This document shows, in pieces, positions 1-64,000 of a stretch of 64,000 nt of DNA. The position numbers and the translations under genes were made by a program. The notes beneath the pieces are model-generated. The model did no database searches. It was not told the DNA's origin and worked only from the letters and a program-made list of their open reading frames with translations. Within the stretch, counting starts at the first letter, position 1. The number at the start of each line of letters is the position of its first letter. Source of the stretch: Sphingomicrobium sp. (GTDB lineage Bacteria > Pseudomonadota > Alphaproteobacteria > Sphingomonadales > Sphingomonadaceae); the NCBI GenBank assembly GCA_036563485.1, contig DATCMI010000001.1, forward strand, positions 124,001-188,000. Direction: 5' to 3'.

Positions 1-131
1 CCACGGGGTTGCGCCCTTTGCCGGCCGGTAAGCTGTTCACCGTCGCTCCGCGGTGCTGCCGTTGACGATCTTGTACTGCGCAGCTGGCCCCCGACGAGGC
101 CGCGCCGTTGAAAGCTTTTCTGACGCGGAGA
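1..131. other. Window edge, no certain gene
   Basis: This stretch lies downstream of galE on the minus strand. A GTG at about position 40 on the minus strand, preceded by GGAG at a suitable distance, could be the start of the next minus-strand gene running off the window, but only about 13 codons are visible, so no product can be named. Confidence 0.25.
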
Positions 132-1139
132 CTAGCTTGCGGATCTTGATTCCCAGCGCAACGCGTCGCGCAAGATCGTGTCTAGGTCATCATATTGAGG
201 GCGCCAATTCAGTTCGGACTGCGCGAGCGAGGGATCAGCAATCACTGCCGGCGGATCTCCAGCCCGAGCCGGGCATAAACGGACGTTCAATCGCGTCCCC
301 CCTACTCTCTCCGCCGCCTCAATCACCTGCTTGACAGAGAATCCTCGCCCGTATCCGCAGTTTGCGACGATGCAATGCCCGCCAGCGAGTAACCGTTTCA
401 GTGCGAGCACGTGAACGTCGGCAAGGTCCGATACGTGGATGTAGTCGCGTACCCCTGTGCCATCTGGCGTTGGAAACTCAGTGCCAAATATCTCCACGAC
501 ATTCCTGCGGCCAACCACTTGTTCGACCACGGCTTTTATCAAATGAGTGGCACCTGCGGTGCGTTGCCCTGCGCGTCCCTGAGGGTCAGCGCCTGCCACA
601 TTGAAGTATCGCAGAGCTGCAAACCGGAATGGAAATGCAGCGGCGACGTCACGAAGCATCCATTCGATAACGAGCTTGGAGGCACCATAGGGATTGATCG
701 GATTGGGTATCGCCGCTTCGGTGATCGGCAATTCTTCCGGTATCCCGTAGATGGCTGCCGTCGACGAGAAGACGAAGTTGCACACTCCGGTGATGATCAT
801 TGCTTCAAGAAGTGCGCGGGTGCTGCAAGAGTTGTTGCTGTAGTATTTGAGCGGGTTCGCCACCGATTCGGGTACGGTTAGAGACGCAGCAAAGTGCATG
901 ACCGCGTCGAACGAACCGTCGCGGAGGAGCTTCACTACGAAGTCGAGGTCACCAACCTCTCCGAGGACAAATGCAGCTTTAACCGGAACTGCCGAGCGAA
1001 AGCCCGTAGAAAGATTATCCACTACCGTTACGCGATATCCGGCATCGCAGAGCGCAAGAACAACGTGGCTTCCAATGTAACCGGCACCACCGGTCACTAG
1101 GATATGCTCTTTCCCGTTCTTTCGCGAGATGTTCGCCAT
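132..1139 (-). CDS. galE: UDP-glucose 4-epimerase
   Basis: This 335-residue protein is an extended short-chain dehydrogenase/reductase of GalE type, interconverting UDP-glucose and UDP-galactose in the cytoplasm for polysaccharide synthesis. The NAD-binding GGAGYIGSH motif is at residues 17-25, and the Ser-Thr plus YGASK catalytic pair sits near residues 125-161. Length matches the family (about 330-340). The ATG at 1139 has GGGAG about 10 bases upstream. It sits in an AT-richer patch with an O-antigen ligase-like gene, which suggests a role in a surface glycan. A UDP-GlcNAc epimerase activity cannot be excluded from sequence alone. Confidence 0.9.
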   Translation of the reverse strand: MANISRKNGKEHILVTGGAGYIGSHVVLALCDAGYRVTVVDNLSTGFRSAVPVKAAFVLGEVGDLDFVVKLLRDGSFDAVMHFAASLTVPESVANPLKYYSNNSCSTRALLEAMIITGVCNFVFSSTAAIYGIPEELPITEAAIPNPINPYGASKLVIEWMLRDVAAAFPFRFAALRYFNVAGADPQGRAGQRTAGATHLIKAVVEQVVGRRNVVEIFGTEFPTPDGTGVRDYIHVSDLADVHVLALKRLLAGGHCIVANCGYGRGFSVKQVIEAAERVGGTRLNVRLCPARAGDPPAVIADPSLAQSELNWRPQYDDLDTILRDALRWESRSAS

Positions 1140-1639
1140 GAATTCGCTACTCCCAGGTACGTGGCGGAGTCAATCTCGCGGTAAGCCGGCAAAAGCTAAT
1201 AAATGAGACTATCATATGGTCTTACCTACCCGCGTCGTAGGTATGGTTCTCTTGCGTTGCGGTCCGCAGCGATCTGGCGATCGCTTTGCAGGTTTTTATA
1301 GGGTCAATGAGGAGTTCGCTGCTTCACCATTTTCCGGCGCACGAATTCCCTCTTCTGCAGCGGACAATTCCCTGTTCGACAAAGCCCGCGTTCGCTGTTC
1401 TGCACTGTAACGAATTCAGCTAAAAACACTGAATTAGTTCGACTAATCAGCAGCTTGCGCGATAATTATAGTTGTCGGTCGGGCGCCACGCGCAGCCCCA
1501 AACGGCGCACTTGTCACCTTGCCGTCCCGTGAATCCGAAAGTTGTCACTTGCGAGCAGATCAGAGACGAACGCCTCGGCTGCCGACAATTGCCTCGTTGG
1601 TTCACACTGAACGAACGGCTGGTAGTCCCTTCGTTCAGC
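1140..1639. other. 500-bp AT-rich intergenic region
   Basis: No convincing gene is visible between galE and the upstream O-antigen ligase-like gene. The stretch is distinctly AT-richer than the chromosome average seen later. It contains two short inverted repeats: one at 1206-1222 (AGAC arms around an ATCATATG-like core), about 70 bases upstream of galE, and one near 1434-1446 (TTAGT-TCG-ACTAA). Either may be regulatory. Short ORFs here have no recognisable content. Confidence 0.4.
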
Positions 1640-3001
1640 TCATCGGATTACGGCGTGCCGCATAGCCCTCAGGTCCCCGCTTGAAGCGCGAGAGGGGGCG
1701 GATCGTTCGTCTGAACGCTGCAACACGAGCACGAGACAGTAGCAGAAGATCACGGAAAGCGCGGTCGTTCGCAACGGGTAGTCTACGAGGCTGTGAATCA
1801 GCATGGCGGCTGTCGCGATGCTCCCCGCTCGAGCCACGATCGGGCCGCTTGTCCATGCGCGCCAGGTATGAAAGCCCCACCAGGCGATAAATCCCGCAAC
1901 TAACACAAGGGCGAGAAGACCACCCTCCACGAACATTTCAATGAAATCGTTATGAGCGTGGTTCACGTAAGTGCTTGAAACGAACTGAGGTTGCTCCTCA
2001 AGCGTGTAAACCGCCGAGAATGACCCACATCCGCTGCCCACCGGGAAGACCGAAGTGCCCGCCATCACTGCGGAAGCCCAAATTTCTTGTCGACCGATGA
2101 TAGACGCCTTCTCGGCTCCAGTTAGTTTACCTTGAACAGGGCTGTTCGCGAGAAATGGGGTGACGGCCAAAGCAACTAGAGCGGCGACGGTCAGTGCCGC
2201 AACGGCTAAACGGCGGCTCTTCCAAGCCAAGGACGCACTAGCAAGCAGCACAGGAATGGCGATCAAAATCGTTGCGAGAGAGCCGTTCATTGCGATTGCG
2301 AGAAGTACGACAATGGCACTTGAACCACCGAAAAGGACGGCCGGCAAAGATTTCTTGAGCTCGCCGGACCGTGCGGAAATGACCAAGACGGCAATGCACG
2401 GGATGCTAATCAAGAGCAGCGTGCCAATGTGATTTCGGTTTGCGAAAAACCCTACGGCAGAGCCCACGTTTGTCATGTCGTATAGGTAGGCAGTGGAGGA
2501 GCCACTGATCACCTGCGCATAGCCTAAGATCGCGCTCAGGAGGGTCGCGCCTACGATCGCAGCCAGCGCCCAGGTGTCCTTAAGGTTGTTATTGCCGGTG
2601 GCAGCCAACACGACGGCTATCGGCGGAACAAGGGCCAAGCCGCAAGACAGAGTGTCGAAAGGAGCCATTGAGAGCGGCAGATTAGGAAGCGGCTCCCGAA
2701 GCAAACTATACCCTTCGATCAGGGTCGATCGTCCGGGCAGATTTGTCCAAATTGCCGGCGGTAGCGGGATCAACTGCAAGATGATCAATGCCAAACCCGC
2801 GGCAAGAAATAGCAGCAGATGTCGCTCGGGGCGTTTGAGCGGACCCGAACCTGTAATTGCAAACCATCCAATCATTAGAAGACCGGCGATCTGCAGTAGA
2901 AAATTGCCCCAGATCGCTTGAGCACTCCCGCCAAGGACCACGCATGCGACTAGGTAACCCGGGAGAGCGATACGCCGGAATTGGTTCGCGCGACGGATCA
3001 C
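1640..3001 (-). CDS. O-antigen ligase/polymerase-like membrane protein
   Basis: The product has 453 residues with about ten hydrophobic segments and resembles the O-antigen ligase (WaaL/Wzy_C) family, which joins or polymerises lipid-linked glycans on the periplasmic face of the inner membrane. The hallmark large periplasmic loop is visible around residues 310-350, with the pattern VGSGCGSF followed by NHAHNDFIE, and a C-terminal IHSLVDYPLR segment. The GTG start overlaps the stop of the gene upstream (GTGA), so the two are co-transcribed. A C-terminal fragment of a paralogue lies at 15964-16425. Ligase versus polymerase (Wzy) cannot be decided. Confidence 0.75.
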   Translation of the reverse strand: MIRRANQFRRIALPGYLVACVVLGGSAQAIWGNFLLQIAGLLMIGWFAITGSGPLKRPERHLLLFLAAGLALIILQLIPLPPAIWTNLPGRSTLIEGYSLLREPLPNLPLSMAPFDTLSCGLALVPPIAVVLAATGNNNLKDTWALAAIVGATLLSAILGYAQVISGSSTAYLYDMTNVGSAVGFFANRNHIGTLLLISIPCIAVLVISARSGELKKSLPAVLFGGSSAIVVLLAIAMNGSLATILIAIPVLLASASLAWKSRRLAVAALTVAALVALAVTPFLANSPVQGKLTGAEKASIIGRQEIWASAVMAGTSVFPVGSGCGSFSAVYTLEEQPQFVSSTYVNHAHNDFIEMFVEGGLLALVLVAGFIAWWGFHTWRAWTSGPIVARAGSIATAAMLIHSLVDYPLRTTALSVIFCYCLVLVLQRSDERSAPSRASSGDLRAMRHAVIR

Positions 3002-3582
3002 AGTTTCCGCAGGCGGAGGCTTGATAAAGAGGCCGCAACTTCCGCAGGATACATTTGCGACAGTCCCTTAAGCTCTAGCCGCTCCGCCTCGCAGTCGGGC
3101 TGCACTTGAAATTGGAACGAGCCTACTCCCGCGCGAGTGTTTAAAGGCGCCTCCGCAAGCACTCGGCCGGCGGGCAAGCAGGTCAGTATCCAGTGGATTC
3201 CGGATGCGCCGGACGTTGCAGAGTCCACCTGGAAGCTGACCTGGTAAGATCCTGCAGGCAGTATCAGCAACTTGGACGCAAGTGCGATTTCGACTCGACC
3301 AAAATGTTCAAGTTGCAGCTGCCGCCCGTTGATCGTTGCCGCGCCTTCAGCTGATTCCGTCAGCCTCCAGTGAAATGGAGAACCTTTAACACGGCGAAAA
3401 TTACCGAAAAGCACTTCTTTTTCTTTGGAGAAGCGCTTCCACAACTCGAAGGCCTCTCTCGAACGGCTTTTCTTAACCATAGCTGACAACAGCGTTCGTT
3501 GCCACGGCGCAAGCGCCCCGCCAGAGTTCTCAGAAGGTGAGATGGAGAGGATCAGGCGCACGTTTCGAGGATCCGCGGCCAA
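2998..3582 (-). CDS. Hypothetical protein, probably C-terminal part of a frameshifted gene
   Basis: This 194-residue reading frame begins at a TTG inside what looks like a continuous coding stretch. The C-terminal 130 residues look like a beta-rich carbohydrate-binding-type domain (segments such as SPFHWRLTES and LLILPAGSYQVSFQV). The same layout, with a membrane anchor, short helical repeats and then this domain, occurs in sphingomonad proteins beside O-antigen ligase genes. The preceding minus-strand frame (3552-3842) encodes a membrane anchor and ends just downstream of a T6 run, where one extra T would join the two frames. It overlaps the ligase-like gene by four bases. Function is unknown. 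Confidence 0.5.
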   Translation of the reverse strand: MAADPRNVRLILSISPSENSGGALAPWQRTLLSAMVKKSRSREAFELWKRFSKEKEVLFGNFRRVKGSPFHWRLTESAEGAATINGRQLQLEHFGRVEIALASKLLILPAGSYQVSFQVDSATSGASGIHWILTCLPAGRVLAEAPLNTRAGVGSFQFQVQPDCEAERLELKGLSQMYPAEVAASLSSLRLRKL

Positions 3583-3842
3583 GGCAGAAAAAACCCAACT
3601 TTTTTGCGTATTCCGCTCCCTACGGGCTCGCCTGCCGCCGCCGTCCGCGCCAGATCCATCATCAACTCAGCTTTCAGAACTTCCGGGTGGTCAGGCCATA
3701 AACGAGGCGTCAGAGACCGGCGCGAGTCGCTCTCATACTGAACGACGGCAATCCGGAATGCGGTGAAGCTCAGGAGAAGCACGCAAGCAAGCACCAGCGT
3801 GGTTCGAAGCAACGATGGTCCGTCAGCGCGTGTGAGCTTCAC
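3552..3842 (-). CDS. Membrane-anchor fragment upstream of the 194-residue ORF
   Basis: Starting from a GTG at 3842 (MKLTRADG), this frame encodes about 96 residues with one transmembrane segment (roughly residues 10-30, TTLVLACVLLLSFTAF), then LWPDHPEVLKAELMMDLART, which resembles the start of a TPR-like helix. An alternative GTG start lies near 3863. The frame runs through AAAAAA and TTTTTT tracts at about 3591-3606 and stops at 3552, while the next frame carries on the coding character. I read it as the N-terminal part of one gene interrupted by a one-base indel, or as a separate small membrane protein. Confidence 0.4.
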   Translation of the reverse strand: MKLTRADGPSLLRTTLVLACVLLLSFTAFRIAVVQYESDSRRSLTPRLWPDHPEVLKAELMMDLARTAAAGEPVGSGIRKKVGFFLPWPRILETCA

Positions 3843-3852
3843 CCGCGCCCCA

Positions 3853-4146
3853 CTAGGAAGCACCAGATGCGCTGGTGTCCCGCGAATCCAAGGGCCGAGC
3901 TGATGTGGTCGCGGAAAATCGCAGTTCAGTCTCGATCGACGAAATGTACCTTTCCACTTGCGCGAGAGTGAGTGCGCCTGGCAACTCGAGCGTCCCTCGC
4001 CCAACATCAACTAGTATGTAGGTATTTTCTAGCTCGCTACCGAGCCAGCTGAACACTCGGGAGCGCATGAGCAGGAGGTCATGTGCGCGTGCCCGTCTCC
4101 TAAGGCGTGCCTCGAGGACTTTGTCGGGCCGGTGCTTACCGATCAC
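3853..4146 (-). CDS. Hypothetical protein of 97 residues
   Basis: The product is an Arg-rich N-terminal helix (VLEARLRRRARAHDLL) followed by a mixed region with no family that I recognise. The GTG at 4146 is used here; codons remain open upstream to a stop near 4175, so the real start may be a few codons earlier. Its stop lies next to the possible starts of the following membrane-anchor frame, which suggests an operon toward the O-antigen ligase-like gene. Base composition is AT-richer than the downstream chromosome, in keeping with acquired polysaccharide genes. Confidence 0.4.
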   Translation of the reverse strand: MIGKHRPDKVLEARLRRRARAHDLLLMRSRVFSWLGSELENTYILVDVGRGTLELPGALTLAQVERYISSIETELRFSATTSARPLDSRDTSASGAS

Positions 4147-4296
4147 GTTTTTACATATGTCGGCTGCAAGCAGTCAGGACAAGTCGACGTCTGCTCATAG
4201 ACTGGTGATACGACGTCTGTGCCAAGCTCGGTCGGCCCCAAATGCGAAGTGCGCAGCCAAGTTTGACGCGGGCGTGCCACCCCCTATGGGGCTGCC

Positions 4297-5295
4297 ATGG
4301 CTGTTCTTGTCACCGGGGCTGCGGGGTTCATCGGCGCGGCGACATCGCGCGTGCTGGTGGAGCGCGGCGACGAGGTCGTCGGCATCGACAATCTCAACGA
4401 TTATTATGACCCCAGCCTCAAGCAGGCGCGGCTTGAACGGCTGACCCAAGAGTTCGGCGAACGCTTCAGGTTCGTTAAGGCCGACTTCTCCGACAATGAA
4501 GCGCTACGCAGCGTTGCCGACGGCATGGAGCTGGACTCGATCGTCCACCTCGGCGCCCAGGCCGGCGTGCGCTACAGCCTGGAAAACCCGGGCGCCTATA
4601 TCCAGTCGAACCTGGTCGGCCATGCGAATATGCTGGAGCTCGCCCGGCACCGGAAGCCGCGGCACATGGTCTACGCCTCCTCATCCTCGGTCTACGGCGG
4701 AAACAAGAGCCTGCCGTTCCGCGTCGAGGATCGCGTCGATCATCCGCTCTCGCTCTATGCAGCGACGAAGAAGGCGGACGAGCTGCTCAGTGAAAGCTAT
4801 GCGAGCCTCTACCGCACGCCGCTGACGGGCCTTCGCTTCTTCACCGTCTACGGGCCGTGGGGACGCCCCGACATGGCGATGTGGATCTTCACCAAGGCGC
4901 TTTACGCCGGAGAGCCCCTGCCCCTGTTCAACGGCGGCAAGATGCGCCGAGACTTCACCTTCGTCGACGATATCGTACGCGGCGTCGTCGCCTGCCTCGA
5001 CGGTCCGCCTGCGGACGACGGCGAGACCAAGGCCGGCGGGTCGAGCGCCCCCCATGCGCTTTACAATATCGGCAACAGCCGGAGCGAAGACCTGATGCGC
5101 GTGGTCGACCTGCTCGAGCAGGAAACCGGGCGCAAGGCGCTTCTCGACCCCAAGCCGATGCAGGTCGGCGACGTGAAGGAAACCTTCGCCGACATCAGCG
5201 CGATTGAACGCGACCATGGCTTCCAGCCGAGCACCTCGATCGACGAGGGCGTGCCGCGGTTCGTCGGCTGGTACAAGGAGTATCACGGGCTTTGA
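4297..5295 (+). CDS. UDP-glucuronate 4-epimerase-like NAD-dependent epimerase
   Basis: This 332-residue extended SDR protein has GAAGFIGAA near residues 7-15, the IDNLNDYYDPSLK signature typical of UDP-glucuronate 4-epimerases (CapI/LspL group), SSSSVYGG and the catalytic YAATK near residues 146-150, and the RFFTVYGPWGRPDMA substrate-binding segment. It would make UDP-galacturonate for capsule or lipopolysaccharide. It is divergent from the AT-rich patch to its left and has normal high GC. Its stop codon overlaps the TTG start of the next gene. The family call is firm; the exact sugar is inferred. Confidence 0.85.
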   Translation: MAVLVTGAAGFIGAATSRVLVERGDEVVGIDNLNDYYDPSLKQARLERLTQEFGERFRFVKADFSDNEALRSVADGMELDSIVHLGAQAGVRYSLENPGAYIQSNLVGHANMLELARHRKPRHMVYASSSSVYGGNKSLPFRVEDRVDHPLSLYAATKKADELLSESYASLYRTPLTGLRFFTVYGPWGRPDMAMWIFTKALYAGEPLPLFNGGKMRRDFTFVDDIVRGVVACLDGPPADDGETKAGGSSAPHALYNIGNSRSEDLMRVVDLLEQETGRKALLDPKPMQVGDVKETFADISAIERDHGFQPSTSIDEGVPRFVGWYKEYHGL

Positions 5296-6254
5296 GCCTG
5301 CCGCTTATCCTTCAGCGCCTGCGCATTCCGGTCGTCGGCGCGCCCTTGTTCATCGTCTCCAACCCGAAGCTGGTGATTGCCCAATGCACCGCCGGGATCG
5401 TCGGCAGCTTTCCCGCGCTCAACGCGCGACCGGCGTCGCTGCTCGACGAATGGCTGCACGAGATTACCGAAGCTTTGGCGGCGTGGAACCGAGACAATCC
5501 GGACCGGCCGTCCGCGCCGTTCGCGGTCAACCAGATCGTCCACCGGTCCAACGACCGGCTCGAGCACGACATGCAGGTCTGCGCCAAGTGGAAGGTGCCG
5601 ATCGTCATCAGCTCGCTCGGCGCCCGCCCGGAGATCAACGACGCGGTGCACTCATGGGGCGGGATTACGCTCCACGACGTCATCGACGACCGCTTCGCGC
5701 GGAAGGCAGTGGAGAAAGGCGCGGACGGGGTGATCGCAGTGGCCGCCGGCGCGGGCGGTCACGCCGGTCGCTGGTCGCCGTTCGCCCTGGTGCAGGAAAT
5801 CCGCGCCTGGTTCGACGGGCCACTGATCCTTTCCGGGTCGATCGCGAACGGGGGCGCGGTGCTGGCGGCCCAGGCGGCTGGTGCCGACCTCGCTTATATC
5901 GGCTCGCCGTTCATCGCGACGGAAGAGGCGAATGCGACCGACGCCTACAAGCAGGGTATCGTCGAAGCCGCGGCGGCGGACATCGTCTACACGAGCCTGT
6001 TCACCGGCGTTCACGGCAATTACCTGCGCTCCTCGATCGTCGCAGCGGGCCTCGACCCGGACAATCTCGAAGGCAGCGATCCGACAGCGATGAAGTTCGG
6101 TTCCGAAGGGTCAAACAAGTCGAAGGCGTGGCGCGACATCTGGGGGTCGGGCCAGGGGATCGGCGCAATCGACCAGGTGCGGCCGGCGCGTGACTATGTC
6201 GACTTGCTTGCCGACCAATATGCCGCGGCGAAAACGCGGCTGTGCGGAGCCTAG
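5292..6254 (+). CDS. Nitronate monooxygenase family flavoprotein
   Basis: The 320-residue TIM-barrel protein belongs to the nitronate monooxygenase/2-nitropropane dioxygenase family, FMN enzymes that oxidise alkyl nitronates such as propionate 3-nitronate. Visible signatures are PLFIVSNPKLVIAQCTAGIVG at the N terminus (family FMN-binding start), VNQIVHRSN, the GADGVIAVAAGAGGHAG phosphate-binding loop near residues 150-165, and LSGSIANGGAV. The TTG start at 5292 overlaps the stop of the epimerase gene (TTGA), implying translational coupling. The actual substrate is not predictable from sequence. Confidence 0.85.
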   Translation: MSLPLILQRLRIPVVGAPLFIVSNPKLVIAQCTAGIVGSFPALNARPASLLDEWLHEITEALAAWNRDNPDRPSAPFAVNQIVHRSNDRLEHDMQVCAKWKVPIVISSLGARPEINDAVHSWGGITLHDVIDDRFARKAVEKGADGVIAVAAGAGGHAGRWSPFALVQEIRAWFDGPLILSGSIANGGAVLAAQAAGADLAYIGSPFIATEEANATDAYKQGIVEAAAADIVYTSLFTGVHGNYLRSSIVAAGLDPDNLEGSDPTAMKFGSEGSNKSKAWRDIWGSGQGIGAIDQVRPARDYVDLLADQYAAAKTRLCGA

Positions 6255-6736
6255 AAGGAGCCGCCGCCTAGGCCGCGCTCAAGGCGGCCCATCAGCGCGC
6301 GCGCCGGGCTCTGCGGCACTTCCGCTTCGACCGTCCCCTCGTCGAGCCGCCTCACGCGTGCATAAAGGTCGGCGCTCGCGTTGATCAGGCGCTGCGCAGC
6401 CTCAGGCAGTTGCACGACAACCGCATCGTCCGTGTCCTGTGCGTGGCCGAGCCGCCGCTCGGGGCGCCGCCCGTCACGATCCGGTATCTCGCCTGATTCG
6501 ATCGCCCGCTGCGTCAGCAGCCAGGCAACGATGTGCATGATGCGGGTGGTAACCTTCAAAGACTCGCAGGCGAAGCCGACGCGGGCGAAGGGCTCGAGCT
6601 CGGCGCGGTCGCCGCGCCCTGCGACGTCGAAATAGGAACGCGCCTCGTCCGCCAGCAGCATCGCCTCGGTATAAAGCGAGTCGATCAGCCGCGACGTGAT
6701 GCGCGTTTCGCGGTTGGGCAGTTCCGATTCGTCCAT
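6251..6736 (-). CDS. DUF1465 / RcdA-like protein
   Basis: From the ATG at 6736 the protein has 161 residues and matches the DUF1465 family, which includes RcdA, the adaptor that helps ClpXP degrade the cell-cycle regulator CtrA in Caulobacter. The conserved helices are visible: LIDSLYTEAMLLADEARSYF at residues 14-33, FACESLKVTTRIMHIVAWLL and the C-terminal LYARVRRLD. A longer frame up to 6826 exists but the extra residues are basic and low quality. It is convergent with the nitronate monooxygenase gene, overlapping by 4 bases. The role in CtrA turnover is inferred from the family. Confidence 0.75.
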   Translation of the reverse strand: MDESELPNRETRITSRLIDSLYTEAMLLADEARSYFDVAGRGDRAELEPFARVGFACESLKVTTRIMHIVAWLLTQRAIESGEIPDRDGRRPERRLGHAQDTDDAVVVQLPEAAQRLINASADLYARVRRLDEGTVEAEVPQSPARALMGRLERGLGGGSF

Positions 6737-6834
6737 TGTGCTCAGTTTGCCATTGTTGCCGCGTGACGAAAACGCCCAAGCGGGGCGGATGCGAAGCGTG
6801 CGTTTGATGCTGTCCCGCTGCGGCACAGCCTAGG

Positions 6835-7029
6835 TCAGGCGATGATATCCGGCGTCATGGTGTCGAGGATGCGCTGGATCTGATCCTTGAGGATCAGCTT
6901 GCGCCGCTTGAGTCGCGCGATCTCGAGCTGGTCGCCGACCGGCTCCGACGTCAGTAGCTGGATGCGCTCGTCGAGTTGGCGATGCTCGGCGCGAAGCGCC
7001 TCCAGTTCGCCGTCATTGTCGTGGTTCAT
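6835..7029 (-). CDS. YdcH family protein (DUF465)
   Basis: This 64-residue, mostly helical protein has the DUF465 pattern: LEALRAEHRQLDERI, then IARLKRRKLILKDQIQRIL, in which the LKxxKLxLKD core is typical. These small cytoplasmic coiled-coil proteins are very common in alphaproteobacteria and have no settled function. It lies upstream of the RcdA-like gene in the same direction, and is divergent from a second YdcH gene at 7192. Confidence 0.8.
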   Translation of the reverse strand: MNHDNDGELEALRAEHRQLDERIQLLTSEPVGDQLEIARLKRRKLILKDQIQRILDTMTPDIIA

Positions 7030-7191
7030 GTTGCACCCTGCCTAGCGCAACGAAGAAGCAGCCGGAACCACCCTGTTAGCGGCGACCCGACGGGCGCCGG
7101 GGGCCAGCCGTTCAAAGGCTCAAGACAAAGAGTTCGAAACGTGATTTATTGCTCGGCGGTGACACTCGCTTTGCGGAAAGGACAGGCACCG

Positions 7192-7356
7192 ATGAACAAT
7201 GTCATGGCGGAGGAACTCGAATCCAAGCACGCCGCTCTTCACGCCCTCATCGAGGAAGAAGAGCATCGCAGCCATCCGGACGAAGACCTTCTCCACCGCC
7301 TGAAGAAAGAAAAGCTCAGACTGAAGGACGAATTGGCCGGCCACCTCACACACTGA
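7192..7356 (+). CDS. YdcH family protein (DUF465), second copy
   Basis: The 54-residue product contains ESKHAALHALIEEEEHR and LLHRLKKEKLRLKDELA, the DUF465 coiled-coil pattern. The ATG at 7192 is chosen because GGAAAGGACA lies just upstream and the family is this short; the frame is open further upstream but that part is not conserved in type. A rho-independent terminator follows within a few bases of the stop, so it is probably monocistronic. Function unknown. Confidence 0.8.
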   Translation: MNNVMAEELESKHAALHALIEEEEHRSHPDEDLLHRLKKEKLRLKDELAGHLTH

Positions 7357-7369
7357 GGCGGCCTTTTTT
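7339..7369 (+). terminator. Rho-independent terminator
   Basis: A 9-bp stem (7339-7347 with 7355-7363, one mismatch), a 7-base loop and a run of six T (7364-7369). It overlaps the last codons and the stop of the small YdcH gene ending at 7356. Confidence 0.8.
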
Positions 7370-7406
7370 GTGCGCGGCGCCTTAAGAGCGCCGCGCCACA
7401 ATTCAC

Positions 7407-7871
7407 TTAGTCGTCGCGGGAGACGCGCTCGATGCGCTCGTGCCGCTCCTGCGCTTCAAGAGTCATCGTCGCAACCGGACGCGCCTCAAGCCGCGCGAGC
7501 GAGATCGGCTCGCCGGTCACTTCGCAATAGCCATATTCGCCTTCGTAGAGGCGGCGAACGGCGCTATCGATCTTGGCAATCAGCTTGCGCTGACGGTCGC
7601 GGGTGCGAAGCTCGATGCCCCAATCCGTTTCGCTCGACGCGCGGTCGGCAAGATCCGGCTCGCGCAGTGAGTCGACCTGGAGCTGGGCCATGGTCGCGCG
7701 CGATTCCTCGACCACCGCTTCTTTCCACGCCTTGAGCTTGCGAAGGAAGTAAGCGCGATGCTTCGCGCACATGAATTCTTCGTCTTCCGAAGGCCGATAG
7801 CCTTCGGGAAGGATGATCCTGTCAAAAGGTTCGAAGTCGTCGCCGTAAAGGTCGACAAGTGCAGTCGCCAT
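7407..7871 (-). CDS. dksA: RNA polymerase-binding transcription factor DksA
   Basis: The 154-residue protein shows the DksA layout: a coiled-coil from about residue 40 to 115 with the tip region DLADRASSETDWGIELRTRDR, then a C-terminal domain GEYGYCEVTGEPISLARLEARP. DksA binds the secondary channel of RNA polymerase and works with ppGpp in the stringent response. Only one Cys of the four-Cys zinc site is present, which is the usual alphaproteobacterial variant rather than damage. A good promoter candidate is seen on the minus strand at 8013-8041. Confidence 0.9.
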   Translation of the reverse strand: MATALVDLYGDDFEPFDRIILPEGYRPSEDEEFMCAKHRAYFLRKLKAWKEAVVEESRATMAQLQVDSLREPDLADRASSETDWGIELRTRDRQRKLIAKIDSAVRRLYEGEYGYCEVTGEPISLARLEARPVATMTLEAQERHERIERVSRDD

Positions 7872-8012
7872 AAGTCCCCTCCCCGCACCAGAGCCCTCGT
7901 CGAGAGCCCATAACGCCGCCGCCTGGCTGCGGCCGGCCCACCGGTGCAGCCGGAGGCAATATTCGCTGACTTATCCGGGACTTACCCAGTCAAGTCGGCT
8001 ATCCCCACGCCG

Positions 8013-8041
8013 CCTATAAATAGAGCAGCCAGGCTTAACAA
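8013..8041 (-). promoter_or_regulatory. Putative sigma-70-type promoter of dksA
   Basis: On the minus strand TTGTTA (8041-8036) and TATAGG (8018-8013) are separated by 17 bases, about 140 bases upstream of the dksA start, giving a leader of about 130 bases. Confidence 0.45.
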
Positions 8042-8153
8042 GGACTGACCGGACCGCAGTGAAGAAATCGCCAAGCTGTTGCGAATATGGCGCAATTTCT
8101 TCTGCTCTTGTTCGCGGTTGCAGCAATGCCGGTGCTCCCGCATAGCGACCGGC

Positions 8154-8927
8154 ATGCGCATTCTCCTGACCAACGACGACGGCGTGAACGCGCGCGGGCT
8201 GCGCCTGCTGGAGACGGTCGCGCGCAAGTTCACCGACGATGTCTGGATCGTCGCCCCGGCGGAAGAGCAGTCGGGCGCCGGGCATTCGCTGACGCTGACG
8301 ACGCCGGTGCGGCTGCGGCGGCATGACGATCGGCGCTACTCGGTCACCGGCACGCCGACGGACTCGGTGATGCTTGCTCTTGCTCACGTCATGAAGGACT
8401 CGCCGCCCGACGTGATCTTGTCGGGCATCAACCGCGGCGCGAATCTGGCTGAGGACGTCACTTACTCGGGCACCGTCTCCGCGGCGATGGAAGGCGCGCT
8501 GGCAGGCGTTCCGTCGATCGCGCTTAGCCAGGCCTACTCACGCGAAGGCATGGGCGACACCGTGCCCTTCGCCCCGGCTGAAGCCTGGGCCGAACGCGTG
8601 CTCGGACCCCTGCTTGAAATGGCGATGGAGCCGCGGACGCTGATCAACGTCAACTTCCCCGCGCTTCCGCCGGAGATGGTGAAAGGGATCCGCACCTGCC
8701 GGCAGGGCTTGCGCGACTATGGCCGCCTGCGGATCATCGAGCGCACCGACCCGCGCGGCTATGATTATTATTGGTTCGGGCTCGCCCCGGTCATCGAGAC
8801 TCCGGGCCATTCTACCGATCTCGAGGTAATCGCCGACGGCTACGTCTCCGTCACCCCATTGCACCTCGACCTGACGCATGAGCCGTCGCTCGACGCCCTC
8901 CACAAACGATTTGCGGCCGCGCCATAG
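8154..8927 (+). CDS. surE: 5'/3'-nucleotidase SurE
   Basis: From the ATG at 8154 the protein has 257 residues and begins MRILLTNDDG, the metal-binding signature of SurE, a nucleoside monophosphate phosphatase linked to stationary-phase survival. Other family motifs are APAEEQSGAGHS near residue 42, SGINRGANLAEDVTYSGTVS near residues 88-107 and the late VSVTPLHLDLT. The upstream in-frame ATG at 8079 is rejected because the family begins at MRIL. Divergent from dksA across about 280 bases. Confidence 0.92.
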   Translation: MRILLTNDDGVNARGLRLLETVARKFTDDVWIVAPAEEQSGAGHSLTLTTPVRLRRHDDRRYSVTGTPTDSVMLALAHVMKDSPPDVILSGINRGANLAEDVTYSGTVSAAMEGALAGVPSIALSQAYSREGMGDTVPFAPAEAWAERVLGPLLEMAMEPRTLINVNFPALPPEMVKGIRTCRQGLRDYGRLRIIERTDPRGYDYYWFGLAPVIETPGHSTDLEVIADGYVSVTPLHLDLTHEPSLDALHKRFAAAP

Positions 8928-9104
8928 GGCGCCGATGGCCATTCTGGTGCGCTCTCGTCCAATGCGCTGAGGGGAGCTTAGCCCAATTTTATCTAGGTAT
9001 TCAGCTAATGAAGGCTGCTTCGCTTCGTACACCAAACACCCAAGCCAGATCAGCTTTTTAGCCGTGACTTGGCGCAACGCCGCGCGGCTGTTAGCCGAAT
9101 CCGC

Positions 9105-10088
9105 ATGGTTGCAAGCTCCGCTCCTCCGCTGCCCGAATGGGCCCCGCACGCCTCCGTCTGGATTGGCTTCCCGAGCGACCCTGACCTGTGGCTCGCGGAC
9201 CTGAAGCAGGCCGAGCGTGAGGTCGGCGCCTTTGCCGAGGCCGTACATGCCGGCGGCCGGGGCGAGCAGGTCTACCTGGTGGCGGCTCACGAAGACGCCG
9301 CGACTGCCGCGCGGGAACTAGCGCCTTTCGCAAAAGTGATCGTTCAGCGCTTCGGTGACATCTGGCTACGCGACACCGGGCCGATCGTCTTGGGTGCGGG
9401 CAAGGATCGCAGCGCCCGCTGCTTCCGCTTCAACGGCTGGGGCGGGAAGTACGACCTGGAGGGCGATCAGGACATTGGCGAGCGGCTGGCAGGCGAGGCG
9501 GCGTTGCCGAGCAGCAAGGCAGACTGGATCCTAGAAGGCGGTGCGATCGACGGCGACGGCACCGGAACCGTCGTCACCACCGAGCAATGCCTGCTCAACC
9601 CCAACCGCAACAGCCTGACCCGTGAACAAGTCGAAGATCGGCTGAAGCGCGATCTCGGCTTTTCGAAAGTGGTGTGGCTCGGCTCGGGCCTCCTCAACGA
9701 CCACACCGACGGGCATGTCGACAATCTCGCCCGCTTCGTCGCTCCAGCGCGAGTGGCAATCCCGACAGCAACCGACGACGATCCCAACGAGGCTGTCTAT
9801 GCCGATGCCGCGCGGCGGCTCGCCGATGCCGATCTCGACGTCGTCACCCTTCCCTCGCCCGGACGGATCGAGAGCGAGGAAGGCGATATCATCCCCGCCA
9901 GCTACATGAACTTCTACATCGGCAATGCCGCGGTGGTGGTGCCGCAATATGGGGCAGCGAACGACGCCGCCGCCGTAGAAGCGGTGCAGGCCCTGTTCCC
10001 GGACCGCGTTGCAATCGGGCTCCGCGCCGACCACATCCTGACCGGCGGCGGAAGCTTCCACTGCATTTCCCAACAGGTGCCGGCATGA
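9105..10088 (+). CDS. aguA: Agmatine deiminase
   Basis: This 327-residue guanidino-group-modifying enzyme hydrolyses agmatine to N-carbamoylputrescine and ammonia. Visible features are WIGFPSDPDLW near the start, RDTGPIV (about residue 92), EGGAIDGDG, NDHTDGHVDN and the catalytic Cys in GGGSFHCISQQ at the C terminus. The ATG at 9105 fits the family; an upstream ATG at 9069 adds unrelated residues. Its stop overlaps the start of the amidase gene by 4 bases (ATGA), giving a two-gene operon for putrescine synthesis from arginine-derived agmatine. Confidence 0.93.
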   Translation: MVASSAPPLPEWAPHASVWIGFPSDPDLWLADLKQAEREVGAFAEAVHAGGRGEQVYLVAAHEDAATAARELAPFAKVIVQRFGDIWLRDTGPIVLGAGKDRSARCFRFNGWGGKYDLEGDQDIGERLAGEAALPSSKADWILEGGAIDGDGTGTVVTTEQCLLNPNRNSLTREQVEDRLKRDLGFSKVVWLGSGLLNDHTDGHVDNLARFVAPARVAIPTATDDDPNEAVYADAARRLADADLDVVTLPSPGRIESEEGDIIPASYMNFYIGNAAVVVPQYGAANDAAAVEAVQALFPDRVAIGLRADHILTGGGSFHCISQQVPA

Positions 10089-10936
10089 CGAAGTTGACGG
10101 TCGCTGCGCTGCAGCTTGGCTTTTCCGAAGACACAGAGGCGAACATCCGCGCCGTCGGCGAGCTCGTCCGTGAAGCCGCCGGCAAGGGCGCCGAAGTCGT
10201 GCTGCCGCCCGAGCTGTTCGAGGGTCCCTACTTCTGCCGTGTGGAAGACGAGAGCCTGTTCGCGACCGCCAAGCCGACGGCCGAGCATCCGTCCGTCGTT
10301 GCCATGCAAGGCCTTGCGGAAGAGCTCGGCATCTGGATCCCAACCAGCTTTTTCGAGGCGGACGGGCCGCATCACTACAACAGCCTGGCGATGATCGGAC
10401 CCGACGGGAAGATCGCCGGCGTCTATCGCAAGAGCCACATTCCCGACGGGCCGGGCTATGAGGAGAAATTCTACTTCCGGCCCGGCAACACCGGCTTCAA
10501 GGTTTGGCAGGGCCCCGAGAAGTCGACCATCGGCGTCGGGGTATGTTGGGACCAATGGTATCCGGAGACCGCGCGAGCGATGATGCTGATGGGCGCGGAC
10601 ATCCTCTTCTATCCGACCGCGATCGGCTCCGAACCGCACGATCCGGATCTCGACACGTCGCGTCTGTGGCGCCGCGCGATGGTCGGCCATGCCGTCAGCA
10701 ATGTCGTGCCGGTTGTCGCCGCCAACCGCATCGGCACCGAATGCGGCCAGCGCTTCTACGGCCACAGCTTCATCTGCGACGAGCGCGGCGACATGCTCGC
10801 CGAATTCGGCGCAGAGGAGACGGGCGTTCTGGTCGCCACCCTGGACCTCGCCCAGGCGAAGAAGCACCGCGCTGCCTTCGGTTTCTTCCGCGACCGCAGG
10901 CCTGAACTCTACGGCCGGCTGGCGGAAGACGTCTAA
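10085..10936 (+). CDS. aguB: N-carbamoylputrescine amidase
   Basis: This 283-residue member of the nitrilase superfamily converts N-carbamoylputrescine to putrescine, CO2 and ammonia. The Glu-Lys-Cys catalytic triad is visible: E in PPELFEG (about residue 42), K in YRKSHIPDGPGY (about 119) and C in GVGVCWDQWYPE (about 154). The tail RPELYGRL is typical of the subgroup. It is translationally coupled to aguA. Confidence 0.93.
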   Translation: MTKLTVAALQLGFSEDTEANIRAVGELVREAAGKGAEVVLPPELFEGPYFCRVEDESLFATAKPTAEHPSVVAMQGLAEELGIWIPTSFFEADGPHHYNSLAMIGPDGKIAGVYRKSHIPDGPGYEEKFYFRPGNTGFKVWQGPEKSTIGVGVCWDQWYPETARAMMLMGADILFYPTAIGSEPHDPDLDTSRLWRRAMVGHAVSNVVPVVAANRIGTECGQRFYGHSFICDERGDMLAEFGAEETGVLVATLDLAQAKKHRAAFGFFRDRRPELYGRLAEDV

Positions 10937-10937
10937 G

Positions 10938-11429
10938 CTAAAGGTCGAGCCGCAGGTACACGCTGTCGCGCCATGTGCCGCCGATGTTCCAGGTGCGCTC
11001 TTCCCGATGCGTTTCCTTGAACCCGCACCTTGTCAGCAGCCGCAGCGCCGCTACGTTGTCGGGGTCAACGTCGGCGGTGAGTTCGCTCGACCCTAAGCCT
11101 CTCCGCCGATCGATGAACGCCATCATCGCCTCACGCGCATAACCGCGGCCCCAATGCGCCGGGTCGATCATGAACCCGACCTCCGGCAAGCGCCAGCAGC
11201 CGAGCTTGCCGATCAACTCGCCGTCGAGTGTCATGACGAAATCGTCGCTCCCCGCCGGCGGCGCGTCGACCGCCGATTGAACCCAGGCGCGGGTCTGCTC
11301 CAGGTCCTCGTGCGGCAGCGACGACCAGAAGCGCATCGCTTCCGGATTGCGCATCAGTCGGTGCATCGCCGGCGCATCCTCGAGCGTGAAGCGGCGCATC
11401 AGCAGCCGCTCGCTGCGGATCTCATCCAC
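10938..11429 (-). CDS. GNAT family N-acetyltransferase
   Basis: The frame opens far upstream, but the GNAT domain starts at IRSERLLMRRF, so I use the GTG at 11429, giving 163 residues. The acetyl-CoA-binding segment WGRGYAREAM and the following DPDNVAALRLLTRCGFKE are the family hallmarks, and the sequence is of RimJ/RimL type. It overlaps the end of the uracil-DNA glycosylase gene by 8 bases and is probably co-transcribed with it. The acetyl acceptor is unknown. Confidence 0.82.
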   Translation of the reverse strand: MDEIRSERLLMRRFTLEDAPAMHRLMRNPEAMRFWSSLPHEDLEQTRAWVQSAVDAPPAGSDDFVMTLDGELIGKLGCWRLPEVGFMIDPAHWGRGYAREAMMAFIDRRRGLGSSELTADVDPDNVAALRLLTRCGFKETHREERTWNIGGTWRDSVYLRLDL

Positions 11430-12105
11430 CGCCGCGCAGCTCCAGCGCCCGGGCGAACACGCTCTCGAACATCGCTGCGTCGAGCAGCCTAGTGTTCTGA
11501 TTGTATCGCGAACAATGATAGCTCGACAGCAGGACCCGCCCGCCCGGCGCCTGCCATTCGCCGCCATGCGCGAACTTGCAGGGCCCTGGCTTGAGACCGA
11601 GCCCCCGGCACGCAGCGACATGAGCGATCTGCCCGAGCGCGATGAGCACGCGGACGCTCGGCAGCGCGGCAAGCGCCGCTTCGAAATAGTTGCGGCAGGT
11701 GGCGATCTCCTCGGGCAGCGGCTTGTTCGCCGGAGGCAGACATTTGACGGCGTTGAGGATGATCGCGCCGCGCAGCTCCAGGCCGTCGCGGGGGTCGGCG
11801 CGATATTCCCCTTCCGCGAGACCGAACTTGAGCAAGGTCGCGTAGAGAAGGTCGCCGGCATAGTCGCCGGTGAACGGCCGACCGGTGCGATTGGCGCCAT
11901 GCTTGCCCGGCGCCAGGCCGACGATCGCCAGCCAGGCGTTCGGATCGCCGAACGCCGGCACCGGCGCATTCCACCAGTCCGGGAATTCCGCCCGGCATTC
12001 GTGGCGGAAGCGCACCAGCCGCGGGCACAAGGGACAGTCGCGCGGCGCTTCGGCCTGCGGGATCGGCGACAGAGCAGCGGGGCTGGCGAAGTCCATGCCG
12101 CTCAC
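11422..12105 (-). CDS. Uracil-DNA glycosylase family 5 (UDGb-like)
   Basis: The 227-residue protein has the family 5 signatures: GLAPGKHGANRTGRPFTGD near residues 64-82 (motif 1 without the usual catalytic Asp or Asn) and SSYHCSRYNQNT near residue 195. The N-terminal CPLCPRL and later cysteines fit the [4Fe-4S] cluster of this group. It removes uracil and other deaminated bases from DNA. GTG at 12105 and ATG at 12096 are both possible starts. It is divergent from folK with only about 15-25 bases between. Confidence 0.85.
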   Translation of the reverse strand: MSGMDFASPAALSPIPQAEAPRDCPLCPRLVRFRHECRAEFPDWWNAPVPAFGDPNAWLAIVGLAPGKHGANRTGRPFTGDYAGDLLYATLLKFGLAEGEYRADPRDGLELRGAIILNAVKCLPPANKPLPEEIATCRNYFEAALAALPSVRVLIALGQIAHVAACRGLGLKPGPCKFAHGGEWQAPGGRVLLSSYHCSRYNQNTRLLDAAMFESVFARALELRGGG

Positions 12106-12119
12106 CTAGGCGCTCGTCC

Positions 12120-12608
12120 GTGGCGGGCGCAACGCACCTCTATGCAATCGCAATCGGGTCTAACCGGCCGCACGGGCGGCATGGCAAGCCGACCGGCGTG
12201 GCCGAAGCGGCGGTCGCCCGCCTGGACCGCGAGTTCGGCTTGTTCGATGCGTCGCCGATCATCATCAACGCCGCTCACGGCGGCGCGGGTCGCGATTTCG
12301 CCAACGCCGTGGCAATCGTCGAAAGCAACCTTGATCCCACGGCGATGCTCCGCCGCCTCAAGGCTATCGAGCGCGAATTCGGTCGAAGGCCCGGACGTCG
12401 CTGGGGCCCGCGCGTGCTCGATCTCGACCTCGTGCTGTGGAGCGGCGGCACCTTCCGCTCGCGCGGCCTCACCATCCCGCACCGTTCCCTCGGCGAGCGC
12501 GGCTTCGTCCTGCAGCCCCTGGCAGCGATCGCACCCAATTGGCCGATTGGCCGGCTTCGTGTCCGCCATCTCGCCGCGCGCCTTGCCCGACGCACCCCGC
12601 GCCGCTAG
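12120..12608 (+). CDS. folK: 2-amino-4-hydroxy-6-hydroxymethyldihydropteridine pyrophosphokinase
   Basis: The 162-residue HPPK transfers pyrophosphate from ATP to the pterin in folate synthesis. The GSN motif near residue 13, RLKAIEREFGR and the signature RRWGPRVLDLDLVLW near residues 93-107, plus the IPHRSLGERGFVLQPLAAIAP tail, are typical. It uses a GTG start. folP lies elsewhere at 35389, so the folate genes are not clustered here. A tRNA-Lys gene follows 15 bases after the stop. Confidence 0.9.
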   Translation: MAGATHLYAIAIGSNRPHGRHGKPTGVAEAAVARLDREFGLFDASPIIINAAHGGAGRDFANAVAIVESNLDPTAMLRRLKAIEREFGRRPGRRWGPRVLDLDLVLWSGGTFRSRGLTIPHRSLGERGFVLQPLAAIAPNWPIGRLRVRHLAARLARRTPRR

Positions 12609-12623
12609 TCGCGGCATTGCGGT

Positions 12624-12699
12624 GGGCCCTTAGCTCAGTCGGTAGAGCAACTGACTTTTAATCAGTAGGTCGCTGGTTCGAATCCAGCAGGGCTCACCA
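12624..12699 (+). tRNA. tRNA-Lys (anticodon UUU)
   Basis: A complete 76-base cloverleaf is visible: acceptor arms GGGCCCT and AGGGCTC pair with one G-U, the D arm has AGCTCAGTCGGTAGAGC, the anticodon loop reads CTTTTAA with UUU in the centre, and the T arm is CTGGTTCGAATCCAG. The CCA end is encoded. The last 32 bases are repeated, with one mismatch, at 15528-15559. Confidence 0.97.
12668..12699 (+). repeat. Putative attL: 3' end of tRNA-Lys
   Basis: These 32 bases, covering the T arm and acceptor 3' strand with CCA, match 15528-15559 with one difference (G at 12676, T at 15536). This is the arrangement left when an element integrates at a tRNA 3' end and the attachment core is duplicated. 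Confidence 0.75.
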
Positions 12700-13044
12700 G
12701 CATGTAGGTCAATTCGATACCTAAATGGTCGACAGGAACAATCACCCGGTAATCACGGGTGGCATCACCGGCCAAGATTCCCACGGCATCGTTGTCCTAA
12801 TTGCGGGATTGTTCCGGCAATGCGGCGCTTAGATACCGGCCCTCACGTCCATTCCGGATCGATGCTCAACATACGAGTAAGCAATCAGCACGTATTCAGT
12901 TGGTGCACGCCCACCCCCACTTGGACGTGCGCAGATTGAGGAGGGCTCGTCGGTTAAGCTGGCGAGCCCTTTTCAACAACAGGGCCGAGGTGCGAGTTCT
13001 GCAGAAACTGGTTGCCTCCTACGAAGATCGAGCGCTGGCGAACC
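12700..13044. other. Left end of the tRNA-Lys element, no convincing CDS
   Basis: A 345-base stretch with no ORF of convincing coding character; the 83-residue plus-strand frame at 12801-13052 is Arg/Ser-rich and looks spurious. It contains a strong plus-strand terminator at 12943-12973, preceded by a short self-complementary stretch (GCACG near 12905 with CGTGC near 12926). That combination could belong to a small RNA, but nothing proves transcription. Confidence 0.4.
12943..12973 (+). terminator. Rho-independent terminator without an upstream gene
   Basis: A perfect 7-bp stem (GGGCTCG at 12943-12949 with CGAGCCC at 12963-12969) is followed directly by TTTT. No plus-strand gene precedes it apart from tRNA-Lys about 240 bases upstream, so it ends either the tRNA transcript or an unannotated small RNA. 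Confidence 0.65.
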
Positions 13045-13428
13045 TTAGCTGATCGCGACGAAGGCCGAGGCCCAACGGTTAGCCAAACGGTCCATGCGTT
13101 CGGCACCAGAGCTGCTTAGAGTGATCACTCGATCATCGTCGCCGATGTCTGCCGGTTCAATGAGGCCCCGCTCCACTAGAAGGGCAATCCAACGCTTCGT
13201 AATTGCAAGAGGTGCCTGGATAGTGGTTGCAAGCTCCGTTGCAGACATGCTGCGCCTAGCAAGCTCGGCCCCAAACAGTTCTAACAGAATGTCCCATGCC
13301 GGGTCCGAAAAGAGGTTTTCCCCAAAAATCTCGCGGCGGGCACGCCTGACAAACAGAACTGACATTATGTGGTCTTCGGTGAGCGAAACTGGGCGCGCTT
13401 CGAGCCAAGGGGCTCCTCTGTCGATCAC
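13045..13428 (-). CDS. MarR-like winged-helix regulator
   Basis: The 127-residue protein carries a winged-helix DNA-binding domain: LFSDPAWDILLELFGAEL, then the helix-turn-helix MSATELATTIQAPLAITKRWI, LLVERGLIEP and the wing region DDDRVITLSSSG. It is a paralogue of the 14014-14457 product, sharing the DPAWD-LL and RWIA-L-GL patterns. Such short regulators are common in sphingomonads. It lies within the tRNA-Lys element. No partner gene shows what it controls. Confidence 0.7.
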   Translation of the reverse strand: MIDRGAPWLEARPVSLTEDHIMSVLFVRRARREIFGENLFSDPAWDILLELFGAELARRSMSATELATTIQAPLAITKRWIALLVERGLIEPADIGDDDRVITLSSSGAERMDRLANRWASAFVAIS

Positions 13429-13821
13429 GAGCTATCTCCATGCGAGTCCGCTCGGCACCGCGATCGCGCGAGGGACCTTAGCATTCAGTCCCTGCTGGGT
13501 AATTAGAAAACGACGGCGGGTTGCCCGCCGCAGTCGATCCGGTCCGCTGATGCGAGCTAGTTTACGACGCCACACCTCAGCAAGAAAATGGCTTTAACGC
13601 GCCGAGCGCAGCCGCTCGCAGTAGAAGCGGTCCGGCGCAATCAAGATTGAAGCTGAACAGCCCTCTGGTTAAAACGCGCCCAATGTCGAGCAGAAGGCTG
13701 CGGCTCCGCACAAGCGGAGCAATGGGCGGGCTACTGGTGTTACAATCTAGCGTGAAAAGATCGCCTTCGCTCAATTTCGAAATTGAGCCAGTGGCGGCAG
13801 GGGTTCCCGGAGGCAACTTTG
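13429..13821. other. Intergenic region inside the tRNA-Lys element
   Basis: About 390 bases without a convincing gene. It holds a GC hairpin at about 13513-13529 (CGGCGGG-TTG-CCCGCCG), a possible -10 box TACAAT at 13741-13746, the perfect 18-base palindrome at 13770-13787, and GGAGG at 13809-13813 that serves the small gene at 13822. The 79-residue minus-strand ORF overlapping it is not convincing. Confidence 0.5.
13770..13787. promoter_or_regulatory. Perfect 18-base palindrome, candidate operator
   Basis: CTCAATTTC is followed immediately by its exact reverse complement. It lies 24 bases downstream of a possible -10 box (TACAAT, 13741-13746) and 34 bases upstream of the ATG at 13822, flanked by two winged-helix regulator genes. 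This fits a repressor-binding site in the leader of the small gene. Confidence 0.6.
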
Positions 13822-14025
13822 ATGAGTGCTATTTGGAACGACGCTCTGGTGTCCATGCGCACAGCGTTGAAGATACTCGACCAATCAGGAGCTCCCCTGG
13901 ACGTCGGAGCTCACCTTGATCTGGCGATCGCCAGGCTTGAGGAGGTTATCGCAACCGCGAAGGAGGGCAGTGCGCCTGATGCGGTGAAATGGCCGCCGCG
14001 CTCAAGCGATGAGCTAGACCACTGA
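13822..14025 (+). CDS. Small hypothetical protein (67 residues)
   Basis: The ATG at 13822 is preceded by GGAGG eight bases upstream, a strong ribosome-binding site. The protein appears all-helical: NDALVSMRTALKILDQSG, then VGAHLDLAIARLEEVIATAKE. I do not recognise the family. Its 3' end overlaps the 3' end of the convergent winged-helix gene by 12 bases. The palindrome in its leader suggests regulation by one of the neighbouring winged-helix proteins; that is inference. Confidence 0.6.
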   Translation: MSAIWNDALVSMRTALKILDQSGAPLDVGAHLDLAIARLEEVIATAKEGSAPDAVKWPPRSSDELDH

Positions 14026-14457
14026 TCGTGCACGTACTCCGCTAAAGTAGCTGCGCATTGCCTCAGTTCCAGCGTCGCTTAGATCGATCCACCAACGCCG
14101 TGCGTCTAACGGATCGTTTTCTCTGTGGACGAGCCCCTCAGCTTCCAGCTTGGCAATCCAGCGAAGTGCCGTCGTCTGTGGCACGCCTCCACAAAGGCAC
14201 AGCTTCGAAACAGAAACACGCCGCTGCTTGAGCTGTAGGGCGTAGAGCTGGAGCAACATGTCCCACGCAGGGTCGGCAAATAGCTCTACGGGGAAAAAGT
14301 CACCGCGTTGGCGGCGAGCTGCGAGGATCGCCTCAACCTCTTGGTGCGTCACCGCCCCTGATGTGGCCGCTGCCGAGCGACAGTCGTCATCTGATCCAGC
14401 ATGAAGCTGAAAGTCCGAGTTACGCGCAAGGTTCGACCCAAGCACCTCCCAAGGCAC
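14014..14457 (-). CDS. MarR-like winged-helix regulator
   Basis: The 147-residue product has a variable N terminus of about 35 residues, then LFADPAWDMLLQLYALQL, the helix-turn-helix VSVSKLCLCGGVPQTTALRWIA, KLEAEGLV and the wing DPLDARRWWIDLSDAG, which is close to the DPxDxRR wing of MarR proteins. It is a clear paralogue of the 13045-13428 product. The upstream region has TTAATTAA and the inverted repeat CTTCA-ATC-TGAAG near 14503-14515, possible autoregulatory sites. Confidence 0.75.
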   Translation of the reverse strand: MPWEVLGSNLARNSDFQLHAGSDDDCRSAAATSGAVTHQEVEAILAARRQRGDFFPVELFADPAWDMLLQLYALQLKQRRVSVSKLCLCGGVPQTTALRWIAKLEAEGLVHRENDPLDARRWWIDLSDAGTEAMRSYFSGVRARSVV

Positions 14458-14626
14458 ATCAACCGAGCACCTCCAAATTAAACAAGAAAGTTAATTAATC
14501 ACTTCAATCTGAAGCAGATGTGCTGCCCGCCGACTGAGCTCGCCACCAATTTGATCCATGTTGGATCTTCAGCAAAAAGTTAATTTCTTCTGTTCATGCT
14601 GCTGCCCTGTGTCGGAACAAGCAGAT

Positions 14627-15283
14627 ATGGCCTCAGACGGAGCAATGTATCAGATCGTTGATAAGCGACTTGCGCTTCGATCGAGCCTGTTCCTCGGAGC
14701 GGTTCTCCACTGGAACGGCTGTTGCACGCCAGCCCGTGTCCGGAACATGTCGGAAACGGGCGCGCTCGTTGAGGCCGCAGTTCTACCACTAGTGGACTCT
14801 GCAGTTCAGTTGGTGCGCGGAGCGCTTATGACTCACGCACGAGTGATCTGGTCAGATGGAGGTCGGTGCGGGCTCAAGTTCTCAGGCGCTGTTGATGTGC
14901 AGCGATGGCAAGAGGCATCCGCAAACAGTGAGCAGAAGCGGGTCGACGAGGTGGTGAGATCGTTCAAAGCTTCCGCGAGTTCAGGTGCAGCGTGCTTACG
15001 TGACGAGCCTATCTCGGCGGCACTCGAGAATAACCGGGATTCGAACATCACCACAGACCTCCGCCGAGTAGTCGCGTTACTAGACAATCTCGGCGACCTG
15101 CTGGCCGACGATGATGAATTGCTCTCGCGCTACGGTAGTGCGCTTCAAAAGATTGATATAGCAAGACAGTTGATCGTCGCCCATGCTGATCCAAGCAACG
15201 CTACTCAGCAGTCGGATGGGCTTGCCGGGCTCCGCCGGAGCGCAGATCAGGCACTCCTCGTCTCAGGCGCTCTATTGCGATAG
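14627..15283 (+). CDS. PilZ domain protein with helical C-terminal region
   Basis: From the ATG at 14627 the protein has 218 residues. The PilZ domain runs over about residues 12-95: LRSSLFLGAVLHW, PARVRNMSETGALVEA and HARVIWSDGGRCGLKFSG. The arginine-rich c-di-GMP RxxxR motif is not clear, so binding is uncertain. The C-terminal half (ITTDLRRVVALLDNLGDLLADD) is helical; this two-part layout is common in sphingomonads. In-frame ATGs at 14558 and 14645 are alternatives, and none has a strong ribosome-binding site. It is the last gene of the tRNA-Lys element. Confidence 0.72.
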   Translation: MASDGAMYQIVDKRLALRSSLFLGAVLHWNGCCTPARVRNMSETGALVEAAVLPLVDSAVQLVRGALMTHARVIWSDGGRCGLKFSGAVDVQRWQEASANSEQKRVDEVVRSFKASASSGAACLRDEPISAALENNRDSNITTDLRRVVALLDNLGDLLADDDELLSRYGSALQKIDIARQLIVAHADPSNATQQSDGLAGLRRSADQALLVSGALLR

Positions 15284-15576
15284 GCTGTTCCGGCGAACGG
15301 TTTTCCATTGGCTTGATCTGTTAGATCCAACCGCGTCGGCCCTTTGAAGCCTGGTCAAGTGGCTAACGGGAGCGCGATGCGCGCAACAGGCCTGCGGAGG
15401 GAAGGACGAGACATTGTTTCCGGAGCGTCTTCCCGGCAGATCGGCGCGGGAACCAAAGCTCCGACTTCGGCGTGGTTCGTCAGGTGAGCAGTTCGAGTGC
15501 GGTGCGAACCCGCACTTAGTAGCTGGCGGTCGCTGTTTCGAATCCAGCAGGGCTCACCACCGTTCCGCAGCAGCCG
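15284..15576. other. Right end of the tRNA-Lys element
   Basis: About 290 bases without a convincing gene, containing the duplicated tRNA-Lys 3' end at 15528-15559. The short plus-strand frame at 15414 is not supported. Confidence 0.5.
15528..15559 (+). repeat. Putative attR: duplicated tRNA-Lys 3' end
   Basis: Thirty-one of 32 bases match 12668-12699. The sequence just upstream cannot form the rest of a tRNA, so this is a 3' fragment and not a second gene. It marks the right border of a segment of about 2.86 kb. Confidence 0.75.
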
Positions 15577-15918
15577 TTAGTTGCTCGTTACCACATCGCC
15601 GAGCTTGAAGCCGGCGAGCTTGGTGGTGAAGTGGCATTCGAAGGAGCGGCGGTGCTGCTGCGCATCTGTGACCGAACCCCAGACGATGATGCGGTCGGCC
15701 CGGCGCTGTTCGACATCGACGATGAACACCGACCCATGCTGGGCCGCCTGCGCAGTGCAGGCCTGCACGGCCTTGGGCCGCAGGTGCGAGTTGCTGGGGC
15801 CTTCCTGCACCGGCATGTTCTGGATCAAGTCGCTGGCGAGCATCGCCGCCTGAAGCGCGCAGCCGCCGAGGGCCGTCGTCGCGAACGCAAGTAGCCCCAA
15901 TGCGAGTTTCCGTGCCAT
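15577..15918 (-). CDS. Putative lipoprotein
   Basis: The 113-residue protein starts with a signal sequence and a lipobox (LALGLLAFATTALGGC, Cys at residue 20), so it is probably anchored in a membrane. The mature part has RIIVWGSVTDAQQHRRSFEC, LAGFKLGDV and three further Cys. I do not recognise the family. It lies just outside the right border of the tRNA-Lys element. Confidence 0.6.
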   Translation of the reverse strand: MARKLALGLLAFATTALGGCALQAAMLASDLIQNMPVQEGPSNSHLRPKAVQACTAQAAQHGSVFIVDVEQRRADRIIVWGSVTDAQQHRRSFECHFTTKLAGFKLGDVVTSN

Positions 15919-15963
15919 TTCCTAGACTTAGCACAATAAGTGCCGGGAGGAAGTGCGTTTCCG

Positions 15964-16425
15964 CTAGCGGAACTCGGCGTGGCGACGGCGCCTCAATTCC
16001 TTTTTCTCCTTCGGCGGCGCGGCGCGGCGATCGGCAAGCAGCGCCAGGCACATGGCGAAACAGGCGGCGATGGCGGCGGTGCGGAGCGGGAAATCCACGA
16101 AGCTGTGGATCAGGACCGCGCCGGACGCGATCGCCGCCGCTCTGGCGAACGGCCCCGCTTCGGCAGTCCGCCACACGCGCCACACCGCGGCCGCCCACCA
16201 AAGCAGGAACAAGGCGATCATTGCAATGCCGGCGAGGCCCAGCTCGAGGATCAGCTCGGCATAATCATTGTGCGCATGGATGACGAACACCGGCGTCACC
16301 TGTGCCGGCTGCTCGTAAAGCGCATAGACATCCTTAAACGAGCCCAGGCCCGAGCCGAACGGCATGAAGTCCGCGATTGCGCGCACGGTCGTGGCGAGGA
16401 TGGCGCCGCGGGACTGGACTCCGCT
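15964..16425 (-). pseudogene. O-antigen ligase-like gene, C-terminal remnant
   Basis: This frame encodes about 150 residues matching the C-terminal third of the protein at 1640-3001: PFGSGLGSFKDVYALYE, then HAHNDYAELILELGLAG, two membrane segments and IHSFVDFPLRTAA. The N-terminal two thirds are missing. Upstream the reading frame runs into the 3' end of the PPP phosphatase gene in another frame, so it has no start of its own. The junction is near 16411-16430 and looks like a deletion that fused two neighbouring genes out of frame. Confidence 0.8.
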
Positions 16426-17183
16426 TGCCTGACGTCGCTCCGGGTGTCGAGGAACCACGTCTCGGCACCCTCGATGGCAAGGGCGGTAAGCACCCCCGAT
16501 CGATAAGCCCCGGTATCGATGCCGATGCGGTTCGGCAGGACTTCGACATCGGGTCGGATGGTGTGGCCGTGGACGACGACGAAGCCATGGTCCGTTTCGT
16601 CGAACAGGAATGGTTCGCGGATCCAGCGCAGGTCGGACTGCTTCTGCTGGTCGATCTCGACCCCCGGGCGGATGCCGGCATGGACGAACAGATAATCGCC
16701 GAACCGGCAGCTGTCGTGGCAGTCCTCTAGGAACTCCACGTGGCTTTTCGGGATCGCCTTGCGGATCGCCCCAAGGGCCTCCTGATCGTCCATCGCAGCG
16801 AGCTTCGACGTGTCGACGCCATAGCTTTTCAGGCATTCGGTGCCGCCGAAGGTGCACCATTTGGCGATCAGGTCCGCTTCGCCCTGGATGACGCGCAGCA
16901 GCACTTCTTCGTGGTTGCCAAGCAGGAACATCGTCTGCACCCCAGGGTGGCTGTAGGTGCGCAGCCGCTCCACCACCTGCGCCGAGGCTGGGCCGCGGTC
17001 GATCAGATCGCCGACGAAGACGAGCAGGACCTTGCGCGCCGGCCGCCGCGTCAGGTCCGCATGGATTTTGTCGAGAAGTTGATCGAGCAGGTCGAGGCGG
17101 CCGTGGATGTCGCCGACGTCATAGGCACGCCAGCCTTTGGCCCCAACGGGTCCGGCCGGTTTTCGAGACGCGAAATTGAACAT
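16296..17183 (-). CDS. PPP-family serine/threonine phosphatase, C terminus altered
   Basis: The 295-residue protein has all metallophosphatase motifs: GDIHGRLD near residue 24, GDLIDRGP near 58, GNHEEVL near 90 and the late HGHTIRPD. It resembles bacterial PrpA/PrpB-like or diadenosine tetraphosphatase-like PPP enzymes. Residues up to about 253 (TWFLDTRSDVRQ) look normal. The last 42 residues are Ser/Arg/Ala-rich and come from reading the O-antigen ligase remnant out of frame. The catalytic domain is complete, so activity may remain. Confidence 0.82.
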   Translation of the reverse strand: MFNFASRKPAGPVGAKGWRAYDVGDIHGRLDLLDQLLDKIHADLTRRPARKVLLVFVGDLIDRGPASAQVVERLRTYSHPGVQTMFLLGNHEEVLLRVIQGEADLIAKWCTFGGTECLKSYGVDTSKLAAMDDQEALGAIRKAIPKSHVEFLEDCHDSCRFGDYLFVHAGIRPGVEIDQQKQSDLRWIREPFLFDETDHGFVVVHGHTIRPDVEVLPNRIGIDTGAYRSGVLTALAIEGAETWFLDTRSDVRQAESSPAAPSSPRPCAQSRTSCRSARAWARLRMSMRFTSSRHR

Positions 17184-17285
17184 GCAGCCCCTCTAAGCCC
17201 GAAACAGCTGCCGTCTGGCAAGACGGTCCAGAGCGGACCAGTATCGGTCCGCGTCATAAACCCGCCCTGAATGGGTTGATAAAGA

Positions 17286-17687
17286 TCAGGCGCTAAGCAG
17301 TTGAAAGCGCGGGATCTCGGCGTCGAAGGCGCTGCCCTGCTCGTCGACCATTCGATAGCTGCCGCTCATTTCCCCGGTTGGCGTATCGAGCGGGCAGCCG
17401 GAGACATAGTCGAAGCTGGCGCCCGGAGCGATCAGCGGCATTTCACCGACGACCCCTTCGCCGACGACCTCGTGCACCGTTCCGCGCGCATCGACGATGG
17501 TCCAGCTGCGCGACAGCAGCTGGACGGCCAGGTCGGAGCCGTTCTCGATCCGCACATGGTAGGACCAGAACCAGCGGTTGGTGGCAGGGTCCGACTGTTC
17601 GGCCAGATAGCTGACCGCAACGCGGACCGTCACTCCGCGGCTGGTCGCGACGTTCGGGAACAGCATGGCAAGGGCGTCAATGGTCAC
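17286..17687 (-). CDS. apaG: ApaG/DUF525 domain protein
   Basis: The 133-residue protein has the ApaG fold signatures WFWSYHVRIENGSD, LLSRSWTIVDARG and EVVGEGVVGEMPLIAPG. This is a Co2+/Mg2+ efflux-associated family with a fibronectin-like fold; its exact biochemical role is not settled. An internal ATG at residue 8 (MLFPNV) is an alternative start. It follows recO and uvrC in the same direction and ends before the PPP phosphatase gene, a plausible functional neighbour in Ap4A metabolism. Confidence 0.88.
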   Translation of the reverse strand: MTIDALAMLFPNVATSRGVTVRVAVSYLAEQSDPATNRWFWSYHVRIENGSDLAVQLLSRSWTIVDARGTVHEVVGEGVVGEMPLIAPGASFDYVSGCPLDTPTGEMSGSYRMVDEQGSAFDAEIPRFQLLSA

Positions 17688-17696
17688 GCGGCGAAC

Positions 17697-18434
17697 CTAG
17701 GCGAGACCGCCCGCGCGGCGCAACCGGTCGACGAGGCGGTTACGCGCTTCCGCGACGAGCAGAGACCGTTCGGTGATCACGTCCCGCAGCAGGAAATGGC
17801 CGGTCAGTTGCAGCCCCTGTGCAATCTCTTCCCAGCTGCCGCGACCGCCTTCGCGAACGAACGGCGGAAGCGGCAGCAGCCGGCCGGCATAAGGCTCGGC
17901 CTCGGCAGCGCTGATTGCCCTGCCCGACTTCGGGCTGACCGCGACCAGGCCGTCGTTGCTGCCAGTCACCGCACAGCGGTCGAGGTCGAGGCCGAAGCCT
18001 AGCTCGCCGAGCAGCAGCAGCTCGTAACGGACGAGGCCCGTCCCCCACCCGCTGGCCGAAGGCGCCGCTTCGATCGCGTCGAGCAGCGCTTCCAGCGCCT
18101 CGTACAGCAAAGGATAAGGCTGCCCCTCCGGCAGCGCGGTCGCGGTCAGCACCGTCACCCAGTCGATCGCCGCGGTCGGCAAGGGTTCGGCGAGAAGCGG
18201 GCCGCGGCTGTGGACCAGCTCGACGCTAGCCTGGGGCAGCTGGGCGTCAGTGCGGCTGCTGAGCTGCGCTTCGACGACATTGCCGGGGATCAGCACCGGT
18301 CGCATCCGCCGCCCACGCGCGCCGCGGACATAGGCAGCCTGCAACCCGTGCTGCGGAGTCATCAACCGGACGATCGCCCCATGTTCGCCGTGGGTGCGGA
18401 GCGCGCAGACAATTGCCGGCGTGTCGGCCCGCAT
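17697..18434 (-). CDS. recO: DNA repair protein RecO
   Basis: The 245-residue protein has the RecO N-terminal OB-fold (IVRLMTPQHGLQAAYVRGARG near residues 20-40) and the helical C-terminal domain (LVRYELLLLGELGFGLDLDRCAVTG). Only the first zinc-type Cys is retained, as in many alphaproteobacteria. It works with RecR to load RecA at gaps. Its start overlaps the uvrC stop (TGATG), so both repair genes are coupled. Confidence 0.9.
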   Translation of the reverse strand: MRADTPAIVCALRTHGEHGAIVRLMTPQHGLQAAYVRGARGRRMRPVLIPGNVVEAQLSSRTDAQLPQASVELVHSRGPLLAEPLPTAAIDWVTVLTATALPEGQPYPLLYEALEALLDAIEAAPSASGWGTGLVRYELLLLGELGFGLDLDRCAVTGSNDGLVAVSPKSGRAISAAEAEPYAGRLLPLPPFVREGGRGSWEEIAQGLQLTGHFLLRDVITERSLLVAEARNRLVDRLRRAGGLA

Positions 18435-20380
18435 CAGCCGGCCGGGTGGAAATAGTCGAACAGCTGCCGAGCGGTCGCCTTGCTGATGCCGGGCGCCTTC
18501 TCGAGGTCCTCGAGCGCGGCGCCCTTGACCGCGCGGGCCGTGCCGAAGTGCATCAGCAGCGCCCGCTTCCGCGTCGGGCCGATCCCCGGCACCTCGTCCA
18601 GCGTAGAGGTGGTGAGGCTCTTCGCGCGCTTGGCTCGGTGCGTGCCGATGGCAAAGCGGTGTGCCTCGTCGCGCAGCCGCTGAAGGTAGAAGAGCAAAGC
18701 CGAATTAACGGGCAGCGTGATCTCCCGTCCGCCGGGCAAGTGGAAGACCTCCCTGCCCTCGCGGCCGTGGTGCGGACCTTTGGCAACGCCGACCACCGGA
18801 ACGTCATGGACGCCCATATCTTCCATGGCTTCGCACACCGCCGACAGCTGGCCCTTGCCGCCGTCGATCAGCACCAGGTCCGGCCATTCGCCGCTCTGCC
18901 TGTCCGGATCCTCTTTCTCGAGGCGGCCGAAGCGCCGTTCGAGCACTTCGCGCATCATCGCGAAATCGTCGTTGGTCTGCGCGCTCTTGATGTTGAACTT
19001 GCGGTAGCTGTTCTTGCGGAAGCCCTCCGGCCCCGCGACGACCATCGCCCCGGTCGCATTCGTGCCTTGAATGTGGCTGTTGTCGTAGACCTCGATGCGC
19101 TTCGGCACCTCGGCCAGCTCGAACGTGTCGGCGAGCTCGCGCAGGATCTTGCCCTGGGTGGTGGTCTCCGCGAGCCGCCGGTCAAGCGCCTCCTCGGCAT
19201 TGCGCGTCGCCTGCTCCATCAGCTTGCGACGCGGGCCGCGCTGCGGAACTTCGAGGGCGACCTTGTAGCCGGCGCGCTCGGCTAATGCTTCTTCGAGCAA
19301 CTCGCGATCAGCTAACTCTCGGTCGACGAGGATCCGCTTCGGCGGCGGCATGTCTTCGTAGAACTGCACGAGAAAGCTCGACAGGACATCGGCTTCGGGC
19401 ACGTCGCTGGTGTGCGCCGGGAAGAAAGCGCGATGCCCCCAATTCTGGCCGCCGCGGATGAAGAACGCCTGGATCGACACGGTCCCGCCCTTGCAGGCGA
19501 GCGCGAAAATGTCGGCGTCACCGAGCCCCTCCGCATGCACCGTCTGGCTGCCCTGGATGTAGGTCAGCGCGCGCAGCCGGTCGCGGTACACGGCGGCGAG
19601 CTCGTAATCGTGCCGCTCGGCCGCTTCGGCCATCTGCTTGCTCAGGCGCGCCTGCACGCCCGTTGACTTGCCAGCGAGGAAGGCCTTGGCGTCGTCGACC
19701 AGCTCATCATAGTCCTGGACGCCGATCCGCCCGACGCAAGGGGCCGAGCAGCGCTTGATCTGGTACAGCAGGCACGGCCGCGAGCGGTTCTCGAAATAGC
19801 TGTCGGAACAGCTTCTTAGGAGGAACAGCTTCTGGAGCGCGTTAAGCGTCCGGGTGACCGACCCGGCGCTGGCGAACGGGCCGTAATATTGCCCCTTGAT
19901 GCGCCTCGCCCCGCGATGCTTCTGCACCCGTGGAAAGGCATGGTCCTCACGCAGCAGGATGAAGGGAAAGCTCTTATCGTCCCGCAGGAGGACGTTGTAG
20001 GCGGGCCGGAAGCGCTTGATCAGCTGCGCTTCTAGGAGCAGCGCCTCCGCTTCCGTCCGCGTGGTCACTATGGTCATCGACCGCGTCTGTGCAACCATGC
20101 GCTGCAGCCGCTTCGGAAGCTTGTTGACCTGGGTGTAATTGGTGACGCGGTTCCGAAGCGCCCGCGCCTTGCCGACGTAGAGCACGTCGCCGCGCGCATC
20201 CTGCATCCGGTAGACGCCCGGCCGGCGGGGGAGTGTCTTCAGTACTTCGCGGATCGCGGCGACGCCCTGGTCGAGGTCCGGCTGGTCCGAACCCTGCACG
20301 GCATAGGTCGCCCGCTCCTCATTGAAGCGGTCGGCGGCACCAGGATGGTCGGGACGGTCAGCCTTGCTCACAGCACCCAT
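18434..20380 (-). CDS. uvrC: Excinuclease ABC subunit C
   Basis: The 648-residue protein carries a GIY-YIG nuclease domain (PGVYRMQDARGDVLYVGKA near residues 54-72), a Cys-containing region CLLYQIKRCSAPC, a UVR domain (QMAEAAERHDYELAAVYRDR), the RNase H-like C-terminal endonuclease with EVYDNSHIQG and LVLIDGGKGQL, and two helix-hairpin-helix motifs (EVPGIGPTRKRALL and APGISKATA). It makes both incisions in nucleotide excision repair. It heads the uvrC-recO operon. Confidence 0.95.
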   Translation of the reverse strand: MGAVSKADRPDHPGAADRFNEERATYAVQGSDQPDLDQGVAAIREVLKTLPRRPGVYRMQDARGDVLYVGKARALRNRVTNYTQVNKLPKRLQRMVAQTRSMTIVTTRTEAEALLLEAQLIKRFRPAYNVLLRDDKSFPFILLREDHAFPRVQKHRGARRIKGQYYGPFASAGSVTRTLNALQKLFLLRSCSDSYFENRSRPCLLYQIKRCSAPCVGRIGVQDYDELVDDAKAFLAGKSTGVQARLSKQMAEAAERHDYELAAVYRDRLRALTYIQGSQTVHAEGLGDADIFALACKGGTVSIQAFFIRGGQNWGHRAFFPAHTSDVPEADVLSSFLVQFYEDMPPPKRILVDRELADRELLEEALAERAGYKVALEVPQRGPRRKLMEQATRNAEEALDRRLAETTTQGKILRELADTFELAEVPKRIEVYDNSHIQGTNATGAMVVAGPEGFRKNSYRKFNIKSAQTNDDFAMMREVLERRFGRLEKEDPDRQSGEWPDLVLIDGGKGQLSAVCEAMEDMGVHDVPVVGVAKGPHHGREGREVFHLPGGREITLPVNSALLFYLQRLRDEAHRFAIGTHRAKRAKSLTTSTLDEVPGIGPTRKRALLMHFGTARAVKGAALEDLEKAPGISKATARQLFDYFHPAG

Positions 20381-20482
20381 CTAGGAGCTTGGTGCCGAGC
20401 CTGCGAGGTCTCGTAGATGCTCAAAGCTACCCGGTTGATGCGTGTGCCGCAGCGGGTCGAATTGCGGCTGCCCCGTGCATAC

Positions 20483-21142
20483 ATGACCGACATGCGTCTC
20501 CTCCTGATCGCCGTTTTTCTGCTCGCGGCCGGCTGCCGGCAAGCCGACCAAAGCGACCGACGCACAGACGCAACTCAGCCGTCCCGCCCGAGTGCAGCCC
20601 AGCTGATCCAGCAAAACGACCCGGACGCCTGCAAGCACCCGGACGTTCAGCAGCGGATTTTGTCTGAGTTGGCCCCAAGGGCCTTGAAGCCGTTCGGCAT
20701 CGTGACTGCCGACGACCTCGAAGCCGCGCAGGCGGAACTGGGTGACTTCGCACTTAGCCAGATCGAGGCCGTCGACGGTAATCGGAAGGATGGAACGGTC
20801 CGGTGTCGCGTCAGACTTACCGCTGAGGAGGACTATGGCGTCTATACCTACTCGCTTCAGGGGTTAGGCGGCGGCGCGCCGGCCTTTTCGTTGACCCCGG
20901 GAGCCTTCGTCGCTCCGATGTTCAAGCATCGCGGGCAGATCGTGAGCCGCGCACTCGAGGTGGCGCAACAACGCTCGCCACTTCGCCCATCGGATCCGCC
21001 CATCGGGAGTCCACCTCCGCAATATGCCCCGCGCGCGGAGCCCCCGCCGCGCAGTTTCGAACCCGAGTCCAATGTTCCGTCAGGTGATCCGCTGGCGCCG
21101 CTCCCGTCGAATGACGCCGCGGCTCCTGAGACGGAGGACTAA
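20483..21142 (+). CDS. Putative lipoprotein of unknown function
   Basis: Starting at ATG 20483 (or 20492, MRLLLIAV), the protein has a short signal peptide ending in the lipobox LAAGC, so it is predicted to be lipidated. The mature part has an acidic-helical region (DACKHPDVQQRILSELA), a beta-rich domain and a C-terminal Pro-rich, disordered tail of about 50 residues. I recognise no family. It is divergent from uvrC. Confidence 0.65.
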   Translation: MTDMRLLLIAVFLLAAGCRQADQSDRRTDATQPSRPSAAQLIQQNDPDACKHPDVQQRILSELAPRALKPFGIVTADDLEAAQAELGDFALSQIEAVDGNRKDGTVRCRVRLTAEEDYGVYTYSLQGLGGGAPAFSLTPGAFVAPMFKHRGQIVSRALEVAQQRSPLRPSDPPIGSPPPQYAPRAEPPPRSFEPESNVPSGDPLAPLPSNDAAAPETED

Positions 21143-21181
21143 GGCCGCACGGATATGGCAAACGTCCAGCAAACTCGGACT

Positions 21182-21198
21182 CATGCGAGCCTCGCATG
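21182..21198. promoter_or_regulatory. Inverted repeat upstream of the GreA-like gene
   Basis: CATGCGAG and CTCGCATG are exact inverted arms around one base, 46 bases upstream of the ATG at 21244. It could be an operator or the base of a small hairpin; there is no T run. Confidence 0.35.
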
Positions 21199-21243
21199 CT
21201 GTGGTAACCTAACAGCCATGTCATCGGTAACCGTGGTTCGATC

Positions 21244-21714
21244 ATGAGCGTCGCCTTTCGCCGCGAGAGCGATGAGGAGCATCTGGAGCCCAAGTTCGCT
21301 TTGCCGATCCCGCCGGGGCCGAACCTGGTGACGCCCCGCGGCTTTGCAATGATCCAGGAGCGGCATGACGCGCTTGAGGCGAGGCTTGCGACCGAGCTGC
21401 CCGAAGACGAGCGCAAGAGCGTGCTGCGCGAAGCGCAATATTGGCGGAGCCGCCTGACCAGCGCGCAACTGGCGCCCGCCCCGGCCGGTGATCAGGTGGC
21501 GATCGGCACACGCGTGACGATCGAGCGGGATGGGCGGGAGCAGACGCTGGATATCGTCGGGCACGACGAAAGCGACCCTGGCGCCGGCCGTATCTCCTTC
21601 GCTTCGCCGCTAGGGCGCGCACTGCTTGGAGCCGAAGCGGGTGATGACGTCGAGCTTGCAGGGTCCGGCGACCCGATCGCCATCGTGTCGATCGAAGCCG
21701 CCTCGGAAGGCTGA
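21244..21714 (+). CDS. GreA/GreB-family transcription elongation factor
   Basis: The 156-residue protein shows the Gre layout: an N-terminal coiled-coil (FAMIQERHDALEARLATEL to LREAQYWRSRL, residues 35-75) and a C-terminal FKBP-like domain (IGTRVTIERDGREQTLDIVG, ISFASPLGRALLGAEAGDDVEL). Gre factors stimulate transcript cleavage by stalled RNA polymerase. The tip acids of the coiled coil are not obvious, so it may be a Gre-like factor with another activity (Rnk/TraR type). Confidence 0.75.
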   Translation: MSVAFRRESDEEHLEPKFALPIPPGPNLVTPRGFAMIQERHDALEARLATELPEDERKSVLREAQYWRSRLTSAQLAPAPAGDQVAIGTRVTIERDGREQTLDIVGHDESDPGAGRISFASPLGRALLGAEAGDDVELAGSGDPIAIVSIEAASEG

Positions 21715-21722
21715 CATAAGCT

Positions 21723-22439
21723 CTAAGCCGCGGCCCGGGCTTCCTCTTCCTCGCTGAGCATCCATTCGACGCAGGCGCGGGCGTGGATGGCAGTCGTGTC
21801 GTAGACGGGGAGCACGTTCGCCCGGACGTCCACCGCCAAGACAAGCTCCGTGCAGCCGAGGACCACCGCCTGCACCTTCTGCTTGGCGAGCTCCGTGATC
21901 AGTGTCTTGAGCTTGCGCTGGCTGTCGCGAACGACGCGTCCCGCTGCCAGCTCTTCGAAAATGATGCGGTCGATTTCCTGCATCCACTCGGCGCTGACCG
22001 GCGCGAGCGCGATGCCCCGGCTTTCGAGGCGGCTGCGGACGTGCGGCTCGCCCATGGTGAAGCGGGTGCCGAGCAAGGCGACGCGGGTGCGGCCGTCGGC
22101 CACGAGCCGGTCGGCGGTCGCTTCGGCGATGTGGAGCATGGGGACGCCGATCTTCGGCGCCACGGCATCATAAACCTTGTGGCCGGTGTTCGACGTGATG
22201 ATCACGCCTTGCGCGCCGCTCGCCTCCAGCTTCCTGGCCGCGTCCAGTGTCTCGGCCGCGACGCCTTCCCAGTCACCCGACAGCTCCATCGCCGCGAACG
22301 GCGCGAGGTCGAGGCTCTCGATCGACAGGCGGGCGCTGTGCAAGCCACCGAGGCGCTGTGCGATTCCGCGGTTGATATGCTCGTAATAAAGCGCGGTCGA
22401 CGACCAGCTGGTGCCGCCGATGATCCCGAGTTTGCGCAA
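21723..22439 (-). CDS. Aspartate/glutamate racemase family protein
   Basis: The 238-residue protein begins KLGIIGGTSWSSTALYYEHIN, typical of cofactor-independent Asp/Glu racemases. The first catalytic position lies in ITSNTGHKV (a Thr/Ser in place of Cys, as in YgeA-type broad-range racemases) and the second is the Cys in VVLGCTELVL (about residue 197). It probably racemises one or more amino acids; the substrate is unknown. It ends 9 bases from the convergent GreA-like gene. Confidence 0.8.
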   Translation of the reverse strand: MRKLGIIGGTSWSSTALYYEHINRGIAQRLGGLHSARLSIESLDLAPFAAMELSGDWEGVAAETLDAARKLEASGAQGVIITSNTGHKVYDAVAPKIGVPMLHIAEATADRLVADGRTRVALLGTRFTMGEPHVRSRLESRGIALAPVSAEWMQEIDRIIFEELAAGRVVRDSQRKLKTLITELAKQKVQAVVLGCTELVLAVDVRANVLPVYDTTAIHARACVEWMLSEEEEARAAA

Positions 22440-22564
22440 GTGCGTCCTCCCCTACCCGCCCGGACTCTCCCGCATCTCCGCCCTAGCGGCAAGAGGTAAC
22501 AGGCTGATTTATCGTGGATTGAATCGGCTTTGCGATGAGCGGTTCGTCGTGCATCAGCGGCGGC

Positions 22565-23479
22565 ATGGGCGAGGAAGAACAGACCAGCGGAACGGTGCTG
22601 ATGGTGCGGCCGGCGGCGTTCGGTTTCCATGCGGAAGCGGCGCGATCGAACGCCTTCGCTCGGCCTGCGGAGGTCGATGCGGGCGCCGCGCTCCGCGAGT
22701 TCGAGGGGCTGGCGGAGGGGCTCGATCGGGCGGGCATCGAGGTGCTCGTGCTCGAAGACAAGCCCGGCCCGGCAAAGCCGGACGCGGTGTTCCCCAACAA
22801 TTGGGTGAGCTTTCACGGCGACGGAACCATGGTCCTCTATCCGATGGCGACGGACGCGCGGCGGCTTGAGCGTGACGTGCCAGGCGTGCGCGCGCTGCTG
22901 GAGGCGAGCGGGTTTGCAATACGCCGGACAGTCGACCTCAGCGGCATGGAGGCGGACGGCCGCTTCCTCGAAGGCACAGGCAGCCTGATCCTCGATCGGC
23001 CGCGACGTCGGGCCTTTGCCAACGTGAGCGCGCGCACGGACCCACTGGCGGTTGCCGGGTTCGACGAGCAGCTCGGCTTTTCAACCTTCCTGTTCGACGC
23101 GCGGGACCGATCGGGCCAGCCGATCTATCACACCAATGTGCTGCTGAGCCTCGGCACGGAGTTCGCGGTGCTGTGCACGGATGTGGTCCCCGAGGATCAG
23201 CGCGCACGGCTTAAAGCGGCATTGCAGGAGGACCGCATGCTCATCGAAGTCGATCATGAGCAAATGCGGCAATTCGCCTGTAATATCATCCAGCTGAAGG
23301 GCCGCGGCGGGCCGGTCCTCGCCATGTCCTCGGCAGCGCGGCGCAGCTACCGGCCGGAGCAGCGACGGATGCTCGAGCGGTTCGGCGAGCTTGGCGACGC
23401 CGATATCCCGACCATCGAGCAGATCGGCGGCGGCAGCGTCCGCTGCATGATCGCCGACGTGCATCTGCCCCGGCGCTAG
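22565..23479 (+). CDS. CtlX-like guanidino-modifying hydrolase
   Basis: With the ATG at 22565 the protein has 304 residues and matches the citrulline-utilisation hydrolase (CtlX) and arginine-deiminase-related group: VLMVRPAAFGFH at the start, FPNNWVSFHGDG, EGTGSLILDR, YHTNVLLSLG (catalytic His region) and the C-terminal GGGSVRCMIADVHLP with the active Cys. It probably deiminates an arginine-like compound. An upstream ATG at 22535 is possible. It is convergent with pntB, overlapping by four bases. Confidence 0.82.
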   Translation: MGEEEQTSGTVLMVRPAAFGFHAEAARSNAFARPAEVDAGAALREFEGLAEGLDRAGIEVLVLEDKPGPAKPDAVFPNNWVSFHGDGTMVLYPMATDARRLERDVPGVRALLEASGFAIRRTVDLSGMEADGRFLEGTGSLILDRPRRRAFANVSARTDPLAVAGFDEQLGFSTFLFDARDRSGQPIYHTNVLLSLGTEFAVLCTDVVPEDQRARLKAALQEDRMLIEVDHEQMRQFACNIIQLKGRGGPVLAMSSAARRSYRPEQRRMLERFGELGDADIPTIEQIGGGSVRCMIADVHLPRR

Positions 23480-24906
23480 CCGAGGCTTTTTACGATCTCT
23501 TCGACCATCTTCTTCGCGTCGGCGAGCAGCATCATCGTGTTGTCGCGGTAGAAGAGCTCGTTATCGACGCCGGCATAGCCCACACCGCCCATCGAGCGCT
23601 TCACGAACAGCACCGTGCGCGCCTTCTCCACGTCGAGGACCGGCATGCCGTAGATCGGCGAGCTCTTGTCGGTCTTGGCCGCGGGATTGGTGACGTCGTT
23701 GGCGCCGATCACGAATGCGACGTCCGTCTGTGCGAACTCGCTGTTGATGTCCTCGAGCTCGAACACCTCGTCATAGGGGACGTTCGCTTCCGCCAGCAGC
23801 ACGTTCATGTGCCCGGGCATGCGCCCCGCGACCGGGTGGATCGCATATTTCACGCGCACCCCTTTCGCCTTTAGGATGTCGCCCATTTCACGGAGCGCGT
23901 GCTGCGCCTGGCTGACCGCCATGCCGTAGCCCGGGACGATGATGACCTGGTCGGCCTGCGCCATCAGGAAGGCGGCGTCCTCGGCCGAGCCGCGCTTGTA
24001 CGGCCGATCGATCGCTGCAGCATCGCCGCTGCTCGCGACCGCGCCGAACCCGCCGGCGATCACCGAGATGAAGCTGCGGTTCATCGCCCGGCACATGATG
24101 TAGCTGAGGATCGCGCCGGAGCTGCCGACCAGCGCCCCGGTGATGATCATCGCGCTGTTGTGCAGCGTAAAGCCCATCGCCGCCGCGGCCCAGCCGGAAT
24201 AGCTATTTAGCATCGAGATCACGACCGGCATGTCGGCGCCGCCGATCGGGATGATCAGCAGGAAGCCGATGATGAAGCTGAGGATCATGATCGTGGCGAA
24301 CACCCAGGGCGACTGGTCCTGCGTGAAGTAGGCGATGAGCCCCAGGATCGCGGCGAGGGTCGCCAGGTTGATGACGTGCCGGGCGGGCAGCAGGATCGGT
24401 GCGCCCGACATGTTGCCGTTGAGCTTGAGGAAGGCGATCACCGAGCCTGAGAAGGTGATTGCGCCGATGGCGACGCCGAGGCCCATCTCGATGCGGCTGA
24501 CCGGCAGGATCGAGATGATCGAGGGTCCCAAGATCGGCGTGATCCGCTGGGCAATGCCGAAGGCTTCGGGGTTGAGGTATGCGGCGGCGCCGACCAGCAC
24601 CGCGGCAAGGCCAACGAGGCTGTGGAAGGCGGCGACCAGCTGCGGCATTGCCGTCATCTGGATCTTGCGTGCGGTGACCAGGCCGATGCCGCCGCCGATC
24701 GCCATGGCGGCGAGAATCTCGGGCAGCGATGCGATTTCGTGAATGGCCAGCGTCGTCGCGACCGCGATCGCCATGCCGAGCATGCCGGCGCGGTTGCCGC
24801 GCTGGCTGCTTTCCGGGCTCGACAGCCCTCGAAGCGCGAGGATGAAGCAGACGCCGGAAATCAGGTAGGCGATCAGCACCCAGGCGGGCGTGTCATGCGC
24901 CTCCAC
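23476..24906 (-). CDS. pntB: NAD(P) transhydrogenase subunit beta
   Basis: From the GTG at 24906, just after the pntA2 stop, the protein has 476 residues. The N-terminal half has about eight membrane segments (WVLIAYLISGVCFILAL onward). The C-terminal domain III binds NADP: VIIVPGYGMAVSQAQHALREM, HPVAGRMPGHMNVLLAEA, FVIGANDVTNPAA and KRSMGGVGYAGVDN. Together with PntA1 and PntA2 it couples hydride transfer between NADH and NADP+ to proton flow across the inner membrane. Confidence 0.93.
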   Translation of the reverse strand: MEAHDTPAWVLIAYLISGVCFILALRGLSSPESSQRGNRAGMLGMAIAVATTLAIHEIASLPEILAAMAIGGGIGLVTARKIQMTAMPQLVAAFHSLVGLAAVLVGAAAYLNPEAFGIAQRITPILGPSIISILPVSRIEMGLGVAIGAITFSGSVIAFLKLNGNMSGAPILLPARHVINLATLAAILGLIAYFTQDQSPWVFATIMILSFIIGFLLIIPIGGADMPVVISMLNSYSGWAAAAMGFTLHNSAMIITGALVGSSGAILSYIMCRAMNRSFISVIAGGFGAVASSGDAAAIDRPYKRGSAEDAAFLMAQADQVIIVPGYGMAVSQAQHALREMGDILKAKGVRVKYAIHPVAGRMPGHMNVLLAEANVPYDEVFELEDINSEFAQTDVAFVIGANDVTNPAAKTDKSSPIYGMPVLDVEKARTVLFVKRSMGGVGYAGVDNELFYRDNTMMLLADAKKMVEEIVKSLG

Positions 24907-24907
24907 C

Positions 24908-25189
24908 TTAGCGTTCCTTCTTCTTGTACATCGCCAGCATCCGGGCGGTGACCGCGAACCCGCCGAAGATGTTGATGCTGGCAAGCACCACGCCGGCAAG
25001 GCCGAGCCACTTGGCCGACGGGCTTCCCGCCGCCGCCGCGGCGATCAGCGCGCCGACGATGATCACCGAGGAAATGGCGTTGGTCACGCTCATCAGCGGC
25101 GTGTGAAGCGCGGGCGTCACCGACCAGACGACATAATAGCCGACGAAGCAGGCGAGAACGAAGATCGAGAGGATCGAAACGAAGTCCAT
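24908..25189 (-). CDS. pntA2: NAD(P) transhydrogenase subunit alpha 2 (membrane part)
   Basis: This 93-residue protein has three membrane helices and the conserved VTPALHTPLMSVTNAISS and ASINIFGGFAVTARML. It corresponds to the membrane tail of single-chain PntA. One base separates its stop from the pntB start. The soluble alpha-1 subunit is not adjacent; it lies 4.7 kb away at 29932-31059, an unusual separation for a three-subunit transhydrogenase. Confidence 0.93.
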   Translation of the reverse strand: MDFVSILSIFVLACFVGYYVVWSVTPALHTPLMSVTNAISSVIIVGALIAAAAAGSPSAKWLGLAGVVLASINIFGGFAVTARMLAMYKKKER

Positions 25190-25311
25190 CTGCCCTCCGC
25201 GTGAATGGCGGACGCATTGATGGCCGCTCGTTCATGCGCTGTCGAGGGGCGGCGCGGTTAATCGGCCCGCGGTTATCGAAATGCTAACCTTTCCGCGCGC
25301 ATGCGTGACGC

Positions 25312-27600
25312 GTGTCGACGAAGAACCAGACCCAGAGTGAAGCCAAGCCGTGGAAGCTGCTTCTGTGGACGGCGGTGGCCGGCCTGGTGTTCGGCCTGAT
25401 CGGCTTCGGCGAAATTGCCGAGGACTGGCTCCGCGTTGCCCGCAACAAGCTGCACACGCACAGCGCCAGCGGCGACATCGTCTTCGTCCAGATCGACGAC
25501 AAGACGCTGCGGGAAGTCGGCCGCTGGCCCTGGCCGCGCCGCGACATGGCGAAGCTGACCGACAAGCTGACCGAAGCCGGCGCCAAGCGCATCTTCTACG
25601 ACATCACCTTCTACGACCGCACCAATCCGGTGGACGATGCGATCCTCGCCGACGCGCTCAAGCGTTCGGGCCGGGTCCATCTCGCGGTTCGGACGCGCTT
25701 CGGCCCCAATGGCGGACCTACCGCATCCGGCTCAACGCCGACCGAGTTCGCACAGCATGCGACGCTCGGGAACATCAGTGCGAAGTATAATTATCAGAAC
25801 GCGCTATGGCACCTGCCCTATGCCGTTCAGGAAGGTCAGAGGACTTTCGTGACCTTTGCGGTGCAGCTCGCAAACCGGAGCGGCGCGCCGGGCGCCTCGT
25901 TCATGCCCGACTATTCGATCGACCCGAAATCCATCCCGGTCGCGAAGGCGGAGGATTTCCTAAGCGGCAAGTACAGGCCAGACGCCTTCGCAGGCAAAGA
26001 CCTCTTCGTCGGCTGGAACACAGAAACGCTTGGAGATCAGCTGTTCATCCCCGGCACCGGGAAGACCGCGGGTGCGTACGTCCACATCATCGGCGGCGAG
26101 ACTCTTAAAGCTGGGACGCCGATCTACCTCGGGTGGGTGCCGCTCTTTGTTCTAACGCTGGCGCTTTCGGCCTTCGCCTTGGCCCGCCGCAGCCCGAAAG
26201 TCCGAATTGCTACCCTGGGAACAGGAGCGATTTTCCTTCTCTTCGTCCCCGCAGCACTCGAGGCGCGCCTGATCACGTTCGACATCACGCCTGCTCTCTT
26301 TGTGTTGATCGTCATTGGGACTGCGCTCGCATGGCGCCGCTATCGCGCGCAGGGTCTCGTCAACACCGTAACGAACCTGCCGAACCTCAACGCTCTGCGG
26401 CTCAACCGCGAGGGGGGACAGCGCCCCCTCGTTGCCGCGCGTGTGCTGAATTACGAAGAGATCGTCGCCAGCCTCCCGACGGATGCCGAACGCCAGCTGG
26501 TCGATCAGATCGTCGCGCGGCTGAATGTCGGATCGCCCCAGCGGGTCCTTTATCAAGGCGACGGCGGCATCTTTGCCTGGTTCGACGAGACACGAGAGCC
26601 GTTCGGCAACCAGCTCGAAGCGCTTCATGCGATGTTCCGCACGCCCGCCCGGATCGCCGACCGGTCGATCGACCTGTCGATCGCGTTCGGCGCGGAGATC
26701 GGCAGCGGCCGCTCGCTCGCCAACCGGCTTGCCAGTGCGCTCGTCGCTGCTGACGAGGCGGCTCATCAGGGCCTCAAGTGGAAGTATCACGATCCCGAGA
26801 CGCTCCAGGACGCAAGCTGGAAACTGTCGATCCTCAGCCAGCTCGACGAAGCGATCGATCGAGGCGAAGTCTGGGTCGCCTTCCAGCCGAAGGTGGACGT
26901 GGCGACGCGGCAGGTCATCGGCGCCGAAGCGCTCGCGCGGTGGACCCACCCGGAGAAAGGCCCCATCGCCGCGTCCGAGTTCGTCGCGGCGGCGGAGCAG
27001 CACGACCGCATCGCCAAGCTTACGGACTTCGTCCTTGAGAAGGCAGTTGCGGCGGCTGCCCAGATCAACAAGCGCGGCGCCGACTTCCACGTGGCGGTCA
27101 ATCTGTCCGCGCGCCTTCTCGCCGACAAAGGCCTGACGCTTCGGCTGGCGGCGATGCTGGCCCGCCACGGGCTCGCCCCGCACCTGCTCACGCTGGAGCT
27201 GACCGAAACCGCGCCGCTTACCGACAGCGGCGGAGGGCTCGAGATGATGGGCCGCCTCCGCGAACTCGGGGTGTCGATTGCCATCGACGATTACGGCACG
27301 GGCCAGTCGACACTCGAATATCTCAAGAAGATCCCGGCGGCCGAGATCAAGATCGACCAGAGCTTCGTCAAAGGCATTGTCGAAAATCGAAGCGACCGTT
27401 TGATGGTCCAGTCCACCATCAGCCTCGCCCACTCGCTCGGCCGCAAGGTCGTTGCCGAAGGCGTGGAGCAGCGCGAGATCCTCGACGTGCTCACCGAGCT
27501 CGGTTGCGACGTCGCCCAGGGCTTCGCGATCGGCCGCCCGATGAGCTTCGACTCGCTGGTGAAACGCGTCGGTTCCGGCCGCCGCCGCAGCGCAGCCTAA
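25312..27600 (+). CDS. CHASE2-EAL membrane phosphodiesterase with degenerate GGDEF
   Basis: The 762-residue protein has an N-terminal membrane helix, a periplasmic CHASE2 sensor (VFVQIDDKTLREVGRWPWPR onward, about residues 55-270), three membrane helices (about 275-350), a degenerate GGDEF domain whose signature is QGDGG, and a C-terminal EAL domain. EAL residues are intact: EALARW, VNLSARL, LELTETA, AIDDYGTG, EIKIDQSFV and VAEGVE. It is therefore probably an active c-di-GMP phosphodiesterase controlled by a periplasmic signal, with no diguanylate cyclase activity. It starts with GTG. Confidence 0.88.
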   Translation: MSTKNQTQSEAKPWKLLLWTAVAGLVFGLIGFGEIAEDWLRVARNKLHTHSASGDIVFVQIDDKTLREVGRWPWPRRDMAKLTDKLTEAGAKRIFYDITFYDRTNPVDDAILADALKRSGRVHLAVRTRFGPNGGPTASGSTPTEFAQHATLGNISAKYNYQNALWHLPYAVQEGQRTFVTFAVQLANRSGAPGASFMPDYSIDPKSIPVAKAEDFLSGKYRPDAFAGKDLFVGWNTETLGDQLFIPGTGKTAGAYVHIIGGETLKAGTPIYLGWVPLFVLTLALSAFALARRSPKVRIATLGTGAIFLLFVPAALEARLITFDITPALFVLIVIGTALAWRRYRAQGLVNTVTNLPNLNALRLNREGGQRPLVAARVLNYEEIVASLPTDAERQLVDQIVARLNVGSPQRVLYQGDGGIFAWFDETREPFGNQLEALHAMFRTPARIADRSIDLSIAFGAEIGSGRSLANRLASALVAADEAAHQGLKWKYHDPETLQDASWKLSILSQLDEAIDRGEVWVAFQPKVDVATRQVIGAEALARWTHPEKGPIAASEFVAAAEQHDRIAKLTDFVLEKAVAAAAQINKRGADFHVAVNLSARLLADKGLTLRLAAMLARHGLAPHLLTLELTETAPLTDSGGGLEMMGRLRELGVSIAIDDYGTGQSTLEYLKKIPAAEIKIDQSFVKGIVENRSDRLMVQSTISLAHSLGRKVVAEGVEQREILDVLTELGCDVAQGFAIGRPMSFDSLVKRVGSGRRRSAA

Positions 27601-27627
27601 CACTTCCAAGCACAGCCATAATCCAGC

Positions 27628-27654
27628 CGCTCGCTTGAAGAAGCGAGCGCTTTC
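27628..27654 (+). terminator. Probable terminator after the CHASE2-EAL gene
   Basis: A perfect 9-bp stem (CGCTCGCTT with AAGCGAGCG) around a GAAG loop, 28 bases after the stop codon, followed by CTTTC. The T tract is short, so it may be a weak terminator. Confidence 0.55.
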
Positions 27655-27698
27655 ACTTGCCAATTTCGCGCGTCCTCACGCGAAACATGGTGAATCGT

Positions 27699-27727
27699 TT
27701 GTCAACCATATCGATTAAGGTTAATAT
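27699..27727 (+). promoter_or_regulatory. Near-consensus promoter of the 27-residue peptide gene
   Basis: TTGTCA (27699-27704) and TAATAT (27722-27727) are separated by exactly 17 bases. Transcription would begin near 27734, giving a leader of about 36 bases before the ATG at 27770. This is the best-looking sigma-70-type promoter I noticed in the window. Confidence 0.65.
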
Positions 27728-27769
27728 GCCCCCAACTGCCGGATCGCAGTCAAACAAAGGGGCTGAGAC

Positions 27770-27853
27770 ATGAAGAAGGTCAGCAAAGGTCGTGGTTTCT
27801 GGACGTGGCTCATGGGCGGCGGCTGGACCGGAGCCGGCGGCGGCGGCGCTTAA
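27770..27853 (+). CDS. 27-residue Trp/Gly-rich peptide, new micro-gene
   Basis: The ATG at 27770 is preceded by AAGGGG with a 7-base spacer. The peptide has a cationic start (MKKVSKGRG), a hydrophobic centre with Trp at positions 11, 13 and 19 (FWTWLMGGGW) and a Gly-rich end (GAGGGGA). The unit is complete: promoter at 27699-27727, ribosome-binding site, short CDS and a strong terminator at 27876-27909. I do not recognise it. It could be a small membrane-active or regulatory peptide, or the transcript could act as an RNA. Three Trp codons recall leader peptides, but no trp gene follows. Confidence 0.6.
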   Translation: MKKVSKGRGFWTWLMGGGWTGAGGGGA

Positions 27854-27875
27854 TTCCGCCACTTCAATGATTTAG

Positions 27876-27909
27876 AAAGCGCTCGCCTCACGGCGGGCGC
27901 TTTTCTTTT
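27876..27909 (+). terminator. Strong rho-independent terminator
   Basis: A stem GCGCTCGCC (27879-27887) with GGCGGGCGC (27892-27900), one G-T pair, around a TCAC loop, extended by AAA/TTT, then TTTTCTTTT. It ends the 27-residue peptide transcript 25 bases after the stop codon. Confidence 0.85.
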
Positions 27910-27950
27910 GTGCGGTGGAAGCGGCAGCCGAAGGGCGCTAGTCGGCACTG

Positions 27951-28370
27951 ATGCTGAGGCAAGAAACGGCGAGAATCGCGATTCGCGCGAGTCGCCCCGG
28001 ACTCCACGAATTCACCGACCGAGCGCGCGATTTCGTCAACCATAGCGGCATCAGCGAGGGTCTATTGACCCTTTTTTGCCGCCACACGTCGGCGTCGCTG
28101 GTGATCCAGGAAAATGCCGCGCCCGCGGCGCGCCGCGATCTCGAAGCTTATTTCGCCCGCCTGGCGCCGGAGAGCGCCATCTATGACCATGACGAAGAGG
28201 GTCCGGACGACATGCCGGCGCATCTGCGGACGGCGCTGACGGCGACGCAGCTGTCGGTGCCGGTGATCGGCGGCGAACTTGCGCTCGGCACCTGGCAGGG
28301 CATCTTCCTGTTCGAGCATCGCCGCGCGACGCCCGAGCGCGAGATCGTCCTTCACCTGGTCGGCGAATGA
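27951..28370 (+). CDS. YjbQ/UPF0047 family protein
   Basis: The 139-residue protein has the family motifs LTLFCRHTSASLVIQENA near residues 42-59 and VIGGELALGTWQGIFLFEHR near residues 104-123. Members have been linked to low-level thiamine phosphate synthase activity, and the physiological role is unclear. Its stop overlaps the ATG of the following YbaK gene (ATGA). Confidence 0.88.
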   Translation: MLRQETARIAIRASRPGLHEFTDRARDFVNHSGISEGLLTLFCRHTSASLVIQENAAPAARRDLEAYFARLAPESAIYDHDEEGPDDMPAHLRTALTATQLSVPVIGGELALGTWQGIFLFEHRRATPEREIVLHLVGE

Positions 28371-28849
28371 GCCTTCAGTCCGTCCAGGCCTGGCTGGCGG
28401 CCGAGGCGCCGGACCTGCGCCTGATCGAGACCCAGGAAAGCACGGCGACGGTCGAGAGTGCTGCGGCGGCGCTCGGCGTCGAGCCCGGCCGTATTGCCAA
28501 GACCCTCGCAGTGCGCGCCGGCGACCTCCTCTTTCTCCTCTGCACGGGGGGAGACGTCCGCCTCGACAACCGCAAGTGCAAGGATGTGCTGGGCGCGCGC
28601 CCGCGCATGCTTGGGCCCGACGAAACGCTCGAGCTTACCGGCCATCCCGTCGGCGGCGTCTGCCCGTTCGGTCTCGCTACGCCCCTGCCCGTCTATCTCG
28701 ACGTGTCGCTGCAGGCGTTCGACATCGTCTATCCGGCGGGCGGGTCGCTGAACACCTCGGTCGAAGTGTCGACGGAGCGGCTGTTCGACCTCGTCGCCGA
28801 ACGCTGGGTGGACCTATGCAAGCTCCCCGAGGAACCGGCTGGGACTTAG
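28367..28849 (+). CDS. YbaK/EbsC-type aminoacyl-tRNA deacylase
   Basis: The 160-residue protein matches the YbaK/ProX-like editing family: TQESTATVESAAAALGV, RIAKTLAVRAGDLLFLL (conserved Lys near residue 45), and GHPVGGVCPFGL near residues 90-101. These trans-editing enzymes hydrolyse mischarged tRNAs such as Cys- or Ala-tRNA(Pro). It is coupled to yjbQ. Its 3' end overlaps the convergent oxidase gene by 36 bases. Confidence 0.85.
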   Translation: MSLQSVQAWLAAEAPDLRLIETQESTATVESAAAALGVEPGRIAKTLAVRAGDLLFLLCTGGDVRLDNRKCKDVLGARPRMLGPDETLELTGHPVGGVCPFGLATPLPVYLDVSLQAFDIVYPAGGSLNTSVEVSTERLFDLVAERWVDLCKLPEEPAGT

Positions 28850-29935
28850 CGAGGCGGCATCGACGTCCGCCACGGGCCACGGTGTTCCTACGACCAGCGA
28901 TTCGACCATTGCCGCCATCGCCGGGCTGGTCTGCAGCCCAAACCCGCCCTGCCCCGCCAGCCAAAAGAAGCCCTCGGCATCGGGCGCGAAGCCGACTGCG
29001 GGATGACGGTCCGGCGTGAAGCTCCTTAGCCCCGCCCATCGGCTGTGGATGTGCCGCACCTCGACAGTCGTGCGCTCCTCCATGCGGTGAGCAGCGAGCG
29101 CGACCTCATATTCGTCGGGCTGCGCGTCGCACGGGTCGCTCGGCACTTCGTCCATTGGCGAGGCGAACAGCCGGCGGCTCTCCGGCGCGAAGTAGAGTTC
29201 GTCGCCGACGGTCTTGGTGAAGGGCAGCGCGTCGACATCTATGCCGGCGGGAGCATCGAAGGTGATGATTGTCCGGCGCTTCGGTACGAGACCGATTGGC
29301 CGCACGCCCGCAAGCATCGCCACAGCATCGGCCCAGGCGCCCGCGGCGTTGACCAGAACCGGCGCGCTGAACCGCTCGGCCGCCTCGCTCGTGACGCTCC
29401 ACGCGCCACCGTTCCGCTTGATCCCCGCCACACGAACCCCGGTGCGCAGCTCGCCCCCGAGCCTGCGCAGCCGCCGCAAATTGCCCTGAAGCAGGGCGTG
29501 CGGATCGAGCCGGACGCCGTTGCGGTCGGCAATGCCGCTGACCGCATCCGCTCTCAGGATCGGGCACAAAGCGTGCACGCCGGTCGCATCCAGCCGCTCC
29601 AGCGACGCGAAAGCCGAAAGGTCCGCTTCCACCGCGTCGAGGGCCGCAATCTCGTGCTCGCGCGCATGGACCAGCACCGGCATGCGCCGCCCCAGCGGCA
29701 CATCGGTAAAATCGTCCGGCGGATCGTCGAAGAACGGACGGCTGGCGAGCGTCAGGGCGCGGACCAGCCGATCACCGAGCGCGTAATGGAGCATGGTCGC
29801 GCTTCGGCCAGACGCGTGGAAGCCCACCTGCTCCTCCGCCTCGAGCACCGTGACGCGGCCATGCTTCGCCAGCGCCGCGGCCGCGGAGAGCCCCGCGATG
29901 CCGCCGCCGATGACGAGAATGTCGGAGGAGTTCAC
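28814..29935 (-). CDS. FAD-dependent amino-acid oxidase/dehydrogenase (DadA-like)
   Basis: The 373-residue flavoprotein has the dinucleotide-binding ILVIGGGIAGLSAAAALA at residues 5-22, the FAD-binding VNAAGAWADAVA, and the C-terminal HPAVGFAPDAEGFFWLAGQGGFGLQ segment of the DAO family (glycine oxidase or D-amino-acid dehydrogenase type). Substrate is unknown. Its GTG start overlaps the pntA1 stop by four bases, so it is co-transcribed with pntA1. Confidence 0.85.
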   Translation of the reverse strand: MNSSDILVIGGGIAGLSAAAALAKHGRVTVLEAEEQVGFHASGRSATMLHYALGDRLVRALTLASRPFFDDPPDDFTDVPLGRRMPVLVHAREHEIAALDAVEADLSAFASLERLDATGVHALCPILRADAVSGIADRNGVRLDPHALLQGNLRRLRRLGGELRTGVRVAGIKRNGGAWSVTSEAAERFSAPVLVNAAGAWADAVAMLAGVRPIGLVPKRRTIITFDAPAGIDVDALPFTKTVGDELYFAPESRRLFASPMDEVPSDPCDAQPDEYEVALAAHRMEERTTVEVRHIHSRWAGLRSFTPDRHPAVGFAPDAEGFFWLAGQGGFGLQTSPAMAAMVESLVVGTPWPVADVDAASLSPSRFLGELA

Positions 29936-31059
29936 GCGGCCGTGAGCCGCTCGCTCACAACCTTGTTGTTCTGCGTCAGCCGTATGCCTTTGACGATCTC
30001 GTCGTCGTCGGGGAGCACCGGCCGCCCCTGCTCCTTGTCCCAGAAGGCGCTCAGGAAATTGTAGAGGTTGCGCGCGAACAAGGCCGAGGCGTCGGCGGCA
30101 AGGCTGCGCGCGAGATTGGATGCACCAATGATCGTGACGCCATGCTTCTCGGCGCGTTCGCCGGGGACGGTGCCCTCGACATTCCCGCCCGCTTCGGCCG
30201 CGAGGTCGACGATGACGCTGCCGGGCCGCATCGTCGCGATCTGCACGTCGCTGATCAGGCGCGGCGCCGGCCTGCCGGGAATCAGTGCCGTGGTGATGAC
30301 GATGTCCTGCTTGGCGATATGGCTGGACACCAGCTCCGCCTGCGCTTGCTTATATTCCTCGGACATTTCCGTCGCATAGCCGCCCGAACCTTCGCCCTCG
30401 ATGCCGGCGACATTCTCGACGAAGATCGGCTTGGCGCCCAGCGACTGGATCTGCTCCTTCGTCGCGGAGCGAACGTCCGTGGCGCTGACCTGCGCTCCGA
30501 GACGCCGCGCGGTCGCAATCGCCTGAAGCCCAGCGACGCCGACGCCCATCACGAAGACCTTGGCCGGGCTGACCGTCCCCGCCGCCGTCATCATCATCGG
30601 GAAGGCGCGGCCGTAAGCAGCGGCGCCGTCGACGACCGCCTTGTAGCCTGCGAGGTTCGACTGCGAGGAGAGGATGTCCATCGACTGGGCGCGAGTGATG
30701 CGCGGCATCCACTCCATCGCCAGCGCCTCGACGCCTGCCGCGGCATAACCGTCGACCCGCTGCCGCTCGCGCACGGGATCGAGCGCGCCGACCAGCAGCG
30801 CGCCGGGTTCAGCGCCGCCGATCGACGCCGGGTCGGGACCGTTGATGCACAGGATCACGCCCGCGCCCGCAAGCACGTCCGCGCGGCCTCCGACCGTCGC
30901 GCCAGCGGCTTCGAGGTCGGCATCGCGGATCGATGCCGCCTCGCCTGCTCCCCGCTCGACGGCCACGTCGGCACCGAGCGCGACAAACTTCTTCACGGTC
31001 TCGGGAATCGCCGCGCAGCGCGTCTCGCCCGGCGCTTCCTTGAGGACCGCGATCTTCAT
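29932..31059 (-). CDS. pntA1: NAD(P) transhydrogenase subunit alpha 1 (NAD-binding)
   Basis: From the ATG at 31059 the protein has 375 residues. It has the AlaDH/PNT N-terminal domain (KIAVLKEAPGETRCAAIP) and the NAD-binding domain I (FVMGVGVAGLQAIATARRLGAQVSATDVR; then VDLAAEAGGNVEGT). The RQD-loop region is SSQSNLAGYKAV. It forms the soluble NAD(H) part of the proton-pumping transhydrogenase whose other subunits are encoded at 23476-25189. The long upstream extension of the frame is not real. Confidence 0.93.
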   Translation of the reverse strand: MKIAVLKEAPGETRCAAIPETVKKFVALGADVAVERGAGEAASIRDADLEAAGATVGGRADVLAGAGVILCINGPDPASIGGAEPGALLVGALDPVRERQRVDGYAAAGVEALAMEWMPRITRAQSMDILSSQSNLAGYKAVVDGAAAYGRAFPMMMTAAGTVSPAKVFVMGVGVAGLQAIATARRLGAQVSATDVRSATKEQIQSLGAKPIFVENVAGIEGEGSGGYATEMSEEYKQAQAELVSSHIAKQDIVITTALIPGRPAPRLISDVQIATMRPGSVIVDLAAEAGGNVEGTVPGERAEKHGVTIIGASNLARSLAADASALFARNLYNFLSAFWDKEQGRPVLPDDDEIVKGIRLTQNNKVVSERLTAA

Positions 31060-31064
31060 GCCGC

Positions 31065-31217
31065 TCAGGTGATGATCAGCAGGACGAGGGCGGCGGCGAT
31101 GGCGGCGAGGATCGCGCCCCACTTCACCATCTTCGTGAAGCGGCTGTAATCCGCGACATGGGCTGCAGCATCCTGCGTCGGCGGACTGCTGAGCACCGGC
31201 TCCTGTTCGGCCATCAT
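31065..31217 (-). CDS. aa3-type cytochrome c oxidase subunit IV-like small protein
   Basis: The 50-residue protein starts at one of two adjacent ATGs (31217 or 31214) behind AAAAGGGGAAG. The N-terminal half is soluble and the C-terminal half is one membrane helix: HVADYSRFTKMVKWGAIL then AAIAAALVLLIIT. This matches the bacterial aa3 oxidase subunit IV family (COX4_pro_2). It lies five bases upstream of pntA1, an arrangement seen in sphingomonads as far as I recall. Confidence 0.75.
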   Translation of the reverse strand: MMAEQEPVLSSPPTQDAAAHVADYSRFTKMVKWGAILAAIAAALVLLIIT

Positions 31218-31348
31218 CTTCCCCTTTTGATAAGCAAGCTTTGCGCTTCCCATAACAAGCCATGCCGCGCTGCCCAACCCCCGCCGCGCCGCTCTTTAAG
31301 CCGTCCTTTACTCCCCGCGCCTTAGGCTGGCGTCGAAAAGGCGGACCC

Positions 31349-32785
31349 ATGCGCGAACAACCGACACGCTCGCTGATGCTGCTCGATGCCGATGCCGGCG
31401 AACGTCGGCTCATTTCGGCCATCGCTGCGCGCGCCGGCTGGAGCGTCCTTGGCGCCGCGGATCCGGAAATGGCCCTGGCGCTGCTGCAAGGGCCGCACGG
31501 ACGCGAAGTGCAGGCCGCGATCCTCGGCAGCTGGGATGCCGAGCACGGTCCGCGGCTGATCGAGGCACTGCGGCGTGACCGGCCGAACCTGCCAGTCATC
31601 GTCCTCCCCCACGGCAATACTGTGTCGATCGCCGTCGAAGCGATGCGCGCCGGCGCGTCCGATTTCCTCGTCCGGCCCGTCGCGCCCGAACGCCTGCTCG
31701 ACGCCCTTGCCGCGAACGCCGACCGCCGCCGCGCCGCCGGCGAACTTGCGCCGCTGTCGGAGAAGCTCGCCCCCCTGCTCGAGCTCGAGCAGATGGTCGG
31801 CGCGGCCCCCGAGTTTAGAACAGCCCTTGCCGTCGCAGCGAAGTCGGCGCGCAATCGCCTGCCCGTCCTGATCGTCGGCGAGCCCGGCACCGGCAAGGAA
31901 AGCGTCGCGCGCGCGATCCATGCGGCGAGCCTGCGTGCGCGCGGGCCGCTGCTCGCCATCGACTGCAAGGCGGTCTCGGCGAACATCATCGACAGCGAAT
32001 TGTTCGGCCATGAAGCCGGCGCTTTCCCCGGCGCATTCGCAGCAAAGACCGGCCGCTTCGTCGCCGCCGACGGCGGGACATTGATCCTGTACGAGATCGC
32101 GGCCCTTCCGGCGCACACCCAGGAGGTGCTCGACCGAGTGCTCGCAACCGGCGAGGTGCGTCCCGTCGGCCTCAACGGCAGCCATTCCGTCGACGTGCGC
32201 CTGATCGCCACCAGCAGCCGCGAACTCCCTGACGATTTCCACGCCGCCCTGGCCGAACGGATCGGCGCGACGACCGTCATGCTCCCCCCGCTCCGGGAGC
32301 GCAGCAGCGACATCCCGGCCCTGGCCCGGCACCTGCTGGGCCGCGTCGCGCAGCAGGTCGGGCTCCCGCCTTTGTCGATCGGCGACGATGCGCTGAAAGT
32401 GCTGATGCGCTACGGCTGGCCGGGCAACGTCCGCCAGCTCGCCGGCGTGATCTTCCGCGCCGCGCTTCAGTGCGAGCGCAATCTGCTCACCGCGCAGGAT
32501 TTCCCCCACATTGCGGTGCAATCGCAATTCACCGGCCGCCGCACCGATTTCGCGCCGTCGATCAGCAGGACGCACCGGGAGGAAGCGATCGGCGCCGCAC
32601 CAGGCGTCACCCTCTACACCGACGATGGCCATCTCCGCCCGCTCGAAGAGATTGAGTCCGACATTATCCGCCTGGCGATCGGCCACTATCGCGGGCGGAT
32701 GAGCGAAGTCGCCCGACGGCTCGGCATCGGCCGCTCCACGCTCTATCGAAAGCTCGGCGGCTTAGGCATCGACACGGCGGCTTAG
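31349..32785 (+). CDS. NtrC-family regulator with degenerate receiver and ATPase motifs
   Basis: The 478-residue protein has a receiver-like domain (residues 1-125) whose phospho-Asp position reads ILGSWD, an AAA+ domain with Walker A GEPGTGKES, and a C-terminal Fis-type helix-turn-helix (MSEVARRLGIGRSTLYRKL). The sigma-54-contacting GAFTGA loop reads GAFPGA and Walker B reads LILYEI, with Tyr in place of Asp. It probably binds DNA but may not activate sigma-54 polymerase, acting instead as an atypical regulator. The ATG at 31349 follows AAAAGGCGG. Confidence 0.82.
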   Translation: MREQPTRSLMLLDADAGERRLISAIAARAGWSVLGAADPEMALALLQGPHGREVQAAILGSWDAEHGPRLIEALRRDRPNLPVIVLPHGNTVSIAVEAMRAGASDFLVRPVAPERLLDALAANADRRRAAGELAPLSEKLAPLLELEQMVGAAPEFRTALAVAAKSARNRLPVLIVGEPGTGKESVARAIHAASLRARGPLLAIDCKAVSANIIDSELFGHEAGAFPGAFAAKTGRFVAADGGTLILYEIAALPAHTQEVLDRVLATGEVRPVGLNGSHSVDVRLIATSSRELPDDFHAALAERIGATTVMLPPLRERSSDIPALARHLLGRVAQQVGLPPLSIGDDALKVLMRYGWPGNVRQLAGVIFRAALQCERNLLTAQDFPHIAVQSQFTGRRTDFAPSISRTHREEAIGAAPGVTLYTDDGHLRPLEEIESDIIRLAIGHYRGRMSEVARRLGIGRSTLYRKLGGLGIDTAA

Positions 32786-32844
32786 GCGGCTGGACCCGCC
32801 GTAAAGAGTCGCCGTGTGCAGCCTGAGCGACTAGCGTAGCGGCG

Positions 32845-33615
32845 ATGCCGCGCATCCTGTTGCTTTCCATCCTGCTCCTTGCCGCCTGTCAGCAGAGCGC
32901 GCCGGCCGAGTTCGCGCCTTCGGCTTGCGAGACCAAGCACTTCGAGGGCAGCGGCTTTGTCGCCTGCGCGGTCGAGGGCGGCGCGGTCGAGCTGCACACG
33001 TTCGACAAGGCCGGTGCGCCGATGCGGAGCTTTTCCAACCTCCAGGCCAGCCTCGGAAAGCGCGCGCCGAATGTCGCCTTCGCGATGAACGCCGGCATGT
33101 TCGATGACGAGGGGCGGCCCATTGGCTTGCTGATTGAAGGTGGCGAGCAGAAGCACGCGATCAATCTCCGCAAGGGCGGCGGCAACTTCCACCTGCTCCC
33201 CAACGGCGTGTTCCTGGTGCGCAAGAGCGGCAAGGCGGAGGTGGTGCCGAGCACCGCTTATGAGCCGTCAAAGGATATCGCCTTCGCAACCCAATCCGGG
33301 CCGATGCTGCTGATCGACGGCAAGTTGCACCCGAAGTTCGACCAGGACGGTCCGTCGCAGAACATCCGCAACGGGGTCGGCATCGCGCCGGACGGGACGG
33401 CGGTGTTCGTCATCAGCCAGGATCCGGTCTCGTTCGGCAGGTTCGCCCGCTTCTTCCGCGACCGGGTCAGGGCCAGGAACGCGCTCTACTTCGACGGCGT
33501 GGTCAGCTCGCTTTGGGATCCCGCCGGCCACAGGATGGACTCGCATACCGAGATCGGGCCGATGGCAGTCGTGTTCGTTGCGCCTCGGCCCGCGTCCGCT
33601 CGCCGGAAGCAGTAG
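32845..33615 (+). CDS. Phosphodiester glycosidase family lipoprotein
   Basis: The 256-residue protein has a lipobox (ILLLSILLLAAC, Cys at residue 15) and a NAGPA-type phosphodiester glycosidase domain: VAFAMNAGMFDDEGRPIGLLIEGG near residues 76-99, FATQSGPMLLIDGK, RNGVGIAPDG and ALYFDGVVSSLW. The domain cleaves sugar phosphodiesters such as those in glycan decorations. It is likely outer-membrane or periplasmic. The natural substrate is unknown. Confidence 0.82.
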   Translation: MPRILLLSILLLAACQQSAPAEFAPSACETKHFEGSGFVACAVEGGAVELHTFDKAGAPMRSFSNLQASLGKRAPNVAFAMNAGMFDDEGRPIGLLIEGGEQKHAINLRKGGGNFHLLPNGVFLVRKSGKAEVVPSTAYEPSKDIAFATQSGPMLLIDGKLHPKFDQDGPSQNIRNGVGIAPDGTAVFVISQDPVSFGRFARFFRDRVRARNALYFDGVVSSLWDPAGHRMDSHTEIGPMAVVFVAPRPASARRKQ

Positions 33616-33637
33616 ACGTCAAACGGCGAGCCACTTC

Positions 33638-34393
33638 CTAGCGAAGCGCCGGCTCGTCTTCCCGCAAGTGCAGGTAATTGCTGTCGAAGTCGCCGGCATC
33701 GGCAAGCTTGCGCCAGTCGCCGACGAAGATTGACCGTGGGTTTGAACGCTGAATCAGGCCGTCGCGCTCGAGCGACTTGATCGTGCGGTTGACGTGCACG
33801 GACGTCAAACCGGTCGCGTCGGCAAGCTGCTCCTGCGTCATCGGCAGTTCGTACTGGTTCTCATGCCCAAGGCCCGCAACCTTCAGCCGCAGCGAAAATT
33901 CGCAAAGCAGGTGGGCGATGCGGGTCCGCGCGTCGCGGCGGCCGACATTGGTGATCCACTCGCGGAAAATGGAGCCGTCGACGAGCGTGTCGAGCCACAT
34001 TGCGTGACCGATCCTCGGCCGCTCTCGCGTGAGTGCGATCACCGCTTCGCGAGGCACGGCAGCGATCTTGCCCGGCGTCAGCATCTGCACGCTGTGATCG
34101 GCAATCTCGAGCATCGAATTCTGAAGGTCGACCACTTCTCCCTTCATATGCACGGAGAGGATTTGGCGACCGCCCGTGGCAACCAGCTTGGAACGGATGG
34201 CGTAGCCGGAAAGGAGGACCGTGGAATGGGTCGCGCGCTCGCGCTCGCGAACCAGGAAGTGGCTCCGCTCGATGCGCTTGAGGTTGAATGGCAGCGCGCG
34301 GATCGCGGCCTGGTCGTCGGCATCGAGCGGCAGCCGGTAGGACAGCTTCTCTACAAAAGGTTCGAGCGTCGACGAACTGGTGTTCTGCTGCAC
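33638..34393 (-). CDS. Crp/Fnr-family transcriptional regulator
   Basis: The 251-residue protein has a cyclic-nucleotide-binding-like beta-roll (HSTVLLSGYAIRSKLVATGG) and a C-terminal winged helix with LPMTQEQLADATGLTSVHVNRTIKSLERDGLI near residues 185-216. No N-terminal Cys cluster is present, so it is not an oxygen-sensing Fnr. This subgroup is abundant in sphingomonads; its ligand and targets are unknown. It is convergent with the glycosidase gene. Confidence 0.85.
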   Translation of the reverse strand: MQQNTSSSTLEPFVEKLSYRLPLDADDQAAIRALPFNLKRIERSHFLVRERERATHSTVLLSGYAIRSKLVATGGRQILSVHMKGEVVDLQNSMLEIADHSVQMLTPGKIAAVPREAVIALTRERPRIGHAMWLDTLVDGSIFREWITNVGRRDARTRIAHLLCEFSLRLKVAGLGHENQYELPMTQEQLADATGLTSVHVNRTIKSLERDGLIQRSNPRSIFVGDWRKLADAGDFDSNYLHLREDEPALR

Positions 34394-34582
34394 AAAAATT
34401 GCTCCCGGTATAAGGGCGGGAGCACAAATCGGTCTCTCAGCCGCCAGAGCCCCTATAGTCGGTCCGACGATGAGCCTTCTTTATGACAGTTATGCGCAAC
34501 GCGCCTTGATTTATGTTTGGGTATTGTTCGACGCTTGAAGGCTGGCACGGCAGGCGGCAGGCGGGATCCGCTGCACAGCCGC

Positions 34583-34816
34583 CTAGTCCTTGAGCGGTGT
34601 GGCTCCGACCGAGACGACATATCGGCCGATCAGCCTGTTCCCCTCCTCAAGCCTGACTTCCGCGCCGAAGAACGGGTTCCCGTGGGAAACCTGCTCCTGG
34701 CCGATGGCGATCGCGCCGGCGATGGCCGACTGCCACGCTTTCACAACGTCTGGAGACTCCTGATCGCCGGTCTCGGAGAAATGTTCGTTCACGACGGTAA
34801 CACGGTAAGTCGGCAT
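34583..34816 (-). CDS. Hypothetical protein (possibly DUF6894-like)
   Basis: Starting at the ATG at 34816 (MPTYRVTVVNEHF), the 77-residue protein has the shape of small sphingomonad proteins: a beta-hairpin, a helix with alternating Ala (VVKAWQSAIAGAIAIG) and a terminal strand (IGRYVVSVGATPL). The match to the DUF6894 family is only a pattern impression. The longer frame upstream is rejected because that part is Cys/Ser-rich and looks non-coding. Confidence 0.5.
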   Translation of the reverse strand: MPTYRVTVVNEHFSETGDQESPDVVKAWQSAIAGAIAIGQEQVSHGNPFFGAEVRLEEGNRLIGRYVVSVGATPLKD

Positions 34817-34892
34817 CGAACGGCGATACACGGCGGCCGCAATGCCGCTTCTAAAGTAGGTTAGCGAAAAGCATGATGCGGCGATCCGACGG

Positions 34893-35084
34893 TCAGTCGC
34901 GCAGCATGAACGGCTCGGTCCTTCCAAAGCGGCACACGATGCGCATGTCCTGCCGAAGCTCGCCGGCACCGGAAACCAGCATCCGCCGCGCCTTCTTCAG
35001 CGCTTCGCTATCCGTCGCCGCGTCGAGGTCGCCAGCCTTCGCGAAAACGCCGCACGCCCTTGTTTCGAAGACAGAGTAGAGCAT
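34893..35084 (-). CDS. Small hypothetical protein (63 residues)
   Basis: The product, MLYSVFETRACG onward, has a strand-helix-strand pattern with DSEALKKARRML in the helix, similar in shape to the neighbouring small protein at 34583. No family is recognised. It belongs to a run of three short minus-strand genes between the Crp/Fnr regulator and folP. Confidence 0.45.
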   Translation of the reverse strand: MLYSVFETRACGVFAKAGDLDAATDSEALKKARRMLVSGAGELRQDMRIVCRFGRTEPFMLRD

Positions 35085-35096
35085 TGCGACGCGGGG

Positions 35097-35294
35097 TTAG
35101 CCGATCGTGCCGATGGGACGCCGCCGCGAACCCGGGCCAATATAGGGCATCTCCGCTTCACCGCGCGCGAGCGCGGCATAGTTCTGCGCCAGTTCGTGAT
35201 GAACCCGCCGCGCATCCGGGCACGCCGCGCTTTTCGCCGCCGCCCGTTCGCTCAATTCGCGCTGCCGATAATATTCCTGGTCTCGGTCATCCAT
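35097..35294 (-). CDS. Small hypothetical protein (65 residues)
   Basis: From the ATG at 35294 (MDDRDQEYYRQRELSERAAA) the product is a charged helical protein with CPDARRVHHELAQNYAALARG. Proteins of this pattern are widespread in sphingomonads without known function. The in-frame ATG at 35336 adds 14 poorly supported residues. Confidence 0.55.
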   Translation of the reverse strand: MDDRDQEYYRQRELSERAAAKSAACPDARRVHHELAQNYAALARGEAEMPYIGPGSRRRPIGTIG

Positions 35295-35388
35295 CGTCCG
35301 CCCCTCGAACTGATAAGCCACTGTATTTGAGGCCAATTACGGGCGACGCGACATAAACTGCATCAAGAGGCGCGTGGAATTTTCAATT

Positions 35389-36462
35389 CTATAGCCGAGG
35401 CGTGAGCGCCTGGTCGCGCAAGCCCCGCCAGACCTTCAGGGCCTGCACCGTGTCGTACACGTCGTGCACACGGAGCACATGCGCCCCCTGCTCCGCGGCC
35501 TTGAGCGCAAGCGCGATACTGCCGCCGAGGCGCTTGTCGGCGGGGGCTTCACCGGACAATGCACCGATGGTCCGCTTGCGGCTCGCGCCGACGACGAGCG
35601 GGCAGCCGAGCGAATGCAACAGCGCCAGGCCGTTCATCAGCTCAAGATTGTGGGCGACATTCTTGCCGAAGCCGAAGCCCGGATCGATCAGGATCTTGTC
35701 CCGCGCAATCCCGGCCTGCTCCGCCGCCGCAACGCGCTCCTCGAGCCACAGATACACTTCGACGAGCACGTCGTCGTAGCGCGGGTCCTGCTGCATCGTC
35801 TCCGGCGCACCCTGGTGATGCATCAGGATCACCGGGACCCCTGCCGCCGCGACCGTTGCGGCGGAGCGCTCGTCGTAAGTCAGTGCCGACACGTCGTTGA
35901 TGAGGCGTGCGCCCGCTTCCAGCGCTGCCGTCATGACGTCGGCCTTGCGCGTGTCGATCGACACGGCCGCGCCGCCCTTGGCAAGCTGGCGAATCACCGG
36001 GATTGCCCGTTCGATCTCGTCGCCTTCCCACACCGGTTTCGCGCCGGGGCGGGTGGATTCCCCACCGACATCGACGATTGCCGCGCCCTCGCCGCCCATG
36101 TCGCCGCCGGCGATTGCCGCAGCCGCGGCGTCGGCGAACTGGCCGCCGTCGGAGAAGCTGTCCGGCGTCACATTGACGATGCCCATCACCTGCGGCTGGT
36201 CGAGGCGGATCGTGCGGCCGCCGAGCTGCAGCGGCGCGCGCGGCGATGTCAGCGCCTGCCATTGCTGCGCCATCGCGTCGTCGAAGCGCTCTTCGATCCC
36301 GGCGACGGGCAGCAGCTCGGCCGAAACGCGATTGTGACCTTCGACGCGGATCAGCTCGACGACGGAGAACCAGTTCAGCCCCCCGGCAAGCCGCGCGACC
36401 TTGCCGTCATGGCCGAACGGGGAATCGACGAAGCCCGTGGGGCGGATGAGGGTTCTGGTCAT
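35389..36462 (-). CDS. folP: Dihydropteroate synthase
   Basis: The 357-residue protein condenses p-aminobenzoate with the pterin pyrophosphate in folate synthesis. Motifs: MGIVNVTPDSFSDGG near residues 93-107, VDVGGESTRPGA, SIDTRKADV, LINDVSAL, DPGFGFGKN and the late GASRKRTIG. It has about 80 extra N-terminal residues compared with the E. coli enzyme; this is common in the group. The upstream flank contains a long inverted repeat. Confidence 0.92.
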   Translation of the reverse strand: MTRTLIRPTGFVDSPFGHDGKVARLAGGLNWFSVVELIRVEGHNRVSAELLPVAGIEERFDDAMAQQWQALTSPRAPLQLGGRTIRLDQPQVMGIVNVTPDSFSDGGQFADAAAAAIAGGDMGGEGAAIVDVGGESTRPGAKPVWEGDEIERAIPVIRQLAKGGAAVSIDTRKADVMTAALEAGARLINDVSALTYDERSAATVAAAGVPVILMHHQGAPETMQQDPRYDDVLVEVYLWLEERVAAAEQAGIARDKILIDPGFGFGKNVAHNLELMNGLALLHSLGCPLVVGASRKRTIGALSGEAPADKRLGGSIALALKAAEQGAHVLRVHDVYDTVQALKVWRGLRDQALTPRL

Positions 36463-36467
36463 AAAGC

Positions 36468-36555
36468 TCCGTTCGGGCTGAGCCTGTCGAAGCCCTGCCG
36501 TTCACTTGTTGGGGTAAGAAGAAGGCAGCCCTTCGACAAGCTCAGGGCGAACGGA
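36468..36555. repeat. Sphingomonad-type intergenic inverted repeat
   Basis: Two arms of about 32 bases (36468-36499 and 36524-36555) are inverted copies with a few mismatches around a 24-base spacer. Each contains the TTCGACA(A/G)GCTCAG core that recurs in intergenic regions of sphingomonad genomes. It lies between folP and ccrM and could fold into a long stem. Confidence 0.8.
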
Positions 36556-36557
36556 TG

Positions 36558-37733
<1,176 letters not shown>

Positions 37734-37814
37734 TCAACAATGAAGAGGTTAACGGCGGTTCTTGAGACAGGAGAACGGAACGAGTCCGTACCGACCTGAA
37801 CACAAGATATTGAG

Positions 37815-38510
37815 TCAGGCGGCCTTGGCGGGACTCAATGGCTGGTGGTGTGGCACCGAGGACTCTCCGCTCGAGATTTCTTCCAGCACCAGCTCCGGCT
37901 GCATGGTTTGCGCGATCATCTGCTTCACCAGGCCGAAGCTGCGGCGGTGCAGCGGGGTGGGCCCGAGCTCGCGCAGCGCCCTGCGATGATCGGGCGTCGG
38001 ATAGCCGCGATTATGCTCCCAGCCGTAGCCGGGATGCTGCAGCGCATAGTCGGCCATGATCCGGTCGCGCGTGACCTTGGCGATGATCGACGCGGCGGCG
38101 ATGGACCGGCACTTGGCGTCGCCGTCGACGATGGCCTTGGACGGCCGCTCCCAGCGCGGGCAGGCATTGCCGTCGACCAGCACCCATGCGGGTTCGAGGC
38201 CGAGCGCTTCGACCGCGCGACTCATCGCCAGCATGCGCGCCCAATAGATGTTGATCGTGTCGATCTCTTCGACCGACGCCATGCCGACGCCCCAGGCGAC
38301 GCATTGCTTCGTGATCCGCCCGTAGAGGCTCTCGCGCTTGTCGATCGGCAAATTCTTGCTGTCGTCGATGCCGTACGGAAATTTGTCGCGGTCCAGGATG
38401 CAGGCCGCAGCGACCACCGGCCCGGCCAGCGGCGCGCAGCCCGCTTCGTCGACGCCGGCAAGCGGCTGCGGAAATCCGATCTCGAGCTTGAAGGAACAGC
38501 GCCGCGGCAT
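37815..38510 (-). CDS. rnhB: Ribonuclease HII
   Basis: The 231-residue enzyme removes ribonucleotides from DNA duplexes. Catalytic acids are visible in GVDEAG (near residue 19), in VLVDGNACP and in the AAASIIAKVTRDRIM segment, with HPGYGWEHNRGY. The loop normally reading GRG, which recognises the RNA-DNA junction, reads GCA (DEAGCAPLAGP). A C-terminal tail of about 30 residues follows the core. Confidence 0.9.
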   Translation of the reverse strand: MPRRCSFKLEIGFPQPLAGVDEAGCAPLAGPVVAAACILDRDKFPYGIDDSKNLPIDKRESLYGRITKQCVAWGVGMASVEEIDTINIYWARMLAMSRAVEALGLEPAWVLVDGNACPRWERPSKAIVDGDAKCRSIAAASIIAKVTRDRIMADYALQHPGYGWEHNRGYPTPDHRRALRELGPTPLHRRSFGLVKQMIAQTMQPELVLEEISSGESSVPHHQPLSPAKAA

Positions 38511-38559
38511 CCGTGCAAGCCTAGCCGATGATCAGCGAGTCGCCAGTACCTGCTTCAAA

Positions 38560-39789
38560 TTATTGTGGATTGCCGACCCGCCACGGCGGGAAGCGGCGGT
38601 TTTCGCCGGCTTTGTAGAAGAAGATGATATTGCCGTCGGGATCGCGCAGGCGCGCTTCGCGCCACATCCACGGCTGGTTGCGCGGGCCATGCTCGAAAGC
38701 GATCCCGCTGCGCGCGAGTTGTTCGACGCGCTGGTCGAGATCGTCGCACTCGAGGTAGATAGCCGTCGTGGCGGCAATCGTTTCTTCAGGATCAATCTGG
38801 ACCGAGAAAGTCATGCCACCGGCCAGCTCGAAGCGGGCATAGCCGTTGTCGGGGCTGTCGACGATCTGCCGCAGCCCGAGCTTGCGGTAGAAATCAACCG
38901 AACGCCGGTAATCGGTGCCGGTCACCGTCACCTGGTTGAGCCGCGGCCCGTCGCCAACGTCGAGGCGGACCGAGGACTGGCCGATCGGGCCCGACCCCTG
39001 CCCCAGCCCCGGGGCCTCGTGAAGCGCGACGCGGACGAACTCGCGCGCGCGGCCGACAGCGTCCGACAGGCTCGCGCCCTTGGCAAGGAAAAGTGTGATC
39101 GCGCTTGCGAGCGTGCAGCCGGTGCCGTGCGTGCTGGTGGTGTCGATCCGGCGCCCTTGCCAGCTGGTCATATTGTCGGTTTCAATGAGCGCGTCGGCGA
39201 GCGCCTCGCCTTCCTCGTGCCCGCCCTTGATCAGCACCGCGCAGCCATGCTCACCGACGAGGTGGAGCGCGGCGGCGACAGGGTCTTCCTCGGACGTCAG
39301 CCGCTTGAGTTCCGGCAGGTTGGGCGTGGCGATCGTCGCGACCTTCATCAACCGCGCGAACGCCGCGACCGTGGCGTCGTCGGCAAGGACCCCGCCGCTC
39401 GTTGCGACCATCACAGGATCGAACACGATCGGCAGCCCGGGCTGGACGGCTTTCAGCTGTTCGAGACGATCGGCGACGAGTCCCGCGGTGAAGGCGCTGC
39501 CGATCATGCCGATCTTCACGGCATCGATGCCGATATCCTCGGCGACCGCGTCGATCTGCGCAAGGACGGTTTCCGTCGGCACCGGATGGATGGCGGTGAC
39601 GCCGACCGTGTTCTGGGCGGTGATCGCGGTGATCGCCGTCATCGGGTGGCCGCCGAGCATCGCGATGGTCTTGATGTCAGCCTGAATCCCTGCGCCGCCC
39701 CCGCTGTCGGAGCCCGCGATGACGAGAATTCGCGCCGTCGGCGTTACGCTACCCGCCTTCGACCCGGCGTTGGGGGCGAAGTTGTCCAT
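38560..39789 (-). CDS. thiD: ThiD fused to a glyoxalase/VOC domain
   Basis: From the ATG at 39789 the protein has 409 residues. Residues about 15-275 are hydroxymethylpyrimidine (phosphate) kinase: ILVIAGSDSGGGAGIQADIKT, VKIGMIGS, VFDPVMVATSGG, TPNLPE and the catalytic STHGTGCTLASAI. A linker (GLGQGSGPIGQSS) leads in frame to a VOC fold of about 120 residues: LNQVTVTGTDYRRSVDFYRKLG and LRDPDGNIIFFYKAG. The kinase acts in thiamine synthesis; the VOC domain function is unknown. No TPP riboswitch was seen upstream. Confidence 0.88.
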   Translation of the reverse strand: MDNFAPNAGSKAGSVTPTARILVIAGSDSGGGAGIQADIKTIAMLGGHPMTAITAITAQNTVGVTAIHPVPTETVLAQIDAVAEDIGIDAVKIGMIGSAFTAGLVADRLEQLKAVQPGLPIVFDPVMVATSGGVLADDATVAAFARLMKVATIATPNLPELKRLTSEEDPVAAALHLVGEHGCAVLIKGGHEEGEALADALIETDNMTSWQGRRIDTTSTHGTGCTLASAITLFLAKGASLSDAVGRAREFVRVALHEAPGLGQGSGPIGQSSVRLDVGDGPRLNQVTVTGTDYRRSVDFYRKLGLRQIVDSPDNGYARFELAGGMTFSVQIDPEETIAATTAIYLECDDLDQRVEQLARSGIAFEHGPRNQPWMWREARLRDPDGNIIFFYKAGENRRFPPWRVGNPQ

Positions 39790-39832
39790 GTGCACGATGT
39801 GGCGGTTAGCGCCGCAAATACCAAGAAATGGT

Positions 39833-41173
39833 TCACGCGGCCGCCTGGACTGCTTCGCAAATGTCGTCGACAACCCGTTTAACCGTCGCAGGATCGTCGC
39901 CTTCGGCCATCACGCGGATCAGCGGCTCCGTCCCCGACTTGCGGATCACCAGGCGGCCCTTGCCTTCCAGTTCGGCTTCCGCGGCGGCGATGCGCTTGCG
40001 GACGCTGTCCGTTTCCAGCGGATCGACGCCCCCGTTGAAGCGGACATTCTTGAGCAGCTGCGGCAGCGGTTCGAACTGGCGCAGCAGGCTGCTGGCCGGC
40101 TTGCCGCCCTCGACCAGCGCCGCGAGCACCTGCAGCCCGGCGACGAGGCCGTCGCCGGTCGTCGCATGATCGGTGAGGATGATGTGCCCCGACTGCTCGC
40201 CGCCGACATTGCAGCCGGACTTGCGCATCTCCTCGAGCACATAGCGGTCGCCGACTTTGGTGCGGACGGTCTTGAGCCCGGCTTCCTCGAGCTTCCGCTC
40301 AAGGCCGAGGTTGGACATGACGGTCGCCACGACTGCGTCGCCCTTGAGCTCACCGCGCGCCTGAAGACCGAGCGCGATCAGCGCCATCAATTGGTCCCCG
40401 TCGACGAGCCGTCCCTGCTCGTCGCAGACGATCAGCCGGTCGGCGTCGCCATCCAGCGCAAGGCCGATGTCGGCGCCGCTCGCGACCACGGCTTCCTGCA
40501 TGGTCTCTGGATGGGTCGAGCCGCATTTGTCGTTGATGTTGAGGCCGTTGGGCGCGACGCCGAGCGGGATCACTTCGGCCCCAAGCTCCCACAGCGCATC
40601 GGGCGCGACGTGGTAAGCGGCGCCGTTGGCGCAATCGACGACCACCTTCAGCCCGTCGAGCCGCAGATGCTCAGGGAAAGTATCCTTCGCGAATTGGACG
40701 TAGCGGCCGCGCGCGTCGTCGATCCGCCGCGCCCGGCCGATCAGTTCCGATTTGGCGAGCTGCGGCTTGTCGCCGAACCGCTTTTCGATGGCTTGCTCGG
40801 CATCATCGCTGAGCTTGTAGCCGTCGGGCCCGAACAGCTTGATCCCGTTGTCGGCAAACGGATTGTGCGACGCGCTGATCATGACGCCGAGGTCGGCGCG
40901 CATCGATCGCGTCAGCATCGCTACCGCCGGCGTCGGCATCGGCCCGAGAAGCACGACGTCCATCCCGACGCTGGTGAACCCAGCGACCATCGCCGATTCC
41001 ATCATGTAGCCCGACAGGCGCGTGTCCTTGCCGATCACGACGCGGTGGCGGTGGTCGCCGCGCATGAAGTGAGCGCCCGCCGCCATGCCGACGGCAAGCG
41101 CCGTCTGCGCCGTCATCGGCTCCGCATTGGTGGTGCCGCGAATGCCGTCAGTGCCAAAGAATTTCCGTGCCAT
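39833..41173 (-). CDS. glmM: Phosphoglucosamine mutase
   Basis: The 446-residue protein converts glucosamine 6-phosphate to the 1-phosphate for UDP-GlcNAc synthesis. It starts [11 protein letters not shown], has the phosphoserine loop [16 protein letters not shown] near residue 100, the metal-binding LALDGDADR near residue 240, GEQSGHII and the C-terminal [12 protein letters not shown]. It is the last gene of a minus-strand run that begins with the peptide transporter at 46261. Confidence 0.95.
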
Positions 41174-41191
41174 CAGCGGCCCTTAGCGCGG

Positions 41192-41848
41192 TCAGCCGAT
41201 CCAGCGCCAGAACCCGACAGGGATCGGGTGCGCCCACGTCGCGATCAGGAACAGGATGGTGCCGCCGATCAGTGCGACGAGGCCCGGGTTTGCAAGCCCG
41301 CGCGTGAAGGGCACGAAGGCGGTCTGCGCGGTCCAGTCGTGCCAGTCCTCACCCATGGCCGCGGCCTTCTTGCGGTCCTGCATCGCCGCACCCGCGAGCG
41401 CGAGCAGGAGGATGGCGGCGTCCAGCACCAGCGCCTTCGGCATGGCGATGAGCGCGAGGTGGACCACCGCCCAGATCGCGAAGCTCCACATCATCGGGTG
41501 GCGGGTGAGGCGCAGCACGCCACGCGGGCCGCCGCGCGGACCCGGTGCGCCGGGAAGCGCCGGATTGCCGGTGAACGAGCCGGCGAAGAGGATACAGGCG
41601 AACCACATCAGCACCGCGGCGACGATCCACATCCATTCTTCAGTCGCCCACAACGGCGGCTCGCGCCCGATCGCATGATAGAAATAGATCATCGCGCCGA
41701 ACGTGATCAGCGATACCAGCGAATAGACGCCGCGGAACGGCCCTTCGCCCATGGCCCGCACCATCGGCCCGCGAAGCGGGTGCGACATCAGGAAGTGCGT
41801 GCCGACGAATGCGATCGCCGACAGCAAAAGGCCCATCTGCAAGGTCAA
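41192..41848 (-). CDS. NnrU family membrane protein
   Basis: The 218-residue protein has about six membrane helices and the NnrU signatures FVGTHFLMSHPLRGPMV at the start and LRLTRHPMMWSFAIWAVVHL in the middle. NnrU is linked to nitric-oxide metabolism in some rhizobia, but many relatives are of unknown function. A TTG at 41848 overlaps the stop of the amidohydrolase gene (TTGA); an ATG at 41836 is an alternative start. Confidence 0.82.
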   Translation of the reverse strand: MTLQMGLLLSAIAFVGTHFLMSHPLRGPMVRAMGEGPFRGVYSLVSLITFGAMIYFYHAIGREPPLWATEEWMWIVAAVLMWFACILFAGSFTGNPALPGAPGPRGGPRGVLRLTRHPMMWSFAIWAVVHLALIAMPKALVLDAAILLLALAGAAMQDRKKAAAMGEDWHDWTAQTAFVPFTRGLANPGLVALIGGTILFLIATWAHPIPVGFWRWIG

Positions 41849-43227
41849 TGCCGGTATGCCTCCGGAAGATCGCGCCGCTGAAGGTCGCGATAGCGTTGGA
41901 GCAGGCGCGTCTGGCGCGTCTCGAGTGGCTGGCGAACGCCGTCGATGTAAACCTGCTCGGCCGCGCTCGAGCCTTCGAGCGGATCGCCCGACCAGATGAC
42001 GACATCGGCGCGCCGCCCGGGCGCCAGGCTGCCCAGCTCATTGCCGAGGCCGATCACTTCTGCGGGGCGCGAGGTGATCATCGCCAAGGCCTCGCCCCAG
42101 CTGACGCCGGCGGCGCCGGGCACCCGCTGAAGGCCGACGAGGTTGCCGGCATATTGGCGCTGCCAGAAGATATTGCGGGTATCATCCCCGTTGATCGTGC
42201 CGAGCGCGACCTGAACGCCGGCAGCGCGCAGGCGGCCGACATTCGACTGGGTCGCCGCAAGCTCCTCGAACGAGGCCGGCAGATCGTTCAGCGGAGCGGC
42301 AATGACCGGCACGCCGGCGCTGCGGATGCGGTCAGCGACCGTCCAGCCTTCGCTCGCCCCGACCAGCACTAGCTTCAGGCCCGGATACTCGCGTTTGAGG
42401 TTGAGAACGTTGAGGATGTCGCGGGCTTGCTCGACGTGGACAAGCAGCTGCTGCCGCCCTTGCAGCACCGGAACGAGCGCCGTGGCGTCATAGCGGGTCA
42501 GAAGAACGTCGCTGTTACGCTGCCGATCGTAGAGGCGGGATTCGTTCGGGTTACGCACCACGGGCCGGTCGCGTTCGTCCTGCCGTTCCGCCGTCCCGCT
42601 GCTCACGGGCGCCGCATAGCGGCCGAGCTGCGAGGCTTCGCGCAAGGCGTTGCGGAACAAGGCAAAGGCCGAGGACCGGGAACCGCCGGCATTGTCGGCG
42701 CCGCTCTCGCCAAGTTCGACATATTGGAAGCGGCGGGCGGCGGTGATCGGGTCCATGTCGGCGCCGGTGTCGATCACCGCCCCCTGCCCGGCAAAAATGC
42801 TCTTGCCGGCGCCGGGCGCGACGACGGCGCGCGTGATTCCGTCGGCACGGTTCACGGCGATCGTCGAGGCGCGCGGATTGACCGACGGCACCACATCGAT
42901 GGCGGCGCTGAACGGCCCATTGGCGCTGACGTCCTCCGATCCTTCAGCGGACAGGTCGACCTCCGACAAGCCGAGGCGGGAAAAGCCGGCGACGATCCCC
43001 GGCGCCACCCATTTGCCGGTGGCATCGATCACCTGCGTATCCGCGGGCAACTTCATGCGGATGTCGCCCGCGGCGACGACCCTGCCGTTGCGAACGACGA
43101 CCATGCCGCCAGGGATCGGTTCCGAGCCGTCGCCCTTGGCAACAGTGCCGTTGACGATCGCGAAGGTTTGGGCGGCGGCTGGAACGCTCGTCGTGACCAG
43201 CAATGCGGCAAGCAGCGCGCGGATCAT
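41845..43227 (-). CDS. Amidohydrolase-like protein lacking the HxH motif
   Basis: The 460-residue protein has a signal peptide (LLAALLVTTSVPAAAQ) and an imidazolonepropionase-like amidohydrolase fold (VIDATGKWVAPGIVAGFSRLG, then the late LAPGRRADVVIWSGDPLE). At the place where active members have HxH, it reads VAGFSRLG, so the N-terminal metal ligands are absent. It follows the complete amidohydrolase gene with a four-base overlap and may be a periplasmic partner or pseudoenzyme. Confidence 0.8.
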   Translation of the reverse strand: MIRALLAALLVTTSVPAAAQTFAIVNGTVAKGDGSEPIPGGMVVVRNGRVVAAGDIRMKLPADTQVIDATGKWVAPGIVAGFSRLGLSEVDLSAEGSEDVSANGPFSAAIDVVPSVNPRASTIAVNRADGITRAVVAPGAGKSIFAGQGAVIDTGADMDPITAARRFQYVELGESGADNAGGSRSSAFALFRNALREASQLGRYAAPVSSGTAERQDERDRPVVRNPNESRLYDRQRNSDVLLTRYDATALVPVLQGRQQLLVHVEQARDILNVLNLKREYPGLKLVLVGASEGWTVADRIRSAGVPVIAAPLNDLPASFEELAATQSNVGRLRAAGVQVALGTINGDDTRNIFWQRQYAGNLVGLQRVPGAAGVSWGEALAMITSRPAEVIGLGNELGSLAPGRRADVVIWSGDPLEGSSAAEQVYIDGVRQPLETRQTRLLQRYRDLQRRDLPEAYRH

Positions 43228-44621
43228 TTCACGTCTCCTTCGCCCGGCTGGCCCAGCTCGAAGTCGCTGACCGGCCGCCGCTTCGGATCGTTCATGTCAT
43301 ACATGAGCGCGCCGTCGATCCACACGCGTTCCGGCCGCGCATAGACGCTGAACGGATTGCCGTTCCACAGCACCACGTCCGCCATCTTGCCCGGCGTCAG
43401 CGTGCCGGTCCTGTTGAGGATGCCGAGCGCCTGGGCCGGGTTGCGGCTGAGCCACGTCCAGGCAACGGCGTCGCTGACGTCGATCCCGGCACGGCGTCCG
43501 TCGGCAAGCGCTTTGGCCGCTTCCTGGTTCAGGCGCTGGATGCCGTTCGGGTCGTCGGAATGGACGATGGCACAGGCGCCCGCATTGTGAACCAGCGGGA
43601 TATTCTCCTTCACCGCGTCATAGGCTTCCATCTTGAAGCCGTACCAGTCCGCCCACATCGCCGAGCAGATGCCTTCGCGAGCGAGGATGTCGGCGATCTT
43701 GTAGCTTTCGACCGCGTGGTGAAAGGCCGTGACCTTGTAGCCGAACTCATGGGCCATATCGATCATCTGGGCCATTTCGTCGGCGCGGTAGCAATGGTTG
43801 TGGATCAGGATCTTGCCGTCGAGCACGCCCATCAGCGTGTCCTTGGCAAGGTCGCGGTCGGGCATGTCGCCGCCGTCTGCAGTATAAGCGTCCCACTTGC
43901 GCTTGTACGCCTGGGCATCGATCCAGGTCTGACGCGTGACGGCGATATTGCCCATCCGCGTCTGCGGCATGTTGCCCTTCGACCCGTAAACCCGCTTCGG
44001 ATTTTCGCCGCACGCCATCTTGAGGCCGTAGGGAGCGCCGGGGAACTTCATCCCCTGCACCGTCCGCGCCGGCACGTTCTTCACCGTCACCGAGCGGCCG
44101 CCGAACAGGTTCGCTGAGCCCGGCAGGATCTGCAGCGTGGTCACGCCGCCATTGGCAAGCGCCCGGCTGAAGCCCGGGTCCTGCGGCCAGACGCTATGTT
44201 CCGCCCACACTTCGGGCCGCGCGGGGGACGTCGCTTCGTTGCCGTCCGACAGCGCTTCCACGCCGGGCGACGGATAATCGCCGAGGTGGCTGTGCACGTC
44301 GATGATGCCGGGGGTCACGAACTTGCCGGTACCGTCGATCTCCACCGCGCCCACGGGCGTCGCCAGTGCCGGTCCGCGGACCGCCTGAATCGCGCCATCG
44401 GCGAAGATCACCGTGCCCCCGTCGATGCGGCGGCCGTCGCCGTCGAACACGGTCGCGTTGCGGATCACCGTCGGCGCGCCCGCGTAGCGGGCATAGGTCG
44501 ACGGATAGGGATCTTCGTTGATCCGGACCGCCGCCGCATCCTTCGCCGGCGGGTTGAGCGCGGCGCACGCGGTCAATCCCGCGCCTGCCGCCACCAAGAT
44601 GATCGCCCCCCCGAGCCGCAT
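43224..44621 (-). CDS. Periplasmic amidohydrolase, lipoprotein
   Basis: The 465-residue protein has a lipobox (AAGAGLTAC, Cys at residue 19) and an intact amidohydrolase metal site: FVTPGIIDVHSHLG near residue 105, ILIHNHCYRADEM, VTAFHHAVES and the Asp in AIVHSDDPNG. The C terminus has LTPGKMADVVLWNGNPF. It probably hydrolyses amide bonds in a peptide or dipeptide, which fits the adjacent peptide transporter. It overlaps both neighbours by 1-4 bases. Confidence 0.87.
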   Translation of the reverse strand: MRLGGAIILVAAGAGLTACAALNPPAKDAAAVRINEDPYPSTYARYAGAPTVIRNATVFDGDGRRIDGGTVIFADGAIQAVRGPALATPVGAVEIDGTGKFVTPGIIDVHSHLGDYPSPGVEALSDGNEATSPARPEVWAEHSVWPQDPGFSRALANGGVTTLQILPGSANLFGGRSVTVKNVPARTVQGMKFPGAPYGLKMACGENPKRVYGSKGNMPQTRMGNIAVTRQTWIDAQAYKRKWDAYTADGGDMPDRDLAKDTLMGVLDGKILIHNHCYRADEMAQMIDMAHEFGYKVTAFHHAVESYKIADILAREGICSAMWADWYGFKMEAYDAVKENIPLVHNAGACAIVHSDDPNGIQRLNQEAAKALADGRRAGIDVSDAVAWTWLSRNPAQALGILNRTGTLTPGKMADVVLWNGNPFSVYARPERVWIDGALMYDMNDPKRRPVSDFELGQPGEGDVK

Positions 44622-46261
44622 CAGACGCCTTTGGGGCTGCGCCCCTCCACGTCCTCGCGCTGCGGGAACATGCCGGGTCCTTGGTTCTCGGCCAGTTCCG
44701 CACGGCCCGCCAGGTCCTCGTCCTTCAGCGTGTCGAGGTGCATGAGGCGCTTGATCAAGGGCGAAACCGCGAGCACCAGCACACCGCAGCCGACCGCGAT
44801 CCAGCCGATCTCATTATAGATCGACAAGGTCAGGTCCCTCGACATTTCGCCGCTTTCGCCGCCCGTCGCCTCGCCGATCTTGCCGGCGACGAAGTTACCG
44901 ACGGCGGTCATGTAGAACCATGCGCCCATGATCAGCGATGCCATGAACCTCGGTGCGAGACGGTTCATCGCGCTGAGGCCGACGGGCGACAGGCACAGCT
45001 CGCCGGTCGTCTGAAGGAAGTAGAGCGCGAAGACGAAGAACACCGGGGTCAGCGCGTCTCCGCTGAGGTTCGCACCCAGGACGAACACCAGGAATGCCGC
45101 ACCGACCTGCATCAGCGCGAGGCCGAACTTGGCGGGTGCCGAAGGCTCCAGGTTCCTCTTGCCGAGATACTGCCAAAGGGCCGCGAACAAAGGCGCGAGC
45201 AGAATGATGTAGATGGAGTTCACCGACTGGAAGACCGAGGCGGGGATGTTCCCGCGGTCGACATAGCGGTCGGTGTACAGGTTGAAGCTGCCGCCCGCCT
45301 GTTCGAACAGGCCCCAGAACAGCGGGTTGAGGGCGATCAGGAACAGGATCGCGAAGATGCGGTGGCGCGGCTCGCGGTCCAGCTTGAAGGCTTCGTAGAG
45401 CACGTAGGCGAGCAGCGCGATGCCGGAGATGATCAGCAGCATCTGAATGACGTTTTGGTACTGGATGAGGCCCCACATCACCGCCACGGCGGCGAGGCCG
45501 ACCCCGTAGAGCGTCAGTTCGCGGCCCTTGGGAAGCGATGCCGGCGGCTCGCCAGCGCCGTTGAGAACGCCCTTGCCGATCACGAAGACGGCAAGGCCGG
45601 CGAGCATGCCGATGCCGGCAAGCCCGAAGCCATAGCCCCAGCCGATCGTCTCGCCGAGGTAGCCGACGAGGATCGAGCCTGCGGCGGCGCCGAGGTTAAT
45701 GCCCATGTAGAAGATGGTGTAGGCGGCGTCGCGGCGGGTGTCCGTCAGCCGGTAGAGCTGGCCCACCATCACCGAGATGTTCGCTTTGAGGAATCCGGAG
45801 CCGACGATGATCAGCGCAAGCGCCAGCCAGAAGACGTTGATCGTCGCATCTTCCTGGCCGCCTGTGCCTTCGATCGCCATCGCCCCGTGGCCGAGCGCGA
45901 GCAGGATGCCGCCGAATAGCACTGCCTTGCGCTGGCCGAGGTAGCGATCGGCGAGATAGCCGCCGAGCACCGGCGTGATGTACACCAGGCTCGTGTAGGC
46001 GCCGTAGATGAGGTTCGACTTGTCGTCGGCGAACAGCCAATGCTTGGTCAGGTAGAAGATCAGCAGCGCCCGCATGCCGTAGTAGGAGAAGCGCTCCCAC
46101 ATTTCGGCGAAGAAGAGCATGAACAGGCCCTTCGGGTGGCCGATCACCTCCTGCTTGCGGCTGAGGCCGATGGCCAAGCCAATGGCGAGGAAGGCTGCAA
46201 GGATGAGGGTCGCAATCGCGGCGATCCAGTCACCCTCATTCCAGGTTTGCATCGGCTTCAC
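44621..46261 (-). CDS. POT family proton-dependent oligopeptide transporter
   Basis: The 546-residue MFS protein has 12-14 membrane segments and the POT/PTR2 signatures EMWERFSYYGMRALLIFYLT (the ExxER motif, near residue 50) and GYLADRYLGQRKAVLFGG. It imports di- and tripeptides with protons through the inner membrane. It leads the run with the two amidohydrolases and NnrU, suggesting a peptide import-and-cleavage operon. Confidence 0.92.
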   Translation of the reverse strand: MKPMQTWNEGDWIAAIATLILAAFLAIGLAIGLSRKQEVIGHPKGLFMLFFAEMWERFSYYGMRALLIFYLTKHWLFADDKSNLIYGAYTSLVYITPVLGGYLADRYLGQRKAVLFGGILLALGHGAMAIEGTGGQEDATINVFWLALALIIVGSGFLKANISVMVGQLYRLTDTRRDAAYTIFYMGINLGAAAGSILVGYLGETIGWGYGFGLAGIGMLAGLAVFVIGKGVLNGAGEPPASLPKGRELTLYGVGLAAVAVMWGLIQYQNVIQMLLIISGIALLAYVLYEAFKLDREPRHRIFAILFLIALNPLFWGLFEQAGGSFNLYTDRYVDRGNIPASVFQSVNSIYIILLAPLFAALWQYLGKRNLEPSAPAKFGLALMQVGAAFLVFVLGANLSGDALTPVFFVFALYFLQTTGELCLSPVGLSAMNRLAPRFMASLIMGAWFYMTAVGNFVAGKIGEATGGESGEMSRDLTLSIYNEIGWIAVGCGVLVLAVSPLIKRLMHLDTLKDEDLAGRAELAENQGPGMFPQREDVEGRSPKGV

Positions 46262-46368
46262 TAACAGTCTCCCCAGACCTCAACTCGATTTGTCGCGCAC
46301 CGTAACGACGCAAAGCGCGTTGTGAAGCGCATTGTTGCATGCTGCGGGCCACCCTATGTGCCCCGTCG

Positions 46369-46968
46369 ATGCTGAATGACCGTTCGTCGACGCTGTCGCT
46401 TCTCGAGACCCGCCGCTCCGCCAAGCCGCGCGAACTGATCGGCGACGGGCCGACCGCGGAGGAGATGCAGCGTATCCTGACCATTGCCGCGCGCACGCCC
46501 GACCACGGCAAGCTGCACCCCTGGCGGTTCGTGACCGTCGGCGCGGACCAGCGCGACCGGTTCGAGGCACTGCTTCGCGAAGCGCTGGCCGAGCACGATC
46601 CTTGCGCCAGCATCGCCCACCACCAGAAGGAGCATGATTTCGCTCATTATGCCGGCCAGCTGGTCGTGGTCGTCTCGGCGCCGGTTCCCAATCACAAGAT
46701 CCCGGTGTGGGAGCAGGAGCTGTCTTGCGGGGCGGCGGCGATGAACCTTCTCCATGCCGCTCATGCGCTCGGCTATGTCGCCGGCTGGGTCACGGGGTGG
46801 CGGACCTATTCGGAGCGCGTGCGCAGCGCTTTCTGCGGCGATGGCGAGCGGATCGCCGGCTTCATCTTCATCGGTCAGCCTGGCCGCGAGATCGAAGAGC
46901 GGCCGCGGCCTTCGCTTGCGGAAGTGGTCAGCGCCTGGGCCTCGCCGCAAGTCCAAGATTCAGATTGA
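46369..46968 (+). CDS. Nitroreductase family protein (YdjA-like)
   Basis: The 199-residue FMN protein has the nitroreductase start LLETRRSAKPREL, RTPDHGKLHPWRFVTV near residues 40-55 and SCGAAAMNLLHAAHALGYVAGW near residue 125. It reduces nitro or other substrates with NAD(P)H; the physiological substrate is unknown. The ATG at 46369 is preferred over 46339, which adds ten weak residues. It is divergent from the peptide transporter and followed by a GntR regulator gene. Confidence 0.87.
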   Translation: MLNDRSSTLSLLETRRSAKPRELIGDGPTAEEMQRILTIAARTPDHGKLHPWRFVTVGADQRDRFEALLREALAEHDPCASIAHHQKEHDFAHYAGQLVVVVSAPVPNHKIPVWEQELSCGAAAMNLLHAAHALGYVAGWVTGWRTYSERVRSAFCGDGERIAGFIFIGQPGREIEERPRPSLAEVVSAWASPQVQDSD

Positions 46969-46998
46969 ACTTTCCGCGCGGCGCTGTATTATGACAGC

Positions 46999-47355
46999 AT
47001 GACGCTTCGCACCCAGCATGAAAAACCGGTCTACGTCCGCCTCCGCGAAGTGATTGCCGACGCGATCCTCGCCGGCAAGTACAAGGACGGGGATCCGCTT
47101 CCTTCGGTGCGGGCGCTCGCCGCCGAGGAACAGGCCAACCCGCTGACGGTCGCCAAGGCCTATCAGGGCTTCCAGGACGAAGGGCTGATCGTCGTCAAGC
47201 GCGGCGTCGGCATGTTCGTCGCGCCGGGCGCGCGCCAGCGGCTCAGTGAATCCGAACGCACTCGCTTCCTCAAGGAAGAATGGCCGGAGATCCGGGCGCG
47301 CATGAGCCGGCTCGGGATCGACGCCAGCGAACTGCTGCAGCGGGAAACCGCCTGA
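46999..47355 (+). CDS. Short GntR (YtrA-type) transcriptional regulator
   Basis: The 118-residue protein has a GntR winged helix (YVRLREVIADAILAGKYKDGDPLPSVRALAAEEQANPLTVAKAYQ, shown in parts here as the D-LPSVR and NPLTVAKAYQ motifs) and a short C-terminal helix without an effector domain, as in the YtrA subgroup. YtrA-type regulators usually control adjacent ABC transporters, but none is present here. The target is unknown. Confidence 0.87.
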   Translation: MTLRTQHEKPVYVRLREVIADAILAGKYKDGDPLPSVRALAAEEQANPLTVAKAYQGFQDEGLIVVKRGVGMFVAPGARQRLSESERTRFLKEEWPEIRARMSRLGIDASELLQRETA

Positions 47356-47392
47356 ACTTCCGCCCGGCGCGCTAATCCTCTAGCCGCAACGG

Positions 47393-48307
47393 GTGCAGAC
47401 CCGGCTCCTCACCGATGACGAAAACGGCATAGCCGAAGCCGCGCGGCTGATCCTTGCCGGGCAGCCGGTCGCTGTGCCGACCGAGACCGTCTACGGCCTC
47501 GCCGCGGACGCGACCAACGGCGACGCCGTCGCGCGCATCTACGAGGCGAAAGGCCGGCCGAGCTTCAATCCGCTGATCGTCCATGTGCCGGACCTCGCGG
47601 CCGCCCAGGTCATCGGCGAGTTCGGCAATGACGCGCTGGCGCTGGCGCGCGAGCACTGGCCTGGACCGCTGACGCTCGTCGTTCCGCTGCGCGCCGACAG
47701 CGGTATCGCCTCGCTGGTCACCGCGGGCCTCGACACGATCGGGCTTCGGGTGCCGGACCATCCCGCGATGCAGGCGCTTCTGCGCAAGTGCGGACGCCCG
47801 CTCGCGGCGCCATCGGCAAATGCTAGCGGCTCGATCAGCCCGACGCGAGCCGAGCATGTCCTGAAGAGCCTCGAAGGCCGCATTGCGGCTGTCATCGACG
47901 GCGGCGCGACCAGGCGCGGCATCGAGTCCACGATCGTCGCAGCAACCGGCGGCACGCTCCGCCTGCTGCGCAAAGGGCCGGTCGAGGTGGACGCCCCCCT
48001 GGAGAGCAGCGGCAAGATCGAAGCGCCGGGTCAGCTCGCGAGCCACTATGCCCCCGCCAAGCCGCTGCGGCTCGACGCCGAGCGAGCCGACGCGGACGAA
48101 TATCTAATTGGCTTCGGGCCAATCGCCGGCAACGCGAGCCTCAGCGCATCGGGCGACCTGGTCGAGGCCGCGCGGCGCCTGTTCGACCTGCTTCACCAGG
48201 CGGACGCCTCGCCAAAGCCGCGCATCGCGGTCGCCCCGGTCCCGAACGACGGGCTCGGCTCGGCCATCAACGATCGCCTGAGCCGCGCCGCCGCGCCTAG
48301 GCCGTAG
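47393..48307 (+). CDS. tsaC: L-threonylcarbamoyladenylate synthase (Sua5 type)
   Basis: The 304-residue protein has the YrdC/Sua5 core: [20 protein letters not shown] near residues 20-40, [41 protein letters not shown], plus the C-terminal Sua5 domain ([14 protein letters not shown] near residue 215). It makes threonylcarbamoyl-AMP for t6A37 in tRNA. The GTG start fits the family. It is convergent with msrA, overlapping by about 11 bases. Confidence 0.92.
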
Positions 48308-48845
48308 CCGAAGCGCTCTTCGTGCGTGCCTGGAAGCTCTTGCGGAGCTTCTGAAGCTTGGGCGGGATCACCGCCATGCAATAAGGGTTCCGCTGCCCCT
48401 CGCCCGACCAATAGTCCTGGTGATAATCCTCGGCCGGATACCATTCGGCCATCGGCTCGATCGTCGTGACGATCCGCCCGCCATGATCGGCATTGTTGCG
48501 CTCGATCGCTGCGTCCGCTTGCTGCGCCTGCTCATCCGTCTGCGGGAAAATTGCGGAGCGATATTGCGTGCCGATGTCGTTGCCCTGGCGGTTGAGCTGC
48601 GTCGGGTCGTGCGTCGCAAAGAAGATGTCGAGCAGGTCGTCGTAGCTCAGCTGCTCATTGTCGAAGGTGATCCGGATCGCTTCGGCATGGCCGGTATTGC
48701 CGCCGCACACCTCCTTGTAGGTCGGGTTCACCGTGTGGCCGCCGGTGTAGCCGCTCTCGACGGATTTCACTCCGACCACGTCCAGGAACACCGCTTCGGT
48801 GCACCAGAAGCACCCGCCTGCAAGAACCGCGACTTCGTCGGCCAT
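48297..48845 (-). CDS. msrA: Peptide-methionine (S)-S-oxide reductase
   Basis: From the ATG at 48845 the protein has 182 residues. The catalytic [11 protein letters not shown] is at residues 10-20, with the [25 protein letters not shown] region following. The C-terminal part has DYHQDYW. It repairs methionine S-sulfoxide in proteins with thioredoxin. The upstream frame extension is not conserved in type. Confidence 0.93.
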
Positions 48846-48888
48846 ATTCCACTCCTGTCTGCTGTTGCAGCGGAGATAGGAAGAGCAG

Positions 48889-49593
48889 CTACTTTTGGTA
48901 AGACGCCTTGAGGCTGGCGAGTTCGAGCCTTTTGCCGACCCATTCGGCGAGCTCGTCGAACTCAAGCGGCTTGTCGAAGACGATGCCCGCCACTCGGTCG
49001 GAAAACCAGCGCACCTCGCCCTTCACCGGACGGAGGCTTTCGATCACGACGACGACCTTCTTGCCGACGCAATATTCCTCGATCGGCTCGACCTTCATGC
49101 CCCCGAGCGAGATGTCGTGGACGTCGACGGTGTAATAGATTTTGCCGACCTTGACCGACGCCTTGCAGGCGATCTGCAGGCGCGGCGGCCGCGGGCGGAA
49201 GCCCAGGCGCTGCTTGCGTCCGGCCAGCAGCTCGCCGAGGTCGACGCTCTGGTCGAACTTGACGCCGACCAGATCGTCGCGAGTCCAGACTACCGAGGAC
49301 GGGATCTTCTGCCCCGAGACCTCGATATCGACCGGGTCGCCGACGTTCGGCAGGCGCGACACGATGGCCATGATCCCGCCGGCGGACATGTTCTTGACCT
49401 TGATCAGCTGCTGGTGGCCGGAAGCGTCGATCATCTTGCCGACCCGGAGCATCGCTGGCACACGGTCGTCATCGCGGCGTTCGACCGGGCGGGGTACGTT
49501 CGTCGACAGTGAAACGGTCGTTGATTCGAAGGCCGCGTCGGTTTGCGATACCGGCTGGCCTGACCATTTCCTGCGGATCAGCGTTGCAAACAT
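48889..49593 (-). CDS. Tandem PilZ domain protein
   Basis: From the ATG at 49593 the protein has 234 residues with two PilZ-type domains: [17 protein letters not shown] with [14 protein letters not shown] (about residues 40-115), and [19 protein letters not shown] with [14 protein letters not shown] (about residues 135-215). The first has RRxxDR, a weakened RxxxR c-di-GMP motif. PilZ proteins are c-di-GMP effectors. An ATG at 49689 would add 32 residues. It is divergent from the receiver-EAL pair. Confidence 0.8.
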
Positions 49594-49728
49594 GCGTTCG
49601 ACGCCCCTTTCACGCGCGCGTTTCGCGCCAAAATGGGACTTTATCGCTCGCGTAGTTAAAAGTGCGTTGCGCCGGTTGAAATGCGGCATGGATGATGTCT
49701 ACCCGCGACAAAAGGAGAATGACCTCGA

Positions 49729-50112
49729 ATGCCCGGACCGCGCCTGCTGCTGATCGATGACGAGGAGGCGCTGGCCGAATTCCTCGCAACAGCCGCGGAA
49801 GAGGCCGGGTTCCAGCCGGTCATCACCCGCCGCGACGAGGAGTTCCGCGAAGCCTTCCTTGCCGACCGGCCCGACATGGTTGCCCTCGACCTCGGCATGC
49901 CCGGCATGGATGGCGTCGAACTGATCCGTTTCCTCGCCGACAATCAGTGTGAGGCGCCGGTATTGATCGTCAGCGGATTCGACCGCCGCGTGCTCGAATC
50001 CGCCTACCGGCTCGGGGAGGCGATGGGCCTGCGCATGGTGGGACCGCTGGAAAAGCCGGTTCGGTTCGAGGTCCTTCAGGAGCTGCTGGCAAGCGTCAGG
50101 GCAACGCTCTAG
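49729..50112 (+). CDS. Single-domain response regulator
   Basis: The 127-residue protein is a receiver domain with no output domain. Conserved sites are present: LLIDDEEAL, phospho-acceptor Asp in VALDLGMPGMDG (about residue 53), Ser in LIVSGFD and Lys in EKPVR. It is separated by two bases from an EAL-domain gene, which suggests that it regulates that protein. Confidence 0.88.
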   Translation: MPGPRLLLIDDEEALAEFLATAAEEAGFQPVITRRDEEFREAFLADRPDMVALDLGMPGMDGVELIRFLADNQCEAPVLIVSGFDRRVLESAYRLGEAMGLRMVGPLEKPVRFEVLQELLASVRATL

Positions 50113-50114
50113 CC

Positions 50115-50969
50115 GTGGCCTCCCCAACCGCCGCACAGCTGGTCCGCAAGCTTCCCGAAGCACTGCGCCAGCAGCAGCTGAGGATGCTCTACCAACCGCA
50201 GGTGCAGATGCGCGATGGCAAGCTCGTCTGTGTCGAAGCGCTGGTCCGCTGGGAAGATCCCGATTTCGGCCCGATCGAGCCGAGCCGCTTCGTGCCGCTC
50301 GCCGAAGAGCATGGGCTGATCGAAGATCTGACACAGTGGGGGCTGCGGCGGATCCTGCGCCAGTGGATCGAGTGGCGCGATGCCGGGATCGATACGTCGA
50401 TCGCCTTCAATATTTCGGCGCTCAGCCTCAAGCATCTCGATTTCCCCGACCTGGTCGAGCGGATGTGCCGGGCCCTCGGCGTCCCTGCCGACCGCCTGGT
50501 GCTCGAATTGACCGAGGGCGCGACTCAACCTTTGGTCAAGCTGATGGACACGCTGACCCGCTTTCGGATCAAGGGCATCGGCTTGGCCATCGACGATTTC
50601 GGCACCGGCTATTCCTCGCTGATGCAGCTTCGCCAGCTGCCATTCACCGAAGTGAAGATCGACCGCGAGTTCGTCGGCGACCTGGAGAACTCGCGCGATT
50701 CAGCCCTCATCGTCAAAAGTATCGCCGAGCTGGCGCGCGGCCTCGGCCTGCTGTGCTGCGCCGAGGGTGTCGAAACTGCCGAGCAACTGCGCATCCTCCA
50801 CGAGATCGGCTGCGACCGCGTCCAGGGGTATCTCGTCTCCCCGCCGCTGGAGCCGGAGCGTCTCGGCAGCTGGCTCGCCGACTTCCGCCGCAGTTGGCCG
50901 ACCCTCATCGGCGGCGCATCCCTCGAACTATGGGGCGATGTCGAACCGGATGCCTTGGGCAAGCGGTAG
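50115..50969 (+). CDS. EAL-domain c-di-GMP phosphodiesterase
   Basis: The 284-residue protein is a lone EAL domain with a GTG start. All catalytic motifs are visible: VCVEALVRWED, AFNISALSL, LELTEGAT, LAIDDFGTGYSS, EVKIDREFV and CAEGVET. It probably degrades c-di-GMP in the cytoplasm and is paired with the single-domain receiver encoded immediately upstream. The 3' end overlaps the convergent aldehyde dehydrogenase gene by about 40 bases. Confidence 0.9.
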   Translation: MASPTAAQLVRKLPEALRQQQLRMLYQPQVQMRDGKLVCVEALVRWEDPDFGPIEPSRFVPLAEEHGLIEDLTQWGLRRILRQWIEWRDAGIDTSIAFNISALSLKHLDFPDLVERMCRALGVPADRLVLELTEGATQPLVKLMDTLTRFRIKGIGLAIDDFGTGYSSLMQLRQLPFTEVKIDREFVGDLENSRDSALIVKSIAELARGLGLLCCAEGVETAEQLRILHEIGCDRVQGYLVSPPLEPERLGSWLADFRRSWPTLIGGASLELWGDVEPDALGKR

Positions 50970-52391
50970 CTCGCTGCCGTAATTCACCGTGTTGGTCTGC
51001 CGCCGCATATAGGCGCGCCACGAATCCGAGCCGCTCTCACGTCCGCCGCCGGTTTCCTTTTCGCCGCCGAATGCGCCGCCGATCTCCGCGCCCGATGGGC
51101 CGATGTTCACATTGGCGATGCCGCAGTCGGACCCCGCCGCGGCCATGAAGCGCTCCGCCTCGCGCACGTCGTTGGTGAATATGGATGAGGACAGCCCCTG
51201 CGGCACCGCATTGTTGAGCGCGATCGCCTCCTCAAGCTCGCGGTACCGGAGCACGTACAGGATGGGCGCGAAGGTTTCCTGCACCACCGAGCCTTCCTGC
51301 CGGTCCACCTCGACGATCGCCGGCCGGACATAGAAGCCGCCGGGCACCGCATTCACGCGGTCAATCCCCTCGCCGAGCACCGCGCGCATCGCTTCGAACG
51401 CGCCTTCATCGATCAGCGGCCCGATCAGCGTGTCGGGATCCCGCGGATCGCCGATCTTCACCGCACCGAGCAGCTGCCGCAGCCGCGCCACCAGCTGGTC
51501 CGCGATGCTCTCGTGAACGATCAGGCGGCGAAGGGTCGTGCAGCGCTGCCCCGCCGTCCCCACTGCCGAGAAAAGGACCGCGCGCTCGGTGAGGTCGAGG
51601 TCGGCCGACGGGCAGACGATCGCGGCATTATTGCCGCCGAGTTCCAGCAGCACCCGGCCCAACCGTTCGGCCACGACCGGCGCCACCATCCGCCCCATGC
51701 GCGTCGATCCCGTTGCGGACACCAAGGCGATGCGGGCGTCGCGCACCAAAGCCTCGCCGGTCGCGCGTTCGCCCTGCACCAGCTGGACGAGGCCGTCCGG
51801 CGCAGCGCCGAAGCGCTCCAGCGCGCGCTCGACAAGCTTCATCACCAGCTCGGCGCACAGCGGCGTCTTCTCGCTGGGCTTCCAGATCACGGGGTTTCCG
51901 CACACCAGCGCCAGCGCGGCATTCCACGCCCACACCGCCACGGGGAAATTGAAAGCGCTGATCACCAGCACGGGTCCGAGCGGATGCCATTGCTCCATCA
52001 TCCGGTGGTTGGGCCGCTCGCTGGCGATGGCGAGGCCGTAGAGCTGGCGCGACAGGCCGACGGCGAAGTCGCAGATGTCGATCATCTCCTGCACTTCGCC
52101 CAGGCTCTCGGCCATGATCTTACCCGCTTCGAGCGTGACCATGCGTGCGAGCGGCTCCTTGGCGCCGCGCAGCTCTTCGCCGAGTAGCCGGACCAGCTCG
52201 CCGCGCTGCGGCGCCGGGACCGAGCGCCAGATCGCGAAAGCATCCACCGCGCGGGCGCACGCCTCACCAGGATCGCCAGGCGCAACGCGGCCGATCTCTG
52301 TGCCGTCTATCGGCGAATGGCTCGCCAGCGTTCCGGCCGAGCGGACGCCGAAACGTTCGAGCAGCTGTGCAGCATCTTCAGCTGGCGTCAC
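50928..52391 (-). CDS. ALDH7-type aldehyde dehydrogenase (aminoadipate semialdehyde type)
   Basis: The 487-residue protein is close to L-piperidine-6-carboxylate/alpha-aminoadipic semialdehyde dehydrogenases: VTLEAGKIMAESLGEVQEM, ISAFNFPVAVWAWNAALAL, the nucleotide-binding VSATGSTRMG, catalytic Glu in LLELGGNNAAIV and Cys in GTAGQRCTTLRRL. The context with an aminotransferase fits amino-acid, possibly lysine, degradation. Its start overlaps the aminotransferase stop (ATGA). Confidence 0.87.
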   Translation of the reverse strand: MTPAEDAAQLLERFGVRSAGTLASHSPIDGTEIGRVAPGDPGEACARAVDAFAIWRSVPAPQRGELVRLLGEELRGAKEPLARMVTLEAGKIMAESLGEVQEMIDICDFAVGLSRQLYGLAIASERPNHRMMEQWHPLGPVLVISAFNFPVAVWAWNAALALVCGNPVIWKPSEKTPLCAELVMKLVERALERFGAAPDGLVQLVQGERATGEALVRDARIALVSATGSTRMGRMVAPVVAERLGRVLLELGGNNAAIVCPSADLDLTERAVLFSAVGTAGQRCTTLRRLIVHESIADQLVARLRQLLGAVKIGDPRDPDTLIGPLIDEGAFEAMRAVLGEGIDRVNAVPGGFYVRPAIVEVDRQEGSVVQETFAPILYVLRYRELEEAIALNNAVPQGLSSSIFTNDVREAERFMAAAGSDCGIANVNIGPSGAEIGGAFGGEKETGGGRESGSDSWRAYMRRQTNTVNYGSELPLAQGIRFDIAP

Positions 52392-53554
52392 GCAAGCAAC
52401 TCCTTCGCCTTCTTCATCGCGGCAATGCCCGCCTCGATCGTCTCATCCTTCTTGCCGAAGCACAGGCGCACCAGGTGCCGCGGCGGGTCCTGCTCGGCGA
52501 AGGCGGACAGCGGCACCACGGCAATACCGGCCTCCTTCACGGCAAGGTCGGCGAACCTCTCATCTTCGACCTCAAGCCCGGACGCCTTCAGGTCGACGCA
52601 CATGAAATAGGTCGAGCCGGCGGGAAGCGCCGCATAACCGGCCTGTTCGAGTCCTTGCGTCATCAGGTCGCGCGAGCGCTGGAAACGGTCGCGCATCGGC
52701 TGGATCCAGGGATCGCCGTGGTTGAGGCCGAACGCGACCGCCGCCTGCAGGTTCGGGGCCGTCGAGAAGGTCAGGAACTGATGCGCGCGGGCGACGACCG
52801 GCGCCAGCTCCGGCGCGGCGACCATCCAGCCGACCTTCCAACCGGTCAGCGAGAAGATCTTGCCTGCCGAGCCGATCTTGATCGTCCGCTCCGCCATGCC
52901 GGGCAGCGTCGCCAGCGGCGTGAACTGCCGTCCGTCGAGGACGATATGCTCCCAGACCTCGTCGCTGATGAGGATCAGGTCATGCTGCCGCGATACGGCG
53001 GCGAGCCCCTCCAGCTCCTCCCGGCCGTAAAGGCGCCCCGTGGGGTTGTGCGGATTGTTGAACAGGATCGCCCGCGTGCGTGGCGTGATGGCCTGCTCCA
53101 GCGCCTCGCGGTCGATATCCCACAACGGCGGCTTGAGCGCGATCTCGACGGGGGTCCCCCCTGCCCGCCTGATCATCGGCGCATAACTGTCGTAAGCCGG
53201 CGTGAAGATGATGACTTCATCGCCCGGCTGGACGGTCGCCAGGATTGCGGCGCCCAAGGCTTCGGTCGCGCCGCTGGTGACGCACACCTGGACGGCGTCG
53301 ATCTGCTGGCCGAAGAGGCGGTTGTAATGAGCCGCAATGGCTTCGCGCAGCGGCACGATCCCGCGCGAGGGCGCATATTGGTTCGAGCCGTGCTTCAGCG
53401 CCCTTGCCGCCTCGTCGAGGATCTCCTCCGGCCAGCCGAAATCCGGAAAGCCCTGGCCGAGGTTCACTGCGCCATGCTCCACCGCGAGGCCGGACATAAG
53501 CTCGAAGACGCTGGTCTTCATCTGTTCGTAGATCGGGTTCATCGCCGTTCGCAT
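52388..53554 (-). CDS. PLP-dependent aminotransferase
   Basis: The 388-residue fold type I aminotransferase (YbdL/kynurenine aminotransferase-like) has NLGQGFPDFGWPEEIL near residue 30, ATEALGAAI, NNPHNPTGR, SDEVWEHIV and the Lys-containing SAGKIFSLTGWKVGW near residue 230. The ATG at 53554 follows GAGGT seven bases upstream. It heads the operon with the aldehyde dehydrogenase. The substrate (methionine, kynurenine or aminoadipate) is not determined. Confidence 0.88.
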   Translation of the reverse strand: MRTAMNPIYEQMKTSVFELMSGLAVEHGAVNLGQGFPDFGWPEEILDEAARALKHGSNQYAPSRGIVPLREAIAAHYNRLFGQQIDAVQVCVTSGATEALGAAILATVQPGDEVIIFTPAYDSYAPMIRRAGGTPVEIALKPPLWDIDREALEQAITPRTRAILFNNPHNPTGRLYGREELEGLAAVSRQHDLILISDEVWEHIVLDGRQFTPLATLPGMAERTIKIGSAGKIFSLTGWKVGWMVAAPELAPVVARAHQFLTFSTAPNLQAAVAFGLNHGDPWIQPMRDRFQRSRDLMTQGLEQAGYAALPAGSTYFMCVDLKASGLEVEDERFADLAVKEAGIAVVPLSAFAEQDPPRHLVRLCFGKKDETIEAGIAAMKKAKELLA

Positions 53555-53644
53555 AGCGCGGACCTCGGTTCACCGCGAGTGAGGCAACTTTGTATGCCCG
53601 CGGCGCATTCCTTCGGCCTGACCCTCTTGCAGGAAAGAAGCGAC

Positions 53645-53899
53645 ATGGCCGACCGCGAAGTCATCCTCCACCGAATGAAGCTCCCCGACCACGAATGCCC
53701 CTACGGGCTGCTCGCCAAGCGCATGCTCGACGATGCCGGCATGGCGTATGACGAGCATTTGCTGACCTCACGCGACGAGGTCGACGCGTTCAAGGAGGAG
53801 CATGGCGTGCGCACCACGCCCTTGGTGTTCATCGACGGCGAGCCGATCGGCGGCAGCCAGGAACTCGCGGCCTATCTCGAAAAGGAAGGCGCCGCCTAA
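53645..53899 (+). CDS. Glutaredoxin family protein
   Basis: The 84-residue protein has the thioredoxin fold of glutaredoxins with a monothiol-like active site ECPYGLLAKRML (CPYG) near residue 18, VRTTPLVFIDGEPIGGSQELAAYL near residues 56-79. AGGAAAG precedes the ATG at 53645. It is divergent from the aminotransferase and overlaps the convergent PilZ gene by four bases. Confidence 0.88.
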   Translation: MADREVILHRMKLPDHECPYGLLAKRMLDDAGMAYDEHLLTSRDEVDAFKEEHGVRTTPLVFIDGEPIGGSQELAAYLEKEGAA

Positions 53900-54381
53900 C
53901 CCAGCACGCGGGCGACCGCGGCAAGCGGCCTTGCGAGCGCCTGCCCGACCATCAGGAAGGTGCCCGCGGCGAGTACCAGAGCAATACCGGCGACCCCGGC
54001 GAACTCGATGGCTCGGCCACGCAGGCGCTCCTGCTCCTGGCTTCGCGGCTGCCGCCGCCGCTCACCCGCGATCGGGCGGACGCTGGTGCCCACCTCGTTG
54101 GCAGCGATCTCCTCGACGGGAATCCGCTCGTCGGCCTTGAGCCCGGCGCGAGCCCCCTTCGACCAGATCACCTGCGCGTTGATCACCAGCTCGCCGCGGC
54201 GCAGCTCGACCCGGCTGCCGGGTTCGAGATGGCGGCCGGTATGGATCTGCAGCCCGCGCGAGGAGATGTTGAGGATCGACGCGTCGCTCCAGCCGCTCGC
54301 CTGGCGCAGCCGCGCGGCCGCGACGACGCGGCGTCGAAGTTCGCGCGGCTTGTGCGCGCTTCGTGAGGTCCCCCCGGACAT
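53896..54381 (-). CDS. PilZ-domain protein with C-terminal membrane helix
   Basis: The 161-residue protein has a PilZ-like domain in its first 95 residues (ELRRRVVAAARLRQ, ILNISSRGLQIHTGRHLEPGS, INAQVIWSKGARAGLKAD) and one membrane helix near the C terminus (GVAGIALVLAAGTFLMVG). The RxxxR motif is poorly formed, so c-di-GMP binding is uncertain. It is the third PilZ protein in the window. Confidence 0.75.
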   Translation of the reverse strand: MSGGTSRSAHKPRELRRRVVAAARLRQASGWSDASILNISSRGLQIHTGRHLEPGSRVELRRGELVINAQVIWSKGARAGLKADERIPVEEIAANEVGTSVRPIAGERRRQPRSQEQERLRGRAIEFAGVAGIALVLAAGTFLMVGQALARPLAAVARVLG

Positions 54382-54459
54382 GAACGCCGGGGTAGTTGGT
54401 CACCCTCACCGAGGTCTGAAGCTTTCTTCCGTTATGGACCCGATGCCGGGCCGGCGCGC

Positions 54460-55733
<1,274 letters not shown>

Positions 55734-55798
55734 CCCTCCCGTATCGCGGCTGCCGTAACCGCGCCCGGGAAAGGGTGCAATTCGGACCGAACCTGGCG

Positions 55799-57865
55799 CT
55801 AGCGGCTCTTCGCGGCGAGCGGCACCAGGCGAACCGCGGCGCCGCCGCCGGGCGCGAGACGGATAGCCAGCCGGTCGCCGGCGGTGACGACCCTTGATTC
55901 GACGGCGATGGCCCGCGGGTTGGTGCGGTAGTCGGCATCGTCTCCGTCGCGATAGATTTCCGCTTTGTAGCGCGTGCCGGCATCGAGGAAGTCGAGCGGC
56001 ACGTCGAAGCGGCGCTCCTGCTCATCGCCAACGGCGCCGATGAACCAGGCCGCGGCGCCGCGCTGCTTGCGCGCGAAGACCGCGAGGTCGCCCACTTCGC
56101 CTGCAATCAGGCGGCTGTCGTCCCAGTCGACCGCCACATCCTTGATGAACTGGAAGGCGCGCGGATTGGCGCGATAGTTTTCCGGCAGGTCCGCCGCCAT
56201 CTGGATCGGCGAATAGATGACGACGTACAGCGCCAGCTGCTTGGCGAGCGTCGACGGGATCGGTGTATCGCCCCTGCCCGTCAGGCTGAGCACGCCGGGC
56301 GTAAAGTCCATCGGCCCCGACAGCATCCGCGTGAACACCAGGTTCGCCTCGTGCTCCGGCGGGTTCTTCGGCGCGCCCCAGGCATTATATTCCATGCCGC
56401 GCTGCCCTTCGCGGCTCACCCAGTTCGGATAGGTGCGCCGCAGCCCCGTATCCTTAACCGGCTCATGCGGGTTGACCGCGATGCGCCGTTCCGCGGCTTC
56501 CTTCACGACTTTCAGATGATGGTTCACCATCACCTGGCCCTGGTGCCATTCGAACCGCGTCTTCCCGTCCGGCCCGGCGGCCTGGATGCCTCCGGCGTCG
56601 GCAACATAGCCGGTCTTCACCGCGTGGATGCCCAGCCGCGCGTACAGGTCTAGCGCCGGCTCGAGCTGCTTTTCGTAGTGGGCGATGTTCCCCGCAGTCT
56701 CATGATGGCCGATGATTCCGACGCCTTTCTTGCGCGCATAAGCGGCAAGTGCCGGCAGGTCGAAGTCCGGATATGGCTCGGTGAAGCTGAAGTCCCAGCC
56801 GGTCGCGAACCAGTCGCCGTCCCAGCCCTTGTTCCAGCCTTCGACCAGCACGCCGCCGAAGCCGTTGTTCGCGGCGAAATCGATCATCCGCTTGGTGTTG
56901 GCGGTCGTCGCACCGTGCTTCGGCCCGGAACCCCAGGTCTGGGTGTCGAGGTGCATGCCCCACCAAATGCCGACATATTTCATCGGCTTGAACCAGCTGA
57001 CATCGCCCAGCTTGTTCGGTTCGTTCAGGTTGAGGATGATCTGCGCGGACTTGTAGAGCGCCGGCGCGTCGGGCGCGATCATGATCACCCGCCACGGGGT
57101 CGCCAGCGGCAGGTCGCGGCTGACCTTCGCACCGCTCGAGGAAGGCATGAGCGTCGCCTTCAACACCCGGTCCGCAACGCGGCGGAGGTCCATGCCCGAA
57201 TAATCGACCAGGGCCGCTTCGTGGATCGACAGGTGGAGCCCGCTTGCGGTGCGGATCGTCAGCGGCGTCTGGGCCATGCCGATCTCGTCCACCGGCGTCG
57301 TCCGGTAGAGATATTCCTCGCGGTTCCACTCCTGTGCGTCATCCCACCAGGCGGTGCCCGGCTCGGCGATGGTGAACTCGGTCAGTTCCTCGGCGATGTT
57401 CGCATGGGTGAAATTTGGTCCGCTCGGCAGCTCGTAGCGGAAGCCGATGCCGTCATCGAACAAGCGGAAGACGATCGTCATCCGCCGCTTCATCCAGTTC
57501 TTCTCGTCGAAGCTGAGGGTCAGCTCGTTATGGCGGTCGCGGATCGTGCGATACTCGCCCCACGGCTGCTCCCAGCTCTCATCGGCCGCACGGGTCGACT
57601 TGGAGGCGAGCGTGAAGTTGCGCAGCATCTGCGGCGCATCGGTGAACAGGAAGCCGAGGCGGCTTTCCGCGATCACCGGCTTGCCTTGGCGCGAGACGAT
57701 ATAGCCGACGCGGCCTTCGCCGTTCAGCGTCACGTCGAGGTGGATCAGGCCGCCGGGCGAATCCGCGCTGGCCACGATCTCCGCCCCGCTCGGCGCCTGC
57801 TCGGCCGCCGCCGGCACCGCGAACAGCAACAGGATCAACGCGGCAAGCAGGCGGAACAGGCTCAT
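55799..57865 (-). CDS. GH97 alpha-glucosidase (SusB-like)
   Basis: The 688-residue protein has a signal peptide and the GH97 layout: N-terminal beta-sandwich, a TIM-barrel with [17 protein letters not shown] (catalytic base Glu), [18 protein letters not shown] (second base Glu), [12 protein letters not shown] (acid Glu), and a C-terminal beta domain. A Gly stands where retaining members have the nucleophile Asp, so it is probably an inverting SusB-type enzyme that releases glucose from maltodextrins in the periplasm. It is the last gene of the operon. Confidence 0.9.
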
Positions 57866-59469
57866 CTTATCTCCTCGACGATCGACGCGAAGGGGCCGAG
57901 CCGCTCAGCCGAGACGCTGCCGCATTGCAGCAGGCTGGTACCGGCGGGCGCGAACGACGCATCACGGTTCGACAGATTGAAGGTGCAGCGGAGGCGCTCG
58001 CCGCCGCCGGCGCGCTCGAATACCAGCTTCTGCTCGCCGGCTTCCAACATGCGGATCGCGCCGCTGCGGAGTGCCGGTCGATCGTGGCGGAGCGCAAGGC
58101 AGCGGCGGGTGAAGGCGAGCAGCGAAGAGTGATCGGCCTGCTGCCGGTCGATGGCGAGCGGGCGGTGAGCGTCGCCGGTCGGAAGCCATGGAGCCGCGGA
58201 CGAAAAGCCGAGGTTCGGCGCATCCGCGACCCACGGCATCGGCGTGCGTGCGCCGTCGCGGCTGAGGGTCTGCGGCCAGTTGGCGATCGCTTCCGGGTCC
58301 TGGAGGCGATCGAACGGAACGTCGACCTGGGGCAGTCCCAGCTCTTCGCCCTGGTAGAGGATGATCGAGCCGCGAAGGCAGCTGAGCAGCAGCATCTTCG
58401 TCCGCGCGAACAGATCTGCGTCGGCGCCGCCCGCCCAGCGCGAGATTGCGCGGGGGGCATCATGGTTTTCGAAGGCCCAGGTCGGCCAGCCCCCATCTTC
58501 CGGCCAGTCCGCAACGACGTTCGCGACCAGCGCTGGCGTCAGGCGCTCGGCATAGAGGAAGTCGAAGCCATAAGCGCTGTTGAGCCGCTCCTGGCCCTTG
58601 GTGAAGGCCTGCATCTCGGCAAGCGGCTCGGGCCCGCCGACCTCCGCAAGCGTGAAGCGGTCGCCATAGCTGTCGATGACGTCGCGCAGCCGTTCCAGGA
58701 ACCGCACGATGTCCGGGTGCGACTGGTTGTAAATGTGCTGCTGGAAGTCGAACGGGCGCGTCCGCTTGCCGCCATCCGCTGCCGGCGGATTATCGCGCAG
58801 CTGCGGGTCGTGCATCGCGAAGTTGATCGCATCGATACGGAAGCCGTCGACGCCCCGGTCGAGCCAGAAACGTGCAACGTCGAGCAACGCCTGCTGGACG
58901 GCCGGATTGTGGACGTTGAGGTCCGGCTGCTCAGGCAGGAAATTGTGCAGATAATATTGGCCGCGGCGCGCGTCCCACTGCCAGGCCGGACCGCCGAACA
59001 CCGCCTGCCAGTTGTTGGGCGGCGACCCGTCGGGCTTCGCGTCCGCCCAGACGTACCAGTCGGCCTTGCCATTGGTCCGGCTCGAGCGGCTTTCCGCAAA
59101 CCATGGGTGCTGGTCCGAGCTGTGCGAATAGACCTGGTCGATGATGACCTTGAGCTTCAGCGCATGGGCACGCGCGAGAAGCGCGTCGAAGTCTGCAAGC
59201 GTGCCGAACACCGGATCGACATCGCAATAGTCCGAAACGTCGTAACCGAAATCGCGCATCGGCGAGGTGAAGAAGGGCGACAGCCAAATGCCGTCGACGC
59301 CGAGATCGGCGACATAGTCGAGGTGCTCGGTAATGCCGCGCAGGTCACCGATGCCGTTGCCGTCCGAATCCGCGAAGCTGCGCGGATAGATCTGGTAGAT
59401 GGCGGCACCGCGCCACCATTCGGTGACGGCACTGGCTTTGAGGTCGCGTGAAGGAGCGTCAGCGAGCAC
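57862..59469 (-). CDS. GH13 alpha-glucosidase
   Basis: Using a GTG at 59469 the protein has 535 residues; an ATG at 59481 is an alternative start, and both overlap the end of the amylase gene. The barrel starts WWRGAAIYQIYPRSFADSD and has the GH13 regions: VIIDQVYSHSS, DGFRIDAINFAMHD (nucleophile Asp), LAEVGG (acid Glu) and FENHDAPRAISRW. It is of the oligosaccharide alpha-glucosidase type, without signal peptide, so it is likely cytoplasmic. Confidence 0.9.
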   Translation of the reverse strand: MLADAPSRDLKASAVTEWWRGAAIYQIYPRSFADSDGNGIGDLRGITEHLDYVADLGVDGIWLSPFFTSPMRDFGYDVSDYCDVDPVFGTLADFDALLARAHALKLKVIIDQVYSHSSDQHPWFAESRSSRTNGKADWYVWADAKPDGSPPNNWQAVFGGPAWQWDARRGQYYLHNFLPEQPDLNVHNPAVQQALLDVARFWLDRGVDGFRIDAINFAMHDPQLRDNPPAADGGKRTRPFDFQQHIYNQSHPDIVRFLERLRDVIDSYGDRFTLAEVGGPEPLAEMQAFTKGQERLNSAYGFDFLYAERLTPALVANVVADWPEDGGWPTWAFENHDAPRAISRWAGGADADLFARTKMLLLSCLRGSIILYQGEELGLPQVDVPFDRLQDPEAIANWPQTLSRDGARTPMPWVADAPNLGFSSAAPWLPTGDAHRPLAIDRQQADHSSLLAFTRRCLALRHDRPALRSGAIRMLEAGEQKLVFERAGGGERLRCTFNLSNRDASFAPAGTSLLQCGSVSAERLGPFASIVEEIR

Positions 59470-61234
59470 GGCACACCGCATAGCCGAGCGGCGCCAGCTC
59501 GACGCGCACGCTGCCGGGCGCCGAGGCTTGGCCCGGGCACGATCCCGCAAGCGTTGTGAAGGCACGCGAGTCCACATCGACCGTCACGTTCGCCGTAACC
59601 GGGGCCGTGGACGTGTTCAGGACGACCAGCACTTCCTGGCCGCCGAGGATGCGCGAGAAAGCGAGCAGGCCCGGCGCGTCGCCCGTCGCCGTACGAAAGA
59701 CGGTACTTCCCCGGCGCAGCGCCGGTTCGCGCGACCGCACCTCCGAGAGTTGGGCGATAAGCTTGTACAGCGGGTGCTCGCCGTCGAAATTGCTTTGCGC
59801 CGTTGTCGCGGCGGACCCCACCAGCTTGTTGTCGTTGTACACCGAGGTCGCCGACGGGAACATGTCCTCGCGCGCGTCCTGATCGCCGCCGTCGCCGGCA
59901 AAGCCCTGTTCGTCGCCGTAATAGACGGTCGGCACGCCGCGCGCTGTCAGCATCAGCACATGGCCGAGCATCACCCGCTTCAGCACTTCCTCGTCGCTGG
60001 CATTCGGAAAGGCCTTGCGGACGTAGAATCCGAAGCGGCCCTGGTCGTGATTGCCGAGGAAGGTCGGAAGCCGCCGCGCCGCGGCCTCGCCGCCTTCGTA
60101 GAGCACGTCCTGGTTGAAGAAGTCGCGGAAGATGTCCGGTGCCGAGGTGCCGGCGATGGCGCGCAACGCGCCCTGCTTGAACGCGAAGTCGAGCACGGCC
60201 GGCAGCTTGTCGCGCCGCGAATGCTGGGCGAGCATGCCGGGCTGGAAATCGTCGTTCGCGACTTCGCCGAAGATGTGGAAGTTGGGAATGCCGCGCGCCT
60301 TGGCTCGCTTCAGCATCGCCGGGACAAAGGCTTGCCAGAACTCCGGGTTCACGTGGCGCGCCGTGTCGATGCGGAAACCGTCGATGCCGAAGCGGTCGAT
60401 CCAGCTGCCGAACACGTCGATCATCCCGGCGACCACTTTCGGGTTCTCGGTGAACAGATCGTCCAGGCCGACGAAGTCGCCCATGGTGCTGGATTCGCCC
60501 TGGAAGATGCTGTCGCCGCGATTGTGATAATAGATCGGGTCGTTGAGCCAGGCTGGGACCTTCACGTCGCGCTCGGCCGGCGGCACTCGGACCGAATAAG
60601 CGTAGTTCGGGTCCTTGAGCTTCGCGAAGTTCGCCGCGCTGCGGGCCCGCTCGCCGGCGAAGCCGGAATTGATCGGCTTGCCCGTGACGCCACCCTGCCT
60701 TTGATAGGGATAATCGGCGATGCTGCGGTACGGGCACGCGCCCATCGCCTCGCATTCCGTGAACTTGATTACGTCCGCGGTGTGGTTGGTGATGATGTCC
60801 ATGTAGACCTTCATGCCGCGCGCGTGCGCCGCGTCGACGAAGGCCTTGAAGTCGGCATTGCTCCCGAAATGCGGGTCGACCTGGGTGAAGTCGGTCACCC
60901 AATAGCCGTGATAGCCGGCGCTTTCCTGACCCGCCGGCCCCTGCACGGGCTTGTTCTTGAAGACGGGCGCCAGCCACACGGCGGTCGCGCCCAGCTTCTG
61001 GATATAATCGAGCCTCTGGGTCAGCCCCTTGAGGTCACCGCCGTGATAGAAACCCTTTTGCGCAGGGTCGAAGCCGGTCGTCAGTCGGTCCCCCGGCAAG
61101 CCGCCGCGGTCGTTGCTCGTGTCGCCATTCTCGAAGCGGTCGGGGAGCAGGAAATAGATGACCTCGTCCTCGGGAAGCCGATGGACGTACGACGGGCTAG
61201 CCGCCGCCATTGCTAGCGCAGCAAGCGCAATCAT
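59459..61234 (-). CDS. Periplasmic alpha-amylase family enzyme (GH13)
   Basis: The 591-residue protein has a short signal peptide (ALAALAMAAASPS) and resembles cyclomaltodextrinase-like alpha-amylases: DEVIYFLLPDRFENGD, VYMDIITNHTAD, DGFRIDTARHVNPEFW (nucleophile Asp), FHIFGEVANDDF (acid Glu) and FLGNHDQGRFGF. It probably cuts imported maltodextrin in the periplasm. Its ATG overlaps the halogenase stop by four bases. Confidence 0.9.
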   Translation of the reverse strand: MIALAALAMAAASPSYVHRLPEDEVIYFLLPDRFENGDTSNDRGGLPGDRLTTGFDPAQKGFYHGGDLKGLTQRLDYIQKLGATAVWLAPVFKNKPVQGPAGQESAGYHGYWVTDFTQVDPHFGSNADFKAFVDAAHARGMKVYMDIITNHTADVIKFTECEAMGACPYRSIADYPYQRQGGVTGKPINSGFAGERARSAANFAKLKDPNYAYSVRVPPAERDVKVPAWLNDPIYYHNRGDSIFQGESSTMGDFVGLDDLFTENPKVVAGMIDVFGSWIDRFGIDGFRIDTARHVNPEFWQAFVPAMLKRAKARGIPNFHIFGEVANDDFQPGMLAQHSRRDKLPAVLDFAFKQGALRAIAGTSAPDIFRDFFNQDVLYEGGEAAARRLPTFLGNHDQGRFGFYVRKAFPNASDEEVLKRVMLGHVLMLTARGVPTVYYGDEQGFAGDGGDQDAREDMFPSATSVYNDNKLVGSAATTAQSNFDGEHPLYKLIAQLSEVRSREPALRRGSTVFRTATGDAPGLLAFSRILGGQEVLVVLNTSTAPVTANVTVDVDSRAFTTLAGSCPGQASAPGSVRVELAPLGYAVCRAR

Positions 61235-62757
61235 TGGACCGGGCTCGCGACGGCACGCGTTTCGCCGCTCATGACCTTGGCCAGCCAGTCCTCGTGGGTC
61301 GGGAGCGAAAGCGCGCGCTGCTGATAGGCCTTGGCAAGGCTCGCCAGAAAGTCGCGGAGCTCATCGCCGTCGATCGTCGCGGTGAGCGGCGTATGCGAAC
61401 GCGGTTCCATGCCCTGGCCGATCATCACCTGCGCCCAGCCTTCCTCGGTGAACAACTCGCCCTCCTCCTTCACGATGACGCCGGACTGTTCGAAGAGGCG
61501 CAGCTTCTCGACCAAGGTGTCGGGCAGCGCCATATTCCTGCACTGGTCCCAGAACGGATCGCCTTGGCGGCCGTTGACCGTGTAGTGAAGGATCAGGAAG
61601 TCGCGGATCTGCTCCCATTCTGTCGCGATCTGGCGGTTGAAGATCTTGCGTCCCTGGTCCTCGCCTGGCGAGCCCGGGATGAACTTCATGAACCGCGCGA
61701 TCGCTGTTTGCACCAGGTGAAGGCTGGTCGATTCCAGTGGCTCCATGAATCCGGCGGCAAGCCCAAGCGCGAGGCAGTTGTGCGACCAGGCGTCGGTCCG
61801 CCGGCCAGTCGTGAAACGGATCGGCCGCGGGTCGGCCTGTGCCTCGCCGTCGAGGTTCGACAGCAGGATCGACGCAGCCTCGTCGTCGCTGATGTGCGCG
61901 CTGCAATACACATGGCCGTTGCCGGTCCGGTGCTGCAACGGGATCCGCCACTGCCAGCCCGCCTTGCGCGTCGTCGCACCCGTGTAGGGTTGCAACGGTC
62001 CTTCCATGCGAGCGCATGGAACGGCGAGAGCCCGGTCGCACGCCAACCAATGCGACCAGTCGTCGAACGGCACGCCCAGCGTGCTCCCCAACAACAATGA
62101 GCGGAAGCCGGTGCAATCGATGAAGAAGTCGCCGTCGATCCGGCGCTCGCCGTTCAGCTTCAGCGCCTTGATGTCGCCGCTTTCGCCGTCACGCTCGACG
62201 GCCTCGATCATCCCTTCGAGGCGGACGACCCCGTTCGCCTCCGACAGTTTCCGGAGGTAAGCGGCGTAGAGGCTCGCATCGAAATGATAGGCGTAGACGA
62301 GGTCGCGCACGTTGCTCGGCGAGTGTCCGAGCCCGATCATGCGATTGGCCCGCGCGGCGACTTCGTTGAAATTGTAGAGCCCGAGGTCGCCCGCGACCCC
62401 CGCGAACTTCGCACGCAGCCAAAGGTCGCGGAACGGGTGGACGCCGACAGCCCGGCCTAACAGCCCGAACCCGTGCATGTAGCGATGGTCGCGGTCGCGC
62501 CAGCCTGCGAATTCGATCCCGAGCTTGAACGTTGCGTTCGTCTCGCGGAGGAAATCGGCCTCCGCGATTCCTAGCGCGTTGTTGAAATGATGGATCTGCG
62601 GGATCGTCGCTTCACCGACGCCGACCGTGCCGATCGCTTCGGATTCGACGAGCGTGATCTTCGCTGCCTGGCCGAGGAAGCGCGACAAAGCGGCGGCGGC
62701 CATCCAGCCGGCCGAGCCGCCGCCTGCGATGACGATCGAGATGGTTGGGGCGTTCAT
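61231..62757 (-). CDS. FAD-dependent tryptophan-halogenase family protein
   Basis: From the ATG at 62757 the protein has 508 residues (a TTG at 62793 is possible). It has the FAD-binding VIAGGGSAGWMAAAALS, the family Lys in ATFKLGIEFAGW near residue 79, and the WxWxIP motif in GWQWRIPLQH near residue 265. Relatives sit beside TonB-dependent receptors in many sphingomonads and Caulobacter, where the substrate is unknown. Here it lies between the receptor and the glycan hydrolase genes, in the same operon. Confidence 0.87.
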   Translation of the reverse strand: MNAPTISIVIAGGGSAGWMAAAALSRFLGQAAKITLVESEAIGTVGVGEATIPQIHHFNNALGIAEADFLRETNATFKLGIEFAGWRDRDHRYMHGFGLLGRAVGVHPFRDLWLRAKFAGVAGDLGLYNFNEVAARANRMIGLGHSPSNVRDLVYAYHFDASLYAAYLRKLSEANGVVRLEGMIEAVERDGESGDIKALKLNGERRIDGDFFIDCTGFRSLLLGSTLGVPFDDWSHWLACDRALAVPCARMEGPLQPYTGATTRKAGWQWRIPLQHRTGNGHVYCSAHISDDEAASILLSNLDGEAQADPRPIRFTTGRRTDAWSHNCLALGLAAGFMEPLESTSLHLVQTAIARFMKFIPGSPGEDQGRKIFNRQIATEWEQIRDFLILHYTVNGRQGDPFWDQCRNMALPDTLVEKLRLFEQSGVIVKEEGELFTEEGWAQVMIGQGMEPRSHTPLTATIDGDELRDFLASLAKAYQQRALSLPTHEDWLAKVMSGETRAVASPVQ

Positions 62758-62820
62758 CGGCTCGACCTGATCGGCTGAATCTTCCGGCTGCAACTAGTTT
62801 CCGAACGCGCCCCTGCTCCG

Positions 62821-62851
62821 CCCCCGGGAACGATCGGTTCGTTCCCGGGGG
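62821..62851. repeat. GC-rich perfect hairpin between receptor and halogenase genes
   Basis: A 13-bp perfect stem (CCCCCGGGAACGA and its complement) with a five-base loop, just downstream of the receptor stop. There is no T run on the minus strand, so it is more likely an RNA-stabilising or attenuating structure that sets receptor and enzyme levels than a full terminator. Confidence 0.6.
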
Positions 62852-62860
62852 CTCGGCGCA

Positions 62861-64000
62861 TCAGGAGCCGCGCTCTGGAGCCGGCGCGGGCGGCGGCGGC
62901 GGGGGCGGCGGAACCGGGCACACGTCCGTGGCCAGGATCTGCGTCCCGTCGCTGCAGGTTTGCGTCGCCGGCGGCGCTACCACGGGGGGCGGCGGAGGCG
63001 GCGGCGGCGGAGGCGGCAACGGCGCTTCCGCACCGAACTTGTACGTCGCGCCCGCGACAAACCTGCGCCCGAACGTCTGGTAGCGCAGGAAGGCAATATC
63101 GTTGTCAGAGGCCTTCGGGTCGACGGTAGCAAGAGGCTCGTTGGTCAGGTTCTGGCCCTGCAGGTAAAGCGACAGGCCGCCGAACCGCGACGTGTTCGGG
63201 AAGTCATAGCCGACCTGCGCATCGAACACGGTCTCCGCGAGCACGAACTGGGGCGAATCGTCGCCCTTGTAGTCGCGGAACTCACCCTTGAACCCGCCGC
63301 GGTACCGCATGCTGCCGCGAACGTTGAACCCGCTGTTTTCGTAGAAGGCGGTGAGGTTCCCGACCCACTTCGAATAACCGGGGATGACGTCCTTTTCGCC
63401 CGCGAAGTTGCGGACGCTGGTCTTGGTGTAGCTGATGCCGCCGGTGATGCCGAAGCCGGACAGCGCCGGCGTCAGCACTTCGAACGGCAACGTACCGGCG
63501 AGTTCGAACCCGTAGAGCTTGCCGCCCTTCGTGTTGGCCAGCGTGTTCAGCGTGCCCTGATCGCTGACCGGCGGAATGCCGGTTGGCGGCGGAAGATCGC
63601 TGTAATCGAACGGGATCACGCCCCTCGAAATGTAACGCGTGATCTTCTTGTAGTAGGTCTGAAGCGAGATGTAGCCGCTGTTGCCGAAATACTTCTCGAT
63701 GTTGAAGTCGAACGCAGTGGCCATGTACGGCTTGATGTACGGGTTCCCGCCGCTTCCGGTGATGATGTAGCCCTGCTGCGCGTTGGTCCCGTAGTCGATG
63801 TTCGACGCCATGTCCGGCAGGCGCGCGCGCATCATCTGGCGAGCCGCCGCGAAGCGGAACACCAGCCCGCTCGGTTGGCGAAGCGCGAGGTTCAGGCTCG
63901 GCAGCCACTCCCAATATTTGATCCCGACCTTGGTCGGTGTCGCGACCCCGTTCGGAAAGGCGACGCCTTCGGAGGTCTGGTCGGTGTGGACGGCCTGGAT
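62861..64000 (-). CDS. TonB-dependent receptor, C-terminal part (cut by window end)
   Basis: About 379 residues of the receptor barrel are visible; the N-terminal plug and signal peptide lie beyond position 64000. The barrel shows TBDR features such as YWEWLPSLNLALR, LQGQNLTNEP and the near-terminal FLRYQTFGRRFVAGATYKF. Instead of ending there, a tail of about 60 residues follows, made of two poly-Pro runs around CSDGTQILATDVCP. The receptor is the likely outer-membrane importer of the maltodextrins processed by the downstream enzymes. Confidence 0.9.
   Translation of the reverse strand: MQAVHTDQTSEGVAFPNGVATPTKVGIKYWEWLPSLNLALRQPSGLVFRFAAARQMMRARLPDMASNIDYGTNAQQGYIITGSGGNPYIKPYMATAFDFNIEKYFGNSGYISLQTYYKKITRYISRGVIPFDYSDLPPPTGIPPVSDQGTLNTLANTKGGKLYGFELAGTLPFEVLTPALSGFGITGGISYTKTSVRNFAGEKDVIPGYSKWVGNLTAFYENSGFNVRGSMRYRGGFKGEFRDYKGDDSPQFVLAETVFDAQVGYDFPNTSRFGGLSLYLQGQNLTNEPLATVDPKASDNDIAFLRYQTFGRRFVAGATYKFGAEAPLPPPPPPPPPPPVVAPPATQTCSDGTQILATDVCPVPPPPPPPPAPAPERGS

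Follow-up and report, generated by a model that had tools for sequence, protein, structure and literature searches.

Very short tryptophan peptide genes of the Sphingomonadaceae are paired with one group of CHASE2-EAL enzyme genes

Is the 27-codon open reading frame (ORF) that follows an enzyme gene in a Sphingomicrobium sp. sequence a gene in its own right, is its product a peptide or an RNA, and with what might that product act? The stretch of DNA analysed here (the window) is 64,000 nucleotides in length. A sequence-only reading had proposed that a promoter, a ribosome-binding site, the ORF and a terminator form a complete transcription unit for a Trp/Gly peptide that gene finders would not call, had recognised no family, and had left open whether peptide or RNA carries the function. 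All four elements are present at the positions listed in Table 1, and the proposal of a complete uncalled unit is supported, as related units are conserved across the Sphingomonadaceae. Three features had been missed: the enzyme gene directly upstream, a CtrA-type box across the -35 element, and a structured leader.

Table 1. Features of the micropeptide locus (window coordinates)
Feature	Coordinates	Strand	Basis or remark
Partner gene: CHASE2 / degenerate GGDEF / EAL, 762 codons, GTG start	25312..27600	+	Pfam CHASE2 6e-23, EAL 1.3e-69
Terminator-like hairpin 3' of partner gene, 9 pairs, 6 G-C	27628..27649	+	Terminator scan, window only
Putative CtrA-type box, degenerate copy TGAA-N7-TCAACCAT, overlapping -35	27691..27709	+	6/8 core bases; family box counts
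Promoter: -35 TTGTCA (27699-27704), -10 TAATAT (27722-27727), 17-base spacer	27699..27727	+	Promoter scan
Leader hairpin GCCCC (27728-27732) / GGGGC (27759-27763), inner stem ACTGC/GCAGT	27728..27763	+	Predicted fold
Ribosome-binding site AAAGGGG	27756..27762	+	Sequence; relatives keep purine-rich site
Micropeptide ORF, 27 codons (ATG at 27770) and TAA (27851-27853)	27770..27853	+	Relatives in tblastn; pN/pS 0.29 among relatives' within-genus pairs
Intrinsic terminator, stem 27875-27904 (13 pairs, 8 of them G-C) and adjoining T-rich tail	27875..27910	+	Terminator scan; family terminator counts
YjbQ (secondary thiamine-phosphate synthase family)	27951-28370		Next gene 3' of unit in window
YbaK/ProX-type tRNA-editing protein gene	28367-28849		Few-base overlap with YjbQ gene

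Taken alone, the window promoter is barely above chance. It had been called near-consensus with 17-base spacing, which holds as to position; it matches the consensus at 9 of 12 bases. It is the sole promoter-like site within 26500-29000 (1 versus 0.3, sd 0.6, in shuffles), an interval that also contains five terminator-like sites where 1.7 (sd 1.5) are expected. What sets the unit above chance is that related short ORFs recur family-wide, together with their start codon, ribosome-binding site, promoter box and terminator: when conservation was checked among relatives, the coding sequence was found to be kept, and the promoter box and terminator usually are too. A further terminator-like hairpin lies directly after the enzyme gene, ahead of the peptide promoter; possibly it keeps the enzyme and peptide transcripts separate, an idea that rests on the window only.

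The ORF encodes the peptide MKKVSKGRGFWTWLMGGGWTGAGGGGA, of which the window genome (2.33 Mb, one contig) has a single copy. No Pfam, NCBIfam or PHROGs family matches the window peptide at E <= 1, and a match of one relative's peptide to PHROGs (E 0.063) is weak and was taken as chance. Comparison of the peptide alignment with solved structures gave nothing better than chance. A CTGAGA word 5' of the start evoked a TPP riboswitch, which was rejected because Rfam has no match there; at the gathering threshold, Rfam identifies one tRNA in the window and nothing else.

The relatives of the window peptide are Trp peptides of 11-41 residues, found in Sphingomonadaceae, with the core [F/I]-W-D-W-L-x-G-G. 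In tblastn searches of 397 genomes of the family, the window peptide gave matches at E <= 1 in 106 genomes and the peptide of a relative gave matches at E <= 0.5 in 111; many weak matches in both searches are due to chance. The strong matches are to short ORFs that open at a start codon preceded by a purine-rich ribosome-binding site and that encode the core [RK]G[FI]WDWLxGG. Two genomes of a single genus that lack a tblastn match (G304 and G373) carry a diverged version of the peptide at the same location. We compiled 95 units, 86 of them found by script beside the enzyme gene and nine entered manually: a diverged unit, two inverted ones, three lying away from the enzyme, two more from genus g2, and one behind an insertion. 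Their peptides have a median length of 24 residues, and 89 of the sequences are distinct. The shortest are of 11-12 residues (e.g. MSIWRWLLQLI, MKKWPWAGWNW and MWDWLFGGGYWA). A WxW motif is present in 79 of the 95 peptides, two or three Trp residues in 84, and a positive net charge in 79. Runs devoid of K, R, D, E, H, N and Q stay below 16 residues in 93 of the 95. No export signal was recognisable on inspection by eye.

Codon changes within genera follow the pattern expected of a coding sequence: pS is 0.32 and pN is 0.093 (pN/pS 0.29) over same-genus pairs that are non-identical, equal in length and at least 60% identical, and pN/pS exceeds 1 in 2 of the 16 within-genus groups. The sequence data thus give good support to the conclusion that the peptide ORF is a protein-coding gene under purifying selection, its translation being inferred. 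On the question of peptide or RNA, the evidence favours the peptide, as the frame and the Trp core are kept in 28 genus groups.

A profile search with a 25-peptide alignment against 385 genomes across the class gave only weak matches outside the Sphingomonadaceae; the best of these (8.8e-4) sits in a 104-codon frame and is not claimed as a relative. No relative of the peptide was found in the viral contigs and plasmid collections searched. A scan of genome contigs matched two named sphingomonads, one metagenome-assembled genome (MAG) and one Candidatus Onthomonas, the last of which was taken as chance, the enzyme being absent there. The same verdict was reached for locus L109 (genome G378), which had been fetched on a weak peptide match and also lacks the enzyme.

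The neighbourhood of the peptide gene is constant on one side only. Together with the window, forty stretches (none longer than 12 kb) selected by peptide match gave 38 placed units; three stretches had no unit by the first rule. Of the 38 units, 36 are immediately preceded by the same CHASE2/EAL gene, approximately 770 codons long and in the same orientation; the two exceptions are L102, with the enzyme at another location, and L129, with the enzyme gene facing the unit. Of the 86 script-found units, 61 have a gap of 60-119 bases between the enzyme stop codon and the peptide ATG. The downstream gene varies between most genera and is often on the opposite strand (genera g2 and g87 share one). 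YjbQ is directly downstream in the window only, among the 38 units compared.

A further 80 enzyme loci were fetched, mostly from the top of the match list downward and not at random, and a FastTree phylogeny of 118 enzymes was built (L112, a duplicate of L155, was dropped, and L102 and L109 were left out for want of the enzyme). A branch with 99% support splits these enzymes into 94 rows from 28 genera and 24 paralogues. The peptide is found alongside 89 of the 94 enzymes on one side of this branch and none of the 24 on the other, with presence set by hand for L145, L146, L129 and L151. A fixed rule, calling for an ATG ORF of 10-45 codons with a ribosome-binding site and a Trp motif, is met downstream of 87 of the 94 peptide-side enzymes (including a chance match at L140), compared with 0/24 on the other side, 1/271 for other genes, 3/94 on the opposite strand, and a mean of 1.6/94 in shuffles. 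The window and the loci chosen by peptide match make up 38 of the 94, so a fairer count is that over the 56 fetched for the enzyme alone: 50 meet the rule, one (L140) by chance, leaving 49. Of the other six, two carry a unit that is diverged (L146) or inverted (L151), and four (L136, L143, L171 and L174) fail. By hand count, all 42 genomes with a peptide match of E < 1e-3 in either tblastn search have the enzyme at E <= 1e-80, compared with 171 of 397 genomes overall, and eleven genomes hold both kinds of enzyme, one with and one without the peptide. That the peptide gene is paired with one side of the enzyme tree only is therefore well supported by the sequences.

The five peptide-side enzymes without the peptide alongside are instructive. 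In G336, G157 and G357 (loci L140, L143 and L174), another gene lies behind the enzyme and the peptide unit is elsewhere in the genome, so that both are kept; the separated unit of G336 retains the downstream genes usual for its genus. In G122 (L171, L223), the peptide is intact approximately 1.1 kb further on, past an intervening stretch that we take to be an insertion element, recognised by eye. In G346 the enzyme is present and the peptide was not found, in a weak search without a positive control. A rival reading is that the peptide acts in the cell independently of the enzyme, for example at the membrane or in the cell cycle under CtrA, and that the two genes adjoin only through shared regulation or old synteny. 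In favour of this reading, the unit has its own promoter box and terminator and is intact when inverted or apart from the enzyme. Against it, the peptide accompanies 89 of 94 members of the partner group and none of the 24 paralogues, every genome with a clear peptide match has the enzyme, and the downstream genes turn over while the enzyme stays. We regard a separate role as possible but unlikely.

From its domains and motifs, the partner is inferred to be a membrane-bound c-di-GMP phosphodiesterase, although there are no activity data. On the peptide side, 91 of 92 rows have the E-A-L-x-R motif and all 92 have DD[FY]G, while the GGDEF signature is present in none of these rows (the window reads QGDGGIF) and in 0/24 of the other side. 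The two sides have similar mean conservation in EAL (0.61 on the peptide side, 0.63 on the other) and differ in CHASE2 (0.43 versus 0.60), the peptide side being the larger and deeper group. Pfam CHASE2 scores are likewise 17-80 bits in six peptide-side rows versus 126-144 in three rows of the other side. The paralogues without the peptide (e.g. L175, L178 and L207) constitute a second CHASE2-EAL group with a better conserved CHASE2 domain. In a search across the class, only genomes of the family (5/385) have the enzyme at E <= 1e-80; six weaker rows from outside the family match from residue 375 or later and so do not include the CHASE2 region. A structure prediction made from three rows was poor (mean pLDDT 53.6) and was considered for its secondary structure only. 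In Sphingomonas rhizophila KACC 19189 (L062, 3653-5877) and in a MAG (L060, 279-2417), the CHASE2-EAL gene lies in two frames with an intact peptide ORF behind it; either a broken gene or a sequencing error is possible.

The promoters of the peptide units share a CtrA-type box. The full CtrA site, its TTAACCAT variant and its position near -35 in activated promoters have been described (PMC6180460), and the units resemble such promoters in having TTAA-N7-TTAA or TTAACCAT near -35. In 68 of the 95 units, the 120 bases 5' of the ATG contain a TTAA-N7-TTAA box that matches at 7 or 8 of its 8 bases, compared with 7.7% of shuffles, 2/24 regions downstream of the other enzymes, and 5/89 regions further downstream. 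The 87 units that best match an extended pattern yield, when each genus is given one vote, the consensus GTTAA-N4-TTGTTAACCAT, with TTG acting as the -35; its core is partly fixed by the way these units were chosen. Of 60 units with TTG in the box, only 32 have a -10-like hexamer at the right distance. The window differs from the described promoters in that its copy is degenerate: its 6/8 match is close to what shuffles give on average (5.5) and would not suffice by itself. It is the family of units that meets the CtrA site criterion, and CtrA binding here is inferred only, without binding data. The window genome encodes a CtrA orthologue (residues 1-201 aligned at 79% identity, E 5.5e-106). 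The same genome shows no enrichment of exact TTAA-N7-TTAAC sites (2 versus 4 for the backwards control); one of them (G000:C1:417986, L224) lies approximately 2.3 kb before the ctrA orthologue at 420251, maybe by chance. A box before the enzyme gene itself was considered and rejected as a shared feature (at least 7/8 in 13/87 on the peptide side and 1/23 on the other). In short-gap genera (e.g. g15 and g48), co-transcription of peptide and enzyme is conceivable.

The leader of the window unit is predicted to fold with a z-score of -1.6 and a ribosome-binding site pairing of 0.60. Across the units, the 50 bases 5' of the ATG have a mean fold z of -2.05 versus -0.36 for 71 control starts, and the ribosome-binding site is predicted to pair with the 5' arm (>0.5) in 69% of units versus 45% of controls. 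The stem sequence varies from genus to genus. When ribosome-binding sites were swapped among 28 genus representatives, pairing weakened, and only 2 of 5000 permutations were as strong. Covariation by genus means is moderate (Wilcoxon p 0.0096), with a unit's own pairing above the foreign mean in 63 of 95. Several genera (g13, g45, g81, g89 and g90) have little leader pairing. The 5' arm starts at or right after the -10 element, and in some genomes part of it may be untranscribed. At the other end, a terminator-like element follows 91 of the 95 units versus 60 of 295 other genes, many of which are perhaps inside operons. The sequence-only reading had taken the strength of the signals to indicate an abundant transcript; there are no expression data, and the box and leader hint at regulated and not constant expression.

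Three rival explanations bear on this structure. The first is that the RNA carries the function and the ORF is incidental, for which the compact unit with its structured leader and terminator could be cited. We consider this very unlikely: the frame, start, ribosome-binding site and Trp core are kept as the DNA changes, pN/pS is 0.29, and the leader stem sequences differ between genera. The second is that the ORF is a leader peptide attenuating the next gene, the terminator being the attenuator, as the succession of Trp codons and terminator might suggest. This too is very unlikely, as the gene that follows varies across most genera and frequently lies on the opposite strand, there is no conserved downstream biosynthetic gene, and the next gene in the window is YjbQ and not a trp gene. 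The third is that the peptide is a type I toxin or a Trp-rich antimicrobial peptide that the leader keeps untranslated. Its cationic, Trp-rich character (net positive in 79/95) and the frequent pairing of the ribosome-binding site speak for this reading, but most members are too short and polar to span a membrane (lengths descend to 11 residues), the gene is kept with one enzyme group across 28 genera, and no relative was found in the plasmid and viral collections searched. A toxin is also very unlikely.

Where on the enzyme might the peptide act? Peptide divergence was compared with that of each enzyme domain, given overall enzyme divergence (88 rows). The partial r is 0.23 for the degenerate GGDEF domain (0/200 permutations as high), 0.013 for CHASE2, -0.04 for the membrane part and -0.14 for EAL. 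The best 40-residue stretch, residues 441-480 of the degenerate GGDEF domain, gives 0.32, 0.33 and 0.26 by three measures of peptide distance; none of 200 label permutations was as high, and it was the best stretch in 40 of 50 one-per-genus draws. Mock peptides (pieces of the enzyme) compared with distant stretches reached a maximum of 0.27 in 544 values and never 0.32. Finer scanning places the signal at about 381-410 and 431-460. A weaker signal is seen at residues 41-80, at the start of CHASE2 (0.14, 0.24 and 0.21). Of eleven residues that the peptide side retains and the other side seldom has, seven are in the degenerate GGDEF domain (351, 419, 421, 462, 472, 475 and 494). The effect is modest, the scan was exploratory, and label permutation ignores relatedness. 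Co-divergence may thus point to the cytoplasmic degenerate GGDEF domain, an inference from sequence that is not proof and has no binding data behind it.

These results also bear on a fourth rival, in which the peptide would leave the cell and act as a pheromone, with the periplasmic CHASE2 domain of the adjoining enzyme as its receptor. A variable short peptide gene does adjoin a sensor protein gene, CHASE2 (and not EAL) is less conserved on the peptide side, and there is the weak co-divergence at residues 41-80. Against this, co-divergence with CHASE2 as a whole is nil and the signal is in the degenerate GGDEF domain; no export signal was seen, and no transporter gene recurs in the neighbour clusters, which were not individually annotated. 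We regard a pheromone as unlikely.

The explanation that we prefer, with a little better than even confidence, is that the gene encodes a micropeptide, timed by CtrA, whose intracellular binding to the degenerate GGDEF domain sets the activity of the phosphodiesterase encoded upstream. The binding site, the control by CtrA and the effect are all inferred, with no expression, binding or activity data. In this model, CtrA bound to a TTAA-N7-TTAACCAT-type box over the -35 would time transcription (inferred from the conserved box and the CtrA orthologue), and the short mRNA would stop at its own terminator. The leader would often pair with the ribosome-binding site and so gate translation, as inferred from folding and covariation, though not in every genus. 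The peptide would stay in the cell, because it has no recognisable export signal and many members are too short to span the membrane. As inferred from co-divergence, its Trp core would dock on the degenerate GGDEF domain, where the cyclase signature is missing, and docking may raise or lower hydrolysis of c-di-GMP by the EAL domain, the direction being undetermined. A bolder version, to which we would give rather less than even credence, is that ultra-short Trp micropeptides (down to 11 residues) act family-wide inside the cell as ligands or subunits of a degenerate GGDEF domain with which they co-evolve and which has turned from nucleotide enzyme into peptide receptor, placing c-di-GMP breakdown under CtrA (cell-cycle) timing and leader-gated translation.

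Parts of this proposal have precedents. MgrB, which acts on PhoQ, and SafA are small-protein regulators of bacterial signalling enzymes. The present family resembles them in that a very small protein is proposed to act on one membrane signalling enzyme; it differs in not being homologous by the searches made, in its length of 11-41 residues, mostly without a membrane-spanning stretch, and in its proposed target, the degenerate GGDEF domain of a phosphodiesterase. Rgg-SHP and ComR-ComS are systems in which peptide pheromones are encoded next to their receptors. The likeness here is a short, fast-diverging Trp peptide gene with its own promoter adjoining the gene of a presumed receptor, but in the present family no export signal is seen, co-divergence is at a cytoplasmic domain, and the partner is a Gram-negative membrane phosphodiesterase and not a cytoplasmic regulator. 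CHASE2-EAL c-di-GMP phosphodiesterases have been surveyed in five orders (PMC9756655). The partner has both domains and intact EAL motifs; it differs in being found at E <= 1e-80 in this family only, with a micropeptide on one side of its tree. Passages of that survey mention no such peptide, and searches of open-access literature yielded no description of the peptide-enzyme pair (subscription papers and preprints lay outside them).

Small-protein regulators of signalling enzymes are thus already known; a degenerate GGDEF domain serving as a peptide receptor would, if true, be new in kind. Degenerate GGDEF domains are common, most of them with no known input. The peptides constitute a very short conserved bacterial protein family, and the paralogues without them offer natural negative controls, in eleven cases within the same genome. 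If our preferred explanation is correct, a gene-encoded peptide ligand would be a new kind of input for degenerate GGDEF domains, and in sphingomonads a single tiny gene, usually overlooked by annotation, would tie CtrA to the breakdown of c-di-GMP.
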